From positions 1 through 43,836 of the forward strand of contig JALRLY010000243.1 in assembly GCA_023647555.1 (NCBI GenBank): a stretch of DNA of 43,836 bases, in the 5' to 3' direction. The notes under the pieces were generated by a model. The model did no database searches. It saw only the letters and a list, made by a program, of their open reading frames with translations, and was not told the DNA's origin. The stretch comes from Pancytospora philotis (taxonomy: Eukaryota > Microsporidia). Each line of letters starts with the position of its first letter. Position 1 is the stretch's first letter. Shown here in pieces: positions 1 through 43,836 of the stretch. A program made the position numbers and the translations under genes.

Positions 1-202
1 GCAGGACCAATCTATGCACACTCGTGTGTACGATGTGGGCTAGAGCCCAGGTGTTTATGCTGGGCCTAAGTGGCCGTTTTTGGAGCATTCCAAGCTCCCT
101 TTTTGAGCCGCTCTGGTCCAGTACTGACGGTACGACCCGAAGGGAGATGCACCCACAAGCTGCACCGACCTGAGCCTCTTTCAATAAACATTTATTATTA
201 TT
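1..202 (+). mobile_element. 3' end of a putative non-LTR retroelement (left copy)
   Basis: Positions 76-202 recur in inverted orientation at 43710-43836 with one visible mismatch. Read on the plus strand the segment ends in AATAAA followed by an ATT-rich tail (about 185-202), as expected for the 3' end of a non-LTR retroelement copy. Bases 2-31 can be read as QDQSMHTRVY, which resembles a stretch found near the C-terminal part of non-LTR reverse transcriptases, but that frame stops soon after, so any coding part is degenerate. A gene (Pcf11-like) ends only 13 bases beyond the tail. The element class is inferred; that the sequence is repeated is seen directly. Confidence 0.55.
76..202 (+). repeat. 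Inverted terminal copy of a 127-bp repeat (left)
   Basis: This is the left member of the inverted pair with 43710-43836. The copies agree over 127 bases except one visible C/T difference. They diverge just inside the ATT-rich tail. The right copy is cut by the window end, whereas the left copy continues outward for 75 more bases, so the true repeat is probably longer. Confidence 0.93.
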
Positions 203-215
203 ACTAGTTTATTTG

Positions 216-1157
216 TTATAAGACGCACTCTCTATGTGCGTACTCCTTCTCACTGATGCGTGCGCCGGACTCGAGCACCCAGTCCTCGACGTCGTCGCGC
301 CACACCTTCTTCAGCTTCTCGCCGCACACGACGCACTTGGGCGCCTCGCGTGCCCACACGAGCACCTCGTTGTCGCCGCACACGCTCAGATTCAGCTTGA
401 TCGGGGCCGCAGTTGTTTTGCTGGTGAAGAACTCGCGCTGCAGCACCGCCTTCTCGTCCAGGGCGCGGGTCTTGCGCCGGTGGTCCTCGATGTGCACGCC
501 GAACACGGCCGTCGCCGCGGCCGAGAAGCGCAGGCCGCACAGCTTGCACTGCAGCGGCTCGAAGAGGTACGAGGGGTCGCGGGGCGTCGCGAGATCGGGC
601 TCCCGGGCGGCGGGTGCTGGCACAAAAATGTGTTTGGAAAAAACAGATCTGGGTGTGTTAGTACAATTTATTCTCTCTGCCTCAGCCGTGCTCTGAGCAG
701 AAGAATTCTTTGTGGGCTCCCTGGCGCTCTTGCGCCCCGCTTGCGTTCTGCTCTCTTTGATGGGCTGGGGGATCTGTGGCTCCTCCTCGGCCGCGGGTGT
801 CTCCTCGAAGCTGCCGATGCCCGGTATGAAAAAGTCGCCGCCTTCCTGCGAGTTGTCGCTGGGGGCAAAAAGCGGCAGGCCGCTGGGGCGCGCCCGCTTA
901 GGCGGCTCGCCGCCCGTCGCTGCCCGCCGTTTGCTGAAGAGCCCCGCGCCCGCGTTGTCGAACTCGCCATCGACGAAGTCCTTGGCCGGATCGTCGGCCG
1001 GCTCGGCATGCGCTCCGAGCTCCTGGAGATCCCCCGACTCGCTGTAGCCGCTGATGCTGATCGTACCGTCGTCCTTCATATCGGATGAGTGCATGTCCCC
1101 CTCGGTGTCTTGCGCGTCCAGCCCGGGATAGTCGCATGTCCTTCCATCCCCCGACAT
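216..1157 (-). CDS. PCF11: Pcf11-like mRNA 3'-end processing factor
   Basis: Protein of 313 aa. The C-terminal 110 residues carry two zinc-binding modules in the Pcf11 arrangement: C204/C207 with H222/H226, and C275/C278 with H308/C311, the second containing the typical CGEKL..VW.DD.EDWVLE stretch. Pcf11 is a cleavage factor IA subunit that couples cleavage and polyadenylation to RNA polymerase II termination in the nucleus. The N-terminal 190 residues are acidic, Pro/Ser/Ala-rich and look disordered. I see no CTD-interacting domain, so the protein is much shorter than yeast Pcf11. The start at 1157 is chosen because AGAATTTTTCGCCC (1161-1174) lies just upstream; an earlier in-frame ATG at 1259 is less likely. 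The gene ends 13 bases from the left retroelement tail. Confidence 0.68.
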   Translation of the reverse strand: MSGDGRTCDYPGLDAQDTEGDMHSSDMKDDGTISISGYSESGDLQELGAHAEPADDPAKDFVDGEFDNAGAGLFSKRRAATGGEPPKRARPSGLPLFAPSDNSQEGGDFFIPGIGSFEETPAAEEEPQIPQPIKESRTQAGRKSAREPTKNSSAQSTAEAERINCTNTPRSVFSKHIFVPAPAAREPDLATPRDPSYLFEPLQCKLCGLRFSAAATAVFGVHIEDHRRKTRALDEKAVLQREFFTSKTTAAPIKLNLSVCGDNEVLVWAREAPKCVVCGEKLKKVWRDDVEDWVLESGARISEKEYAHRECVL

Positions 1158-1510
1158 TCTGGGCGAAAAATTCTGTCCATAAAAGCCTGGGGCTGTGGGC
1201 ACCAACGACAAGCAGAATGGGCGGTTCGAGAGCATCGGCGATTGTGTGTGCATGCGCAAGCTTATTTGTAATACTAAGTTGCTGGCTTTATGCTCATTCT
1301 AGTGCGAGTTTTCTTAAATGCACAAATCGACGCAGTAAATCAGTTACTTTCATATCTACTTGCACAAACAACCGTTAATCATAAAAAGCGGTAAATTTAA
1401 TAGCTAATACTTTATTATAGAAACCTATCCGACATCTATCCAGATTTTTCCATGCACAGCGGTTATACACGGCCACGCGGCGCACAACAGCCGCTGAGGG
1501 CCGCATCTGC
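1158..1510. other. Intergenic region between two minus-strand genes
   Basis: It holds the AATTTTTCGCCC start signal of the Pcf11-like gene at its left edge. The rest, especially 1260-1440, is AT-rich and would contain the 3' end of the next minus-strand gene. No RNA gene or further convincing ORF is seen. Confidence 0.5.
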
Positions 1511-2503
1511 TCAGCGCTCCCGCTTATTGAGGAAATTCTCCATCTTCTTTGCCAGCATCCTATTGAAGTGCCTTTTGTCGTAGAAGTCTATCATGTAGGA
1601 AATCTCTGTGTCGGCATCGGAGGAGTTGTCCATCGTCGAGTACCCGTCGTTGAACGGGGAGGCATAGCTGCTCGCTTCCTCGATATCAGCGCTTCCTTTC
1701 TTCCTGGTGCCGCTGTCGTCCACGATGGCATGCGTGGCCTCCTCGTCGTCCTGGAAGTACTGCGAAATCCTGCCCAGCCGGGAGTCCAAGTCGTCGTAGA
1801 AGCTGCTCGTGCTGTTTTCCGCCGCCGCGGGCTTCTCCTCCTCCATCGACGAGTAGGTGTCGTCTCTCGCGCGCAGCACGGAGCGCGTCAGCCGCTTGTT
1901 TTCCGTCGAGAGCTGGCTGAGCGATGTATTGGCGTGCTTAGAGACCGATGCGCTGCGCAGCGACTCGACGGACTCCTGTTTGATATCAGTTTCTGCGACA
2001 AGCGGGCGGCTCGCCGAGTGGCTGCTCTTGCTCTTGCGCTTGCTACTCTTCTCCTTGGCCGCCGGCGTCTCCGGCACAGGAGCGGCTTCAGATTTATGGC
2101 GCGATGACTTGCGCTTCTCCTCCTTGCCCTTCGTATCGGCCTCCTTGCTCTTCTTCTCAGTCTCTTTGCTCTTCTTCTTTGTCTTTCTGACCGGCGCCGG
2201 CGCCTCCTCGCTGCTTTCTGTTTCAGAGTGCTGGCGGCGCGTCGCCTCGTCCACTTCAGCAGCGCTCCCGCGCTTCTTCTTCTCCAAGCGCGAGCTGCTC
2301 TTGCCGCGGCGCTCGCGCTTGGACCGCTTGCTCGACTCTCTGGGCTGCTCTTCGTCCTTGTTCGGCTTGGACAGCAGCGAGGCGGTGCTGACCTCGCTGA
2401 CGAGCGCCGTGTCGTCCGTCTGCAGCCGGCGCACCGACTTCGGCTTCGCGCCGCAGCAGAACGCCTTTTTGAACGAACTGCACAGCCATCCTGCCTCCGC
2501 CAT
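1511..2503 (-). CDS. Lysine/serine-rich low-complexity protein, unrecognised
   Basis: Protein of 330 aa with no family I recognise. Residues 1-25 are distinctive, with three cysteines (WLCSSFKKAFCCG). Roughly residues 55-180 are a long low-complexity tract of Lys, Ser, Glu and Arg with repeated KKSKE/SKR-type runs. The C-terminal third is acidic and Ser/Asp-rich and ends in a basic helix-like segment (YDKRHFNRMLAKKMENFL). The composition suggests a nuclear or nucleic-acid-binding protein, but that is inference. The start at 2503 is preferred over the longer frame because it follows a TTTTAAAG stretch and a CCC, and because the upstream extension looks non-coding. A CCAAT box (2578-2586) lies 75 bases upstream. 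Confidence 0.6.
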   Translation of the reverse strand: MAEAGWLCSSFKKAFCCGAKPKSVRRLQTDDTALVSEVSTASLLSKPNKDEEQPRESSKRSKRERRGKSSSRLEKKKRGSAAEVDEATRRQHSETESSEEAPAPVRKTKKKSKETEKKSKEADTKGKEEKRKSSRHKSEAAPVPETPAAKEKSSKRKSKSSHSASRPLVAETDIKQESVESLRSASVSKHANTSLSQLSTENKRLTRSVLRARDDTYSSMEEEKPAAAENSTSSFYDDLDSRLGRISQYFQDDEEATHAIVDDSGTRKKGSADIEEASSYASPFNDGYSTMDNSSDADTEISYMIDFYDKRHFNRMLAKKMENFLNKRER

Positions 2504-2904
2504 TCGCGGCGGGTCTCCGGCTGCTTTAAAAGCCGCGATCCAATAGGACCGGCCTATGGGCGCACCGGTTGCAAAGCGACCAATCATCAAAAAGGGGAGG
2601 GGCGATGCGGTCAGAGCGGCGATAATCAGACAGTTGGCACATGTATGGGCCGATGTGTTCGATCTACATAGGGTTGATACCTAGCCGAGCGGGCTTAATA
2701 GCGCTGCAGACAGCCATCCTTTCAGACTAACCTTTTATCGTTAACTAAAAGGAAACAGCATTAAGCTGAGCACTATACTGGTCTGTACGCCAGTAATACT
2801 ACGCAAACTGCATCTCGTCCATCTCCATTTAGCACAGTTTTATCGTTCACTGGCACCGGCCGGGCTTGTACAGCAGGCGTTACACACCAGCCAAAAATTT
2901 CCCC
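2504..2904. other. Divergent intergenic region
   Basis: This 400-base gap separates divergently transcribed genes. It contains a CCAAT box at 2578-2586 and, at its right edge, the AAAAATTTCCCC start signal (2893-2904) of the propeller gene. No tRNA or other RNA gene is recognised. Confidence 0.5.
2893..2904 (+). promoter_or_regulatory. AAATTT/CCCC start signal
   Basis: AAAAATTTCCCC directly abuts the ATG at 2905. The same composite box precedes many starts in this window, which supports the shorter start of this gene. Confidence 0.6.
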
Positions 2905-4173
2905 ATGTTTGAGATTTCCTTTGCGGAGCACTCGATACCGAGCGTTGCGCTTGCAGCCATCGTCGGCACGAGCATTTTCTATGTGCACGACGGCGCCCTC
3001 TGTGTCTACCACGTAGACAGCCGCGAGTCCAAGGCCATCGCGCCCGCACCTGGCGCCCAGCAGATCTTCGCTGTCGGTAGAGTGGTCTGCGTGGTCGCGG
3101 GGAGCACGATGCGCCGCTTCCGGTCCACGCTGCAGGGTGCGATGCAGCTCGAAGACGCCATCCTGTCCGGGACGCCGACTGCGGCGCGGGCCTTTGCGGA
3201 CGGAGCCGTTCTGCTGTACGACGGCTACCTGGAGCTCTGCCGCGGGGAGGGCGCCTGCAAGAAGCTGGACTACAGCGCCGCGCTGGGCAGGGGAACGGTG
3301 GTCGATGTGCAGATCGCCGGGGAGTACAGCTATTTGCTGAGCAGCAGCGGCAAGCTGTACCGCTGCAAGAACATCTTCAGCACGGAGGCGATCAGCGTGT
3401 TGCGCGAGATGACCGTCATGCCGGCAGGCAGCAGCAGCGTCTTCAAAAGCTTCACCATAGTCGATAGCTCTTTGTTTGCGTGCAGCGACGACACGGTCCA
3501 TTGCTTCAGGATCCACGCGCTGTCGCTCGTTTTGAGCTACACGCTGAAGGGCAGCGGCCGCCTGTTCGGCAATCTGCTCTGCGGCGAGGAGGTGGTGGAG
3601 CTGGGCAATGCGCCCTACAAGTGCCTGCCGGACAGACTGTACGGCTACAGCGACGGGGTAGGCCTTGCTGCCGGCCGCGTGTACTTCTTCAGCAAGCCCA
3701 GTGCCATACCGCCCAGCACGCCGAGCAACGACGCGTTCACGCCGCTGCCTGTCACAGAGGTCACTGTAAATCCCAACGACATCCCGGCCCCGAGCTACAT
3801 CACCGACGCGGCCGTGCTCGCGAGCTACAAGGAGCTGCTCGCGCGCATCAAGCAGCACAGCGTGGTCGCTGCCAATGTCAGCCGGCTGAGCGACAGCTTC
3901 GCGCCGCGCGTCAGCGAGGTGCTGGAGCACAAGAGCAGGATAGACGCGGAGGTGCGCGGCATGACGGAGCGCATCGAGGGCTTCCGCGCGAGGATGGCGA
4001 GTATTCTTGACAGGGCGCGGCGCGCCATGCCCAGGGAGGATGTGCTGGCCTTCGACCGCAACCTGGGCACGCTCAGGGAGATGCTCGATGCGTTCGAGCT
4101 GGGCGACATCAAGGAGGCAAAGCGCCGCCTGCAGGCCCAGAACACAGTCCTGAAGAGTAAAATTATAAAGTAA
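2905..4173 (+). CDS. Beta-propeller plus coiled-coil protein, possible nucleoporin Nup82/Nup88
   Basis: Protein of 422 aa. Residues 1 to about 285 are rich in short beta-strand patterns with repeated glycine turns, like a diverged WD/beta-propeller. Residues about 300-420 are charged and helical with heptad-like spacing, a coiled coil. This order matches Nup82/Nup88, the nuclear-pore component that anchors the cytoplasmic mRNA-export platform, but no diagnostic motif is visible, so another propeller/coiled-coil protein is possible. The start is taken at 2905 because AAAAATTTCCCC ends exactly at the ATG; the longer frame upstream has no such signal. GLE1, a partner of that platform, is at 37715-38494. 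Confidence 0.6.
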   Translation: MFEISFAEHSIPSVALAAIVGTSIFYVHDGALCVYHVDSRESKAIAPAPGAQQIFAVGRVVCVVAGSTMRRFRSTLQGAMQLEDAILSGTPTAARAFADGAVLLYDGYLELCRGEGACKKLDYSAALGRGTVVDVQIAGEYSYLLSSSGKLYRCKNIFSTEAISVLREMTVMPAGSSSVFKSFTIVDSSLFACSDDTVHCFRIHALSLVLSYTLKGSGRLFGNLLCGEEVVELGNAPYKCLPDRLYGYSDGVGLAAGRVYFFSKPSAIPPSTPSNDAFTPLPVTEVTVNPNDIPAPSYITDAAVLASYKELLARIKQHSVVAANVSRLSDSFAPRVSEVLEHKSRIDAEVRGMTERIEGFRARMASILDRARRAMPREDVLAFDRNLGTLREMLDAFELGDIKEAKRRLQAQNTVLKSKIIK

Positions 4174-4302
4174 ATGAGGAGATTCTGTGCGTTCAGTAAA
4201 TTTACTATTCATGGCATTATTTAAGAATATACTGCATTTTTGATTGCTTATAATCAATTTTCCGTTTGTTACCGTTTGCTATAGCATCGCACATAATCAA
4301 TG

Positions 4303-4316
4303 AAAAATTTTACTCC
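4303..4316 (+). promoter_or_regulatory. AAATTTT start signal
   Basis: AAAAATTTTACTCC ends at the ATG of the secreted two-repeat protein and selects the start that leaves a clean signal peptide. Confidence 0.6.
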
Positions 4317-6263
4317 ATGTTGGTGCCGGTTACACTTTCAAGCTTGCTGTGCGTTGCGCAGTTTGCGGGCGCCGCTAGCAACGTTGAAGAGTCCAGTTGC
4401 GCTGGACAGTGCGAGCGCGCCGACGGAAGCGATGGATCTTCCGCGGATGCCGATGCTCAAAGCGCTCTTGGATGCCCGGATGATATTTTTGCGATCGAGC
4501 AGCAGTACGCAGCGCTGGTGTGGCTAATGCATAATAGCATGTTCCAGCAGAGTAGTGTTCTTTGTGAATGGCAGGTGCGCTACAAAGAGTTAGCCGAGAA
4601 AGCACTTTTGGTTCGTCTGTGGAAGGTGTACGTCCCCACAACGGAGTTTATTAAGATGCACGACGAAGATGTCTCGCAGTACGTCAGAACAATACGCGAG
4701 CGGGACTATGTGTGGACCACGGCGTACAGAAACACGGAGGTGAGAGAGCAGTACTTCGCGTTCGTCCGCGATTTTATGGACGGCTTTTCTAAGATCTGTG
4801 CTAGCCTGCAGCGCCACTACCCGTCCGAAAGCGGCAGCCCCGTCTTTGCATTTGCTAAGCCGGACGTAGCGGACTTTGCGCGCTGCCACTCCTCGGACTT
4901 CGCAGAGCTCACTGGCTCGCTCCTGAGCTATTTTGAGGAGCGCATTGAGGCATTTGCTGCTTTGCGCGAACTCCACAGTGGCAACCCACGCGAGCAAAAC
5001 GATCTGCTCGCGCGGATCGGCTTTATCGGCACGGGGAGTAAGAGTCTGCTGGGGTGCTTCAGGGCCTGCTCCGATGCGTTCCTGGCTATACACGACTCGA
5101 TTTACGACCTGTACATTGCCAGGGATAAGATTATCGCGGATTACGCCGATAAATGCTGTGAGAAGTACGAAAACAGGAGCCAGTACGAATGCAAGATCGA
5201 TGTTGCCGCTAAAATAGCACTTCTGGGAGATGTGCTCAGCGAGTACTACGAGAAAGCCGACAAAGCTCTGGATCAGGCAGCCTCCCTGTGCACTGTGCTT
5301 ACAGTCGCAGCCCCCACGTGGAGAAAAAAATTGCCCAGAAAATCCAACAAAACAGCCGAAGAAACCTTGAGTGCGGCAGTGCTGCCGCTTGAGATGTCCG
5401 CTTCTGAAAAAGCCGTACAGAGGGAGACAACCATGGCCAAGTCCTACTTCCAGGATGTGGTGCAGATGATCTACCACCATTCGCAGCATCTCCTCAAGAG
5501 CACCGACGATTGGGAGGCCATGTACCTGGGACTGGCCGATGCCGGCTGCGGCGTATTCACGGGCAGCGAGCACGCAGATCGCCTCGGCGAGCCGGCGGGC
5601 TTCCACAGCAACCTGGAGATGTTCTTCGAAAGGGACTACATTGGAACGGGGATCCAGCAGCGGCATTACAAGCCCTTCTGCAACGGAACCCTCGTGATGT
5701 TTAGCGAGCTTTGCCGGCACGTGCTGCGGGCGTTCGGCCTGGACTGCAAGGTGTTTCTGGCTGAAAACGGCGCCGCGCCCAATCCTTCGAAGTTCCCTCT
5801 TGCTCACTTTCCTCGCGCAGCGCTGGAACACGTTGAAAAGTGCATGGGCGAGCTCGAGGAAAAAGTGGGGGCGCGCGAGCTGCTGCTCAGCGATGGGAGC
5901 GTGTTCCGTCTCGACAGCGTTGGGCTGGACAAATCCGCTGAAAACAACAACCTGCTGGCGATCATCGATGCCTACCTAAAAGCGCTGAAATCGTTCCACG
6001 ACTGCTTTGAGACCCTTCAGAGCGGCAGAGAAGCGATCAAGGCCGAGTACGAAGAGTCTTGTGCCAAGTTTGCGCGCGACTGCCCGGGGAAGCCGCTCGA
6101 CGTCCATGCGAGGATCAAAATTGTCACTGGAATCGTCACAAAGTTTTTCCACGGTCCGCGGGACGCGATCAGACGCGCGTGCCGTCTGTCCGACGATATG
6201 ATGGAGAGAAACAGCTTCTCCAGAGATCAAATCGCCCGCACGCTGCCGCTTCACGCTGAATAA
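4317..6263 (+). CDS. Large secreted protein with two diverged tandem repeats
   Basis: Protein of 648 aa, unrecognised. Residues 1-20 form a signal peptide (hydrophobic core, then AGAAS), so it is probably exported. The mature part is helical and contains an internal duplication with a period of about 300-310 residues. ERDYVWT (128-134) matches ERDYIGT (438-444), and ARDKIIADY...C (from 268) matches GREAIKAEY...C (from 570), each followed by a [LI]DV.A[KR]I motif. The start at 4317 follows AAAAATTTTACTCC (4303-4316). The gene ends with CTGAATAAATGG, so an AATAAA overlaps the stop codon. Codon use is less GC-rich than in neighbouring conserved genes. The function is unknown; a role at the host interface is only inferred from export and lineage specificity. 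Confidence 0.78.
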   Translation: MLVPVTLSSLLCVAQFAGAASNVEESSCAGQCERADGSDGSSADADAQSALGCPDDIFAIEQQYAALVWLMHNSMFQQSSVLCEWQVRYKELAEKALLVRLWKVYVPTTEFIKMHDEDVSQYVRTIRERDYVWTTAYRNTEVREQYFAFVRDFMDGFSKICASLQRHYPSESGSPVFAFAKPDVADFARCHSSDFAELTGSLLSYFEERIEAFAALRELHSGNPREQNDLLARIGFIGTGSKSLLGCFRACSDAFLAIHDSIYDLYIARDKIIADYADKCCEKYENRSQYECKIDVAAKIALLGDVLSEYYEKADKALDQAASLCTVLTVAAPTWRKKLPRKSNKTAEETLSAAVLPLEMSASEKAVQRETTMAKSYFQDVVQMIYHHSQHLLKSTDDWEAMYLGLADAGCGVFTGSEHADRLGEPAGFHSNLEMFFERDYIGTGIQQRHYKPFCNGTLVMFSELCRHVLRAFGLDCKVFLAENGAAPNPSKFPLAHFPRAALEHVEKCMGELEEKVGARELLLSDGSVFRLDSVGLDKSAENNNLLAIIDAYLKALKSFHDCFETLQSGREAIKAEYEESCAKFARDCPGKPLDVHARIKIVTGIVTKFFHGPRDAIRRACRLSDDMMERNSFSRDQIARTLPLHAE

Positions 6264-6509
6264 ATGGAGTTCTAATCGTTTGTCTTTTTACGTAATAGCA
6301 CGCACCACGCAGCATCCACTGCAGCGTCTGTTGCGCGGCGCACGCGCTAGAGTCAAAATAGGGCGCTACCGGACGCAAAAATCGAAAAGGGGCCCGCAAA
6401 TCAGCAACCTGTTGCTATAATACGGTAACAGCCACGAACGCCCGCTCCCGCGCGCCCCACGGGCCGCCCAACGGTTTCAGAACTGGCAGCAAGATTTTTA
6501 GCCCATTCG

Positions 6510-8639
6510 ATGCGGTCCGACAGCTCTGCTGCAGAAATTGAGGGGGCATGCGAAATGTGCGGGAAGGCCGCGCCGCGGATAAAGTGCGGCGAGTGCGGCG
6601 AGCATCTGTGCAACGACACCAGCAACGGGATCTCGCACGCGGTGTACCACCTCGTGAAGCGGCAGCACCGGAGCATCCTGCTCGACGGGTGCGCGGCCAA
6701 GTGCGCGGAGTGCGGCGAGGGCAACGTGTTCCGGCTCGTGCACGCGGTGGACCGCGCGCGCGGCGGCGACGCCTTCTACTGCTCGGCCTGCCGCGACTCT
6801 CCAACGATCATCAGCAACAAAATTTTTGTAATTTTGGACTCTGCTGTCTCTGCTGCGAAGCTCGACCGGGGCGCTGAGGCGGGCGAGCGCGGGCTGCCCA
6901 AGATGCGGCTGCGCTTCGACGCGCAGTCGTACGTGGACACGTTCATACCGCTGGTGACGGCCGAGAGCATGAAGGAGAAGGAGATCAAGGAGTCGATGCG
7001 GCAGGAGAACGTGACGCTGCGCTTTGCCGACCGCTTCTGCTTCTTTTACTTCCGGCGGCTCAACAACGATCTGAAGATCAACATTGGCGACGAGATACGT
7101 TTCAGCCACAAGTCCGGCGCGTCCTTCAGCGGGTTCATCAGCGACGACCAGTTTTCCGAGGAGCTGCGCGTTGAGATCGATGCGCGCTCTGTGCGTGGCG
7201 ATGGCGGCGCCGGGATCGGCGGCCTGCCGCACACCGGATACGTGGTGGAGTACGTGTGGCGCGCCGTCTGCTACGAGCGGATGTGCTGGGCGCTGAAGAA
7301 GCTCGCGCGCGACAAGAAGAAGAGCGAGATTTTCAGCTACATTCTGCGCGGCCGCAAGGAGAAGGCCGGGGAGATCGACATTCTCTCGCCGCCTGGCTTT
7401 TACGCGCTGAACGAGTCGCAGGAGGTTGCTGTCAAGGCTGCGCTGACCCGCACGCTCACGCTCATCCAGGGCCCGCCCGGGACCGGCAAGACGATGGTTT
7501 CTTCTGTGATTGTGTACAACGTTGTGCGGCTGCTGAAGAAGAAGGTGCTTGTTGTGGCGCCGTCGAACACCGCCGTGGACCAGCTGGCGCTCAAGATCAA
7601 CAGCGCTGGTCTGAAGGTGCTGCGGATCATGTCGCGGCGGCGCGAGACGAGTACGAACGAGACGGACTTTCTGTCTCTGCACACGCTGCTCAAGGAGTTC
7701 GATGATACCGATGCTGCGAAGCACGAGCTGATCAGATCGGCCGAGGTTGTGTGCTGCACGTGTGTCACCGCCGGTCAGAAGCTCTTCAACCGCTACAACT
7801 TCCCGTTCGTGCTGATCGATGAGGCTGTGCAGTCCACCGAGCCGCTCTCGCTCATTCCGTGCGTTTACGGCGCTACGAATCTTGTGCTCGTTGGCGACCA
7901 CAAACAGCTCGGGCCCACGATCCTTAACAAGGAGGTGGTGCGCGCCGGCTACAAGCAGAGCCTCTTTGAGCGGCTGCTGCGCATCGGCGTATCGCCGTAC
8001 ATGCTCTCCGTGCAGTACCGCATGCATCCTGACCTTTGCCAGTTCCCCTCTGAGTACTTCTACGGTGGGCTGCTCAAAACGGGCATGTCTCCGAACCGCT
8101 GCCTCAATTTCCCGAGCAATTTCTTCTACGTGTCCAACGGCAAGGAGGAGATCAGCCAGAGCGGCACTTCCTTCATCAACAGGGCCGAGGCCGTGCTGGT
8201 GGAGAACATCATCAGGTACCTCTTTAAGAACGGTGTGCTGGAGCAGCAGATCGGTGTCATCACCCCGTACGAGGGCCAGCGCTCCTACATCCTTTCCAAG
8301 ATATTCGCGAACGAGCCGGGTAACCTCGAGATCTCCAACGTGGACGGCTTCCAGGGCCGCGAGAAGGACTTCATCATTGTCAGTCTCGTGCGCAGCAACA
8401 CCTACCAGGGCATCGGGTTCGTGGCCGACAAGCGCAGGATGAACGTTGCGCTGACGCGCGCCAAGCACGGGCTTGCGATCGTGGGCAACCCGTTCACACT
8501 CTACAAGAACGAGATGTGGGCGAATCTGCTCGACTGGTACGATGCGCGCGGCTCGATCTTCGAGGGACCGGTCGGTGCGCTCAAGAAGATGAATCTCAAG
8601 TCGTTCGATATGAAGTCGCTGGTGGATGCGGTGCAGTGA
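6510..8639 (+). CDS. UPF1: UPF1 RNA helicase (nonsense-mediated decay)
   Basis: Protein of 709 aa. The N-terminus carries the Cys/His-rich zinc region typical of UPF1 (first pair C14/C17, then CGECGEHLC and a string of His residues). The superfamily 1 helicase core follows: Walker A GPPGTGKT at 321-328, Walker B DEAVQ from D437, VQYRMHP, and late motifs VDGFQGREKD and ALTRAKHG. UPF1 is an ATP-dependent 5'-3' RNA helicase that triggers decay of mRNAs with premature stops. It is shorter than yeast Upf1 (971 aa), mainly at the ends. The start at 6510 is supported by AAGATTTTTAGCCC at 6491-6504. Third positions are strongly G/C. Confidence 0.93.
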   Translation: MRSDSSAAEIEGACEMCGKAAPRIKCGECGEHLCNDTSNGISHAVYHLVKRQHRSILLDGCAAKCAECGEGNVFRLVHAVDRARGGDAFYCSACRDSPTIISNKIFVILDSAVSAAKLDRGAEAGERGLPKMRLRFDAQSYVDTFIPLVTAESMKEKEIKESMRQENVTLRFADRFCFFYFRRLNNDLKINIGDEIRFSHKSGASFSGFISDDQFSEELRVEIDARSVRGDGGAGIGGLPHTGYVVEYVWRAVCYERMCWALKKLARDKKKSEIFSYILRGRKEKAGEIDILSPPGFYALNESQEVAVKAALTRTLTLIQGPPGTGKTMVSSVIVYNVVRLLKKKVLVVAPSNTAVDQLALKINSAGLKVLRIMSRRRETSTNETDFLSLHTLLKEFDDTDAAKHELIRSAEVVCCTCVTAGQKLFNRYNFPFVLIDEAVQSTEPLSLIPCVYGATNLVLVGDHKQLGPTILNKEVVRAGYKQSLFERLLRIGVSPYMLSVQYRMHPDLCQFPSEYFYGGLLKTGMSPNRCLNFPSNFFYVSNGKEEISQSGTSFINRAEAVLVENIIRYLFKNGVLEQQIGVITPYEGQRSYILSKIFANEPGNLEISNVDGFQGREKDFIIVSLVRSNTYQGIGFVADKRRMNVALTRAKHGLAIVGNPFTLYKNEMWANLLDWYDARGSIFEGPVGALKKMNLKSFDMKSLVDAVQ

Positions 8640-8862
8640 GCTGTGCTTGTTAGCCAAACTAAATAGGATTTATTCATTATTTTCAGTACCATTTTTAGTG
8701 CTATGTTAAAATCGATTATGATGGGGTGATTATTGCAATCCAACCTGAACGATTATAAAAATACTCTTCAGGGCTTATCAATAAATACAGCACCATTAAT
8801 AGCTTAGTATTATGCACTATCATTGCTTGTAAACAGTTTATTAGTTGGACTCCTACAATAAT

Positions 8863-10878
8863 CTACTTGAGAAGGTGGCGCACAAAGAAAACGCGGTCCT
8901 TCGAGAGAGCCTCAGAGAACCACTCCGCAGACACTCCAAGACCGATAAGCTCCTCCCTCTTGAGCAGCAGCATGGCCCGGAAGCGCCAGGGGGTGTTGGC
9001 GACATCGCAAAAGGCATCGAGGATCTTCCCAGCAACCTCCTTGTCGATCTTATCCATAAAATCAAGATTCCTGAGCAGATGGAACTTGAGCGACGGATGC
9101 TTGGCAATGCTTAGCAAGTAGCTGTTCAGCACCGCCTTTCTGTCGCGCGGGGCGTAGAGCGAACGCAGAAATATCTTTGCGAGCTTCTGATCCACGGGCC
9201 TGAACGCCTCGGGATTGAGGAAGGCCTGGACAAGGCAGTCGTCCGAGCTGTCGAGGTCCGGTATCTTCGTCGGCGGCACATCTGCGCTCACCTCTATGCT
9301 GCTTAAAACAGGCGCGCTGTCCGCGGCAGCCTCCTTGGCTACGACATGCTCGGTGGGCCTGTTCTTGGGCGTGTGCGTCCACTCGTCGCGGATCTCCTCG
9401 TCGATGGCGATCCCAGAGTCATCGAAATGCTCGAGAAGGTCGTTGCCCTCCGCACAGCCGTACTCTGCATCGCTGTAGAACACCTCGGCGTACAGCCCGA
9501 TGCTGCGGAGAACACACTCAGAAATGTCATTGCAGATGGCAGTGATCTTGCTCTCTACAAGCAGCTGGAAGATTTGGAACAGAGCAAGGCTCCGGTACTT
9601 TCGCAGGAAAGCAGGCAGCCCCTGCGCCACGAGGATGTAGTTGTCCAGCGATGAGCTGAGATTGGTGAACGTGCCGAGCGCAAAGTTCACAAAGTGCTTG
9701 AGCGTGTATGCGTTGCACACAAGAGCATGGCGGTAGAGAAGGCGGGTGTCCTTCGTAGTACCGCTTGCGATACCTTTGCCAACGCCCGGGAGCAGCGCAC
9801 CCATCGGGGCCTTGCTGCCCTCGATCCGCACAGCCTCTACAAGCAGATTTTTGATCTGCGCCTCGCGGTAGAAGAAAAAGGGCGGATGCTCAAATTTGTT
9901 GAGCGTGCGGTAGAAAGAGATGTTGTGGGGGCCGCGCACGTAGGAGAGGAACAGGCTCCTGTCAAACTTGAGGGCCAGGAACGTCGACACGTTCTCGGTG
10001 TAGAACCCCTGCTCCTTGCACGAGTGGGCTAGCAGGAGCTGCTTCGCCTGGTCCAGGTGGGACTGCGGCGACACGCTCTTGTTGGCAAGGAAGGGCCGGA
10101 CGTTCTTCACGGAGTCGCTATCCTCGGCGGCCGCGTCGTCCCCGCCGCCGAAATCGCCGATGCCGATCACGGGCGCCTTCTCATCGCCGGTGCTGGACTC
10201 GAAAAAGTCCACCTCCTCGTTCTTAGCCTTGTCGCCCGCGGCCGGGGCGGTCGGCTCGCCCGCGAGCGTCTCTTTGATATCGCTCAGGTCGAACGACTGC
10301 GTCTTGGAGCCCTTCGCCATCAGCAGATGCAGCTCAATGAGGTAGTCGTCGGCGCTGGCGTACTGCTTGAACAGCACATCGAAGTGGCTGACCCCGGTCT
10401 TCCGGTAGACGTAGTAGATGATATCCACAATCTGCTTGTTGTACAGGCCGATCTCCGGGGTGAGCAGGAGCCCGAGATTCTTGATGTAGAACCGCTCTTC
10501 CACTGGGGGCCTCTCTGTATCAGCCGCGGGCGCATCGCCGTGCTCTGGCGCATCCCCTGCGTCTGCGCCCCGCGCCTCCATCGCGCCGCCCAGCAGATGG
10601 TCCATCTCGCGGTCCACCGGCGCCTCGCCGAGATCCTCGAGCACCCCGGCCTCCACCATCGCGTAGCACGCAAGGCAGACCGATATGTCGCTGACCCGCA
10701 CCTCGGCCAGCCTTCCGATGTGCTCGCCGTACTCTCTGATGTTCTTGTAGAAGTATATCAAGTCAACATCCGTGCCGAGATCGAGCTCTTCTACGTCTTT
10801 CCTCATCAGCACGGCTCGGCCAAAATTTTTTATTAGGCCGCCGATGGCCGCACGCAGGGCTGTCGCATTTTGATCCAT
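8863..10878 (-). CDS. Alpha-helical protein, unrecognised
   Basis: Protein of 671 aa with no family I can name. It is mostly helical with leucine-rich stretches resembling HEAT/armadillo-type repeats, especially in the C-terminal 120 residues. Two acidic, Ala/Pro/Asp-rich low-complexity linkers interrupt it (about residues 95-120 and 205-260). There is no signal peptide or membrane segment. The start at 10878 is supported by AATTTAACAAAGCCC on the gene strand (10879-10893), ending at the ATG. It is transcribed towards UPF1, with about 220 AT-rich bases between the stops. A scaffold role would be a guess. Confidence 0.72.
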   Translation of the reverse strand: MDQNATALRAAIGGLIKNFGRAVLMRKDVEELDLGTDVDLIYFYKNIREYGEHIGRLAEVRVSDISVCLACYAMVEAGVLEDLGEAPVDREMDHLLGGAMEARGADAGDAPEHGDAPAADTERPPVEERFYIKNLGLLLTPEIGLYNKQIVDIIYYVYRKTGVSHFDVLFKQYASADDYLIELHLLMAKGSKTQSFDLSDIKETLAGEPTAPAAGDKAKNEEVDFFESSTGDEKAPVIGIGDFGGGDDAAAEDSDSVKNVRPFLANKSVSPQSHLDQAKQLLLAHSCKEQGFYTENVSTFLALKFDRSLFLSYVRGPHNISFYRTLNKFEHPPFFFYREAQIKNLLVEAVRIEGSKAPMGALLPGVGKGIASGTTKDTRLLYRHALVCNAYTLKHFVNFALGTFTNLSSSLDNYILVAQGLPAFLRKYRSLALFQIFQLLVESKITAICNDISECVLRSIGLYAEVFYSDAEYGCAEGNDLLEHFDDSGIAIDEEIRDEWTHTPKNRPTEHVVAKEAAADSAPVLSSIEVSADVPPTKIPDLDSSDDCLVQAFLNPEAFRPVDQKLAKIFLRSLYAPRDRKAVLNSYLLSIAKHPSLKFHLLRNLDFMDKIDKEVAGKILDAFCDVANTPWRFRAMLLLKREELIGLGVSAEWFSEALSKDRVFFVRHLLK

Positions 10879-11404
10879 GGGCTTTGTTAAATTGGCTGTG
10901 GAGCTGCACTGTTTGTATCTCTATTGTGGCTTATTTGTTAGAGGGTGGGATTACGGCTGAAGTAGCGATGAAAATGGACATGCATGCAGAGATGCTGGGC
11001 CATGGCACGGCTGTAACGCGAGCTATTCAGAGTACAATGCTAGCACTGCAACTATAGAAATGCACACTGCGGTGTTTATCTACCTCCAAGCACGTTGCTT
11101 TGCAGCAGCTCTTAGTGTGCAGAGCAGATACCCGTGTGGCTGATTAAAAATGATTGCGCTAGTCACTTTTTACTTACAAACTGATTACGACTGTCAATCT
11201 GCTCGTAAATCATTTGCTTCGGTATTGATAAGATATTCTTGGCACTGGCAATACTCTCCCGTGCGGAAGAGCTGTGACCGTCATACACAGGCACTAGCAA
11301 AGGCAGAATCCGCACCGCTGTGAGTCCGGACCGCTGCATGCCGCGACGACGCCCAGCAAATCCGCCCAGCCCGCTGTATTTCATTGGTGCGCCGCCAAAA
11401 TTTT
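10879..11404. other. Divergent intergenic region
   Basis: These 525 bases lie between divergently transcribed genes. The left edge holds the gene-strand CCC/AAATT box of the 671-aa protein, and the right edge holds AAAATTTT (11397-11404) directly before the ATG of the HMG gene. Short ORFs inside lack start signals and coding bias. No RNA gene is recognised. Confidence 0.5.
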
Positions 11405-12244
11405 ATGACCGTTGAAAAGGGCGGGCCGGCCGAGGGGCAAATGGCAGACGGCATCCGCAAGATGCCAGACGCAGCGAATGGGCGGCGCGCGGCTAAAGGG
11501 GATGATGCGGACACCGAGAGCGGGCTCGGTAAATCTACGAAGAGCGCTTTCGAGAGGCTGCAGCCCCGCCGCGCGCTTGGCACGGCACCCGCGGAGTTCC
11601 ATCTGCAGCCGTCGCCCGACTGCGATGACGCATCCTCATCAAGCTCGAGCACAGCCGAGGAAGAGAAGATTTTCAGCTTCGGCAGCCTGCTCAGGACCGG
11701 GCCCTTCCAGCTGTTCATGGACACCATCCACTATCCCGGGCAGCAGCGCGACGACAAGCCCGATCTGGCTCTCAAGGCCTATCTGATGTGGGAGCGCAGC
11801 AGCAGGAAGCTGAGCTACCAGGACAGGTACTACCAGGCCCTGAACGAGGGTGCAGGCAGCCAGCGCGGCCCGCCGGCCGACGGACTGTGTGCAGATCCCA
11901 ATCTCTCCTCCGCGGAGTCGAGCGCCTCCGAGCCGCCGTGCGGCCTGAACGGCAACGACCTGAGCTTCAAGAGCTGGTATGTGAAGCTGCGCAGCCGCCA
12001 CCGCGTCGAGCGCGTCAAAGTCACCGCGTATTTCTACTGGCTGGGATGGTACCTGAAGAAGCATGCGAGCCCCGAGCTTCTGAACAAGCCCTCGTTCCAG
12101 ATCGCGCTCGAGCTCGGACACGCCTGGAACATGATGGATCCCAAGCAGAAGTCGCGCTGGGCCGCCCTCGCTGCGCGCCATAAACACGCGAAGGGCAAGC
12201 ACGGGAAGGAGCTCCCTGACTGGTACCATAAGGCGTTTTACTGA
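11405..12244 (+). CDS. HMG-box-like DNA-binding protein
   Basis: Protein of 279 aa. The C-terminal segment (about 205-270) has HMG-box character: an aromatic first helix (AYFYWLGWYLKK), then a helix with LGHAWNMMDPKQKSRW, and a basic tail. A weaker region (about residues 100-145, FQLFMDTIHY...ALKAYLMWERS..LSYQDRYYQAL) may be a second, more diverged box. The N-terminal 80 residues look disordered. HMG-box proteins bend DNA in chromatin or act as transcription factors. The first ATG is 11405, directly after AAAATTTT (11397-11404); ATG 11441 is an alternative. Assignment of the C-terminal box is moderately sure, that of the first box weak. Confidence 0.6.
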   Translation: MTVEKGGPAEGQMADGIRKMPDAANGRRAAKGDDADTESGLGKSTKSAFERLQPRRALGTAPAEFHLQPSPDCDDASSSSSSTAEEEKIFSFGSLLRTGPFQLFMDTIHYPGQQRDDKPDLALKAYLMWERSSRKLSYQDRYYQALNEGAGSQRGPPADGLCADPNLSSAESSASEPPCGLNGNDLSFKSWYVKLRSRHRVERVKVTAYFYWLGWYLKKHASPELLNKPSFQIALELGHAWNMMDPKQKSRWAALAARHKHAKGKHGKELPDWYHKAFY

Positions 12245-12433
12245 TGCTGTGGATGCAACGGATTTCTGCGCAGCAGCAAGACCATAGATTATCCCACTAT
12301 TCAGTATTTATCTGGCAGGCCAGCGATGAATGCGTGCTTGTGAATGCGCGCTTGTGAAGTAGTAAATAAGTTTCAATATTGCATTATCCGTCAGTTTAAT
12401 AATTCTTTCGAGCCCGTATGTATTTCTATGTTC

Positions 12434-13690
12434 TTAATGGTCTGTGACTCCCTTCTCTTCGCAACGAGCCTCTTCTATCCGCAGCAGCTCGTTGTACTTG
12501 GCGACGCGCTCGCCGCGGCAGGGCGCCCCGCATTTGATGAAATGCACCCCAAGCTTGGCGGCTAGCCCGGCTATGAGCGTGTCCTCGGTCTCGGCGGACC
12601 TGTGCGATACCATGAGCTTGCATCCGCTCGCAGTCGCAGCCTGGCACGCGTCGAACACCCCGGATATGCAGCCGATCTGGTTCGGCTTGATGAGCACAGT
12701 GTTGAACAGTTTTCTACCGCCAGAGACGTACTTTTTTATCAGCCCCGGGTTCGATACCGTCAGATCATCGGCCACGATGCTTACCTTGCTACCAGCACGG
12801 CCGTAAAAGTACGCCCAGGGCTCGGGGTCATCCTCGGCAAAAGGGTCCTCGATGCTGCACAGCTTGGGATATTTTGCGATGAGCGCGGCGTAGTAGTCTG
12901 CAAGCGCGTGACCATCCAGCACGACTGCGCCGTCGCTTTCTGTGCAGATGTGGTATGCCCCATCGCGGTAGAAGCTATTGGCGGCGAGATCGAGCGCTAT
13001 TTCATAGTCGTGCTGGCCTGAGCTGCGCGATGCTGCTTCAAACAGCTCGATGCAGGCTTCGATGGTACGCACCGGCGGCGCGAACCCGCCCTCGTCTCCA
13101 ACCGAGGTGTGGATCGTGCCGAATCGCTCTGCGATGACCGCCTTCAGTGCCGAGTAGAACAGGACGGCGCACTCCAGGTTCTCAGCGACCGAATCCCTTC
13201 TGAATGTCACCATGATTTCCTGGCACCACAGCCCGTTCCCGGCGTGTAGCCCACCATTAATCACATTGAAAAATGGGCGCGGTATCCCGGAGCTTCGGAC
13301 TGCCAGATGCGGATGCAGATCAGCAGACACTGCGGTGCTTGTGTCCAGCAGCTTGTAAAGGCATGCTGACAGCGGGAGCGTGAAATTTGCCGCATCGGAG
13401 ATCTCGCAGACGAGAGCGTCGAAGCGGTGCAGGCTGCTGATATCAAAGCTGAGAATGGTGTCTGCATTCTGGTCGATCAAATCGACGATCCGCATCACAG
13501 AACGCCCGCCGTACGACCCGCTGCCGTCCAGAACAACCCGTGCCTCGTGGGCACCAGTGGATGCCCCGGATGGCACTGAGGACCGCACGATGCCGTGGGC
13601 AGTGTGAAAATCTACTTCCACGGTGGGCTCGCCACGGCTGGTCAGGATCTGTCTCGCCTTTATCCTTGTGACCAGCTCGTGTAGTTTCAT
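12434..13690 (-). CDS. ENO1: Enolase
   Basis: Protein of 418 aa, close to the usual length of about 430. Enolase interconverts 2-phosphoglycerate and phosphoenolpyruvate in glycolysis in the cytosol. Visible signatures are SGASTGAHEA (41-50), GDEGGFAP, the metal ligands in SIEDPF and VADDLTVSN, the catalytic lysine region LIKPNQIG, and SHRSAETED. The last two differ by one residue each from the common KVNQIG and SHRSGETED forms, a sign of fast evolution but not of loss of function. The start at 13690 is preceded on the gene strand by a C-rich stretch, CTCCCCCACCCAAA. A CCAAT box in inverse orientation lies at 13830-13838. Confidence 0.95.
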   Translation of the reverse strand: MKLHELVTRIKARQILTSRGEPTVEVDFHTAHGIVRSSVPSGASTGAHEARVVLDGSGSYGGRSVMRIVDLIDQNADTILSFDISSLHRFDALVCEISDAANFTLPLSACLYKLLDTSTAVSADLHPHLAVRSSGIPRPFFNVINGGLHAGNGLWCQEIMVTFRRDSVAENLECAVLFYSALKAVIAERFGTIHTSVGDEGGFAPPVRTIEACIELFEAASRSSGQHDYEIALDLAANSFYRDGAYHICTESDGAVVLDGHALADYYAALIAKYPKLCSIEDPFAEDDPEPWAYFYGRAGSKVSIVADDLTVSNPGLIKKYVSGGRKLFNTVLIKPNQIGCISGVFDACQAATASGCKLMVSHRSAETEDTLIAGLAAKLGVHFIKCGAPCRGERVAKYNELLRIEEARCEEKGVTDH

Positions 13691-14034
13691 TTTGGGTGGG
13701 GGAGTGCACCCTCATGTATATTTTCTGAAACAACGCTCATTTTTGAGCGCAATATGCAGCCGTTCTCCTAGCGTGCTGTGCTTGGCGGTACCTTGTCGCT
13801 TCGACGCTATTCAATAGGTTCTCTGCGCGGACCAATCAGAATATTTTCATCTTGTAAATAGCTGGAATGAAGCCTGGTGCAATTTACAGTTCAATCTACA
13901 ACTATCTATACACATGGTGGGGCTGCCGGTCGGCATGCGCTCACTTGTATCAGTATGTATTATTCTAGCCGAATGATACAAACCCTACCGCCTCCTTTTA
14001 GCCTGACATCGGAACCCCGCGCTGCCATCCCTTA
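13691..14034. other. Divergent intergenic region with CCAAT box
   Basis: The region separates enolase from a plus-strand membrane protein gene. It contains a C-rich start signal for enolase next to 13690, GACCAATCA at 13830-13838, and CATCCCTTA directly before 14035. No other gene is seen. Confidence 0.5.
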
Positions 14035-14508
14035 ATGATGTGGCTACCGGCATTCGACACGACATTCAGGCTGATGGTGCTGAGCATGCTGTTTGACTCA
14101 GGCTGCACGCTTGTGCTCTACCACTACAGCATATTCACGCTTGTCCACGCCTTCGTCGTGCTGGCGCTGCTCAGCTTGAGCAAGGCGCCGATATACACGA
14201 TATCGCGCTCGCACTTCAGCCGCAAGCTGATCGGCTACGGCTGCGCCGCGGGCGCGCTATCAATCGTGCTTGTGTTGGCTACAAATCTGATGCTGTTCTG
14301 GTTCGACTGCTTCTCGTTGCACCACCGCTGCGCAGTTGCCGTGTGCGCCCTTTCGCCTGCCGTTATTTTCCTCGAGAGCTGGCTCTGTGCGAACATCGTG
14401 ATGCTGCGCAGGGTGCTCTTCGAGGATGTCACGCTGCCCAGCAAGATGTCCATCCTCGAGCTACAGCAGCACGCCGATGAGCTCGGCGAGCGCCTGTGCT
14501 TCCTATGA
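14035..14508 (+). CDS. Small multi-pass membrane protein, unrecognised
   Basis: Protein of 157 aa with about four hydrophobic segments (around residues 8-25, 33-48, 65-90 and 100-120) and a charged C-terminal tail with a short helical stretch (SILELQQHADELGERL). No family is recognised. Two ATG codons in a row (14035 and 14038) follow CATCCCTTA, so the start could be either. It is probably an integral membrane protein of the endomembrane system or plasma membrane; the role is unknown. Confidence 0.62.
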   Translation: MMWLPAFDTTFRLMVLSMLFDSGCTLVLYHYSIFTLVHAFVVLALLSLSKAPIYTISRSHFSRKLIGYGCAAGALSIVLVLATNLMLFWFDCFSLHHRCAVAVCALSPAVIFLESWLCANIVMLRRVLFEDVTLPSKMSILELQQHADELGERLCFL

Positions 14509-14712
14509 GGCACCGTTGCTATAAATTACTGTTTCTTATTCGTCTTTCGGGTCAGCATGGTTACGTTTTGTTATCCGTGCGAACACACTATCAAAATAGC
14601 TTTATAAGCCAGTATAGTAGTATTTTGCTACATAGCGCCAACAATAGCCTTAGATAGTCTCTCAAATAAATTTACTCAAAACAGCCGTGCGCGGTCGCAA
14701 CAGCACTGTCCC

Positions 14713-15585
14713 TCATCGCTGGCAGCAGAATACGCGCCCGAGCCACTTTGCAAACGCGCGGCTGCTCGGCTTCGTCGGCGACACAACGACGGCCCGCACC
14801 TCCGGCTCGGCGGTCTTCTCGAGGCAGCGCTCAAGCAGCTCGTAGTCGGGGGCCTCGGTGAAGCCGAGGCCCTGCGCGTGTTTGAAGTAGGCAGTCCAGT
14901 GCGCAGAGCCGTTGAGCCCGCTGCTGAGCTGCTCTGGGGTCGTGTCCCGCTTGACCAGGGCCACGTCCTTCTCGTTCTCGCCGTCAGCGCGGTACCACGG
15001 CAGCGACTGCCTGAGCAGGAATACCAGCACGTACCCGAGCGACTCCAGGTCGTCGCGCCGGCTCTGGCACCAGCCGCCGTGTGCGTTCACCGATGCGTAG
15101 CGCATCGTGCCCACAAACATGACGTCCTTCTTCTCCTCTATGTGCGCGCCGCGGCAGCTGTACGGCGCAGCAGTGCCGAAGTCGACCAGGTATATCTTCT
15201 GGTCGAAGCCCACCATGATGTTCTCGGGCTTCAGGTCGCGGTAGACGAGCTCCTTCGCGTGGATGTACCGCAGCGTGCGGAGCAGCGTCACGCCGACCGC
15301 GGAGATCGAGGCGAACGTGAAGAACGCGGGGTTGTGCAGCGCGATCTGCGCGAGCGACACGCGGAACAGCGGGATCACGAGATACGAGAAATCGTCGAGC
15401 AGGCCGTAGTCGACGAGGCGCGGGATGTGCGGGTGGCTGAGCATCAGGAGCACGCATATCTCGTTCCTGAGCGACTCCTTGTTCTTTTCCACCTTCAGCG
15501 CGTAGACCGCCCTCCCGTTTATGATTTTGTAGACGACGCCGTAGCTGCCCTCGCCGATTTTGCTGTCGAGCACGAACCGATCCAT
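14713..15585 (-). CDS. Casein kinase 1 family protein kinase
   Basis: Protein of 290 aa, essentially a kinase domain. The glycine loop is IGEGSYGVVY (10-19), the ATP lysine K31, the catalytic loop YRDLKPENI (115-123, with Y in place of H) and DFG at 135-137. The substrate region FVGTMRYASVNAH (157-169) is the CK1 signature that replaces the usual APE motif. The protein ends in VFCCQR; a Cys pair at the C-terminus recalls the palmitoylated tail of the yeast plasma-membrane kinases Yck1/Yck2, although there the Cys pair is terminal. CK1 kinases act in trafficking, morphogenesis and nutrient signalling. Whether it is Yck-, Hrr25- or another type cannot be settled here. Confidence 0.87.
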   Translation of the reverse strand: MDRFVLDSKIGEGSYGVVYKIINGRAVYALKVEKNKESLRNEICVLLMLSHPHIPRLVDYGLLDDFSYLVIPLFRVSLAQIALHNPAFFTFASISAVGVTLLRTLRYIHAKELVYRDLKPENIMVGFDQKIYLVDFGTAAPYSCRGAHIEEKKDVMFVGTMRYASVNAHGGWCQSRRDDLESLGYVLVFLLRQSLPWYRADGENEKDVALVKRDTTPEQLSSGLNGSAHWTAYFKHAQGLGFTEAPDYELLERCLEKTAEPEVRAVVVSPTKPSSRAFAKWLGRVFCCQR

Positions 15586-16255
15586 TCACGGCTCGGCAAT
15601 GCTGGATTTATGAGGCGCTGCAAACGGCGCGGGCCGGGCCCGGAAGGGCATAGGTCGCGTACGCAGAAAGGGGCGCGAGCCGGGAAATGGACGAAACATT
15701 GCGTGACAGCACTGATGCTAGGGTAGCGGGATTGAGCCGTATGCAATTGGGATGCGCAAACAATGCGGCGAGTACATATCATACTTTATTTATCTACGTA
15801 TGCATATTAAAATTAATAAACTAGCCTGTGTGTTGTGTATTACAGTCTGTGCTAGCAGTAGTAAATGACTGGCAGACACTTGCTGGGAAAAATCAAACAA
15901 CTGCTTGCCGCTATCCACTGATTAAGCGCTGATGGCTGTTGATAGAATTTTGGCCGATCAGCCTGCTTGATTATTATCACTGGAATGGCACTGGTGCGAG
16001 CGCTACCGGCTGTTTAACCGCCGCAGTTCAGCTGTCATTGGTGCTGCTAGTGCGAGGCTGCATGCGATGTTACAAGAGTCAGACTAGTAAGTAAAGCAAG
16101 TGATTCGCTGATGTAAGCCGGTAAGCGTTATCCGCTACTGTGTTTAGAATACTACCAACACCAGCTGTACAAAAGAATGCCCATGCATATTGAGAACTAG
16201 CGGTTTAATTATCTCACTGCAGAGCATCATTTTCTGCGGACTGCCTAACATAACA
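15586..16255. other. Long intergenic region, nothing recognised
   Basis: These 670 bases are AT-rich on average and hold only short ORFs without start signals or coding bias. A GTAAGT...TTTAG arrangement (about 16091-16147) looks like an intron but is not attached to any coding sequence. A non-coding RNA cannot be excluded. Confidence 0.4.
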
Positions 16256-17035
16256 TTATGCTCGGTGTTGCAACTGCGCACCATCTAAGAACGCTCTTTC
16301 CAGTTCGTCGTGTGATTTGATGTCTGTGTAGACACCAAAAATAAAGCAAAAGAAATCCAGAAACTGGCTCTCTCGCAGAGTGCGGCACTCAGAATGCGGG
16401 CAGCTGTTGTCCGTCCAGATGAGCTTCCACAGAAAGATGCAAATGCTCGTGAATCCGTGAGAAACCGACTCCTGCTGGCTGATATAATTATAAAGCCTAA
16501 TCGAGAGCTCTAGCCCCACCAGCCCACGGGCATTTCTATCTGGTAGGGCCATAGTATTCTGGTGCGCATACAGGTGGTTGTATAAGTCCCGGGCTAGATC
16601 CTGCGCCAAAGAATCTTTGGCGTACTTTACCATGGCGTGCTCCATGCTTAAGTCCACATCTGCAGAAGTGTTCACGGATCTGTTAACCAGTGGCCGCATT
16701 CCCAAGAAACTAAGTAGTTCCGTCCACTCGGAAGGCTCCGTGGCCAGTGCTCGCTCCAATGCGTTGTGCGTACCACTGGCTAGCCTGTTGGCGTAGCTTG
16801 TACGGCTTCCATGGGGCGGTAGCATGCACTGATGATCTTTAGCGGATGACTCCCGTGCTCTGCTTTCTGCATACAGCCGTGCGTAGTATGCAGGCCCAAA
16901 ACCCGGCGGTCCGTTCCATTTAAAATCACTCCGGAGGCTGCCCGAGAGCGTGTATTGCATCTTCGGCTCGGCAGGATTCGCCGAATACGGAGCGGTAGCA
17001 GCTGTGATCATGCTGTATGCAAGCAACAGTAGCAT
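16256..17035 (-). CDS. Predicted secreted protein, unrecognised
   Basis: Protein of 259 aa from the ATG at 17035, which is directly preceded by CACCCC on the gene strand; an in-frame ATG at 17047 would add four residues. The N-terminus MLLLLAYSMITAATA is a typical signal peptide. The mature part has six or more cysteines, including NSCPHSEC near the end, and a hydrophobic stretch (ICIFLWKLIW) that is probably buried rather than membrane-spanning. Codon use is less GC-rich than in conserved genes here, as in the other secreted genes of the window. No family is recognised; export outside the ER-Golgi is plausible but unproven. Confidence 0.65.
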   Translation of the reverse strand: MLLLLAYSMITAATAPYSANPAEPKMQYTLSGSLRSDFKWNGPPGFGPAYYARLYAESRARESSAKDHQCMLPPHGSRTSYANRLASGTHNALERALATEPSEWTELLSFLGMRPLVNRSVNTSADVDLSMEHAMVKYAKDSLAQDLARDLYNHLYAHQNTMALPDRNARGLVGLELSIRLYNYISQQESVSHGFTSICIFLWKLIWTDNSCPHSECRTLRESQFLDFFCFIFGVYTDIKSHDELERAFLDGAQLQHRA

Positions 17036-17047
17036 GGGGTGGTGCAT

Positions 17048-17403
17048 CGTTTTGCAGTTAAATAAATCGCTGTCAGTATTATCGATATCCGTTGAGACCC
17101 CTCGTTTAATTGTCGCAACGTAGCTCTCAATACGCCGCCAATAAGACGCAGTTTTGAACGCTATCTAAAAAGTGAAAAATTCAACTACCAGACACAAGCA
17201 AATACAAATTCTGCAAAGTGTAGCCCGGCTTCTGCGCTTGCACAGCAGTATACTGCTACGCGATGCTGGCAGTAATTTATGTCAGTTAATGACAGCTGCT
17301 ATCGTGCTTGAGATATAGCATCAGTTTTAAAGTAAAAATTGGCGGCTGCTAACATATTATCGGGCGCTTATAAGCTTAATTAAAGCAGCAAATATTCACC
17401 CAC
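17048..17403. other. Divergent intergenic region
   Basis: AT-rich DNA between the secreted-protein gene (minus) and the MFS transporter (plus). AAATATTCACCCAC (17390-17403) is the start signal of the transporter. Nothing else is recognised. Confidence 0.5.
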
Positions 17404-18564
17404 ATGCCTGCGGATCCAACTACCGAAGCAAACGGGTTTTCGATACTCGTGGCCTCTGTTTCCCCATTTGTTTACGGAGCATGCATCTCGATTTCCACGC
17501 TACTCTACGAGAGCATCCAGAGGCTCGGCCCGGCACAGGCCGCCGAGGTCTACAAACGGCTGAATCTGTTCTTCTTCGGCGGCGCTTTTATCGCGAACAT
17601 CGCGGCCGCGCAGGCCCGGCTAGAATGCACCAAGCTCATCTCAGTGGCCAATTTCCTCTTTCTGTGCGGCTTCGCGCTGTACTGCAGAGAGTGTCCAAGG
17701 GCGATCTGCCTCGGCAGGCTCCTCTGCGGCTGCGGCGCCGGGATCGCCGCCAACATCGTCCCGTCCTACACCCGGCTCATAGCGGCGCCGGCCTACCAGG
17801 GCTTTGTGGCCTCGTGCTACGGCGTGTGCATCGTTGCTGGCGTCATCGCTGGCTTTGCATGCTCCTACCTGCAGCTCGGGCTGCGCAACAGCGTGTACTG
17901 CGCACTTGGTCTGCTCGCTGCGCAGCTAGGCCTTCTTTTCGCCTGCAGGCGCTATACCCTGCCCAAAAAGGCCGCGAGCGACTCGGGGAGCTTCCTGTCA
18001 TTCCTACTCAACCCGCGGGCACGCAGATCGCTCGTTATTATCGCACTGCTGCACACTGCGCAGCACCTCTGTGGAATAAACCACATCCTCCTGAATGCCG
18101 GGACGGTCTTCCCCGGCGCCGAGCCGACGCTGCTCCTGATCAAGCTGTGCGCAGTCGCGCTCTGCGCCTCGTTTTTCTCGTCGGTGCTGTCGCAGCGCGT
18201 CGGCCGGGCGCTGCTGGTCACTGCCGGGTGCGCGGGCATGGGCGCGTCGTGCGCCGCCTTCTACTTTACCTTCCACCCGAAGATCTTTGCGGTGGCGTTC
18301 ATACTCGGGTACAACACCGCCATCAGCGGGATTCCGTTCGTGCTCATCGGCGAGATTTTTCCGCTCGAAGACATGGCGCGTGGCGCGCTGTTCGCCACCT
18401 CCTGCAACTGGGCTGGCGCGTTCGCCAGCGTCTACGCACTCAGCAACAGCGCCCAGAAGAGGAACCCCTCATTTCTCTTCTATCTGGGCTACCACGCCGT
18501 ACTGATTGCTACGATGCTGCTTCTGTACAAAGAGACGCGGGGCAAGCGCCCGGGATATCAGTAA
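17404..18564 (+). CDS. MFS transporter of the sugar-porter type, divergent
   Basis: Protein of 386 aa with about ten to twelve hydrophobic segments. Family hallmarks are GRLLCGCGAGIAANIVPSY (like the GR..G...G......Y motif before TM5), the IPFVLIGEIFPLEDMARG block of sugar porters in the second half, and the terminal KETRGK in place of PETRGK. The central PESPRYL motif is missing and the loop between halves is very short, so the protein is smaller than the usual 450-500 aa. It probably moves a small solute across the plasma membrane; microsporidia import host sugars, but the substrate here cannot be told. The start follows AATATTCACCCAC. Confidence 0.78.
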   Translation: MPADPTTEANGFSILVASVSPFVYGACISISTLLYESIQRLGPAQAAEVYKRLNLFFFGGAFIANIAAAQARLECTKLISVANFLFLCGFALYCRECPRAICLGRLLCGCGAGIAANIVPSYTRLIAAPAYQGFVASCYGVCIVAGVIAGFACSYLQLGLRNSVYCALGLLAAQLGLLFACRRYTLPKKAASDSGSFLSFLLNPRARRSLVIIALLHTAQHLCGINHILLNAGTVFPGAEPTLLLIKLCAVALCASFFSSVLSQRVGRALLVTAGCAGMGASCAAFYFTFHPKIFAVAFILGYNTAISGIPFVLIGEIFPLEDMARGALFATSCNWAGAFASVYALSNSAQKRNPSFLFYLGYHAVLIATMLLLYKETRGKRPGYQ

Positions 18565-18729
18565 ATTACTCTAATATGCTCTGATCGTTGATTTTTTGCT
18601 GGAACTAGGCGATTCACTGAAATACAGTAAGCGGTAGCGAAAACGGTGGCAAAAAGTAAATGAAGATGAATGCTCTAGTGTGAGTTTATTTTGAAGACAC
18701 AGAATGCTGTTATGAATACTCAGCTCCGC

Positions 18730-19242
18730 TCACTTGGTGTTCTTGGCGATGTACTCATTCTGGACCTTTACTATCTCCTTCCCGTCTTTGCATGCGCTGT
18801 AGAGCTCGAGAATCTCCTCGTTGAGCCGCAGGAACTCCTCGCCGTAGCTGAAGCCGTCGAACACGGCCTTCGCCTCCTCCTTCTCGCCGATGATGTAGAG
18901 CGTGGCCGCGAGCGCCTCGACGCAGTTGAGCTTCCACGCGTGGCCGTAGTTTATCGTGTTGGCCGCGACCAGCCACGGCAGTAGGCGGTTGTGGCGCTTC
19001 GGCAGCCTCGAGAAGTCGAACTGCGCCACCTTGTTCCAGGAGCAGTCGATGAGCCCGATCCCGAAGCGCTCGATGTGCTCCCTGTCGGCCGCGGACACGA
19101 CCTGCGTGGCGTCCGGCGAGAGGATGATGCCGTTGAAGTGGCGCTTGAGGGGTATCGACTCCACCTTCTTGTACTTGACCAGCCGGTGCCCGCTGCAGCG
19201 CTTGGGATCGCACTCGCCGAACTCGTAAATAATTTTCCGCAT
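18730..19242 (-). CDS. TSR3: Tsr3, 18S rRNA aminocarboxypropyltransferase
   Basis: Protein of 170 aa. Tsr3 transfers the 3-amino-3-carboxypropyl group from S-adenosylmethionine to a hypermodified pseudouridine of 18S rRNA late in small-subunit maturation. Signatures are DPKRCSG(H) near the N-terminus, LIDCSWNKV, LPWLVAANTINYGHAWKLNCVEA and the helix FLRLNEEILELY. The length matches the conserved core of the family without the long C-terminal tail of yeast Tsr3. The start at 19242 faces the TRM9 start at 19302, leaving 59 bases for both promoters. Confidence 0.9.
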   Translation of the reverse strand: MRKIIYEFGECDPKRCSGHRLVKYKKVESIPLKRHFNGIILSPDATQVVSAADREHIERFGIGLIDCSWNKVAQFDFSRLPKRHNRLLPWLVAANTINYGHAWKLNCVEALAATLYIIGEKEEAKAVFDGFSYGEEFLRLNEEILELYSACKDGKEIVKVQNEYIAKNTK

Positions 19243-19301
19243 GGCCGAGAAAACTCGGGCGTTTTTGGCCGGCCGCCTTCGCCGCCGAAATATTTGCAGC
19301 C
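19243..19301. promoter_or_regulatory. Shared divergent promoter of TSR3 and TRM9
   Basis: Only 59 bases separate the two start codons. The segment contains AAATATTT (19288-19295) ahead of TRM9 and a mirrored TTTTTGGCC stretch near TSR3. Both genes are RNA-modification enzymes, so joint control is plausible. Confidence 0.5.
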
Positions 19302-19922
19302 ATGGGCGGCGCGGATTTCGAGCGCGAGTACGTCCACAAGTTCTACAGCCAGAAGTCGTCGCCGTTCTCGCAGACGCGCGTCAAGCCGTGGCCCTTCACG
19401 CTCGCGTTCATGGAGCGCTACGCCGGGCCGGCCGCGCTCGTCCTGGACAGCGGCTGCGGCAACGGCCGGCAGTTCATCGGGCGCAACACCGTCGGGGTGG
19501 ACTACTCGGAGAACCTGCTGCGCGCGGCGGCAGCGAAGCCGCATCTGGCCCTGGTGCGCGCCGACGTGGTCGAGGAGCCCTTCCGCGACCGCGTCTTCGA
19601 CATCGTGCTGAGCATCGCGGTCGTGCACCATCTGAGCACGCACGAGCGGCGCCTGCGCTGCCTGCAGGAGCTCCGGCGCGTGCTCAAGGACGGCGGCCAC
19701 GGGCTGGTGTACGCCTGGAGCATCGAGGCGTCCAAGAAGCAGAAGTTCAGCCCGATCGACGGGAACGCGTTCTTCGTGAGCTGGCGCGGCGAGACCGATG
19801 CGCTGCGCTACTACTACCTCTTCAGCGCGGACACGCTCGCGGCGCTGTGCGCGGAGGCGGGCTTCCATGTGCTCGAGTCGGGCGTCGAGCAGGAGAGCGT
19901 GTACGCTGTGGTCAGGAAGTGA
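19302..19922 (+). CDS. TRM9: Trm9-like tRNA wobble-uridine methyltransferase
   Basis: Protein of 206 aa. Trm9 with its partner Trm112 completes the 5-methoxycarbonylmethyl modification of U34 in some tRNAs, using S-adenosylmethionine. The start EREYVHKFY (7-15), FSQTRVKPWPF (22-32) and motif I LDSGCGNG (48-55) match the family closely. Next come GVDYSENLL, the IAVVHHLST block and the RVLKDGG turn. It is shorter than yeast Trm9 (279 aa). It shares its promoter region with TSR3. Confidence 0.88.
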   Translation: MGGADFEREYVHKFYSQKSSPFSQTRVKPWPFTLAFMERYAGPAALVLDSGCGNGRQFIGRNTVGVDYSENLLRAAAAKPHLALVRADVVEEPFRDRVFDIVLSIAVVHHLSTHERRLRCLQELRRVLKDGGHGLVYAWSIEASKKQKFSPIDGNAFFVSWRGETDALRYYYLFSADTLAALCAEAGFHVLESGVEQESVYAVVRK

Positions 19923-20117
19923 TGATCTGGTGCTGCTCAGTTGATTTTATCAAATAAAGCTGTTTGACAGTTCTGTGGGACAGCGGCGGTAAGACTCTGG
20001 TTTGCTGCTGGTGCTAGCTTCTATTCTGCTGTACTTACTATTGGCTCTACTGTTACTGATACCCAAGCAGCTGCTTGCGTGCCGGTGTGTTCAAAAATTC
20101 CCACTGAGGAGGCCCCG

Positions 20118-20450
20118 ATGCCGATCTTGAAGGAGGCCATTGAGTCGCTGCACGAGGCGGATCTGGAGATCCAGAAGAGCCTGACGTCGCTCAAGATCCT
20201 CATGCACCAGAGCAGCACGAGCGTGGACGAGGGCAAGTGCATCAAGTCGTACAAGCGCGAGCTCGAGATGGAGAGCGAGCTGAAGTGGCTGAGCAGCTTC
20301 CTGGACAGGCAGAAGACGGTGTGCCGCAGCGAGCTGGACGCGGCCAAAGAGAGCATTAACAGGGATCTGCTGCGGAGCAAGTGCGAGCAGCTGGAGCGCG
20401 CCTTCAAGGTCTATGTGGACGAGGACAACGAGGACTTCGGCGAGGAGTGA
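20118..20450 (+). CDS. Small coiled-coil protein, unrecognised
   Basis: Protein of 110 aa, almost entirely helical and charged, with heptad-like spacing over residues 1-95 and an acidic tail (VDEDNEDFGEE). GC-rich third positions and the start signal (AAAAATTCCC at 20093-20102, then CCCCG directly before the ATG) support a real conserved gene. Small coiled-coil subunits of kinetochore, Mediator or tethering complexes look like this, but I see nothing specific. Confidence 0.6.
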   Translation: MPILKEAIESLHEADLEIQKSLTSLKILMHQSSTSVDEGKCIKSYKRELEMESELKWLSSFLDRQKTVCRSELDAAKESINRDLLRSKCEQLERAFKVYVDEDNEDFGEE

Positions 20451-20874
20451 GCTGTGCCATGCCGTGCAACTCTAGACTATACTTAAATATATTGTGCGAT
20501 CATGTCTGGGTGGTATTTTGTGTGCATCGCTCTGTTGCCAAGAGCTCTTAAATAATTTTGCGTGCTTGTGCCCGCTGCAGTCCGGCTTTTGCGGCAGACT
20601 TGGAGTTCCGGACAGTCAATACTTAAATAGAGCTGCAGTGGCTTTTAAAGGTAGAAATCAGGCAGCGTATTTTGTTGGGCTGACGCCTGCAAACAGCTTT
20701 TTTGTTCACCACTCAAAAATACTTGCATCCATTTAAAAGCTCAGCTAAATACCGATGATCGCCATGCAAATAAGACATGATAACACACACTCCCAACTAT
20801 CCACGGCCCGCAGCCGCTCCGCCGTTATTGCAAGCACAAATTTTGCATTTCAGAAATTTTTATTCCAGCCCGCT
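20451..20874. other. Intergenic region
   Basis: These 420 AT-rich bases lie between two plus-strand genes. Two AAATTT boxes (about 20838-20844 and 20855-20861) and a CAGCCCGCT before 20875 are the start signals of the NOC2-like gene. Nothing else is recognised. Confidence 0.45.
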
Positions 20875-21600
20875 ATGGCGTATCTGTCGACGATATACAA
20901 GGAGCAGTCGCCGAGCCTCGCCAGGGACGTAGAGGCATACGTGGCGAGCCCGCGCGGCGTAGACGAGGAGATCCACGCGCTGAAGGAGCTGCTGGCCGAC
21001 CCGAGCTTCGAGAAGCTGGAGGCCGTGTTCTGCATCGAAGTGCTGAGCCAGACGCTCAAGAAGCAGCAGGACTTCACGGCGTTCATGTCGGTGGTCCTGG
21101 ACTACGTGGAGGCCAACTCGACGTACAAGAACTCCGTGTTCATTCTCCGCGTGCTCCGCAACGTCATCAACACGCGCTTCTACCTGCCCACCACCTTCTA
21201 TCTGGTCAGGGTGATGCAGCTGGCGATCGAGGCCACGAAGCTGTCCTGCACGAAGAAGCACTTCAGCTACGACGACGTGCGCCTCAGCAGCGACGACCTC
21301 AAGACCGAGGAGCTGCAGATCTTCGTGGTCAACGAGTGCCTCGCGCTGATCCGCCGGCAGGTGAGCGTGTTCGGGAGCAGCATCGGCTTCCCGGAGTACG
21401 CGTTCGTCGTCTGCAACGAGCTGCGCAACCGCTGCAAGGTCGGCATTTTCAAGGAGACCGCGGCCGCGCTGATCAAGCTGATCGTCGAGCGCAAGGCGTA
21501 CATCGAGGCCGAGCGCGAGAAGGCCAAGATCGAGAAGCTCAGCCCGAAGAGCGTGGCGGACTTCGAGAGGGATCTGGCCAAGTGGACCATCGAGCTGTAA
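20875..21600 (+). CDS. NOC2: Noc2-like nucleolar protein, strongly shortened
   Basis: Protein of 241 aa. Noc2 accompanies pre-60S ribosomal particles in the nucleolus and nucleus. The family features seen are YLPTTFYLVRVMQLA, an extended FVVNECLALIRRQVSVFGSSIGFPEY stretch (Noc2 has the same order of a long helix and SI.FPEL) and a C-terminal helical region with KAYIEAEREKAK. Yeast Noc2 is about 700 aa, so only the C-terminal helical-repeat part seems to remain. The start at 20875 follows AAATTTTTATTCCAGCCCGCT; the longer upstream frame has an unlikely composition. Confidence 0.55.
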   Translation: MAYLSTIYKEQSPSLARDVEAYVASPRGVDEEIHALKELLADPSFEKLEAVFCIEVLSQTLKKQQDFTAFMSVVLDYVEANSTYKNSVFILRVLRNVINTRFYLPTTFYLVRVMQLAIEATKLSCTKKHFSYDDVRLSSDDLKTEELQIFVVNECLALIRRQVSVFGSSIGFPEYAFVVCNELRNRCKVGIFKETAAALIKLIVERKAYIEAEREKAKIEKLSPKSVADFERDLAKWTIEL

Positions 21601-21828
21601 GCTGTAGTAGCGTCTGCTCGTACGCCCACGAGCATGGTCTGCACAATGTTGAATACGGTATTAAATATTTCAGCACTTATTCTGATTGCTCTTTTCAATC
21701 GCCTGTGCACGGGCGTGGATGTCCCGGCAGTGCAGCATCCAATAATGATGCACAAGCGGTAAGCGAATTTATTGATATACCAGTGGCAGTGCTACACTCC
21801 AAGCACCGCATCTAGACTGCGCCTGTGC

Positions 21829-22017
21829 TCAGTTTCCGTCTTTCGGCTGGTTGTCTTCTTGCTTGTCCCTACTGCTCTTGCTGAACAGCATGTTCTCCTT
21901 CTGCATGTTGTAGTTCTGTTCGCTGTACTTCAAGTTCAGGATGCTCTCCCTGTCGATCTTCTTCTCGAGGCTCCGCGCGATCTCCTTCACGTTTGTTTTC
22001 TCGCTCTCATCTGCCAT
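21829..22017 (-). CDS. Small hydrophilic protein, unrecognised
   Basis: Protein of 62 aa, very charged, with a helical middle (RSLEKKIDRESILNLKYSEQ) and a polar C-terminus. No family is recognised. It has a clear ATG, a TTAATATAT box and CCC on the gene strand 15-35 bases upstream, which favours a real gene, but shortness makes this uncertain. Confidence 0.45.
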   Translation of the reverse strand: MADESEKTNVKEIARSLEKKIDRESILNLKYSEQNYNMQKENMLFSKSSRDKQEDNQPKDGN

Positions 22018-22649
22018 GAGGACCAGGGTTCGGCCGATATATTAACGCCGTGCGGCCAATAAGAGCAGGCAGCGAATGTTTCAAACGGTGCTGCTGGATG
22101 CGCCGCAGAGCTGCGCGTTTTACGCTGCGGAGTGAGCAGCTGAAACATCAGCGGATGGTTGTAAGTGATCAAACAATCTAGCTGAGAGTCGTACTGACAC
22201 AGAAATGGCACAGAACATTTCTACCAGCCTCGCACCGTAGAAAGCACGCCAGCGAACCGCGCAAAAAGCAAAATACCAATACTGGGAATCGAACCCAGGT
22301 CTCCTGCACCCGAAACAGGCATCTTACCACTGGACAATATCGGCTTACTTTTACACTACTAGTATCAGATGTGCAGCATGATATACAACGGCGCATCGCT
22401 GGCGTGCTCTACAGCAACTGTTTTCCTACGCATCTGAACCCGGGCCCGAATACTGCGGTCAGAATGGGCAGCTCCAACCACTGTGGACGGCAATCTGCAC
22501 GCCGTGCCATGTCAAGATCTCTGCCGCATCTCTGCAAACAACAGCTGCCGGAAAGACGCGCCAAAGGGGCAACAAACAGGGACCAATCAGAATCAGAGCG
22601 CACACGCACGAATGGTGCGCTGCGCGCGCCCCTATATTTTTGAAACAAA
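22018..22649. other. Intergenic region holding a tRNA and a CCAAT box
   Basis: Apart from the tRNA at 22274-22344, the region contains GACCAATCA at 22581-22589 and CTATATTTTTG (about 22632-22642), TATA-like, ahead of the DSK2 start. Short ORFs here lack support. Confidence 0.5.
22274..22344 (-). tRNA. tRNA-Pro (anticodon CGG)
   Basis: On the minus strand the segment folds as a complete 71-nt cloverleaf. The acceptor GCCGATA pairs with TATTGGT (with G-U pairs), then come a short D arm, anticodon stem CCTGT/GCAGG with loop TTCGGGT, and T arm CTGGG-TTCGATT-CCCAG, with A as discriminator. The anticodon CGG reads proline codon CCG. The loop TTCGGGT is characteristic of eukaryotic tRNA-Pro, and GGTTCGATTCC serves as the internal B box. 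No intron is present. Confidence 0.93.
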
Positions 22650-23447
22650 ATGGAGCCCTCCTTGATGAACATACTGATAAAAATACAGCACCTAACATCG
22701 GTCACAGAGGTCGAGGTCTGTGCGCTGGAGACGCTGCAGGATCTGAAGAAGCGCATAGAGACGATATACGCGATCCCCGCCGCGCAGCAGGCGCTGATGC
22801 TCGACGATAGAAACATAAGCACGTCCATGAAGGCGCTGAACGAGCTCGGGCTGCGGCCCGGGTCCATCGTCGTGGTGAAGAAGATCCACAAGTTCCGCGG
22901 GCAGGACGCGGGGATGGACATGGCGTCGATCGCGCAGAACCCGATGGTCAAGAGCATGATGAAGAACCCGGACTTCATCAAGAGCATCAAGACGATGTTC
23001 CCCGATCTGCAGGAGGAGTCGGCCAAGAACAAGACGCTCAACATGCTGCTGAACAGCGGCGGGCTCGAGGAGGAGCTCGAGCGGATGTCGATGGACGGGA
23101 ACTACCTGAACGAGCAGATGCGCAACGCCGATCTGGCGATGGCGAAGCTCGAGAACATCCCCGGCGGGATCAACATGATGAGCGGGATGTACAAGGAGCT
23201 GGAGGATCCGTTCAAGATGGTGCTCGGTGAGCAGAAGCTGAACGAGGGCAGCGCGATCACAAGCAAGATGACCACGTCGCTCCCCGGCAGCTCGAAGCGG
23301 AATCTGCTCGTGGAGTACCGCAAGCAGCTGTCGGAGCTGAAGGAGATCGGCTTTACCGATACGCGCGAGAATCTGCGGGTGCTCAGCAGCGTGGACGGCG
23401 ATCTGGCGGCTGCGCTCCTCATCCTTGCTGAGAAGGATTACAGATAG
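22650..23447 (+). CDS. DSK2: Dsk2/ubiquilin, proteasome shuttle factor
   Basis: Protein of 265 aa. An N-terminal ubiquitin-like domain (about 6-80, ILIKIQHLTSVTEVEV...) is followed by a STI1-type region with NPMVKSMMKNPDF and repeated Asn/Met-rich helices. The C-terminal UBA domain (about 215-263) contains LKEIGFTDTRENLRVL and DGDLAAALLIL. The order UBL-STI1-UBA defines Dsk2/ubiquilin, which carries ubiquitylated proteins to the proteasome. It is shorter than yeast Dsk2 (373 aa). A TATA-like element and a CCAAT box (69 bases upstream) precede the ATG; a second in-frame ATG at 22665 is possible. Confidence 0.9.
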   Translation: MEPSLMNILIKIQHLTSVTEVEVCALETLQDLKKRIETIYAIPAAQQALMLDDRNISTSMKALNELGLRPGSIVVVKKIHKFRGQDAGMDMASIAQNPMVKSMMKNPDFIKSIKTMFPDLQEESAKNKTLNMLLNSGGLEEELERMSMDGNYLNEQMRNADLAMAKLENIPGGINMMSGMYKELEDPFKMVLGEQKLNEGSAITSKMTTSLPGSSKRNLLVEYRKQLSELKEIGFTDTRENLRVLSSVDGDLAAALLILAEKDYR

Positions 23448-23795
23448 TCTTTTGCTGTGGTGGTACTGCAATAATAAATAGTTCATATAGCATTTGCAGG
23501 TTTGTTGATCGCTGCTAGTTGTACATGGCCGCGTTTATCGTTTCGTCCAGTCGTTATAGCGTTTGATTCTGAGAATCAAGAAAGGACAAAGGGGATTTAT
23601 TTTTGTGAATGATAAGCCATGCATATCAGATTTAGCGAATGGTGTGCTACGTAGAATAGGTCTATAGATTCTGCCTTTATAGAAACACACGAAGACCCTA
23701 CTCTATAGCCATCTGATACTACGGCTGTGCGCAACATAATGTATAGTATTTAATATTAACATTGATCCCGCTCCGGCAGCTTCGCCCCGTTACCG
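23448..23795. other. Convergent intergenic region
   Basis: AT-rich DNA between the 3' ends of DSK2 and the permease. An AATAAATA stretch near 23471 can serve as polyadenylation signal of DSK2. No gene is recognised. Confidence 0.45.
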
Positions 23796-24962
23796 TCAGT
23801 GCAGCCCCATAACAATGCTGACGAGGGTCGTCGAGAACACGACGATGCCGAACAGAAAGGCGCAGTACGCTGCGATGGAGAGCGCCAGCGTGCGCTCCAC
23901 GTCCATGTGGAAGTAGTATACGGCCGGGAGTATCAGCGCCATGGCCGTGGATGCGGTAGCGCCTACGATGGTGTATACGATCCCTAAATCGATGCCGGCC
24001 GCGGCGATCATGTAGGAGGTGAAGATGATCGCGAAGGTGAGGATGATGTGCAGCGCGTTGAACTTCCGCTTCTCTGGCGGGACGCCGAGCATGTTCATGA
24101 GGTACACGCGCGCCGGCGCCACCTGCAGCGGGTACGACACGCCCATCACGACCACGTACAGGCCGCGCACAAACGTGGCGAGGTAGTCCGGGGGGTAGTT
24201 CTTGAGCACGTTGTCCGCCACGCCGTCGCCGTACAGCAGGTAGTTCGGGAGCCCGAAGGACATGTAGAGCACGAACGCCGTGGAGGAGACGCAGTAGATC
24301 AGCCGCTTCATCTTCGGCACCGAGTTGTCGAGCATCTCGGCGTTGACGGCGAAGATGTTCTGGTGGCACGTGAAGCTGAAGATGAACTTGCCGAGGCTGG
24401 TGAGCCAGAGCACGGTAACCGGCGCGACGATGTGCACCGCCACGTCGTCTATCGTCTTTGCGGCGTAGCGGACGCTCGAGGCGATGATCACGATCACGAT
24501 GCAGAGCAGCCCGACGAACGACGTGTACTTGAGCTGGTCCATCTTTATGAGGAAGGTGAAGGGCCCGATGAGGCACAGGAAGATGAAGAGGCAGACCTGC
24601 GGCTGCGAGAGCACGGATGCGCGCCCGGTGACCGTCTCTATGAACGGCGGCAGCAGCTGGCGCGTGATGATTATGTAGCTCGTGGACACGCCGAAGCACT
24701 TGATGAAGACCGCGAGGTCCACGAAGATCCGCGCCTGCGGGACGGACATCTGCGCCAGCACGCTCAGATCGGCGCTGCGCCCGGCCTCCTGTGCGCATAT
24801 CGCGAGGAGCAGAAGGCCCGTGGCCGACAGGAAGCCGCAGAGGACCGTGAGCGCGACCGTCGGTGCGATCCCGTATGTCTTGAAGAGGTAGGGGAAGTTC
24901 AGCACGCCGCTGCCGATGCTCGTTTTCAGCAGGTTGATGTATGCGGCGCCGAATGTCTTCAT
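23796..24962 (-). CDS. Amino acid permease of the AAAP family
   Basis: Protein of 388 aa with about eleven transmembrane segments. The N-terminal block AAYINLLKTSIGSGVLNFPYLFKTYGI is the typical first helix of the amino acid/auxin permease family (AVT-type vacuolar transporters), where the unwound GSG binds substrate. PNYLLYGD and the SYPLQVAPAR block in the second half also fit. It probably exchanges amino acids across the plasma or an internal membrane. Substrate and direction cannot be told. A longer overlapping frame on the same strand is Arg/His-rich and spurious. Confidence 0.88.
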   Translation of the reverse strand: MKTFGAAYINLLKTSIGSGVLNFPYLFKTYGIAPTVALTVLCGFLSATGLLLLAICAQEAGRSADLSVLAQMSVPQARIFVDLAVFIKCFGVSTSYIIITRQLLPPFIETVTGRASVLSQPQVCLFIFLCLIGPFTFLIKMDQLKYTSFVGLLCIVIVIIASSVRYAAKTIDDVAVHIVAPVTVLWLTSLGKFIFSFTCHQNIFAVNAEMLDNSVPKMKRLIYCVSSTAFVLYMSFGLPNYLLYGDGVADNVLKNYPPDYLATFVRGLYVVVMGVSYPLQVAPARVYLMNMLGVPPEKRKFNALHIILTFAIIFTSYMIAAAGIDLGIVYTIVGATASTAMALILPAVYYFHMDVERTLALSIAAYCAFLFGIVVFSTTLVSIVMGLH

Positions 24963-25347
24963 ATGTTATTGCTGCTGCCCCAGTTTGACTCGGGTTATTT
25001 ATAACGGCTTCAGCCGGCCGAAACGCCAAAAACAACCGCCTGATCGGGCTTGTAGCGGAAGACTATTGCGTGGTAACGGGAGTTCTATAATGAGCGGGTG
25101 TAACTGCATCGAGCAGGCAAGACAGTTGCAGTACCATGATTCATAAGAGGCTGTGTAGATGCAGCAATCCCATAGGGTACATAGCGCATATCCTATGGGA
25201 GTAATAACCACTGATCGTCTAGCCTATCCTATAAGCCAAACCTAGTACCGAAATGCAGCCTCAAAGCTGCCTCCCAGTCGAGGATCATACACAGATACAA
25301 AGTACAATACGAGCAGCATCGGCTTTTATTTAAATAGAAAACAACGC
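24963..25347. other. Intergenic region with a perfect hairpin
   Basis: AT-rich apart from the hairpin at 25169-25201. The small minus-strand ORF at 24999-25211 is not supported. The region covers the permease promoter and the 3' end of the 59-aa gene. Confidence 0.45.
25169..25201. repeat. Inverted repeat, 9-bp stem
   Basis: TCCCATAGG (25169-25177) and CCTATGGGA (25193-25201) are perfect inverse complements around a 15-base loop. It lies in the gap between two minus-strand genes. Function unknown. Confidence 0.6.
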
Positions 25348-25527
25348 TCAGTTCTTGGCGAGCCATATCTGGTACGTGTCGGCGGTCTTCTCGAGCGCCC
25401 GCGCGTCTGCGATAGTGTTCTCGAGCTCCTGGTTGATCTCGTACAGCAGCGTGTTGACGCTCTCGATCGTCGACTCGAGTCGCCCCATGATTCTCAGCTT
25501 CTTTGCCTCGAGTGTTGTGTCCGCCAT
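25348..25527 (-). CDS. 59-aa coiled-coil protein, possible DASH/Dam1 subunit (Dad1/Dad4 type)
   Basis: From the ATG at 25527 the protein has 59 residues and is one long helix: RLESTIESVNTLLYEINQEL followed by ALEKTADTYQIW. Size, the pattern of Leu/Ile/Asn positions and the C-terminal aromatic residues resemble the tiny Dad1 and Dad4 subunits of the DASH ring that links kinetochores to microtubules. This is a resemblance, not a proof. The start has GC-rich surroundings and CCAAATCTGCGCCCACCG upstream on the gene strand. The longer frame adds a basic leader that looks non-coding. Confidence 0.5.
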   Translation of the reverse strand: MADTTLEAKKLRIMGRLESTIESVNTLLYEINQELENTIADARALEKTADTYQIWLAKN

Positions 25528-25726
25528 CGGTGGGCGCAGATTTGGCCAATTTCTGCGGGGGAAAAGGCGCATCGTTATACAGTGCCTATAAAGAACTGCA
25601 GGAATGACACGCAGACTGCGAATGGCATCCCACTAGCCTATAATAAATTAATTCGTGCCCGTAACGTCTACCATACTCTATAGCAGCACACGGCGAGTAG
25701 TTCTTTTTGCACGGGCGCCAGCCCTT

Positions 25727-27778
25727 ATGGACGAGTATGATGCGCTGATCAAAGAGCTGCGCGTGGACTGGGACGGCGTGCTGTCCGAGGACTTCAACCC
25801 GCTCGCCGTGAGCCTGCACATCTCCATGAACTCCAAGCGCGCGTCCGACTTCAGGGAGATGCTGCACCGCCTCGAGTTTACGATGGAGAAGATCATCGCG
25901 GCGAACTACAAGGGCTTCAGCGACTCGGTGCTGAGCTACAACGAGGTGAACCGGCACAACACGGGCGCGCTGGAGGCGCTGCGCGAGATGGAGGCGCAGG
26001 CGATGCAGATCAAGTTGGACCGCGTGGACCTGGGCGGGATCACCGCCGAGAAGGAGATGAGCGGCGTGTGCGAGGCGAAGTACGGAATCTGCAAGGGCGT
26101 GGGGCGCGTCAAGCAGATCCTGGACGAGCTGAGCGGCGATCTGCAGACGCGCTCGCACGCGATCGTGGCCGCGCTGGATAGCATCGACAACAAGGACTAC
26201 GTTAAGATCAAGGCGGTCGATGAGTTCCGGAAGGTTGTGTACCGCAAGTACACGGACATCGTGGAGGAGGTGAACGAGATGCTGTGCGGCTTCGTCTTCA
26301 AGAACCAGCAGGAGAACCTGCAGTACTTCGAGTGCGTGAAGGTGCTCGGGTCGCTCTACGAGCTCGAGCAGTTCTTCATGAAGGCCTTCCACGCGCGGCT
26401 GTTCAGCGAGATCGAGGAGACGATCATGTCCTTCTACCGGGCGTCGGGCAGCGGGCTCGAGCGGCTGTGCCGGGGCGTGGCCGCGAAGTTCGAGTCCGTG
26501 GAGGCGAACGTGCTGAAGGTGATCGAGCTCGCCGTGCGCAACTTCGAGATCGACAGGGACACCGGCACGTTCAGCCTGAAGCACGGGCCGCGGCTGCCCG
26601 ATTTCTTCGGGAAGCTCGACACCACGTTCAGCTTCTGCGTGGACGGCAACGTTGCGCTCGGCATCATCAAGGAGGAGCTCAAGGCGTTCATCTACAAGTA
26701 CCAGGACAGCCTGCACGGGCTCGCGTTCGACTTCAGCCTCAACTACATCATCGACGACCTGGACTACGCGAGTCTCTACCCGCCGAGCCATCCGATACTG
26801 CACCAGCTCTCGCAGTCCAAGCGCCAGTACAGCAACAAGAGCACGGGCTACACGGTGGTGACGGCCACCGGGCCGGAGGTGGTGGAGTTCCTTGCCAAGT
26901 ACGTGCACAGCCCGGCGCTCTCGCTCTTCCTGCGCGAGGAGATCGGCAACCTCTACATCGAGCACGGCTTCGAGCGGGACAAGCGCACGATCAACGGCAT
27001 TTTCAGCGGCGAGCCGCTTAAGCGCGCCGGCGAGTCCGACCGCCTGGCCCTCGTGGCCGCCGCCCGGACGATCTTCAAGCCGCAGTACCAGGAGCACCAG
27101 GAAAGCCTGAAGCACCACTTCGTAGAGCGGCTGCTCGCCTGTCTCAACCGGGTGTACCGCGAGACGTTCACCAGCGAGCTCGTAGTGGAGCCCGATGCGC
27201 AGTCCACCGCGGACAACCTCCGCTCAGTCCCCGCCGGGGCCTTCAGAGAATCGCTCATCACGAAAGCCATCAAGCGCAAGGACCTTCTGCTGAGCAAGCA
27301 GCGCTACGGGCTGGTCGTGGCGGTGATCAACAGCCTCGGCGACCTGAGCGCGCTTCTGCTGGCCGACAAGATCGCGGACCTGCGGCGCACGTTCGTGACC
27401 GCGTTCCGGCAACAGCTCAACATCGAGTTCTTCTACTTCTTCGACCATTTCTACAGACAGGGCCACTTCAACCACTACATGCGGAAGATCGTCGACATGC
27501 TGGCCATGGTGTACGCGGAGACGCGCAGCGGGACGTACTTCGAGACCATCTACGAGAACCTCGAGTACTACTGCATCCACAATACGCGGGCGCTGAACGT
27601 GCGGACGCGGGACGAGCTGGCGCAGTTTGTCGGGCAGCTCCGGATCCTGGACGAGGTCATGGGCGAGGTGGAGTTCTACAGCGATCTCAAGAAGGTCTAC
27701 GAGTTCTTCGGGGCGGTGCTCGCCGGGGAGAGCGACACGAAGTACGGGAAGGCGCTGGAGAAGAAGATTGAAGAATAA
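25727..27778 (+). CDS. SEC8: Exocyst complex subunit Sec8
   Basis: Protein of 683 aa. The N-terminal part has the Sec8 pattern: a short Leu/His stretch, SMNSKRASDFREMLHRLE, and then NYKGFSDSVLSYNEV, which corresponds to the family's H..GFN.SI..Y block, followed by a heptad-rich region. The rest is helical, as in exocyst rods. Sec8 is a core subunit of the octameric complex that tethers secretory vesicles to the plasma membrane. Yeast Sec8 is over 1000 aa. The start at 25727 follows CAGCCCTT; the longer upstream frame is unlikely. The stop codon overlaps an AATAAA (GAAGAATAAATAG). Confidence 0.78.
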   Translation: MDEYDALIKELRVDWDGVLSEDFNPLAVSLHISMNSKRASDFREMLHRLEFTMEKIIAANYKGFSDSVLSYNEVNRHNTGALEALREMEAQAMQIKLDRVDLGGITAEKEMSGVCEAKYGICKGVGRVKQILDELSGDLQTRSHAIVAALDSIDNKDYVKIKAVDEFRKVVYRKYTDIVEEVNEMLCGFVFKNQQENLQYFECVKVLGSLYELEQFFMKAFHARLFSEIEETIMSFYRASGSGLERLCRGVAAKFESVEANVLKVIELAVRNFEIDRDTGTFSLKHGPRLPDFFGKLDTTFSFCVDGNVALGIIKEELKAFIYKYQDSLHGLAFDFSLNYIIDDLDYASLYPPSHPILHQLSQSKRQYSNKSTGYTVVTATGPEVVEFLAKYVHSPALSLFLREEIGNLYIEHGFERDKRTINGIFSGEPLKRAGESDRLALVAAARTIFKPQYQEHQESLKHHFVERLLACLNRVYRETFTSELVVEPDAQSTADNLRSVPAGAFRESLITKAIKRKDLLLSKQRYGLVVAVINSLGDLSALLLADKIADLRRTFVTAFRQQLNIEFFYFFDHFYRQGHFNHYMRKIVDMLAMVYAETRSGTYFETIYENLEYYCIHNTRALNVRTRDELAQFVGQLRILDEVMGEVEFYSDLKKVYEFFGAVLAGESDTKYGKALEKKIEE

Positions 27779-27998
27779 ATAGTTGTGATAGGTGAGCCGA
27801 GAAGTATCTAAGCTTTATTGGAAAATTACCGCTGCTTCTATGATTATTTTAAGACTGCTTTTTGTAGGCCTAAGATGGCTTGAATGCATTTCTACTCCAA
27901 TTCAAAGCTTGGCAGGAGCCCAGAACTTCTAAATTAAAATTTTGCACCTACCAGCCAAAAGCGGCGCAAAAATATTGCACAGGCGCAACAGCCCTGCC

Positions 27999-29432
27999 AT
28001 GTGGAGCACCGCCGGCAGGCTTACCCGCCTCCTTTTCTGCGCCAAGCCCATCGCACCTGACCAGAGCAGCAGCGGCCCGACCCAGTGTGCGCCCCGGCAC
28101 GCTGAGGTGCAGTTGGTGTACGATCTGCTCGATATTGAGCAGGACTTTAAAACGCAGGAGATGGAAATGATCAAACGCGTGTGCAGCGCGTGCATCAGCA
28201 ACGACCACGGCCTGGCGATGGTTCCCAGATCGACATTTTGGTGGGACTCCCTGGCCAAGAGCGGCGCGCCCATCAGCCTTGACAAGGACGGAATGGCCAT
28301 CATGGAGCTGTTCACCACCGCCGGCGAACACTACACTGATTCGCTCGAGCAGTCGCCTGACCTGCTAAAGCTGCAGTTTGTGAAGCGCAAGCTCTTCTAC
28401 CAGTGCATAATGAGGCACTATCCATGGCACCAGGCAAAACTGCAAAGCTGCGCGAAAGTAGACGATTTCTCCTCTCTCATCGCAGCTGGCCCGCAGCGAG
28501 AGATACTGGAGTGCCTGCGCGCGGTGGATGCGGATATCAGGAATACGCTGAACTATTGGAGCAGCAGCGATGCTACACACAGAAAGAGCAGCTTTTCGGA
28601 CGGCTGCCTCCTCGTGCTTTCAAAGGTGCGAGCCGGGCATCCCGATGCAAGGCGGTGCTGGGAAGCCGTGCTGCGGGGCCATCTGGGCACGGTAGTACTG
28701 GTGGACGGCAACCCCGAGTCACTGCTAGGCAGCGCGGCCGATGCGGTGTCTCGCGAAATGCTACAGCACCGCTGCGCACGCGCTCGAGAGCTGTTTGTCC
28801 TCACCTTCCGCTCTCTGATAGAAACTGAGCGCACGAACTGCCTGCTTCTGCTCAAGACGCTCGGCTTCCTGTTCGAGCAGGAGGATCTTTACCGGGCGGT
28901 TTCGCGGCTTTGCACAGATGCGAGTATAAAGCCGCACCTGATAGCAGAGATCGTGGTGGAGCTGCGCAGTACCAGTCTGATTGATGCCGAGGAGATGTAC
29001 AGAAGACTGTACGGCTCCATTCGCCACCGTAAGTCCTACAGCCCTAGGATGCTCGAGCTGTGCAGCAGCCCGAAGATTCTGGCTCTGCTCTCGACCAAAT
29101 TCTTATACTCCGTGCTTACCGGTGGCGCCCTAAGAAGGCTGAGCAAGCGCAACAGGAGGGCTGTGATCTCACAGATACTCAGCGCAATGGATGACGAGGC
29201 GCTCCTGGAGCTGCTGGAGCACGAGAGCAACGCGATGGACGGCCGCCTTCTGAGGGCGCTCTCCCTTGGGGCGAGCAAGAAGCGGCTGGCCGCTTTTCGC
29301 TCGTGGCTGAACAGTACCGAAGGCGAGAAGAGTGGCCTAATCGAAAACGCGTATGCGCAGCTGCTGTCAAAGACCCTCGGCTGGCTAGCTGGTACCGACT
29401 CACCGCAGGTTAAACGTAGCTCATCCGAGTAA
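27999..29432 (+). CDS. Helical protein, unrecognised
   Basis: Protein of 477 aa, mostly alpha-helical and Leu/Arg-rich without low-complexity regions. It has an N-terminal basic stretch (GRLTRLLFCAK) but no clear signal peptide or membrane segment. Codon use is mixed, less GC-rich than SEC8 or eIF4A. The start at 27999 has AAAAATATT (27968-27976) and GCCCTGCC upstream. I do not recognise a family; helical repeats are possible. Confidence 0.62.
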   Translation: MWSTAGRLTRLLFCAKPIAPDQSSSGPTQCAPRHAEVQLVYDLLDIEQDFKTQEMEMIKRVCSACISNDHGLAMVPRSTFWWDSLAKSGAPISLDKDGMAIMELFTTAGEHYTDSLEQSPDLLKLQFVKRKLFYQCIMRHYPWHQAKLQSCAKVDDFSSLIAAGPQREILECLRAVDADIRNTLNYWSSSDATHRKSSFSDGCLLVLSKVRAGHPDARRCWEAVLRGHLGTVVLVDGNPESLLGSAADAVSREMLQHRCARARELFVLTFRSLIETERTNCLLLLKTLGFLFEQEDLYRAVSRLCTDASIKPHLIAEIVVELRSTSLIDAEEMYRRLYGSIRHRKSYSPRMLELCSSPKILALLSTKFLYSVLTGGALRRLSKRNRRAVISQILSAMDDEALLELLEHESNAMDGRLLRALSLGASKKRLAAFRSWLNSTEGEKSGLIENAYAQLLSKTLGWLAGTDSPQVKRSSSE

Positions 29433-29892
29433 GCGGTGTGCTAAGTCTGGCTGCTCTTCACTTTTTGGACAAAGTTACTATTCGCACAACTCGAGCATCT
29501 ACGACGCACAAGGCCACGGCAACGCTGCGAATGCGCTCGTAAGCAGTGTGTTAGAACTAGTTGCCAAGCGCACATGACTTTTTGTTACGAGCGCCATAAT
29601 AGCAACGCACTATTAATTAAAAATAAGTTTTAAAACTACTAGGGTCCCATCAGCCGATGGCGATATTACACGCGCACAGACGCCCCTGATTACCTCTTCC
29701 AGGCTGCTAGCGTCTGCAAATGGTAAATAAGATGGATCGCCCTCTTTGTCACCCAATGCTTAATACTGCGCGGTATGATCAGTTAAACAGCTGCGCAGGA
29801 GCATCCTCGCTGCCGCGCGTCGTTATCAGACCGCAGCGCCCGTGATGGAGCGCGCAACTCAAAATTTTAAATGGCGTAAAAATTTTACCCAC
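29433..29892. other. Intergenic region upstream of the eIF4A gene
   Basis: This AT-rich region contains two AAAATTTT boxes near the right edge (29861-29868 and 29878-29886), the second followed by ACCC directly before the ATG. No RNA gene is recognised. Confidence 0.5.
29861..29890 (+). promoter_or_regulatory. Doubled AAAATTTT start signal of the eIF4A gene
   Basis: AAAATTTT at 29861-29868 and AAAAATTTTACCC at 29878-29890 lie within 32 bases of the ATG at 29893. The doubling would fit a highly expressed gene. Confidence 0.6.
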
Positions 29893-31161
29893 ATGGCTTC
29901 GATTGCTGTACCAAGTAGGATCGTGCTGGACGATGATGACGAGATAGAGAATGCCAACGCCGAGGAGGCTGTCATAAAATCCGACCACAAGTGGGAGTCT
30001 TTCAACCTGAAGCCGGAGATCGTTAAGGGGATTTACTCCGTCGGCTTCGACACGCCCTCTTTCATCCAGAAGAAGGCGATTCCGATCATTATGTCCAAGC
30101 GCGATCTGCGCGCGCAGGCGCAGTCGGGGACCGGCAAGACCGGCGCCTTCGTCATCGGCACGCTGCAGCGCATCGACGAGTCCGTGCGCGCGACGCAGTG
30201 CCTCGTGCTTGCGCCCACGCGCGAGATCGCCAAGCAGAACGCGACCAAGTTCCAGGAGATCGGCGCGTACATGAACATTTCTGTGTGTGCGCTGCTCGGC
30301 GGCACCAGCGTGAAGAACGATCTTGCGCTGCTTTCCCGCAAGCCGCACATTGTTGTTGGCACGCCCGGGCGTATCGTCCACATGCTCACCGCCGGCAGTC
30401 TGAGCACCGAGAGCATCAGCATCTTCATCCTCGACGAGGCCGATTCCATGCTGCGCGACGACTTCCTGTCGGCCGTCAAGGAGATCTATCTGAAGCTGTC
30501 CTGCCCGAATCTGCAGACGCTGCTCTTCTCTGCGACGTACGATCCGGCCGTGATCGACGTCGTCAAGAACATGGTTGAGTCCCCCGTCGAGATCGATCTC
30601 AGAAACGAGGACCAGACGCTGCAGGGCATCAAGCAGCTGTACGTGAGCGTGGGCATGTCCGCGTGCATGCCGTTCACGTCCAACGAGCACCGCGGCGAGG
30701 TGAGCTGCAAGGTGGCGACGTTCGTCGACATCTTCAAGGACCAGACGCTCTCGCAGGTGCTTGTGTTCATGAACCGCAAGTCCGACTCCAACCTCGTGCA
30801 CCAGCTGCTCAACGAGGCCGGCTACCCCTGCTCGCTCATCTCCTCCGATCTGACGCAGGAGGAGCGCGAGCAGACCCTCGAGAACTTCAAGATGGGCAAG
30901 GCGCGCATCCTGGTCAGCTCCGGGCTGTGCGACCGCGGTATCGACGTGCAGGCGCTGTCCCTCGTCGTGTGCTTCGATGTGCCGCAGATGAGCGACCGCA
31001 ACAACTACATCCACCGCATCGGCCGCTCCGGCAGATACGGCAGGAAGGGTATTGCTCTGCATATCCTTACTGACCAGGAGCTCGAGCAGCTGCACCAGAT
31101 TGCCGCGCACTTCAACAGTGTGATCACTCCTCTGCAGGCCGGCTTCAATTTCAAGCAATAA
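29893..31161 (+). CDS. TIF1: eIF4A-type DEAD-box RNA helicase
   Basis: Protein of 422 aa. Motifs in order: Q-motif region (PSFIQKKAIP), AQSGTGKT (76-83), PTREIA, GTPGR, DEADSML (from D181), SAT, the LVFMNRK region, CDRGIDVQ and HRIGRSGRYGRKG. Length and the spacing of motifs fit eIF4A, the helicase that unwinds mRNA leaders for ribosome binding in the cytoplasm; the nuclear paralogue eIF4A-III (Fal1) is the main alternative. The stop overlaps AATAAA. The start is set by AAAAATTTTACCCAC; the upstream in-frame extension contains the promoter boxes. Confidence 0.85.
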   Translation: MASIAVPSRIVLDDDDEIENANAEEAVIKSDHKWESFNLKPEIVKGIYSVGFDTPSFIQKKAIPIIMSKRDLRAQAQSGTGKTGAFVIGTLQRIDESVRATQCLVLAPTREIAKQNATKFQEIGAYMNISVCALLGGTSVKNDLALLSRKPHIVVGTPGRIVHMLTAGSLSTESISIFILDEADSMLRDDFLSAVKEIYLKLSCPNLQTLLFSATYDPAVIDVVKNMVESPVEIDLRNEDQTLQGIKQLYVSVGMSACMPFTSNEHRGEVSCKVATFVDIFKDQTLSQVLVFMNRKSDSNLVHQLLNEAGYPCSLISSDLTQEEREQTLENFKMGKARILVSSGLCDRGIDVQALSLVVCFDVPQMSDRNNYIHRIGRSGRYGRKGIALHILTDQELEQLHQIAAHFNSVITPLQAGFNFKQ

Positions 31162-31589
31162 ATATTAGTTTATTAGGGGTGTTATCGTATGCTGTATTGC
31201 TATTGTATGCTGTATTGTTATCGTATGCTGTATTGCTATTGTATGCTGTATTGCATCGCATTGCTTATGTGCGAACGGGTTGAAGGTAGTCTGTGGGATT
31301 TTAATACACAGGGGAGAACCAATATTAATTCAGCTTGAACTTTAGTCCATCGTGTTCATTTAAAACGCAGTGGTTAAGTTTTGATAGCTGCTTCCTGCCC
31401 AATGGATGGCCACCGATAGGTTTTCAGTCAATCTGGTTTATACGCTACGCTTATCCCGCACTTTTGTATCAACGTTATTAATTATAGCACAATTAAACAC
31501 CCCACCCAATAATAGCACCCATGGCAGAGCATAGCAAACAGACATCAGTGATTGGATCCTTAGATCTAAAATTTTTAGGCAGCCCCGAA
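31162..31589. other. Intergenic region with tandem repeat
   Basis: The region contains the 18-bp tandem repeat just after the eIF4A stop and, at its right edge, AAAATTTTTAGGCAGCCCC, the start signal of the Rab gene. If the Rab gene starts earlier (ATG at 31521), part of this region is coding. Confidence 0.5.
31181..31252. repeat. 18-bp tandem repeat, four copies
   Basis: Four 18-base units alternate as G[TC]TAT[CT]GTATGCTGTATT, giving an exact 36-base higher period repeated twice. It begins 19 bases after the eIF4A stop codon. Confidence 0.9.
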
Positions 31590-32207
31590 ATGGACACCAA
31601 AGGCATCAGCCCGCGCAGAGCACCGCCGGTCTACAAGATCATCATCCTCGGCGAGAGCAACGTCGGCAAGTCGAGCCTCTTCCTGCGCTACGCAGAGGAC
31701 GAGTTCAAGGAGTGCATCGCGAACACGATCGGCATCAACAACCACTTCAAGGAGCTCGTGATCGACGGGAGCCCCGTGCATCTGCAGATGTGGGACACGG
31801 CCGGGCAGGAGCGCTTCCGCTCGATCGTCTCCGCGTTCTACCGCGAGTCGGACGGCTTTCTGCTCGTGTACGACGTGACGAGCGACCGCTCCTTCGACTA
31901 CATGTGCCAGCTGGCCTCCGAGCTGCAGGACTGCCTCGACTCGCAGTTCACCATCGTGGTCGGGAACAAGGTGGACTGCATCGACGACGCGCAGCGCGGC
32001 GCCGAGCTCGAGCGCCTGCGCAAGTTCGCCAGGACCTTCAAGTTCCAGTACTTCTTCTCGAGCGCCAAGACCGGCGAGAATGTAAATGCGATGTTCGAGG
32101 AGCTGTCGCGGAACCTCTACCACCACAAGCCCAAGGACGAGGGCAGTAGGAGCACAAACACACTCAGCAGGAAGCGGAAGATCGGGCGGTGGTTTTGCTT
32201 TAAATAA
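31590..32207 (+). CDS. Rab-family small GTPase
   Basis: Protein of 205 aa from the ATG at 31590. GTPase motifs are complete: GESNVGKS (21-28), effector TIGIN, DTAGQE (69-74), NKVD (126-129) and SAKTG. The WDTAGQERFRSI block is typical of Rab proteins, which recruit effectors to transport vesicles. The tail is odd: it ends WFCFK, a single Cys three from the end, instead of the usual CC, CXC or CAAX forms. The start is chosen because AAAATTTTTAGGCAGCCCCGAA precedes it; an upstream ATG at 31521, after CACCC, would add 23 residues. The exact Rab class is unclear. Confidence 0.87.
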   Translation: MDTKGISPRRAPPVYKIIILGESNVGKSSLFLRYAEDEFKECIANTIGINNHFKELVIDGSPVHLQMWDTAGQERFRSIVSAFYRESDGFLLVYDVTSDRSFDYMCQLASELQDCLDSQFTIVVGNKVDCIDDAQRGAELERLRKFARTFKFQYFFSSAKTGENVNAMFEELSRNLYHHKPKDEGSRSTNTLSRKRKIGRWFCFK

Positions 32208-32456
32208 ATTAGAGATGAGCGGGCCGTTTCTATTAGCAGCAATGTATCGGATACCGTATCGTTTGTGGCGGGCGCTGCTGGGTGACCATCAATTAAATAT
32301 GCTTCATAGCATTCGTGTAGAGGGGTAGCGCTACGAAACTGCATATGGCTTTCTTTTAACTATCAGAAGCGTTTCTCGTTCGCCCGCTGCTGAATTTCCC
32401 AGCCGTGTCTGGCAAATTCAGGAGCTGGCCGTCATACACAAGAAATAATTCCATCA

Positions 32457-33305
32457 TCAAGCTATTTTAATATGCGGCCGGTTGTACACTCTGTTGCCCT
32501 CGAGCGCAAGCGCGATGCCCTCGATCGGGGCATCGTACACGGCAAAGTCGACCACTACGTTGTGCGCAGCCGTGTCCCAGACACAGACCATGCTGGTGTC
32601 CGCGCTGAACAGATACCGCCCGCAGAAGCTGAGCCGCATGTGCGCGACGGGTTGCTTGTGGTAGTCCATCTTCTGGGGCTGGCCACCGTCGGTCGATATG
32701 GCGTAGACGGCGTTGTCGCTGCACGCGCAGAATATCTTGGTCATCAGCGTATCGCAGGTGATGGCGGTTATGTTGTCGGGCATGGTCACGGCGTACAGCT
32801 TCTGGCCGCCCCGCATGATGCTGAGCGTGTTGAAGTCGCCCGTGATGAGCGTGTTCTCCACGCAGAAGGACGTCTGGCAGGAGTACACGGCCGCCAGGCG
32901 GAAGTCCCTGTCGTATACCTCGAGCTCGTTGCGCTTCTGCACGCCGATGCCGCCGGCCGCCGCGCCCGCGAAGGACAGGGCAACCAGCCTGCCGCCCTTG
33001 AACTCGCCCCGGTGCATCTTGAAGGAGTCCTGCGCGTGTGCGAATATCCCGTCGTCCGTCAGCGTGTACAGCGTGCCCTTCGTTGCGAGCAGGTCCGTGA
33101 CCGGCTGCTTGTACTCGGTCTGGCTGCTCCTGTTGAACGGCACCGTCGTGTAGACCGCAAGCGCGCCGTCGTACACGTAGACATAGTCGGCGCGCGGACC
33201 GACGGTGAAGGGGTGGGGGAGCGTGTGGATCGCAACGGTCTCGGCGAGCTTCTTCTCAGCACGCGACTTGGTCCGCACGAAGAGTAACGACTTAAAATTT
33301 TTCAT
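32457..33305 (-). CDS. WD40/beta-propeller protein, possibly Ipi3-like
   Basis: Protein of 282 aa made of repeated beta-strand blocks; the clearest WD unit is HMRLSFCGRYLFSADTSMVCVWDT near the C-terminus, followed by an API-like loop. The arrangement recalls Ipi3/WDR18 of the Rix1 complex in 60S maturation, but other small propellers would look alike. The ATG at 33305 is followed, not preceded, by AAAAATTTTAAG; the frame is open further upstream to 33407, so the start is less certain than elsewhere. Confidence 0.6.
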   Translation of the reverse strand: MKNFKSLLFVRTKSRAEKKLAETVAIHTLPHPFTVGPRADYVYVYDGALAVYTTVPFNRSSQTEYKQPVTDLLATKGTLYTLTDDGIFAHAQDSFKMHRGEFKGGRLVALSFAGAAAGGIGVQKRNELEVYDRDFRLAAVYSCQTSFCVENTLITGDFNTLSIMRGGQKLYAVTMPDNITAITCDTLMTKIFCACSDNAVYAISTDGGQPQKMDYHKQPVAHMRLSFCGRYLFSADTSMVCVWDTAAHNVVVDFAVYDAPIEGIALALEGNRVYNRPHIKIA

Positions 33306-33422
33306 CGAGCGGTCCTTTTTGCCCAGATTTGAAATCGGCTGCGCGCTGCTGGCCCAGCGCTGCTCTAGCAGGAAACTTGAAAAAGTGGCTGCAAACGATA
33401 AAATCACTAAACGTTAATTTAA

Positions 33423-33974
33423 CTAACTCGTCGGCGCGCGCGGCTGTCTGGGCTTGCGCGTCTTGTCGATCGCGACCTTGACGCTCAGCTCGCCGCTGCC
33501 CACGGGCTTCCGGTCCAGCGCCTTGATCAGCCGCATCTGCTCGTCGATGTCCTTGCACGTGGCGAAAAAGAAGTTCTTGGCGTTCTCGGGCTTGTTGATC
33601 GAGACCTTGCCGAGCATCTTGACCACGTCGTCCTCCTTGACGTCCTCGGGGTACTTGACGTATAGCTTGTCCTCGGACGCGGTGACGGTGTAGTTCTGCG
33701 TCTGCTTGGAGTGCGCGAAGTGCAGCGGGTAGCGGATGTTGTTTATGGTGAGGCCGTCGTCCTTGATGGCCTCGCAGTCCTTCGACGTCACGAAGTCGAT
33801 AATGACGCTGCGGCTGTCGTCGACCTTCGAGCGCACGAAGCGGATGCCGCGGACCGTGTTGACGAACTTGGCGCACGCGTTCGCGACCGCGATGAGGGTG
33901 ACCTCGTCGGGGATGCGCTTGGCGCTGAGCGAGCTCGTTTTCCTGGGGAAGTTCTTTAGCTCGGAACTCGACAT
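33423..33974 (-). CDS. RNA-binding protein with one or two RRM domains
   Basis: Protein of 183 aa. Residues about 102-168 read as an RRM: KLYVKYPEDVKEDDVVKML (strand 1 and helix 1), NFFFATCKD at the RNP1 position, and a helix ending in ELSVKVAID. Residues about 25-90 (VTLIAVANAC...RSVIIDFV...) may be a second, diverged RRM. The tail is short and basic with Pro. The start at 33974 follows AAAAATTTACCCTTA on the gene strand (33978-33989). The target RNA is unknown. Confidence 0.65.
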   Translation of the reverse strand: MSSSELKNFPRKTSSLSAKRIPDEVTLIAVANACAKFVNTVRGIRFVRSKVDDSRSVIIDFVTSKDCEAIKDDGLTINNIRYPLHFAHSKQTQNYTVTASEDKLYVKYPEDVKEDDVVKMLGKVSINKPENAKNFFFATCKDIDEQMRLIKALDRKPVGSGELSVKVAIDKTRKPRQPRAPTS

Positions 33975-34854
33975 TAAGGGTAAATTTTTGGCTTGTTTAC
34001 TTAGTAAAAATTTTAAGAGGCAGGGCCTGAAAGCGTATTAATTAAATGCGCCGGGCGCTGTGCCTATTTGGTGGCTGCTGCACGTCAAAATGGCTAGTAG
34101 AAAACTGATGCCGTTATTTGTGGCTGCCATGGATTGCACAGTGGGGAGAGCCTTGATTCTTGCGAATAGGGCATTTAATATCAAGAATGTGCAGTTGTAA
34201 TACCTGAATACTGATTTAATATGCTAGATCTAGTTCGAGTAGCACCGGCTTTTGCATTTGCGCTCGGAGATCCAGTCGACATTGTACCACATACTAAGGT
34301 CATGATGGCGGCCAGCCGCGCTGACGAATGCATCCCACGCTTGTTTGTGCAATCACTGTCTGTTTACATAATAAATACTAGCATGCGGCGCGAAATGGGA
34401 GGGAAAACTGGCACCGCGCTACTCATTAGATGCGCATCACCTTTGGCACTCGCACTAGCTCCAACCTGCTGGTATAAACTATTACGCATGCGTGTGCTCC
34501 GAGTCTATCACGCTGGACCGAAAATGCTTCATTATTGAACGATTTGATCTCATGCTGTATTTTTGCTATAAAATTTTATAACGCAGCGCTCGGTGGAACG
34601 TGCGCTATTTAGCAGCCGCAAGTGCTTGGCATGCTGTCAAGCGCCTTTGCGTCGCGCTATCGGCAGAGCAAACATACCGGCTCTGCTTTTAGCGTCCATT
34701 TTCTGCACGGTGCCGAAAGAACAGACGGCCACATCCATCCCAAGCCCATTCGGAAGCAGCCGCGGTGTAGCGGTGCCGCCGCGCGCCGCTGCGGCCCGCC
34801 TGTGCCTCCGCCTGCCGCGTATTCGTAAAAATTTTGCAAAAAGTTTACCCTCTA
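33975..34854. other. Long intergenic region with GC-rich segment, candidate non-coding RNA
   Basis: Of these 880 bases, 33990-34560 are AT-rich and hold only an unsupported ORF (34221-34538). A perfect palindrome TATAAAATTTTATA (34566-34579) is followed by about 245 GC-rich bases (34580-34824) without clear coding signature, and then by the AAAAATTTT box of the uS3 gene (34827-34835). The GC-rich block could be a structured RNA behind a TATA element, or a degraded coding piece. No known RNA is recognised. Confidence 0.35.
34827..34850 (+). promoter_or_regulatory. Start signal of the uS3 gene
   Basis: AAAAATTTT (34827-34835), then AAAAGTTTACCC ending at 34850, four bases before the ATG at 34855. 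AAATTT-like boxes are known to mark ribosomal protein genes in microsporidia. Confidence 0.6.
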
Positions 34855-35508
34855 ATGTGCGGCCAGCCTTCTGTTTTGGAGAAGTACATCGAGGCCGGAG
34901 TGATGAGGGCCGAGCTCAAGGAGCTGTTCAGCAAGCGCTTCCAGACGCACTGCTTCGCTGGATTCGATCTGCAGCTCAACCAGAACCCCGTCAGGCTCAG
35001 CATCAAGGTCAAGGACCCCCAGGAGGCGATCGGCGAGAACAAGTTCTTCCTCAAGCAGCTGCAGAGCATGGTTGCGCAGCGCCTCGCGATGCCCGCCGCG
35101 AACGTCGACATCATCTTCGAGAAGATCGCGGAGGCCCGCCTCGAGCCTGCCGTCCACGCCGAGGCGCTCAGGACCACCTTCCTGACCGGCCGGCCCTACA
35201 AGCGCGCGATCAACGCCATCATCCGCGATGTGCGCTCCGCGGGCGGCCAGGGCGTGATGGTCAAGGTTGCCGGTAAGATCAAGGGACTGAGGGCCCGCTC
35301 CACCAAATTCTTCGACGGGCTGCTCATCCAGAGCGGCCAGCCCGCCAAGGACTACATCAGGACCTCTGTCGCGGAGGCCAAGTGCAAGCAGGGCGTGATC
35401 GGCATCCAGGTCTCTGTCATGCTGCCGTACGATCCCGAGGGCATCAAGGGCACCAGCACGCTGCTCCCTGATAAGATCATTGTTCTCGAGCCAAAGACGT
35501 TTAATTAA
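34855..35508 (+). CDS. RPS3: 40S ribosomal protein S3 (uS3)
   Basis: Protein of 217 aa. uS3 sits at the mRNA entry channel of the small ribosomal subunit. The KH-type domain is seen at about residues 20-95 (ELKELFSKRF...VRLSIKVKDPQEAIGENKFFLKQLQ), followed by GQGVMVKVAGKIKGLRARSTKFFDGLLIQSG, the most conserved block, and VSVMLPYDPEG near the end. It is a little shorter than yeast S3 (240 aa). No intron is needed to explain the frame. The upstream frame extension is the promoter region. Confidence 0.95.
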   Translation: MCGQPSVLEKYIEAGVMRAELKELFSKRFQTHCFAGFDLQLNQNPVRLSIKVKDPQEAIGENKFFLKQLQSMVAQRLAMPAANVDIIFEKIAEARLEPAVHAEALRTTFLTGRPYKRAINAIIRDVRSAGGQGVMVKVAGKIKGLRARSTKFFDGLLIQSGQPAKDYIRTSVAEAKCKQGVIGIQVSVMLPYDPEGIKGTSTLLPDKIIVLEPKTFN

Positions 35509-35697
35509 ATTCAACCACTATACATGCATGCTGTAGGCTGAGACGATATTCATTTTTTGGGCGTTGCTTATGAGCGGTGGCTGGGAGCCAGGCGGTCTGC
35601 TATTCATAATTTCAGCCAGCAAAAAAGCGCCATCGTAAATAGAGGCACACAAATATAAATGCAATGCGGTACGCAGCAGTCTTTTATTTACTGTGGT

Positions 35698-36597
35698 TTA
35701 TTCCGGCAGCGCCCTGGGCTCCCTGCCTATGTCTATCTCCTTCCGCTCGACATCGATGCTGATTTTCAGCTGCTCGTAGACGCCGTGCAGAATCGAGTCG
35801 TCGCACACGTGGAAGTACTTCTTCCAGAAGTACTTGTGCACGCACTCCACGTCCCGCTTCAGATACTCGGCAGCCTTCTCGTCGCTCGCGGGCACGCACT
35901 GCGGGAAATCCACCACCTTGATGTCGCTCCCGCTGACCATCACGTTGAACTCGTTGAAGTCCCCGTGCACGTAGCCCGCGTCCCACAGCCTGCGGATAAA
36001 CCTTATCATGTTCGCCGCCACCGCCGCCGGGTCCTCCACGTGCACCTGGTAGAGCGTGTCGTAGTCCAGGAGCTCCATGACAATCGCGTGGCGGTCGTAG
36101 CAGAAGACGCGCGGCACGTCCATCTCGCTGAACAGCTGCAGGAACTCGTACTCGCGTCGGCAGTTCTCCTTGTTCTTGTCGAACCAGCTGGCGCAGCCCT
36201 TCAGATTGCGCTCGTCCACCTTCTGGTAGCTCGTGCGGCCGAGCCGGTGGATCTTGATCGCGGCCTTCTTGCCCTCGAACACGCCGTAGTAGATGTCGCT
36301 CTCCTTCCCGATCCCGATGTTCGAGCCCATCGCCCGCATCCCGCGCGCGCGCAGCCCGTTGATCGCGAGGCAGTCCAGGCCGCTGATGCTCAGCTTGTAC
36401 ATCTTGTCGCGGTACGTCAGGAAGCTGTGCGTGGTCAGATCCATCGCCAGCTCGTGGAAGTTGCCCACCGCGCCGGCGCGGCTCCGCAGCATCGCGATCG
36501 GCACGTACTCGTGGGTCTTGCTCATGCGCTCCGCGGCCTCCAGGATCTTGAGGTGGCTCTTGGTGACAGTCCACACGCTGTCTGATTCGAGCTTCAT
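35698..36597 (-). CDS. RIO2: RIO2 atypical kinase/ATPase of 40S maturation
   Basis: Protein of 299 aa. RIO2 binds pre-40S particles and acts as an ATPase in the final cytoplasmic steps. An N-terminal winged helix (about 5-85) is followed by the RIO core: GIGKESDIY (95-103), ATP lysine K115 in AAIKIHR, the catalytic HGDFNEFN (211-218) and metal-binding VVDFPQ (228-233). It lacks the long C-terminal tail of yeast Rio2 (425 aa). An AAATTTT box lies at 36621-36627 and CCCC just upstream of the ATG on the gene strand. Confidence 0.94.
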   Translation of the reverse strand: MKLESDSVWTVTKSHLKILEAAERMSKTHEYVPIAMLRSRAGAVGNFHELAMDLTTHSFLTYRDKMYKLSISGLDCLAINGLRARGMRAMGSNIGIGKESDIYYGVFEGKKAAIKIHRLGRTSYQKVDERNLKGCASWFDKNKENCRREYEFLQLFSEMDVPRVFCYDRHAIVMELLDYDTLYQVHVEDPAAVAANMIRFIRRLWDAGYVHGDFNEFNVMVSGSDIKVVDFPQCVPASDEKAAEYLKRDVECVHKYFWKKYFHVCDDSILHGVYEQLKISIDVERKEIDIGREPRALPE

Positions 36598-36815
36598 CGC
36601 GGGGAGCGTTTCTTCCGCGCAAATTTTGCGCCGGCGGCTGCCCGGCCGGTACCGGCATGCGCGATGTACAAATGCAGATTTTGCTGCGCAGCTTGAAATA
36701 ATTTATGTCATTGCGTGTCTGATCGGATGTCTATGTTAATGAGCAAATGATCGGCACTAATTAAATGTCGTTGCGCTGTCATTTTTTGAATTTAAGGAAT
36801 AGGCTGTGGCCGCCC

Positions 36816-37436
36816 ATGCTGTATCTGTTGCTAGCGCTGGAGCGGACAACCATGGCATATGCCACGCTTCGTCACGCCCGCGACTCGTCATACGAGAGCA
36901 ATGAACTGAGCAGCGCCGTTGACGAGAGCATGCTCCGCGCGCTCGATGCATTCAGTTCTGAGTGGATCAGGGACGTCGAGGAGCTCGTGGTTGGCTCGCT
37001 GCACAATTCCGCACCAGATGAGTCAGCGGGCGCTTTGACGAAGCACGATTATGCTAATGGCAGCGAGGATACTGGGTCTGCAGCTGGAATCGACAATAAT
37101 CAAAGGACGGCGCCATCCCACGGTAACAATGCTGAAATAGCAACACAGCCCGTGCACTACGGAAGTGCAAGCAATCCAGATTGCGCAGCTGCGGGGCCGA
37201 AGGATCCAATCGTATGCAATAGCCGGTCAATTCTGGCTAGCTCGGACAATGGCTGTAGCGCCCATTGTGGGGCAGACCATGCCTATGCCATGAATGCCAA
37301 TACGAACAGACGTAGGCGCAAAAGGCTCCGCCCATCGCCAACGATAATCAGACGCTGGTGCTGGGATTGCAGAATCAGACATTGGCTAGAACAGAAATAC
37401 CGCGCAGAGAGCAGCGATACTGCAGAATCTGATTGA
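36816..37436 (+). CDS. Low-GC orphan protein with possible N-terminal signal sequence
   Basis: Protein of 206 aa from the ATG at 36816, which follows CCGCCC. The first ten residues (MLYLLLALER) are hydrophobic but short for a signal peptide. The middle is Asn/Ser/Asp/Ala-rich and looks disordered. The end is distinctive: RRRRKRLRPS, then RRWCWDCRIRHWLEQKYR, with Trp and Cys. Codon use is AT-rich compared with neighbours. No family is recognised; a nuclear-localised or secreted orphan are both possible. Confidence 0.5.
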   Translation: MLYLLLALERTTMAYATLRHARDSSYESNELSSAVDESMLRALDAFSSEWIRDVEELVVGSLHNSAPDESAGALTKHDYANGSEDTGSAAGIDNNQRTAPSHGNNAEIATQPVHYGSASNPDCAAAGPKDPIVCNSRSILASSDNGCSAHCGADHAYAMNANTNRRRRKRLRPSPTIIRRWCWDCRIRHWLEQKYRAESSDTAESD

Positions 37437-37714
37437 TTAAATATAATTTACCTCATAGTCTATAGATTTAACTAAATGGCTATTTATATGAGAATGCTAG
37501 TCGTTTGGTGGCCATATCGCTGTATATTGCAATGAATGAAGGTACTGCAAGAAATACTACTCTGTGCGAGCCCTTGATTCCTATCACTGTAGTCTTTCAG
37601 TATGCTGCAGGTCGCATGCTCAAAATGTGTCCACTCAAATGGTGTTTGTACGATGCAAGCTCTGCCGTCGTGTACTATTCGCAGAGACAGCATAGTCGTA
37701 GCGGGAGTCATGCG

Positions 37715-38494
37715 CTATTCCTTGGCCCCGCCCTCCAGGCCCGCTAAAATGCACTCGATGCGCGTCTCGACCGCCGGGTTCTTGAGCTCTTTGATATAGT
37801 GCGCGCGGATGTAGCGCACCAGCTTGGCGAAGCGCGCGCCGCACTTCTCCTTGAGCAGCTCGCCGCAGATGAGCAGAAACACCTCCACCACGTAGCCGCT
37901 GAGCGCGCTGGGCTCGCAGTTCAGGACAGACGCCAGCCAGAGCCAGCAGCCCGACACGTGCTCGGCGAGGTTGAGGTAGCCGAAGTACACCGCGTACATC
38001 CCCTTGAGCTCGTTCTCGCCGCCCTGCTTGACAACGAGCAGCTGCAGGTAGCGCGAGGGGAGCGCAGCCCCGAGCTTGAGCATCACGTAGCTGAGCGGCT
38101 TGTACGACTCGAAGTGCGACGACACTTGGACGCGCCCCTGGTCGAGGAGCTTGCGCGCGAGGATCTCCACGAAGAGCGCATCGTTCTGCCGCGGCAGCAG
38201 CTCCGCGACGATCGCGGCCGTGTGCGCGTAGTCGGTGGATATCTGGTTGCACCGCTTGTTGACGAGCAGGCGCGTGGCCAGCAGCTCGTCCGGGTCGGCC
38301 GTGCGCGCGTCGTATGTGTAGGACGCGACCGCCGACTTGCACTGCGCGATGAAAGGCTCCGCGTAGGGGATGTTCAGCTCCATCGGGGCGCCCGCAGCGT
38401 CTGCCGGCCTGCTCAGCTCCTCTATCAGCCGGTCGAGCTCCTCGCGCTGCTTCCTGAGCTCCTCCAGCCTCTTCTGCCTCTCCGCAGCCTCCAT
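37715..38494 (-). CDS. GLE1: Gle1 mRNA export factor
   Basis: Protein of 259 aa. Gle1 at the cytoplasmic face of the nuclear pore activates the helicase Dbp5 in mRNA export. Residues 2-28 are a short coiled coil. The Gle1 domain shows VNKRCNQIS (78-86), GMYAVYFGYLNL, GCWLWLASVLN (182-192, the family's GWRWLA..LN block) and the helix KCGARFAKLVRYIRAHYI. Yeast Gle1 is 538 aa; most of the N-terminal coiled coil is missing. The start is supported by AAAATTTTACGAACGT on the gene strand (box at 38503-38510). Confidence 0.8.
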   Translation of the reverse strand: MEAAERQKRLEELRKQREELDRLIEELSRPADAAGAPMELNIPYAEPFIAQCKSAVASYTYDARTADPDELLATRLLVNKRCNQISTDYAHTAAIVAELLPRQNDALFVEILARKLLDQGRVQVSSHFESYKPLSYVMLKLGAALPSRYLQLLVVKQGGENELKGMYAVYFGYLNLAEHVSGCWLWLASVLNCEPSALSGYVVEVFLLICGELLKEKCGARFAKLVRYIRAHYIKELKNPAVETRIECILAGLEGGAKE

Positions 38495-38949
38495 ACGTTC
38501 GTAAAATTTTACGACTAATATCGCGCAAACATGCGCTTGCTGGGGTGCTGATTCGCAGCAGGCGTAGAAACTTAAAAGTTTTGTGGGACCTGCACATCAT
38601 TGCAAGGTGCTCGATGTTCACCCATAGAGCATTTGCCCTCTAGTTTATTGCCTAAATACAAAGCCTATTACGCAGTGGCTTTGCTGCTCATAGATTGTGT
38701 GCCGCTTACTGTTTAAAAATTCTGCTGCGGAGAAGCCTGTGCCGCAATCCAATAGCTGTAAAATGAGTGGTGTCGTTTGTAAAATAGGACCATTACTTGC
38801 TCGTATTTACGACCGGATAGTCCGTCCATTCCAGGTACTGGAAATGTACTGTTGAGTGTTTGAGGTGGCAAGTTCTGCTGGTTCGCAGCAGCATTGTCCC
38901 AGCAGCTTCACGCAGCCTTTTTAACCCGCACTCGGCACAGGTGCCACCC
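38495..38949. other. Divergent intergenic region
   Basis: AT-rich DNA with the AAAATTTT box of GLE1 at 38503-38510 and, on the right, CCTTTTTAACCCGCACTC and GCCACCC ahead of 38950. No RNA gene is recognised. Confidence 0.45.
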
Positions 38950-39240
38950 ATGCATATGCCTTATAGGCCGCCACGACCTTCATGCTCCCATGCCTTTATT
39001 GCGTTGTGTTCTAGACGCAGTTTTGAGGATTTAAATTCGTCATCTGACACTTTATATCAGGGATCAATATTAGGAAATTTCGTGCCTATCGCGGTCGCAT
39101 TTGTTCTTTGTGTACTAATTGGCATAGGTCTATGCTATCGGTGCTTTGTGTGCGCCATTCAGCGCGCGGTTTATCGGCAACGACCGCTACCGGCGTTGCC
39201 GACTCCCGCGAACCTGACGCAATGTGAAACTTTTTACTAA
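38950..39240 (+). CDS. Small single-pass membrane protein, unrecognised
   Basis: Protein of 96 aa with one strong hydrophobic segment (about residues 44-66, FVPIAVAFVLCVLIGIGLCY) followed by a basic, Pro-rich tail. No signal peptide. The ATG at 38950 is directly preceded by CCACCC. The gene ends 46 bases before the IRE1-like start on the same strand. Shortness and AT-rich codons leave doubt. Confidence 0.45.
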   Translation: MHMPYRPPRPSCSHAFIALCSRRSFEDLNSSSDTLYQGSILGNFVPIAVAFVLCVLIGIGLCYRCFVCAIQRAVYRQRPLPALPTPANLTQCETFY

Positions 39241-39286
39241 GTTTTGCTCTAACAGCGAAAATTTGGATTTTGCCACTCACCCTTCC

Positions 39287-41596
39287 ATGGCGACGAGATT
39301 CTGCAAGCGACTCTATTGCGCGCTGCTTGCTACTGCGCTGTGCGAATACGCTATACAGACCACCGACAACATGCTGTACCTGCTTTCTGAGCGGCGCGCG
39401 GGCTTTCCGATCCCGTTCGGGCGCGTCCAGCACCCCGACCACGATATGCCGCTGGCGGGCGAGCAGCGGGCGGACCAAAAATATCGCGGCAGCGACAATG
39501 CTGCGGAGGACCGCTCGCGCATCGTCGACGGCGGAGCGGCGCCAGCGAGCGCCCCCGGCAGGTATGCTTCCGCCGAAGCAAACGCGCTGTGCTCGCTCGG
39601 CCGGCCCGCGCGCGGCCTTGCCCAGCTCTCGGCGCTACAGAGCAAGGGCCGGCTCGACTCGATACGGCTGAGCGACGACGGCTGCGTGATCTACCGCGAT
39701 TACAAGATACCGATAACCATGCTCTATGGCACGCCGTTCTTGCAGGACAACATATCGATAATGGCGAACAGCCTGCACATCCCGTACGTCATCGACGGCA
39801 TATTCCTGGCCGTCGCTTCGATCGAGATCGTGGCGTACGATCTGGAGAGTTACAACCAGCGCACGATCCGCATGGACTACCTTGTGCACTGGCGCGAGGA
39901 GAGCTACAGCTACGAGGTCGACGGCAACAGGCTGGTGATCGATGGCACCGCCTACACCTTCCCGGCGCCCGTGCTGGCGGTATTCCGGCTCGAGCACCGC
40001 GGCGCGCTTCTGTATCTTGTGCGGCTGTTCAACAACAAGCTGCCTTCGGCCCTGCGGCACTTCGACTTTGCCCGCCACTCCGCGGCGAAGCGCGCAGACG
40101 GGGCGCTCACGCCTGCGGCCGAAAAGGCTGACGAGCTTGCGGCGCTCAGCAACACCGGCATCTGCCCTGTGCTCGACAACGATATTTTCGACCATTTGTA
40201 CATTAAGAATCTGATAGACTCTTCCCACGTGAGCAGCGTGCCCGCGCTTGTGCGCAAGTACGGCAGCGGCAAGGAGGGGCACGTCGATTTCGACGGGCAC
40301 CACTCCATGAGCATTGCGAGCCTGGTGCAGCTCTATGCGCGCCACGGCTTCTTCGTCTATGTGCTCGGCCACATCAACATCACCGTCGTGCTGCTGCTCC
40401 TCGTGTGCGGCCTCGTGGCCTACCACCGGCGGAACATCAAGCACTGCAGGCGGGTGGCGCCCGGGATCTACCGCGCGGAGTTCCTGGGAGCGCCCTGCCT
40501 CGTGTACCAGGTGGCCAACTTCCGGCACTGCTACAGCCGGCCGCAAGAGAAGAACGGCCGGCTCGTGGACATCTACAGCTACAACCGCCTGCTGTTCGGC
40601 CTTGCGCTTTTCCGGAAGGTGGTCGTGACGGAGGAGACCACGCAGTACGTCTGCCCCGACCGCGCGCGGCTCAAGGAGGACCTGCTTGCCGTGGCCCGGG
40701 TGCTGGAGTATATGCACGACAGGAACTGCACGCTCGACCGGCTGTGCCCCGAGAACATCCGCGTGTCCAGCAACGGCACGGTGAAGGTGCAGGCCATCAC
40801 CGACAACCTGGGGTGGCGGCCGGCGTCGCGCATTCTGCGGCGCGCGGCCAAGACCGGCCTGCAGTCCACGGTCGGGGATGTGTTCGCCTTCGGCTGCGTG
40901 CTCCACTACTACCTCACGGGCCACCACCCCTTCGACTCTGTGAGCCCCAAGAAGTACCGGGCGCGCGGGAGCACGGACTCGTCGGAGATGCCGCATATCA
41001 GCAGCGATGACGCAAGCAGCCCGAGCGAGCCTGCGCCCAGCGCGGCAGAGGCGCCGGTGCCCTGCGTGCACAGGCAGGTGCTCAGCGACGAGGCGCTGAA
41101 AACTGTCCTGGAAAACACCCGGACCAACTCATACTACATCCGCGTATCGGACACCGAGACGCACGATCTGATATACCACTGCGTCTTCATGGGTAACATC
41201 CGCATCTCCCAGCACCCGTTCTTCTGGCGGCTGGACACGAAGCTCGAGCTGATCTGCGACGTCTCGGACTACATCGACGTCAATCCGTACTACCGCGACC
41301 GCGTCGAGCGCCTGAAGGAGCTCGTATTCCGCGGGCGCTGGACGGACACGGTCGACCGGCGCATCCTGGACCACGTCGAGAAGAAGCGGCGCTACAACGG
41401 CATGAGCCTGGTCGATTTGATGCGCGTGATCAGGAACTCGCACAGGCACCACCACGAGTACGGCAACAAGGAGCTCTACTCGCTGCTCCCCGGCGGCATC
41501 GCCGAGTACTACACCACCAGGTTCCCCACGCTTGTGCTTTGCCTTTACAAGTGCAAGCACATCCGGAGCAACGAGGTATTCAAGAGGTATTTCTGA
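39287..41596 (+). CDS. IRE1: IRE1-like ER stress sensor with degenerate kinase and intact-looking RNase domain
   Basis: Protein of 769 aa. Order: signal peptide (1-22), linker, lumenal beta-rich domain (about 120-270, with LHIPYVIDG and RMDYLVHW as in IRE1 lumenal domains), transmembrane segment (about 353-378), kinase-like domain (about 385-640) and C-terminal KEN RNase domain (about 643-769, from HPFFW). The kinase looks inactive: the HRDLKPQN position reads LDRLCPEN (483-490), so catalytic Asp and Lys are Arg and Cys. DFG is replaced by DNLG (506-509) and no VAIK lysine is evident. In contrast, RNase residues Y703, R716, N717 and H721 keep the spacing of human Y892, R905, N906 and H910. 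A Ser/Ala-rich insertion lies between them (about 565-590). IRE1 cuts mRNAs in the unfolded protein response. The start at 39287 follows AAAATTT...CACCCTTCC and gives the signal peptide. Confidence 0.87.
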   Translation: MATRFCKRLYCALLATALCEYAIQTTDNMLYLLSERRAGFPIPFGRVQHPDHDMPLAGEQRADQKYRGSDNAAEDRSRIVDGGAAPASAPGRYASAEANALCSLGRPARGLAQLSALQSKGRLDSIRLSDDGCVIYRDYKIPITMLYGTPFLQDNISIMANSLHIPYVIDGIFLAVASIEIVAYDLESYNQRTIRMDYLVHWREESYSYEVDGNRLVIDGTAYTFPAPVLAVFRLEHRGALLYLVRLFNNKLPSALRHFDFARHSAAKRADGALTPAAEKADELAALSNTGICPVLDNDIFDHLYIKNLIDSSHVSSVPALVRKYGSGKEGHVDFDGHHSMSIASLVQLYARHGFFVYVLGHINITVVLLLLVCGLVAYHRRNIKHCRRVAPGIYRAEFLGAPCLVYQVANFRHCYSRPQEKNGRLVDIYSYNRLLFGLALFRKVVVTEETTQYVCPDRARLKEDLLAVARVLEYMHDRNCTLDRLCPENIRVSSNGTVKVQAITDNLGWRPASRILRRAAKTGLQSTVGDVFAFGCVLHYYLTGHHPFDSVSPKKYRARGSTDSSEMPHISSDDASSPSEPAPSAAEAPVPCVHRQVLSDEALKTVLENTRTNSYYIRVSDTETHDLIYHCVFMGNIRISQHPFFWRLDTKLELICDVSDYIDVNPYYRDRVERLKELVFRGRWTDTVDRRILDHVEKKRRYNGMSLVDLMRVIRNSHRHHHEYGNKELYSLLPGGIAEYYTTRFPTLVLCLYKCKHIRSNEVFKRYF

Positions 41597-41754
41597 GCAG
41601 GGCTGGGGTGTGTTTGCGCGCAGGTGGACCATCCTGCTGGTTGATTGCGTAATGGCTTATATGCTTGTGGATATACAGATGTAACTCTTAGTGCTGCATA
41701 CATGAATAATAAATTTAATCAGATAGTCTTTGGGTTTATTATTGCTCGTGGATT

Positions 41755-42003
41755 GTGTTAAACGAGAACGCCGATATGCGCGTGCGCACCGGGATCATGA
41801 TCGATGCAAATCGACCTGACCTCCTCGTGCACGACAAGAAGCGCTGCGAAATCATCCTCATCGAGGTCGGGATCGCGAGCCAGGACCGCCTGGTCACCGT
41901 AGAGACCGAAAAGACGAGGAAGTACGGCGTGCTTGCTAACAAGCTCGGCGCAGAGCATCCGCCGTTAGCAAGCTCAAGCGATTCATCTCCAATTGGATCT
42001 TGA
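41755..42003 (+). pseudogene. Fragment of a non-LTR retrotransposon protein (C-terminal part)
   Basis: The frame has no good ATG and stops a few codons further upstream. It reads NRPDLLVHDKKR, then IEVGIASQDRL and ETEKTRKYGVLANKLG. This N[RK]PD...DK....IE[VI]...D.....E.EK..KY..L...L pattern is found at the C-terminal end of non-LTR retrotransposon proteins. Similarity ends at about NKLG and the frame closes 16 residues later. It is therefore a relic, the rest of the reverse transcriptase being absent from the flanks. Its GC content is higher than that of the surrounding DNA. Confidence 0.62.
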
Positions 42004-42473
42004 ATACATTCCCCTTTTTCCGTGACAGCCCGCAGCCGGGAGCTAGCCGGAGGCGCCGCGCATTGGCGTACAAGGAGTAAATAGGACAATCAGAGGCCCG
42101 GCAACCCCACTGACTAATTGGACTAATCAGAGAATGTTCGCGAGTAGAACAATCTACTTGCATGACGGCTCACCCGGGCGCTCGCTTGAACACTTATAAG
42201 TATATCGCTTAAAATCTGTCTCAAACAGAGGGGATAACGATAATATCATTCTTATAAAAAGGGGAATGTCAAAGGTCGTATTTCGACGCTCGGATTCGTC
42301 GTATACAGTCTGCAGCAACATGCATCGCCTATTTTCGGATACTGGGCGGCTCTGCCAATGGCAGCTATTGCTAGTGCATCAACTGGTTGCTCTGCCCCTC
42401 TTGATGCGATTGCCAGTGTATTATTTGGTTTCTTGCCCCTTTTAATATCATGATACTGGGGAAATTTTACCCC
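42004..42473. other. Intergenic region downstream of the retroelement relic
   Basis: The region contains two CAATCAGAG/TAATCAGAG motifs (about 42090-42098 and 42117-42125), and a TTATAAAAAGGGG stretch near 42252. The right edge is the AAATTTTACCCC start signal (42462-42473). No intact gene is seen; further retroelement debris is possible. Confidence 0.4.
42462..42473 (+). promoter_or_regulatory. AAATTTTACCCC start signal
   Basis: This box directly abuts the ATG at 42474. A near copy (AAAATTTTGCCCC, 43559-43571) stands in the same place before the truncated paralogue, so the box is duplicated together with the gene start. Confidence 0.7.
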
Positions 42474-43421
42474 ATGTTTTCTCAATTGGTGGCGGGTGTC
42501 TACGCACTAACCATGCTTGGCGTTCGTTGCAGCGACTTGGTGGAGGGCAACAAAGAGAAAGCGGAGTCTTATGAGCATCGGAAGGTGCTATCCGGCATAA
42601 AGGATCTACTTGTTTCTTTAGAATCTATTGTTGAGAGAATGCGTGTTAAGTGTTCTGAAATTCACTCTTATGAGCGTCAAATAGACAGAGAAATTGTGAA
42701 GCTACTTTCCCCAGACTGTCCTGTTAATAACGGAGCTATCAATGGCATTACGAGTCGAATCTGGAAGTGCGTTGATAGGGCATCCAAACAGCTAATCACT
42801 ATGTCGGGAAATCCCACCTACGGTGAAACTCCTGAACAGTCTTTAGATAACATCGACAACCTTCTCGTGGAGACACGAAACGCGTTAAATGGGTCATCCG
42901 GATGCTCACGCACGCAGGGTGGCGATTTAAGCGGCATAGGTACCGAAAAGCCGGGTTCTGCCCAGGCCGGTGCTACAATCCAGCCCTCTGCTCCATCGAG
43001 CTCAGGAAATCCAGATGTTAGTGACGCTTCCACGTCTTTGAAGACTGCAGATACACATGCTTCCGTCGGTCCAGTTCCAAGCTTGCAGGGTTCTTATGGC
43101 CGGGTGCTTGCTTTTGTTTCTGAATGTTCTCGTAGGTTAAGGGCCGAGCTCGGGCTTATCAAAGAGCATGAAGAGCTGTTCGAAGAGTGCATTATGAATA
43201 CTCTGAGGCTGCTCTTTCCGTCTAATGCTATGGACTCCACGCCCGATGCAAGGGCGGAAAGTTTACGAACTGGCGCCATGGAGCTCCAAGGAGAGTACGG
43301 CACTGTTCGTAAAGCTATCGAGGAGTCGCTCAAGAGCATTAATGGCTTGGGCGCGCGCGTGCGGAAAGAACGAGATGCATTTGATCAAGCATTGGTTGCT
43401 CGCCCTGGCTCTACAAACTAA
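42474..43421 (+). CDS. Secreted protein of a local gene family, coiled-coil rich
   Basis: Protein of 315 aa. Residues 1-19 (MFSQLVAGVYALTMLGVRC) form a signal peptide ending near Cys. The mature part has a helical first half with heptads (about 25-80), a Ser/Pro/Gly-rich middle (about 140-200), and a second helical half (about 205-305). No family is recognised. A second copy of its start lies at 43572. Codon use is AT-rich. The frame is open eight codons further upstream, but the start signal AAATTTTACCCC marks 42474. The stop is followed at once by ATAAA (CTAAATAAAC). It is probably exported; lineage-specific families near repeats often act at the host interface, which is inference here. Confidence 0.75.
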   Translation: MFSQLVAGVYALTMLGVRCSDLVEGNKEKAESYEHRKVLSGIKDLLVSLESIVERMRVKCSEIHSYERQIDREIVKLLSPDCPVNNGAINGITSRIWKCVDRASKQLITMSGNPTYGETPEQSLDNIDNLLVETRNALNGSSGCSRTQGGDLSGIGTEKPGSAQAGATIQPSAPSSSGNPDVSDASTSLKTADTHASVGPVPSLQGSYGRVLAFVSECSRRLRAELGLIKEHEELFEECIMNTLRLLFPSNAMDSTPDARAESLRTGAMELQGEYGTVRKAIEESLKSINGLGARVRKERDAFDQALVARPGSTN

Positions 43422-43571
43422 ATAAACTGGCTATTCTCTTTTTCGTTTGATGATGCTCTTGTTGTATTAACGCTTTGCGTTGCAGCCCTGGAAATGCTTG
43501 AGCGGCCATATCATCAATGACGTGGCGAAAATAGCGAAGCTGATGTGGAATCAGGCGCAAAATTTTGCCCC

Positions 43572-43836
43572 ATGTTTTCTCACTTGGTAGCGGGAGTTTG
43601 CGCATTAACCATGCTTGGCGTTCGTTGCGCCCGTGCACCGGGGAGAATGAAGTACGAAGAGGATTTTTGTAGACGTCTGGAGACCGAAAAACTAGGTTCT
43701 ATGATAATAAATAATAATAAATGTTTATTGAAAGAGGCTCAGGTCGGTGCAGCTTGTGGGTGCATCTCCCTTCGGGTCGTACCATCAGTACTGGACCAGA
43801 GCGGCTCAAAAAGGGAGCTTGGAATGCTCCAAAAAC
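43572..43836 (+). pseudogene. Truncated second copy of the secreted family, running into a retroelement tail
   Basis: The first 19 codons and the upstream box match the gene at 42474 closely (MFSHLVAGVCALTMLGVRC). After a divergent stretch of about 20 codons, ACCGAAAAACTAGGTTCT matches bases near 42946 of the first gene at 15 of 18 positions. Then the ATT-rich tail of the repeat begins at about 43703. So the coding middle is deleted and the rest is replaced by retroelement sequence. The frame happens to stay open to the window end through the repeat, so a chimeric product is conceivable but unlikely. Confidence 0.65.
43710..43836 (-). mobile_element. 3' end of a putative non-LTR retroelement (right copy)
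   Basis: Inverse complement of 76-202 with one visible mismatch. Its ATT-rich tail points towards the truncated secreted-gene copy and lies within that gene, as expected if the element inserted there by its 3' end. The copy is cut by the window end. Confidence 0.6.

What the first reader, a model, noticed from the sequence alone, without database searches (positions are those of the whole stretch)
39287..41596. IRE1 with a dead kinase but a conserved RNase catalytic set
The protein has the full IRE1 architecture, yet the kinase catalytic Asp and Lys are replaced (LDRLCPEN, 483-490), DFG is DNLG, and no ATP lysine is evident. Y703, R716, N717 and H721 keep exactly the 13- and 5-residue spacing of the human RNase residues Y892, R905, N906 and H910. 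IRE1 normally needs nucleotide binding and trans-phosphorylation to activate its RNase, so this one would have to be switched on without phosphorylation. I am not aware of a well-described unfolded protein response in microsporidia, so a minimal, kinase-independent sensor would be new.
Basis: partly seen in the sequence, partly recalled or inferred. Interest (0 to 1): 0.85.

Follow-up and report, generated by a model that had tools for sequence, protein, structure and literature searches.

The report
IRE1-like RNase with gutted kinase
A microsporidian parasite carries an IRE1-like membrane RNase whose kinase half has lost its catalytic residues and the segment that normally carries the activating phosphates, while its RNA-cutting residues are kept, so its switch probably works without phosphorylation.

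Summary
ORF 39287-41596 (+) encodes 769 aa: signal-like start, TM segment, kinase-like domain, IRE1/RNase L-type KEN RNase (Pfam E 3e-23). The kinase loss is no sequencing error: the only two relatives found (Pancytospora epiphaga, Glugoides intestinalis) share it, 3 of 3: beta3 Lys to Tyr, HRD Asp to Arg/Lys, HRD Lys to Cys, DFG Asp most likely to Asn. The RNase Tyr/Arg/Asn/His set is kept in 3 of 3, but yeast K1058 (human K907) is Ser, and the dimer-interface trio reads Glu/Asp/His, matching neither published class. The genome holds RtcB and one clear bZIP gene without consensus IRE1 hairpins, a weak lean towards mRNA decay. Not shown: lumenal homology (no hits), 3D assembly (AlphaFold2 unusable), RNase activity. 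Best reading: a pseudokinase IRE1 switched on by lumenal clustering, without phosphorylation and probably without nucleotide. RNase L is a known KEN pseudokinase but keeps nucleotide binding.

The parts
39287..41596 (+). whole ORF, 769 aa, IRE1-like KEN RNase with pseudokinase
   Evidence: relatives P0002 (N-terminally partial) and P0003
39280..39282 (+). CCC just upstream of the ATG; such a motif near start codons is recalled for microsporidia
   Evidence: of 6 other genes examined, CCC lies within 30 bases upstream in 4 (enolase, Ras, DEAD, UPF1-like) and not in 2 (CK1-like kinase, amino-acid transporter); no chance level computed
39287..39358 (+). signal-peptide-like N-terminus (residues 1-24)
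   Evidence: hydropathy only; P0003 similar; P0002 is N-terminally partial
39359..40360 (+). presumed lumenal sensor (residues 25-358); most conserved at 121-247
   Evidence: 44% and 21% identity to P0002 and P0003 over 127 aa; no significant PDB match and no Pfam match
40361..40420 (+). transmembrane segment (about residues 359-378)
   Evidence: Kyte-Doolittle 2.48 over 19 aa; a peak at the matching place in 3 of 3. A second hydrophobic peak at 165-183 in P0001 and at the matching place in P0002, not listed for P0003
40469..41206 (+). pseudokinase domain (residues about 395-640)
   Evidence: Pkinase below cut-off, E 1.8e-4; the profile of the three proteins matches kinases such as CDKL3 (5e-7) and PLK4 (4e-6)
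40496..40507 (+). CLVY404-407 in place of beta3 VA-K: ATP lysine position is Tyr407
   Evidence: CLVY/CLMY/CLIY in 3 of 3; equivalence to VAxK judged by eye
40733..40756 (+). LDRLCPEN 483-490 in place of HRDLKPxN; catalytic Asp is Arg485, Lys is Cys487
   Evidence: LDRLCPEN / HGKICPEN / HGRLCPEN
40802..40816 (+). DNLGW 506-510: DFG remnant (N507-L508-G509) running straight on; activation loop missing
   Evidence: HRD-Asn to Trp is 20 residues in 3 of 3 against 44 in human IRE1 to the GW of the APE region
40967..41077 (+). acidic/Ser-rich poorly conserved linker (561-597)
   Evidence: 14-32% pairwise identity
41207..41593 (+). KEN RNase domain (641-769)
   Evidence: PF06479 over 1-127/127; 37-47% pairwise identity
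41258..41260 (+). Asp658, equivalent of yeast K992, RNase dimer interface
   Evidence: D in 3 of 3; role from PMC8104961 section 9
41393..41395 (+). Tyr703, equivalent of yeast Y1043 / human Y892
   Evidence: 3 of 3
41432..41449 (+). R716 N717 S718 H719 R720 H721 (yeast R1056 N1057 K1058 Y1059 H1060 H1061)
   Evidence: RNSHRH in 3 of 3

Best explanation
This is an IRE1-like single-pass sensor whose kinase domain has become a structural pseudokinase. Clustering of the N-terminal (lumenal) part would bring two cytosolic halves back to back; the pseudokinase acts as a fixed scaffold that holds the two KEN domains together, and the composite RNase site cuts RNA. Self-phosphorylation is ruled out by the missing residues and the missing loop, and probably no nucleotide is needed. 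The output is somewhat more likely broad mRNA cleavage (RIDD-like) than splicing of a HAC1/XBP1-type mRNA. Shown here: ORF, KEN homology and its kept catalytic set, pseudokinase losses and loop deletion in 3 of 3. Inferred: topology in the ER, clustering, RNase activity, nucleotide independence, output.
For: KEN match E 3e-23 over the whole profile; kept Y/R/N/H in 3 of 3. Loss of beta3 Lys, HRD Asp and Lys, DFG Asp (probable) and the activation loop in 3 of 3. Both partners of the phospho-switch are changed: the loop is gone, and the Arg before the catalytic Asp that binds the phosphate (yeast R796) is Asp/Gly/Gly; such joint loss fits a redesigned switch better than random decay. KEN (37-47%) and kinase C-lobe (35-44%) are the best conserved parts; linker (14-32%) and TM (6-25%) the least. 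The frame is open in three proteins only 30-36% identical to the query overall (P0002 is a partial record). Precedents: yeast D828A and D797A K799A Ire1 mutants keep reduced HAC1 processing (PMC5533888, passages); RNase L is a KEN RNase with an inactive kinase (PMC4718504, passages). For decay over splicing: Asp at the K992 position as in RIDD-enabled IRE1s, and 0 CNGCNGN hairpins in the bZIP gene.
Against: [quoted passage not shown] here there is no loop. RNase L, the precedent, still binds ATP canonically. K1058/K907 is Ser, so activity is not assured; His at the Y1059 position is not the Lys/Arg of RIDD-enabled IRE1s. Lumenal homology not detected. AlphaFold2 gave no usable model, and Foldseek with the KEN model listed 14 weak hits, none IRE1. 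RtcB is present, so splicing is not excluded; chance alone expects fewer than one consensus hairpin in the bZIP region, so finding none says little, and the loosest pattern (NNGNNGN, stem of 5 or more) gave 2 against 0.82 expected.
Confidence: 0.58

Rival explanations
1. Pseudokinase that still uses a nucleotide or other ligand: like RNase L, the kinase pocket binds ATP/ADP (or another small molecule) in a non-standard way and this ligand, not phosphorylation, licenses the RNase.
For: RNase L is activated by ATP binding but has no kinase activity (PMC4718504, passages); the HRD Asn (N490) and a stretch TExTxQ (448-453), hinge-like by eye, are invariant in 3 of 3.
Against: beta3 Lys is Tyr, DFG Asp is probably Asn, and no Gly-rich loop or alphaC Glu could be recognised by eye; in RNase L nucleotide binding is coordinated by conserved kinase residues.
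Confidence: 0.18
2. RNase is also dead: the protein is a full pseudo-enzyme, kept as a membrane scaffold or RNA-binding sensor.
For: Yeast K1058 / human K907 position is Ser in 3 of 3 and the motif RNKxHH became RNSHRH.
Against: Y, R, N and H are invariant at exact spacing and KEN is among the best conserved parts; human RNase L has Leu at the Lys position and is an active RNase (PMC4718504).
Confidence: 0.12
3. Phosphorylation-free IRE1 that splices a HAC1/XBP1-like mRNA, with RtcB as ligase, through non-consensus sites.
For: RtcB at C83 (E 2.7e-127) and a bZIP gene at C36 (E 3.5e-8) exist in the same genome; RTCB is described in microsporidia (PMC13247085, passage). The loosest loop pattern gives 2 hairpins of stem 5 or more in the bZIP region against 0.82 expected.
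Against: No CNGCNGN or CNGNNGN hairpin with stem of 3 or more in the bZIP region, though fewer than 1 and 1.4 are expected by chance; its 201-aa frame already holds the zipper, and its class is unresolved (best PDB match E 0.09). RtcB would be needed for tRNA splicing anyway (established knowledge); a tRNA endonuclease domain is present.
Confidence: 0.1
4. Sequencing or assembly error in an otherwise ordinary IRE1.
For: Kinase losses are drastic.
Against: Independent records from two named genera share them; the CK1-like kinase in the same window has YRDLKPEN and DFG intact.
Confidence: 0.02

Closest known systems
IRE1 (yeast Ire1, human IRE1alpha)
   Same: Order of TM, kinase and KEN; KEN with Y/R/N/H at the same spacing; HRD Asn and a GW kept
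   Different: No beta3 Lys, HRD Asp, DFG Asp (probable) or activation loop; K1058/K907 is Ser; interface trio Glu/Asp/His; lumenal domain not recognisable by profile
RNase L
   Same: KEN RNase on an inactive kinase domain; no Lys at the K1058 position (Leu)
   Different: RNase L has ankyrin repeats and 2-5A as trigger and binds ATP canonically (PMC4718504, passages)
S. pombe Ire1 (RIDD-only)
   Same: Asp at the yeast K992 position
   Different: His rather than Lys/Arg at the yeast Y1059 position (classes from PMC8104961 section 9); that S. pombe Ire1 has a normal kinase is recalled
Records of Pancytospora epiphaga (P0002) and Glugoides intestinalis (P0003)
   Same: Same losses, same RNase set; already named IRE1 by NCBI
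   Different: 36% and 30% identical to the query overall; P0003 has larger inserts in the kinase part and its Pkinase match just passes the cut-off (32.2 against 31.7 bits); the names say kinase, which the motifs do not support

Membership tests
KEN / Ribonuc_2-5A RNase family (PF06479) | Profile match over the curated cut-off | tested here: met
   82.8 bits against cut-off 23.3
KEN / Ribonuc_2-5A RNase family (PF06479) | Catalytic Tyr, Arg, Asn, His | tested here: met
   Y703 R716 N717 H721; 3 of 3
IRE1 | Kinase domain directly before KEN | tested here: met
   C-lobe recognised; N-lobe not aligned to IRE1 in the alignments seen, though the profile matches PknB chains from position 74 on
IRE1 | Active kinase motifs (beta3 Lys, HRD, DFG) | tested here: not met
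   Y407, R485, N507; 0 of 3 sequences keep the Lys or the HRD Asp; beta3 equivalence by eye
IRE1 | Activation loop with phosphorylation sites | tested here: not met
   About 23 residues missing in 3 of 3
IRE1 | Signal peptide and single TM | tested here: inconclusive
   Hydropathy only; TM peak in 3 of 3, weak N-terminal peak, and a second hydrophobic peak (165-183) in P0001 and P0002
IRE1 | Lumenal sensor fold | tested here: inconclusive
   No significant PDB match, no Pfam match; AlphaFold2 unusable
IRE1 | RNase activity triggered by ER stress | not testable with these tools
   needs bench work
RNase L | Ankyrin repeats binding 2-5A | tested here: not met
   No Pfam family in residues 1-353 at E up to 10

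The most novel reading that the evidence does not exclude
A lineage of microsporidia has rebuilt IRE1 into a phosphorylation-free, nucleotide-free stress RNase by excising the activation loop and both halves of its phosphate switch, with a third type of KEN dimer interface (Glu/Asp/His) that fixes a distinct RNA specificity; clustering alone is the signal.
Probability: 0.4. Interest if true: 0.82.

Novelty: new variant of a known kind. Interest (0 to 1): 0.62.

Why it matters
Whether IRE1 needs its kinase for anything beyond scaffolding has been argued largely from point mutants and ligands. Here evolution appears to have removed the whole kinase chemistry and the phosphorylated loop while keeping the RNase set, in three microsporidian genomes from at least two genera. 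It gives a testable natural minimal IRE1. It also revises the picture drawn from E. cuniculi, whose published kinome lacks Ire1 (PMC2078597, passages): at least some microsporidia kept an IRE1-like RNase, and searches for kinases could miss it, because its kinase domain falls below Pfam's cut-off in 2 of 3 (P0001, P0002) and barely passes in P0003.

Tried and rejected
AlphaFold2 on the full protein with three sequences (mean pLDDT 35.1) and on the KEN part (44.6): unusable; Foldseek on the latter gave 14 hits, none at E <= 0.001 and none IRE1; I draw nothing from it. Lumenal profile and N-terminal QTTD motif against PDB: best E 0.059 and 0.63, unrelated proteins; the likeness of this motif to the start of IRE1/PERK lumenal domains is recalled and failed this test. 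Scans of viral and bacterial/archaeal contigs for KEN relatives: 13 and 53 pattern matches, 0 confirmed. Third protein search with an alignment: no further relative, and P0002, which is in the database, was not listed, so the search is lossy. RNA_lig_T4_1 and XRN_N: 0 hits, but the control genomes were silent too, so no claim of absence. A V. corneae annotation paper has none of the four RNase or unfolded-protein terms I looked for (PMC9960886). Idea of a retroelement remnant downstream of the ORF: the one frame translated (41750-42090, +) holds several stops, dropped without a real test.

Considered and rejected: sequencing error (relatives share it); ordinary IRE1 (motifs absent); RNase L orthologue (no ankyrin repeats found).

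Full report
What is there. The ORF at 39287-41596 (+) reads 769 aa from an ATG with no internal stop. Pfam finds Ribonuc_2-5A (the KEN RNase of IRE1 and RNase L) at residues 652-769, E 3e-23, and a kinase domain only below its cut-off (E 1.8e-4). In the PDB the best matches are yeast and human IRE1 (16 distinct sequences, E 5e-19 to 9e-13), then RNase L (2e-6). One KEN match was found in the 3.68-Mb, 83-contig genome G000. Codon-position GC resembles that of 6 other genes in the window.

Relatives. Three searches of 5.8 billion proteins were made. The first found only the query itself (its words come from the first 500 residues). The second, aimed at residues 450-769, found two more: P0002, Pancytospora epiphaga (partial, 41% over the region), and P0003, Glugoides intestinalis. 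The third, with an alignment, added none and did not list P0002, so the distribution is a lower bound. Both are microsporidia; that G000 is one too is inferred from these relatives, and its genus is unknown. NCBI already names both proteins IRE1.

Kinase losses in 3 of 3. Beta3 'VAxK' is CLVY/CLMY/CLIY (equivalence by eye). HRDLKPxN is LDRLCPEN/HGKICPEN/HGRLCPEN: catalytic Asp to Arg/Lys/Arg, Lys to Cys, Asn kept. From this Asn to the next GW there are 20 residues to the Trp in all three; human IRE1 has 44 to the GW of its APE region. The gap in the alignment is 23 columns; counted in other ways 22 or 24. In human IRE1 this stretch is the activation loop with its phosphorylation sites (sites recalled). 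Alignments differ on detail. phmmer sets this GW opposite the GW of yeast or human IRE1 for each of the three proteins, which puts the gap right after DFG; the three-sequence profile instead sets NLG opposite DFG and places the gap later. Both imply the same missing length. The profile, MAFFT and the count from the preceding Lys all put N507 (invariant in 3 of 3) at the DFG Asp, and D506 (Glu in P0003) one residue before; a one-residue shift is possible. A control kinase in the window (14713-15585, -) has intact YRDLKPEN and DFG.

Why that matters for mechanism. In yeast Ire1 the phosphorylated loop docks on an Arg before the catalytic Asp (R796) and a beta10 Lys (K833), both described as conserved throughout Ire1 evolution (PMC5533888, passages). 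Here R796 is Asp/Gly/Gly (motifs), and the beta10 stretch falls in the gap (inference). Both sides of the switch have gone together. The same paper (abstract, passages, Discussion part 1; [quoted passage not shown] this family has no loop, so either its KEN domain is set to the active form on dimerisation alone, or it works differently. RNase L shows that a KEN RNase can live on an inactive kinase, but RNase L keeps canonical ATP binding (PMC4718504, passages).

RNase. Y703, R716, N717 and H721 match yeast Y1043, R1056, N1057, H1061 in 3 of 3. Against full conservation: K1058 (human K907) is Ser in 3 of 3; human RNase L has Leu there, so Lys is not required in all KEN enzymes. PMC8104961 (sections 9 and 11) sorts 230 IRE1s by positions 988/992/1059: S. 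cerevisiae-like (E/D, K/R, mostly Y: 33 of 230) and S. pombe-like, predicted RIDD-enabled (varied, D/E, K/R: 175 of 230). The three microsporidian proteins read E, D, H: Asp as in the RIDD-enabled class, His instead of Lys/Arg, and an Arg at 1060. I read this as a third interface, closer to the RIDD type; that is inference. In that paper changes at 992 or 1059 that broke the pairing cut activity 100-fold or more, so the His could also mean low activity. The same paper removed 'difficult to place microsporidian RNases' from its alignment (passage).

Genome context. RtcB is present (E 2.7e-127), with one tRNA endonuclease match and one bZIP gene over cut-off (three further bZIP_2 matches under cut-off). 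The 1,336-base bZIP region has 15 CNGCNGN heptamers, none in a hairpin with a stem of 3 or more pairs (0 observed; 0.42 expected in simple shuffles; 0.55 in dinucleotide shuffles). CNGNNGN gives 0 against 1.40; NNGNNGN gives 6 against 4.85 (stem 3 or more), 2 against 2.01 (4 or more) and 2 against 0.82 (5 or more). So the ligase for splicing exists, and the bZIP candidate shows no consensus site, which is weak evidence, since chance expects less than one.

Lumenal part and topology. Hydropathy shows a TM peak at 359-377 with counterparts in both relatives, and a weak signal-like N-terminus. The conserved lumenal core 121-247 is 44% and 21% identical to P0002 and P0003 and matches nothing else found. 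A second hydrophobic peak at 165-183, shared with P0002 but not listed for P0003, leaves a little doubt on topology.

What was not shown. No usable 3D model. No activity, expression or localisation data. Literature: E. cuniculi lacks Ire1 (PMC2078597, passages); a kinome paper on four microsporidia has no word beginning 'ire' in the main text held (PMC4280135, passages) and treats loss of VAIK/HRD/DFG residues as the mark of inactive kinases. Listings seen as titles and starts of abstracts: microsporidia with IRE1 and unfolded protein response (20 of 22 listed), with pseudokinase and genome (15 of 19), with HAC1 (6 of 6), with IRE1 (24 of 25), with kinome (15 of 37), and IRE1/pseudokinase/KEN terms (1 of 1; 90, 20 of 36). 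None announces a pseudokinase IRE1 in microsporidia; most of these papers were not opened, and most subscription papers and bioRxiv preprints are not held.

Verdict. A real, conserved, probably functional variant: IRE1-like order of parts and RNase, pseudokinase with the phospho-switch excised. I file it as a KEN-family, IRE1-like pseudokinase RNase rather than as an ordinary IRE1, because the active-kinase features were tested and not met.

Noticed in passing
G000 C17:109926-110480 and 111662-112213, C58:7848-8387 (L016-L018): Three ERO1-family matches over cut-off, two close together on one contig: looks like an expanded ER oxidase set for a reduced parasite genome.
   Followed up: partly
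G000 whole assembly (L003, L004, L006): No ER-type HSP70 (BiP) turned up in a family and a protein search; only a cytosolic-type, a DnaK/mitochondrial-type and a distant HSP110-like gene (types judged by eye). Could be an assembly gap.
   Followed up: partly
G000 C36:40946-41113 (-), L008: A bZIP gene with a 201-aa frame from its ATG; basic region NRIAAKKSREKK; class unresolved (best PDB match E 0.09).
   Followed up: partly
window 6510-8639 (+): UPF1-like helicase with a UPF1_Zn_bind match (5.9e-7), suggesting a nonsense-mediated decay factor.
   Followed up: no
window 23796-24962 (-) and 17404-18564 (+): Amino-acid transporter (E 2.3e-56) and sugar transporter (5.8e-24) genes.
   Followed up: no
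window 25655-27778 (+): Exocyst Sec8 N-terminal match (3e-7).
   Followed up: no
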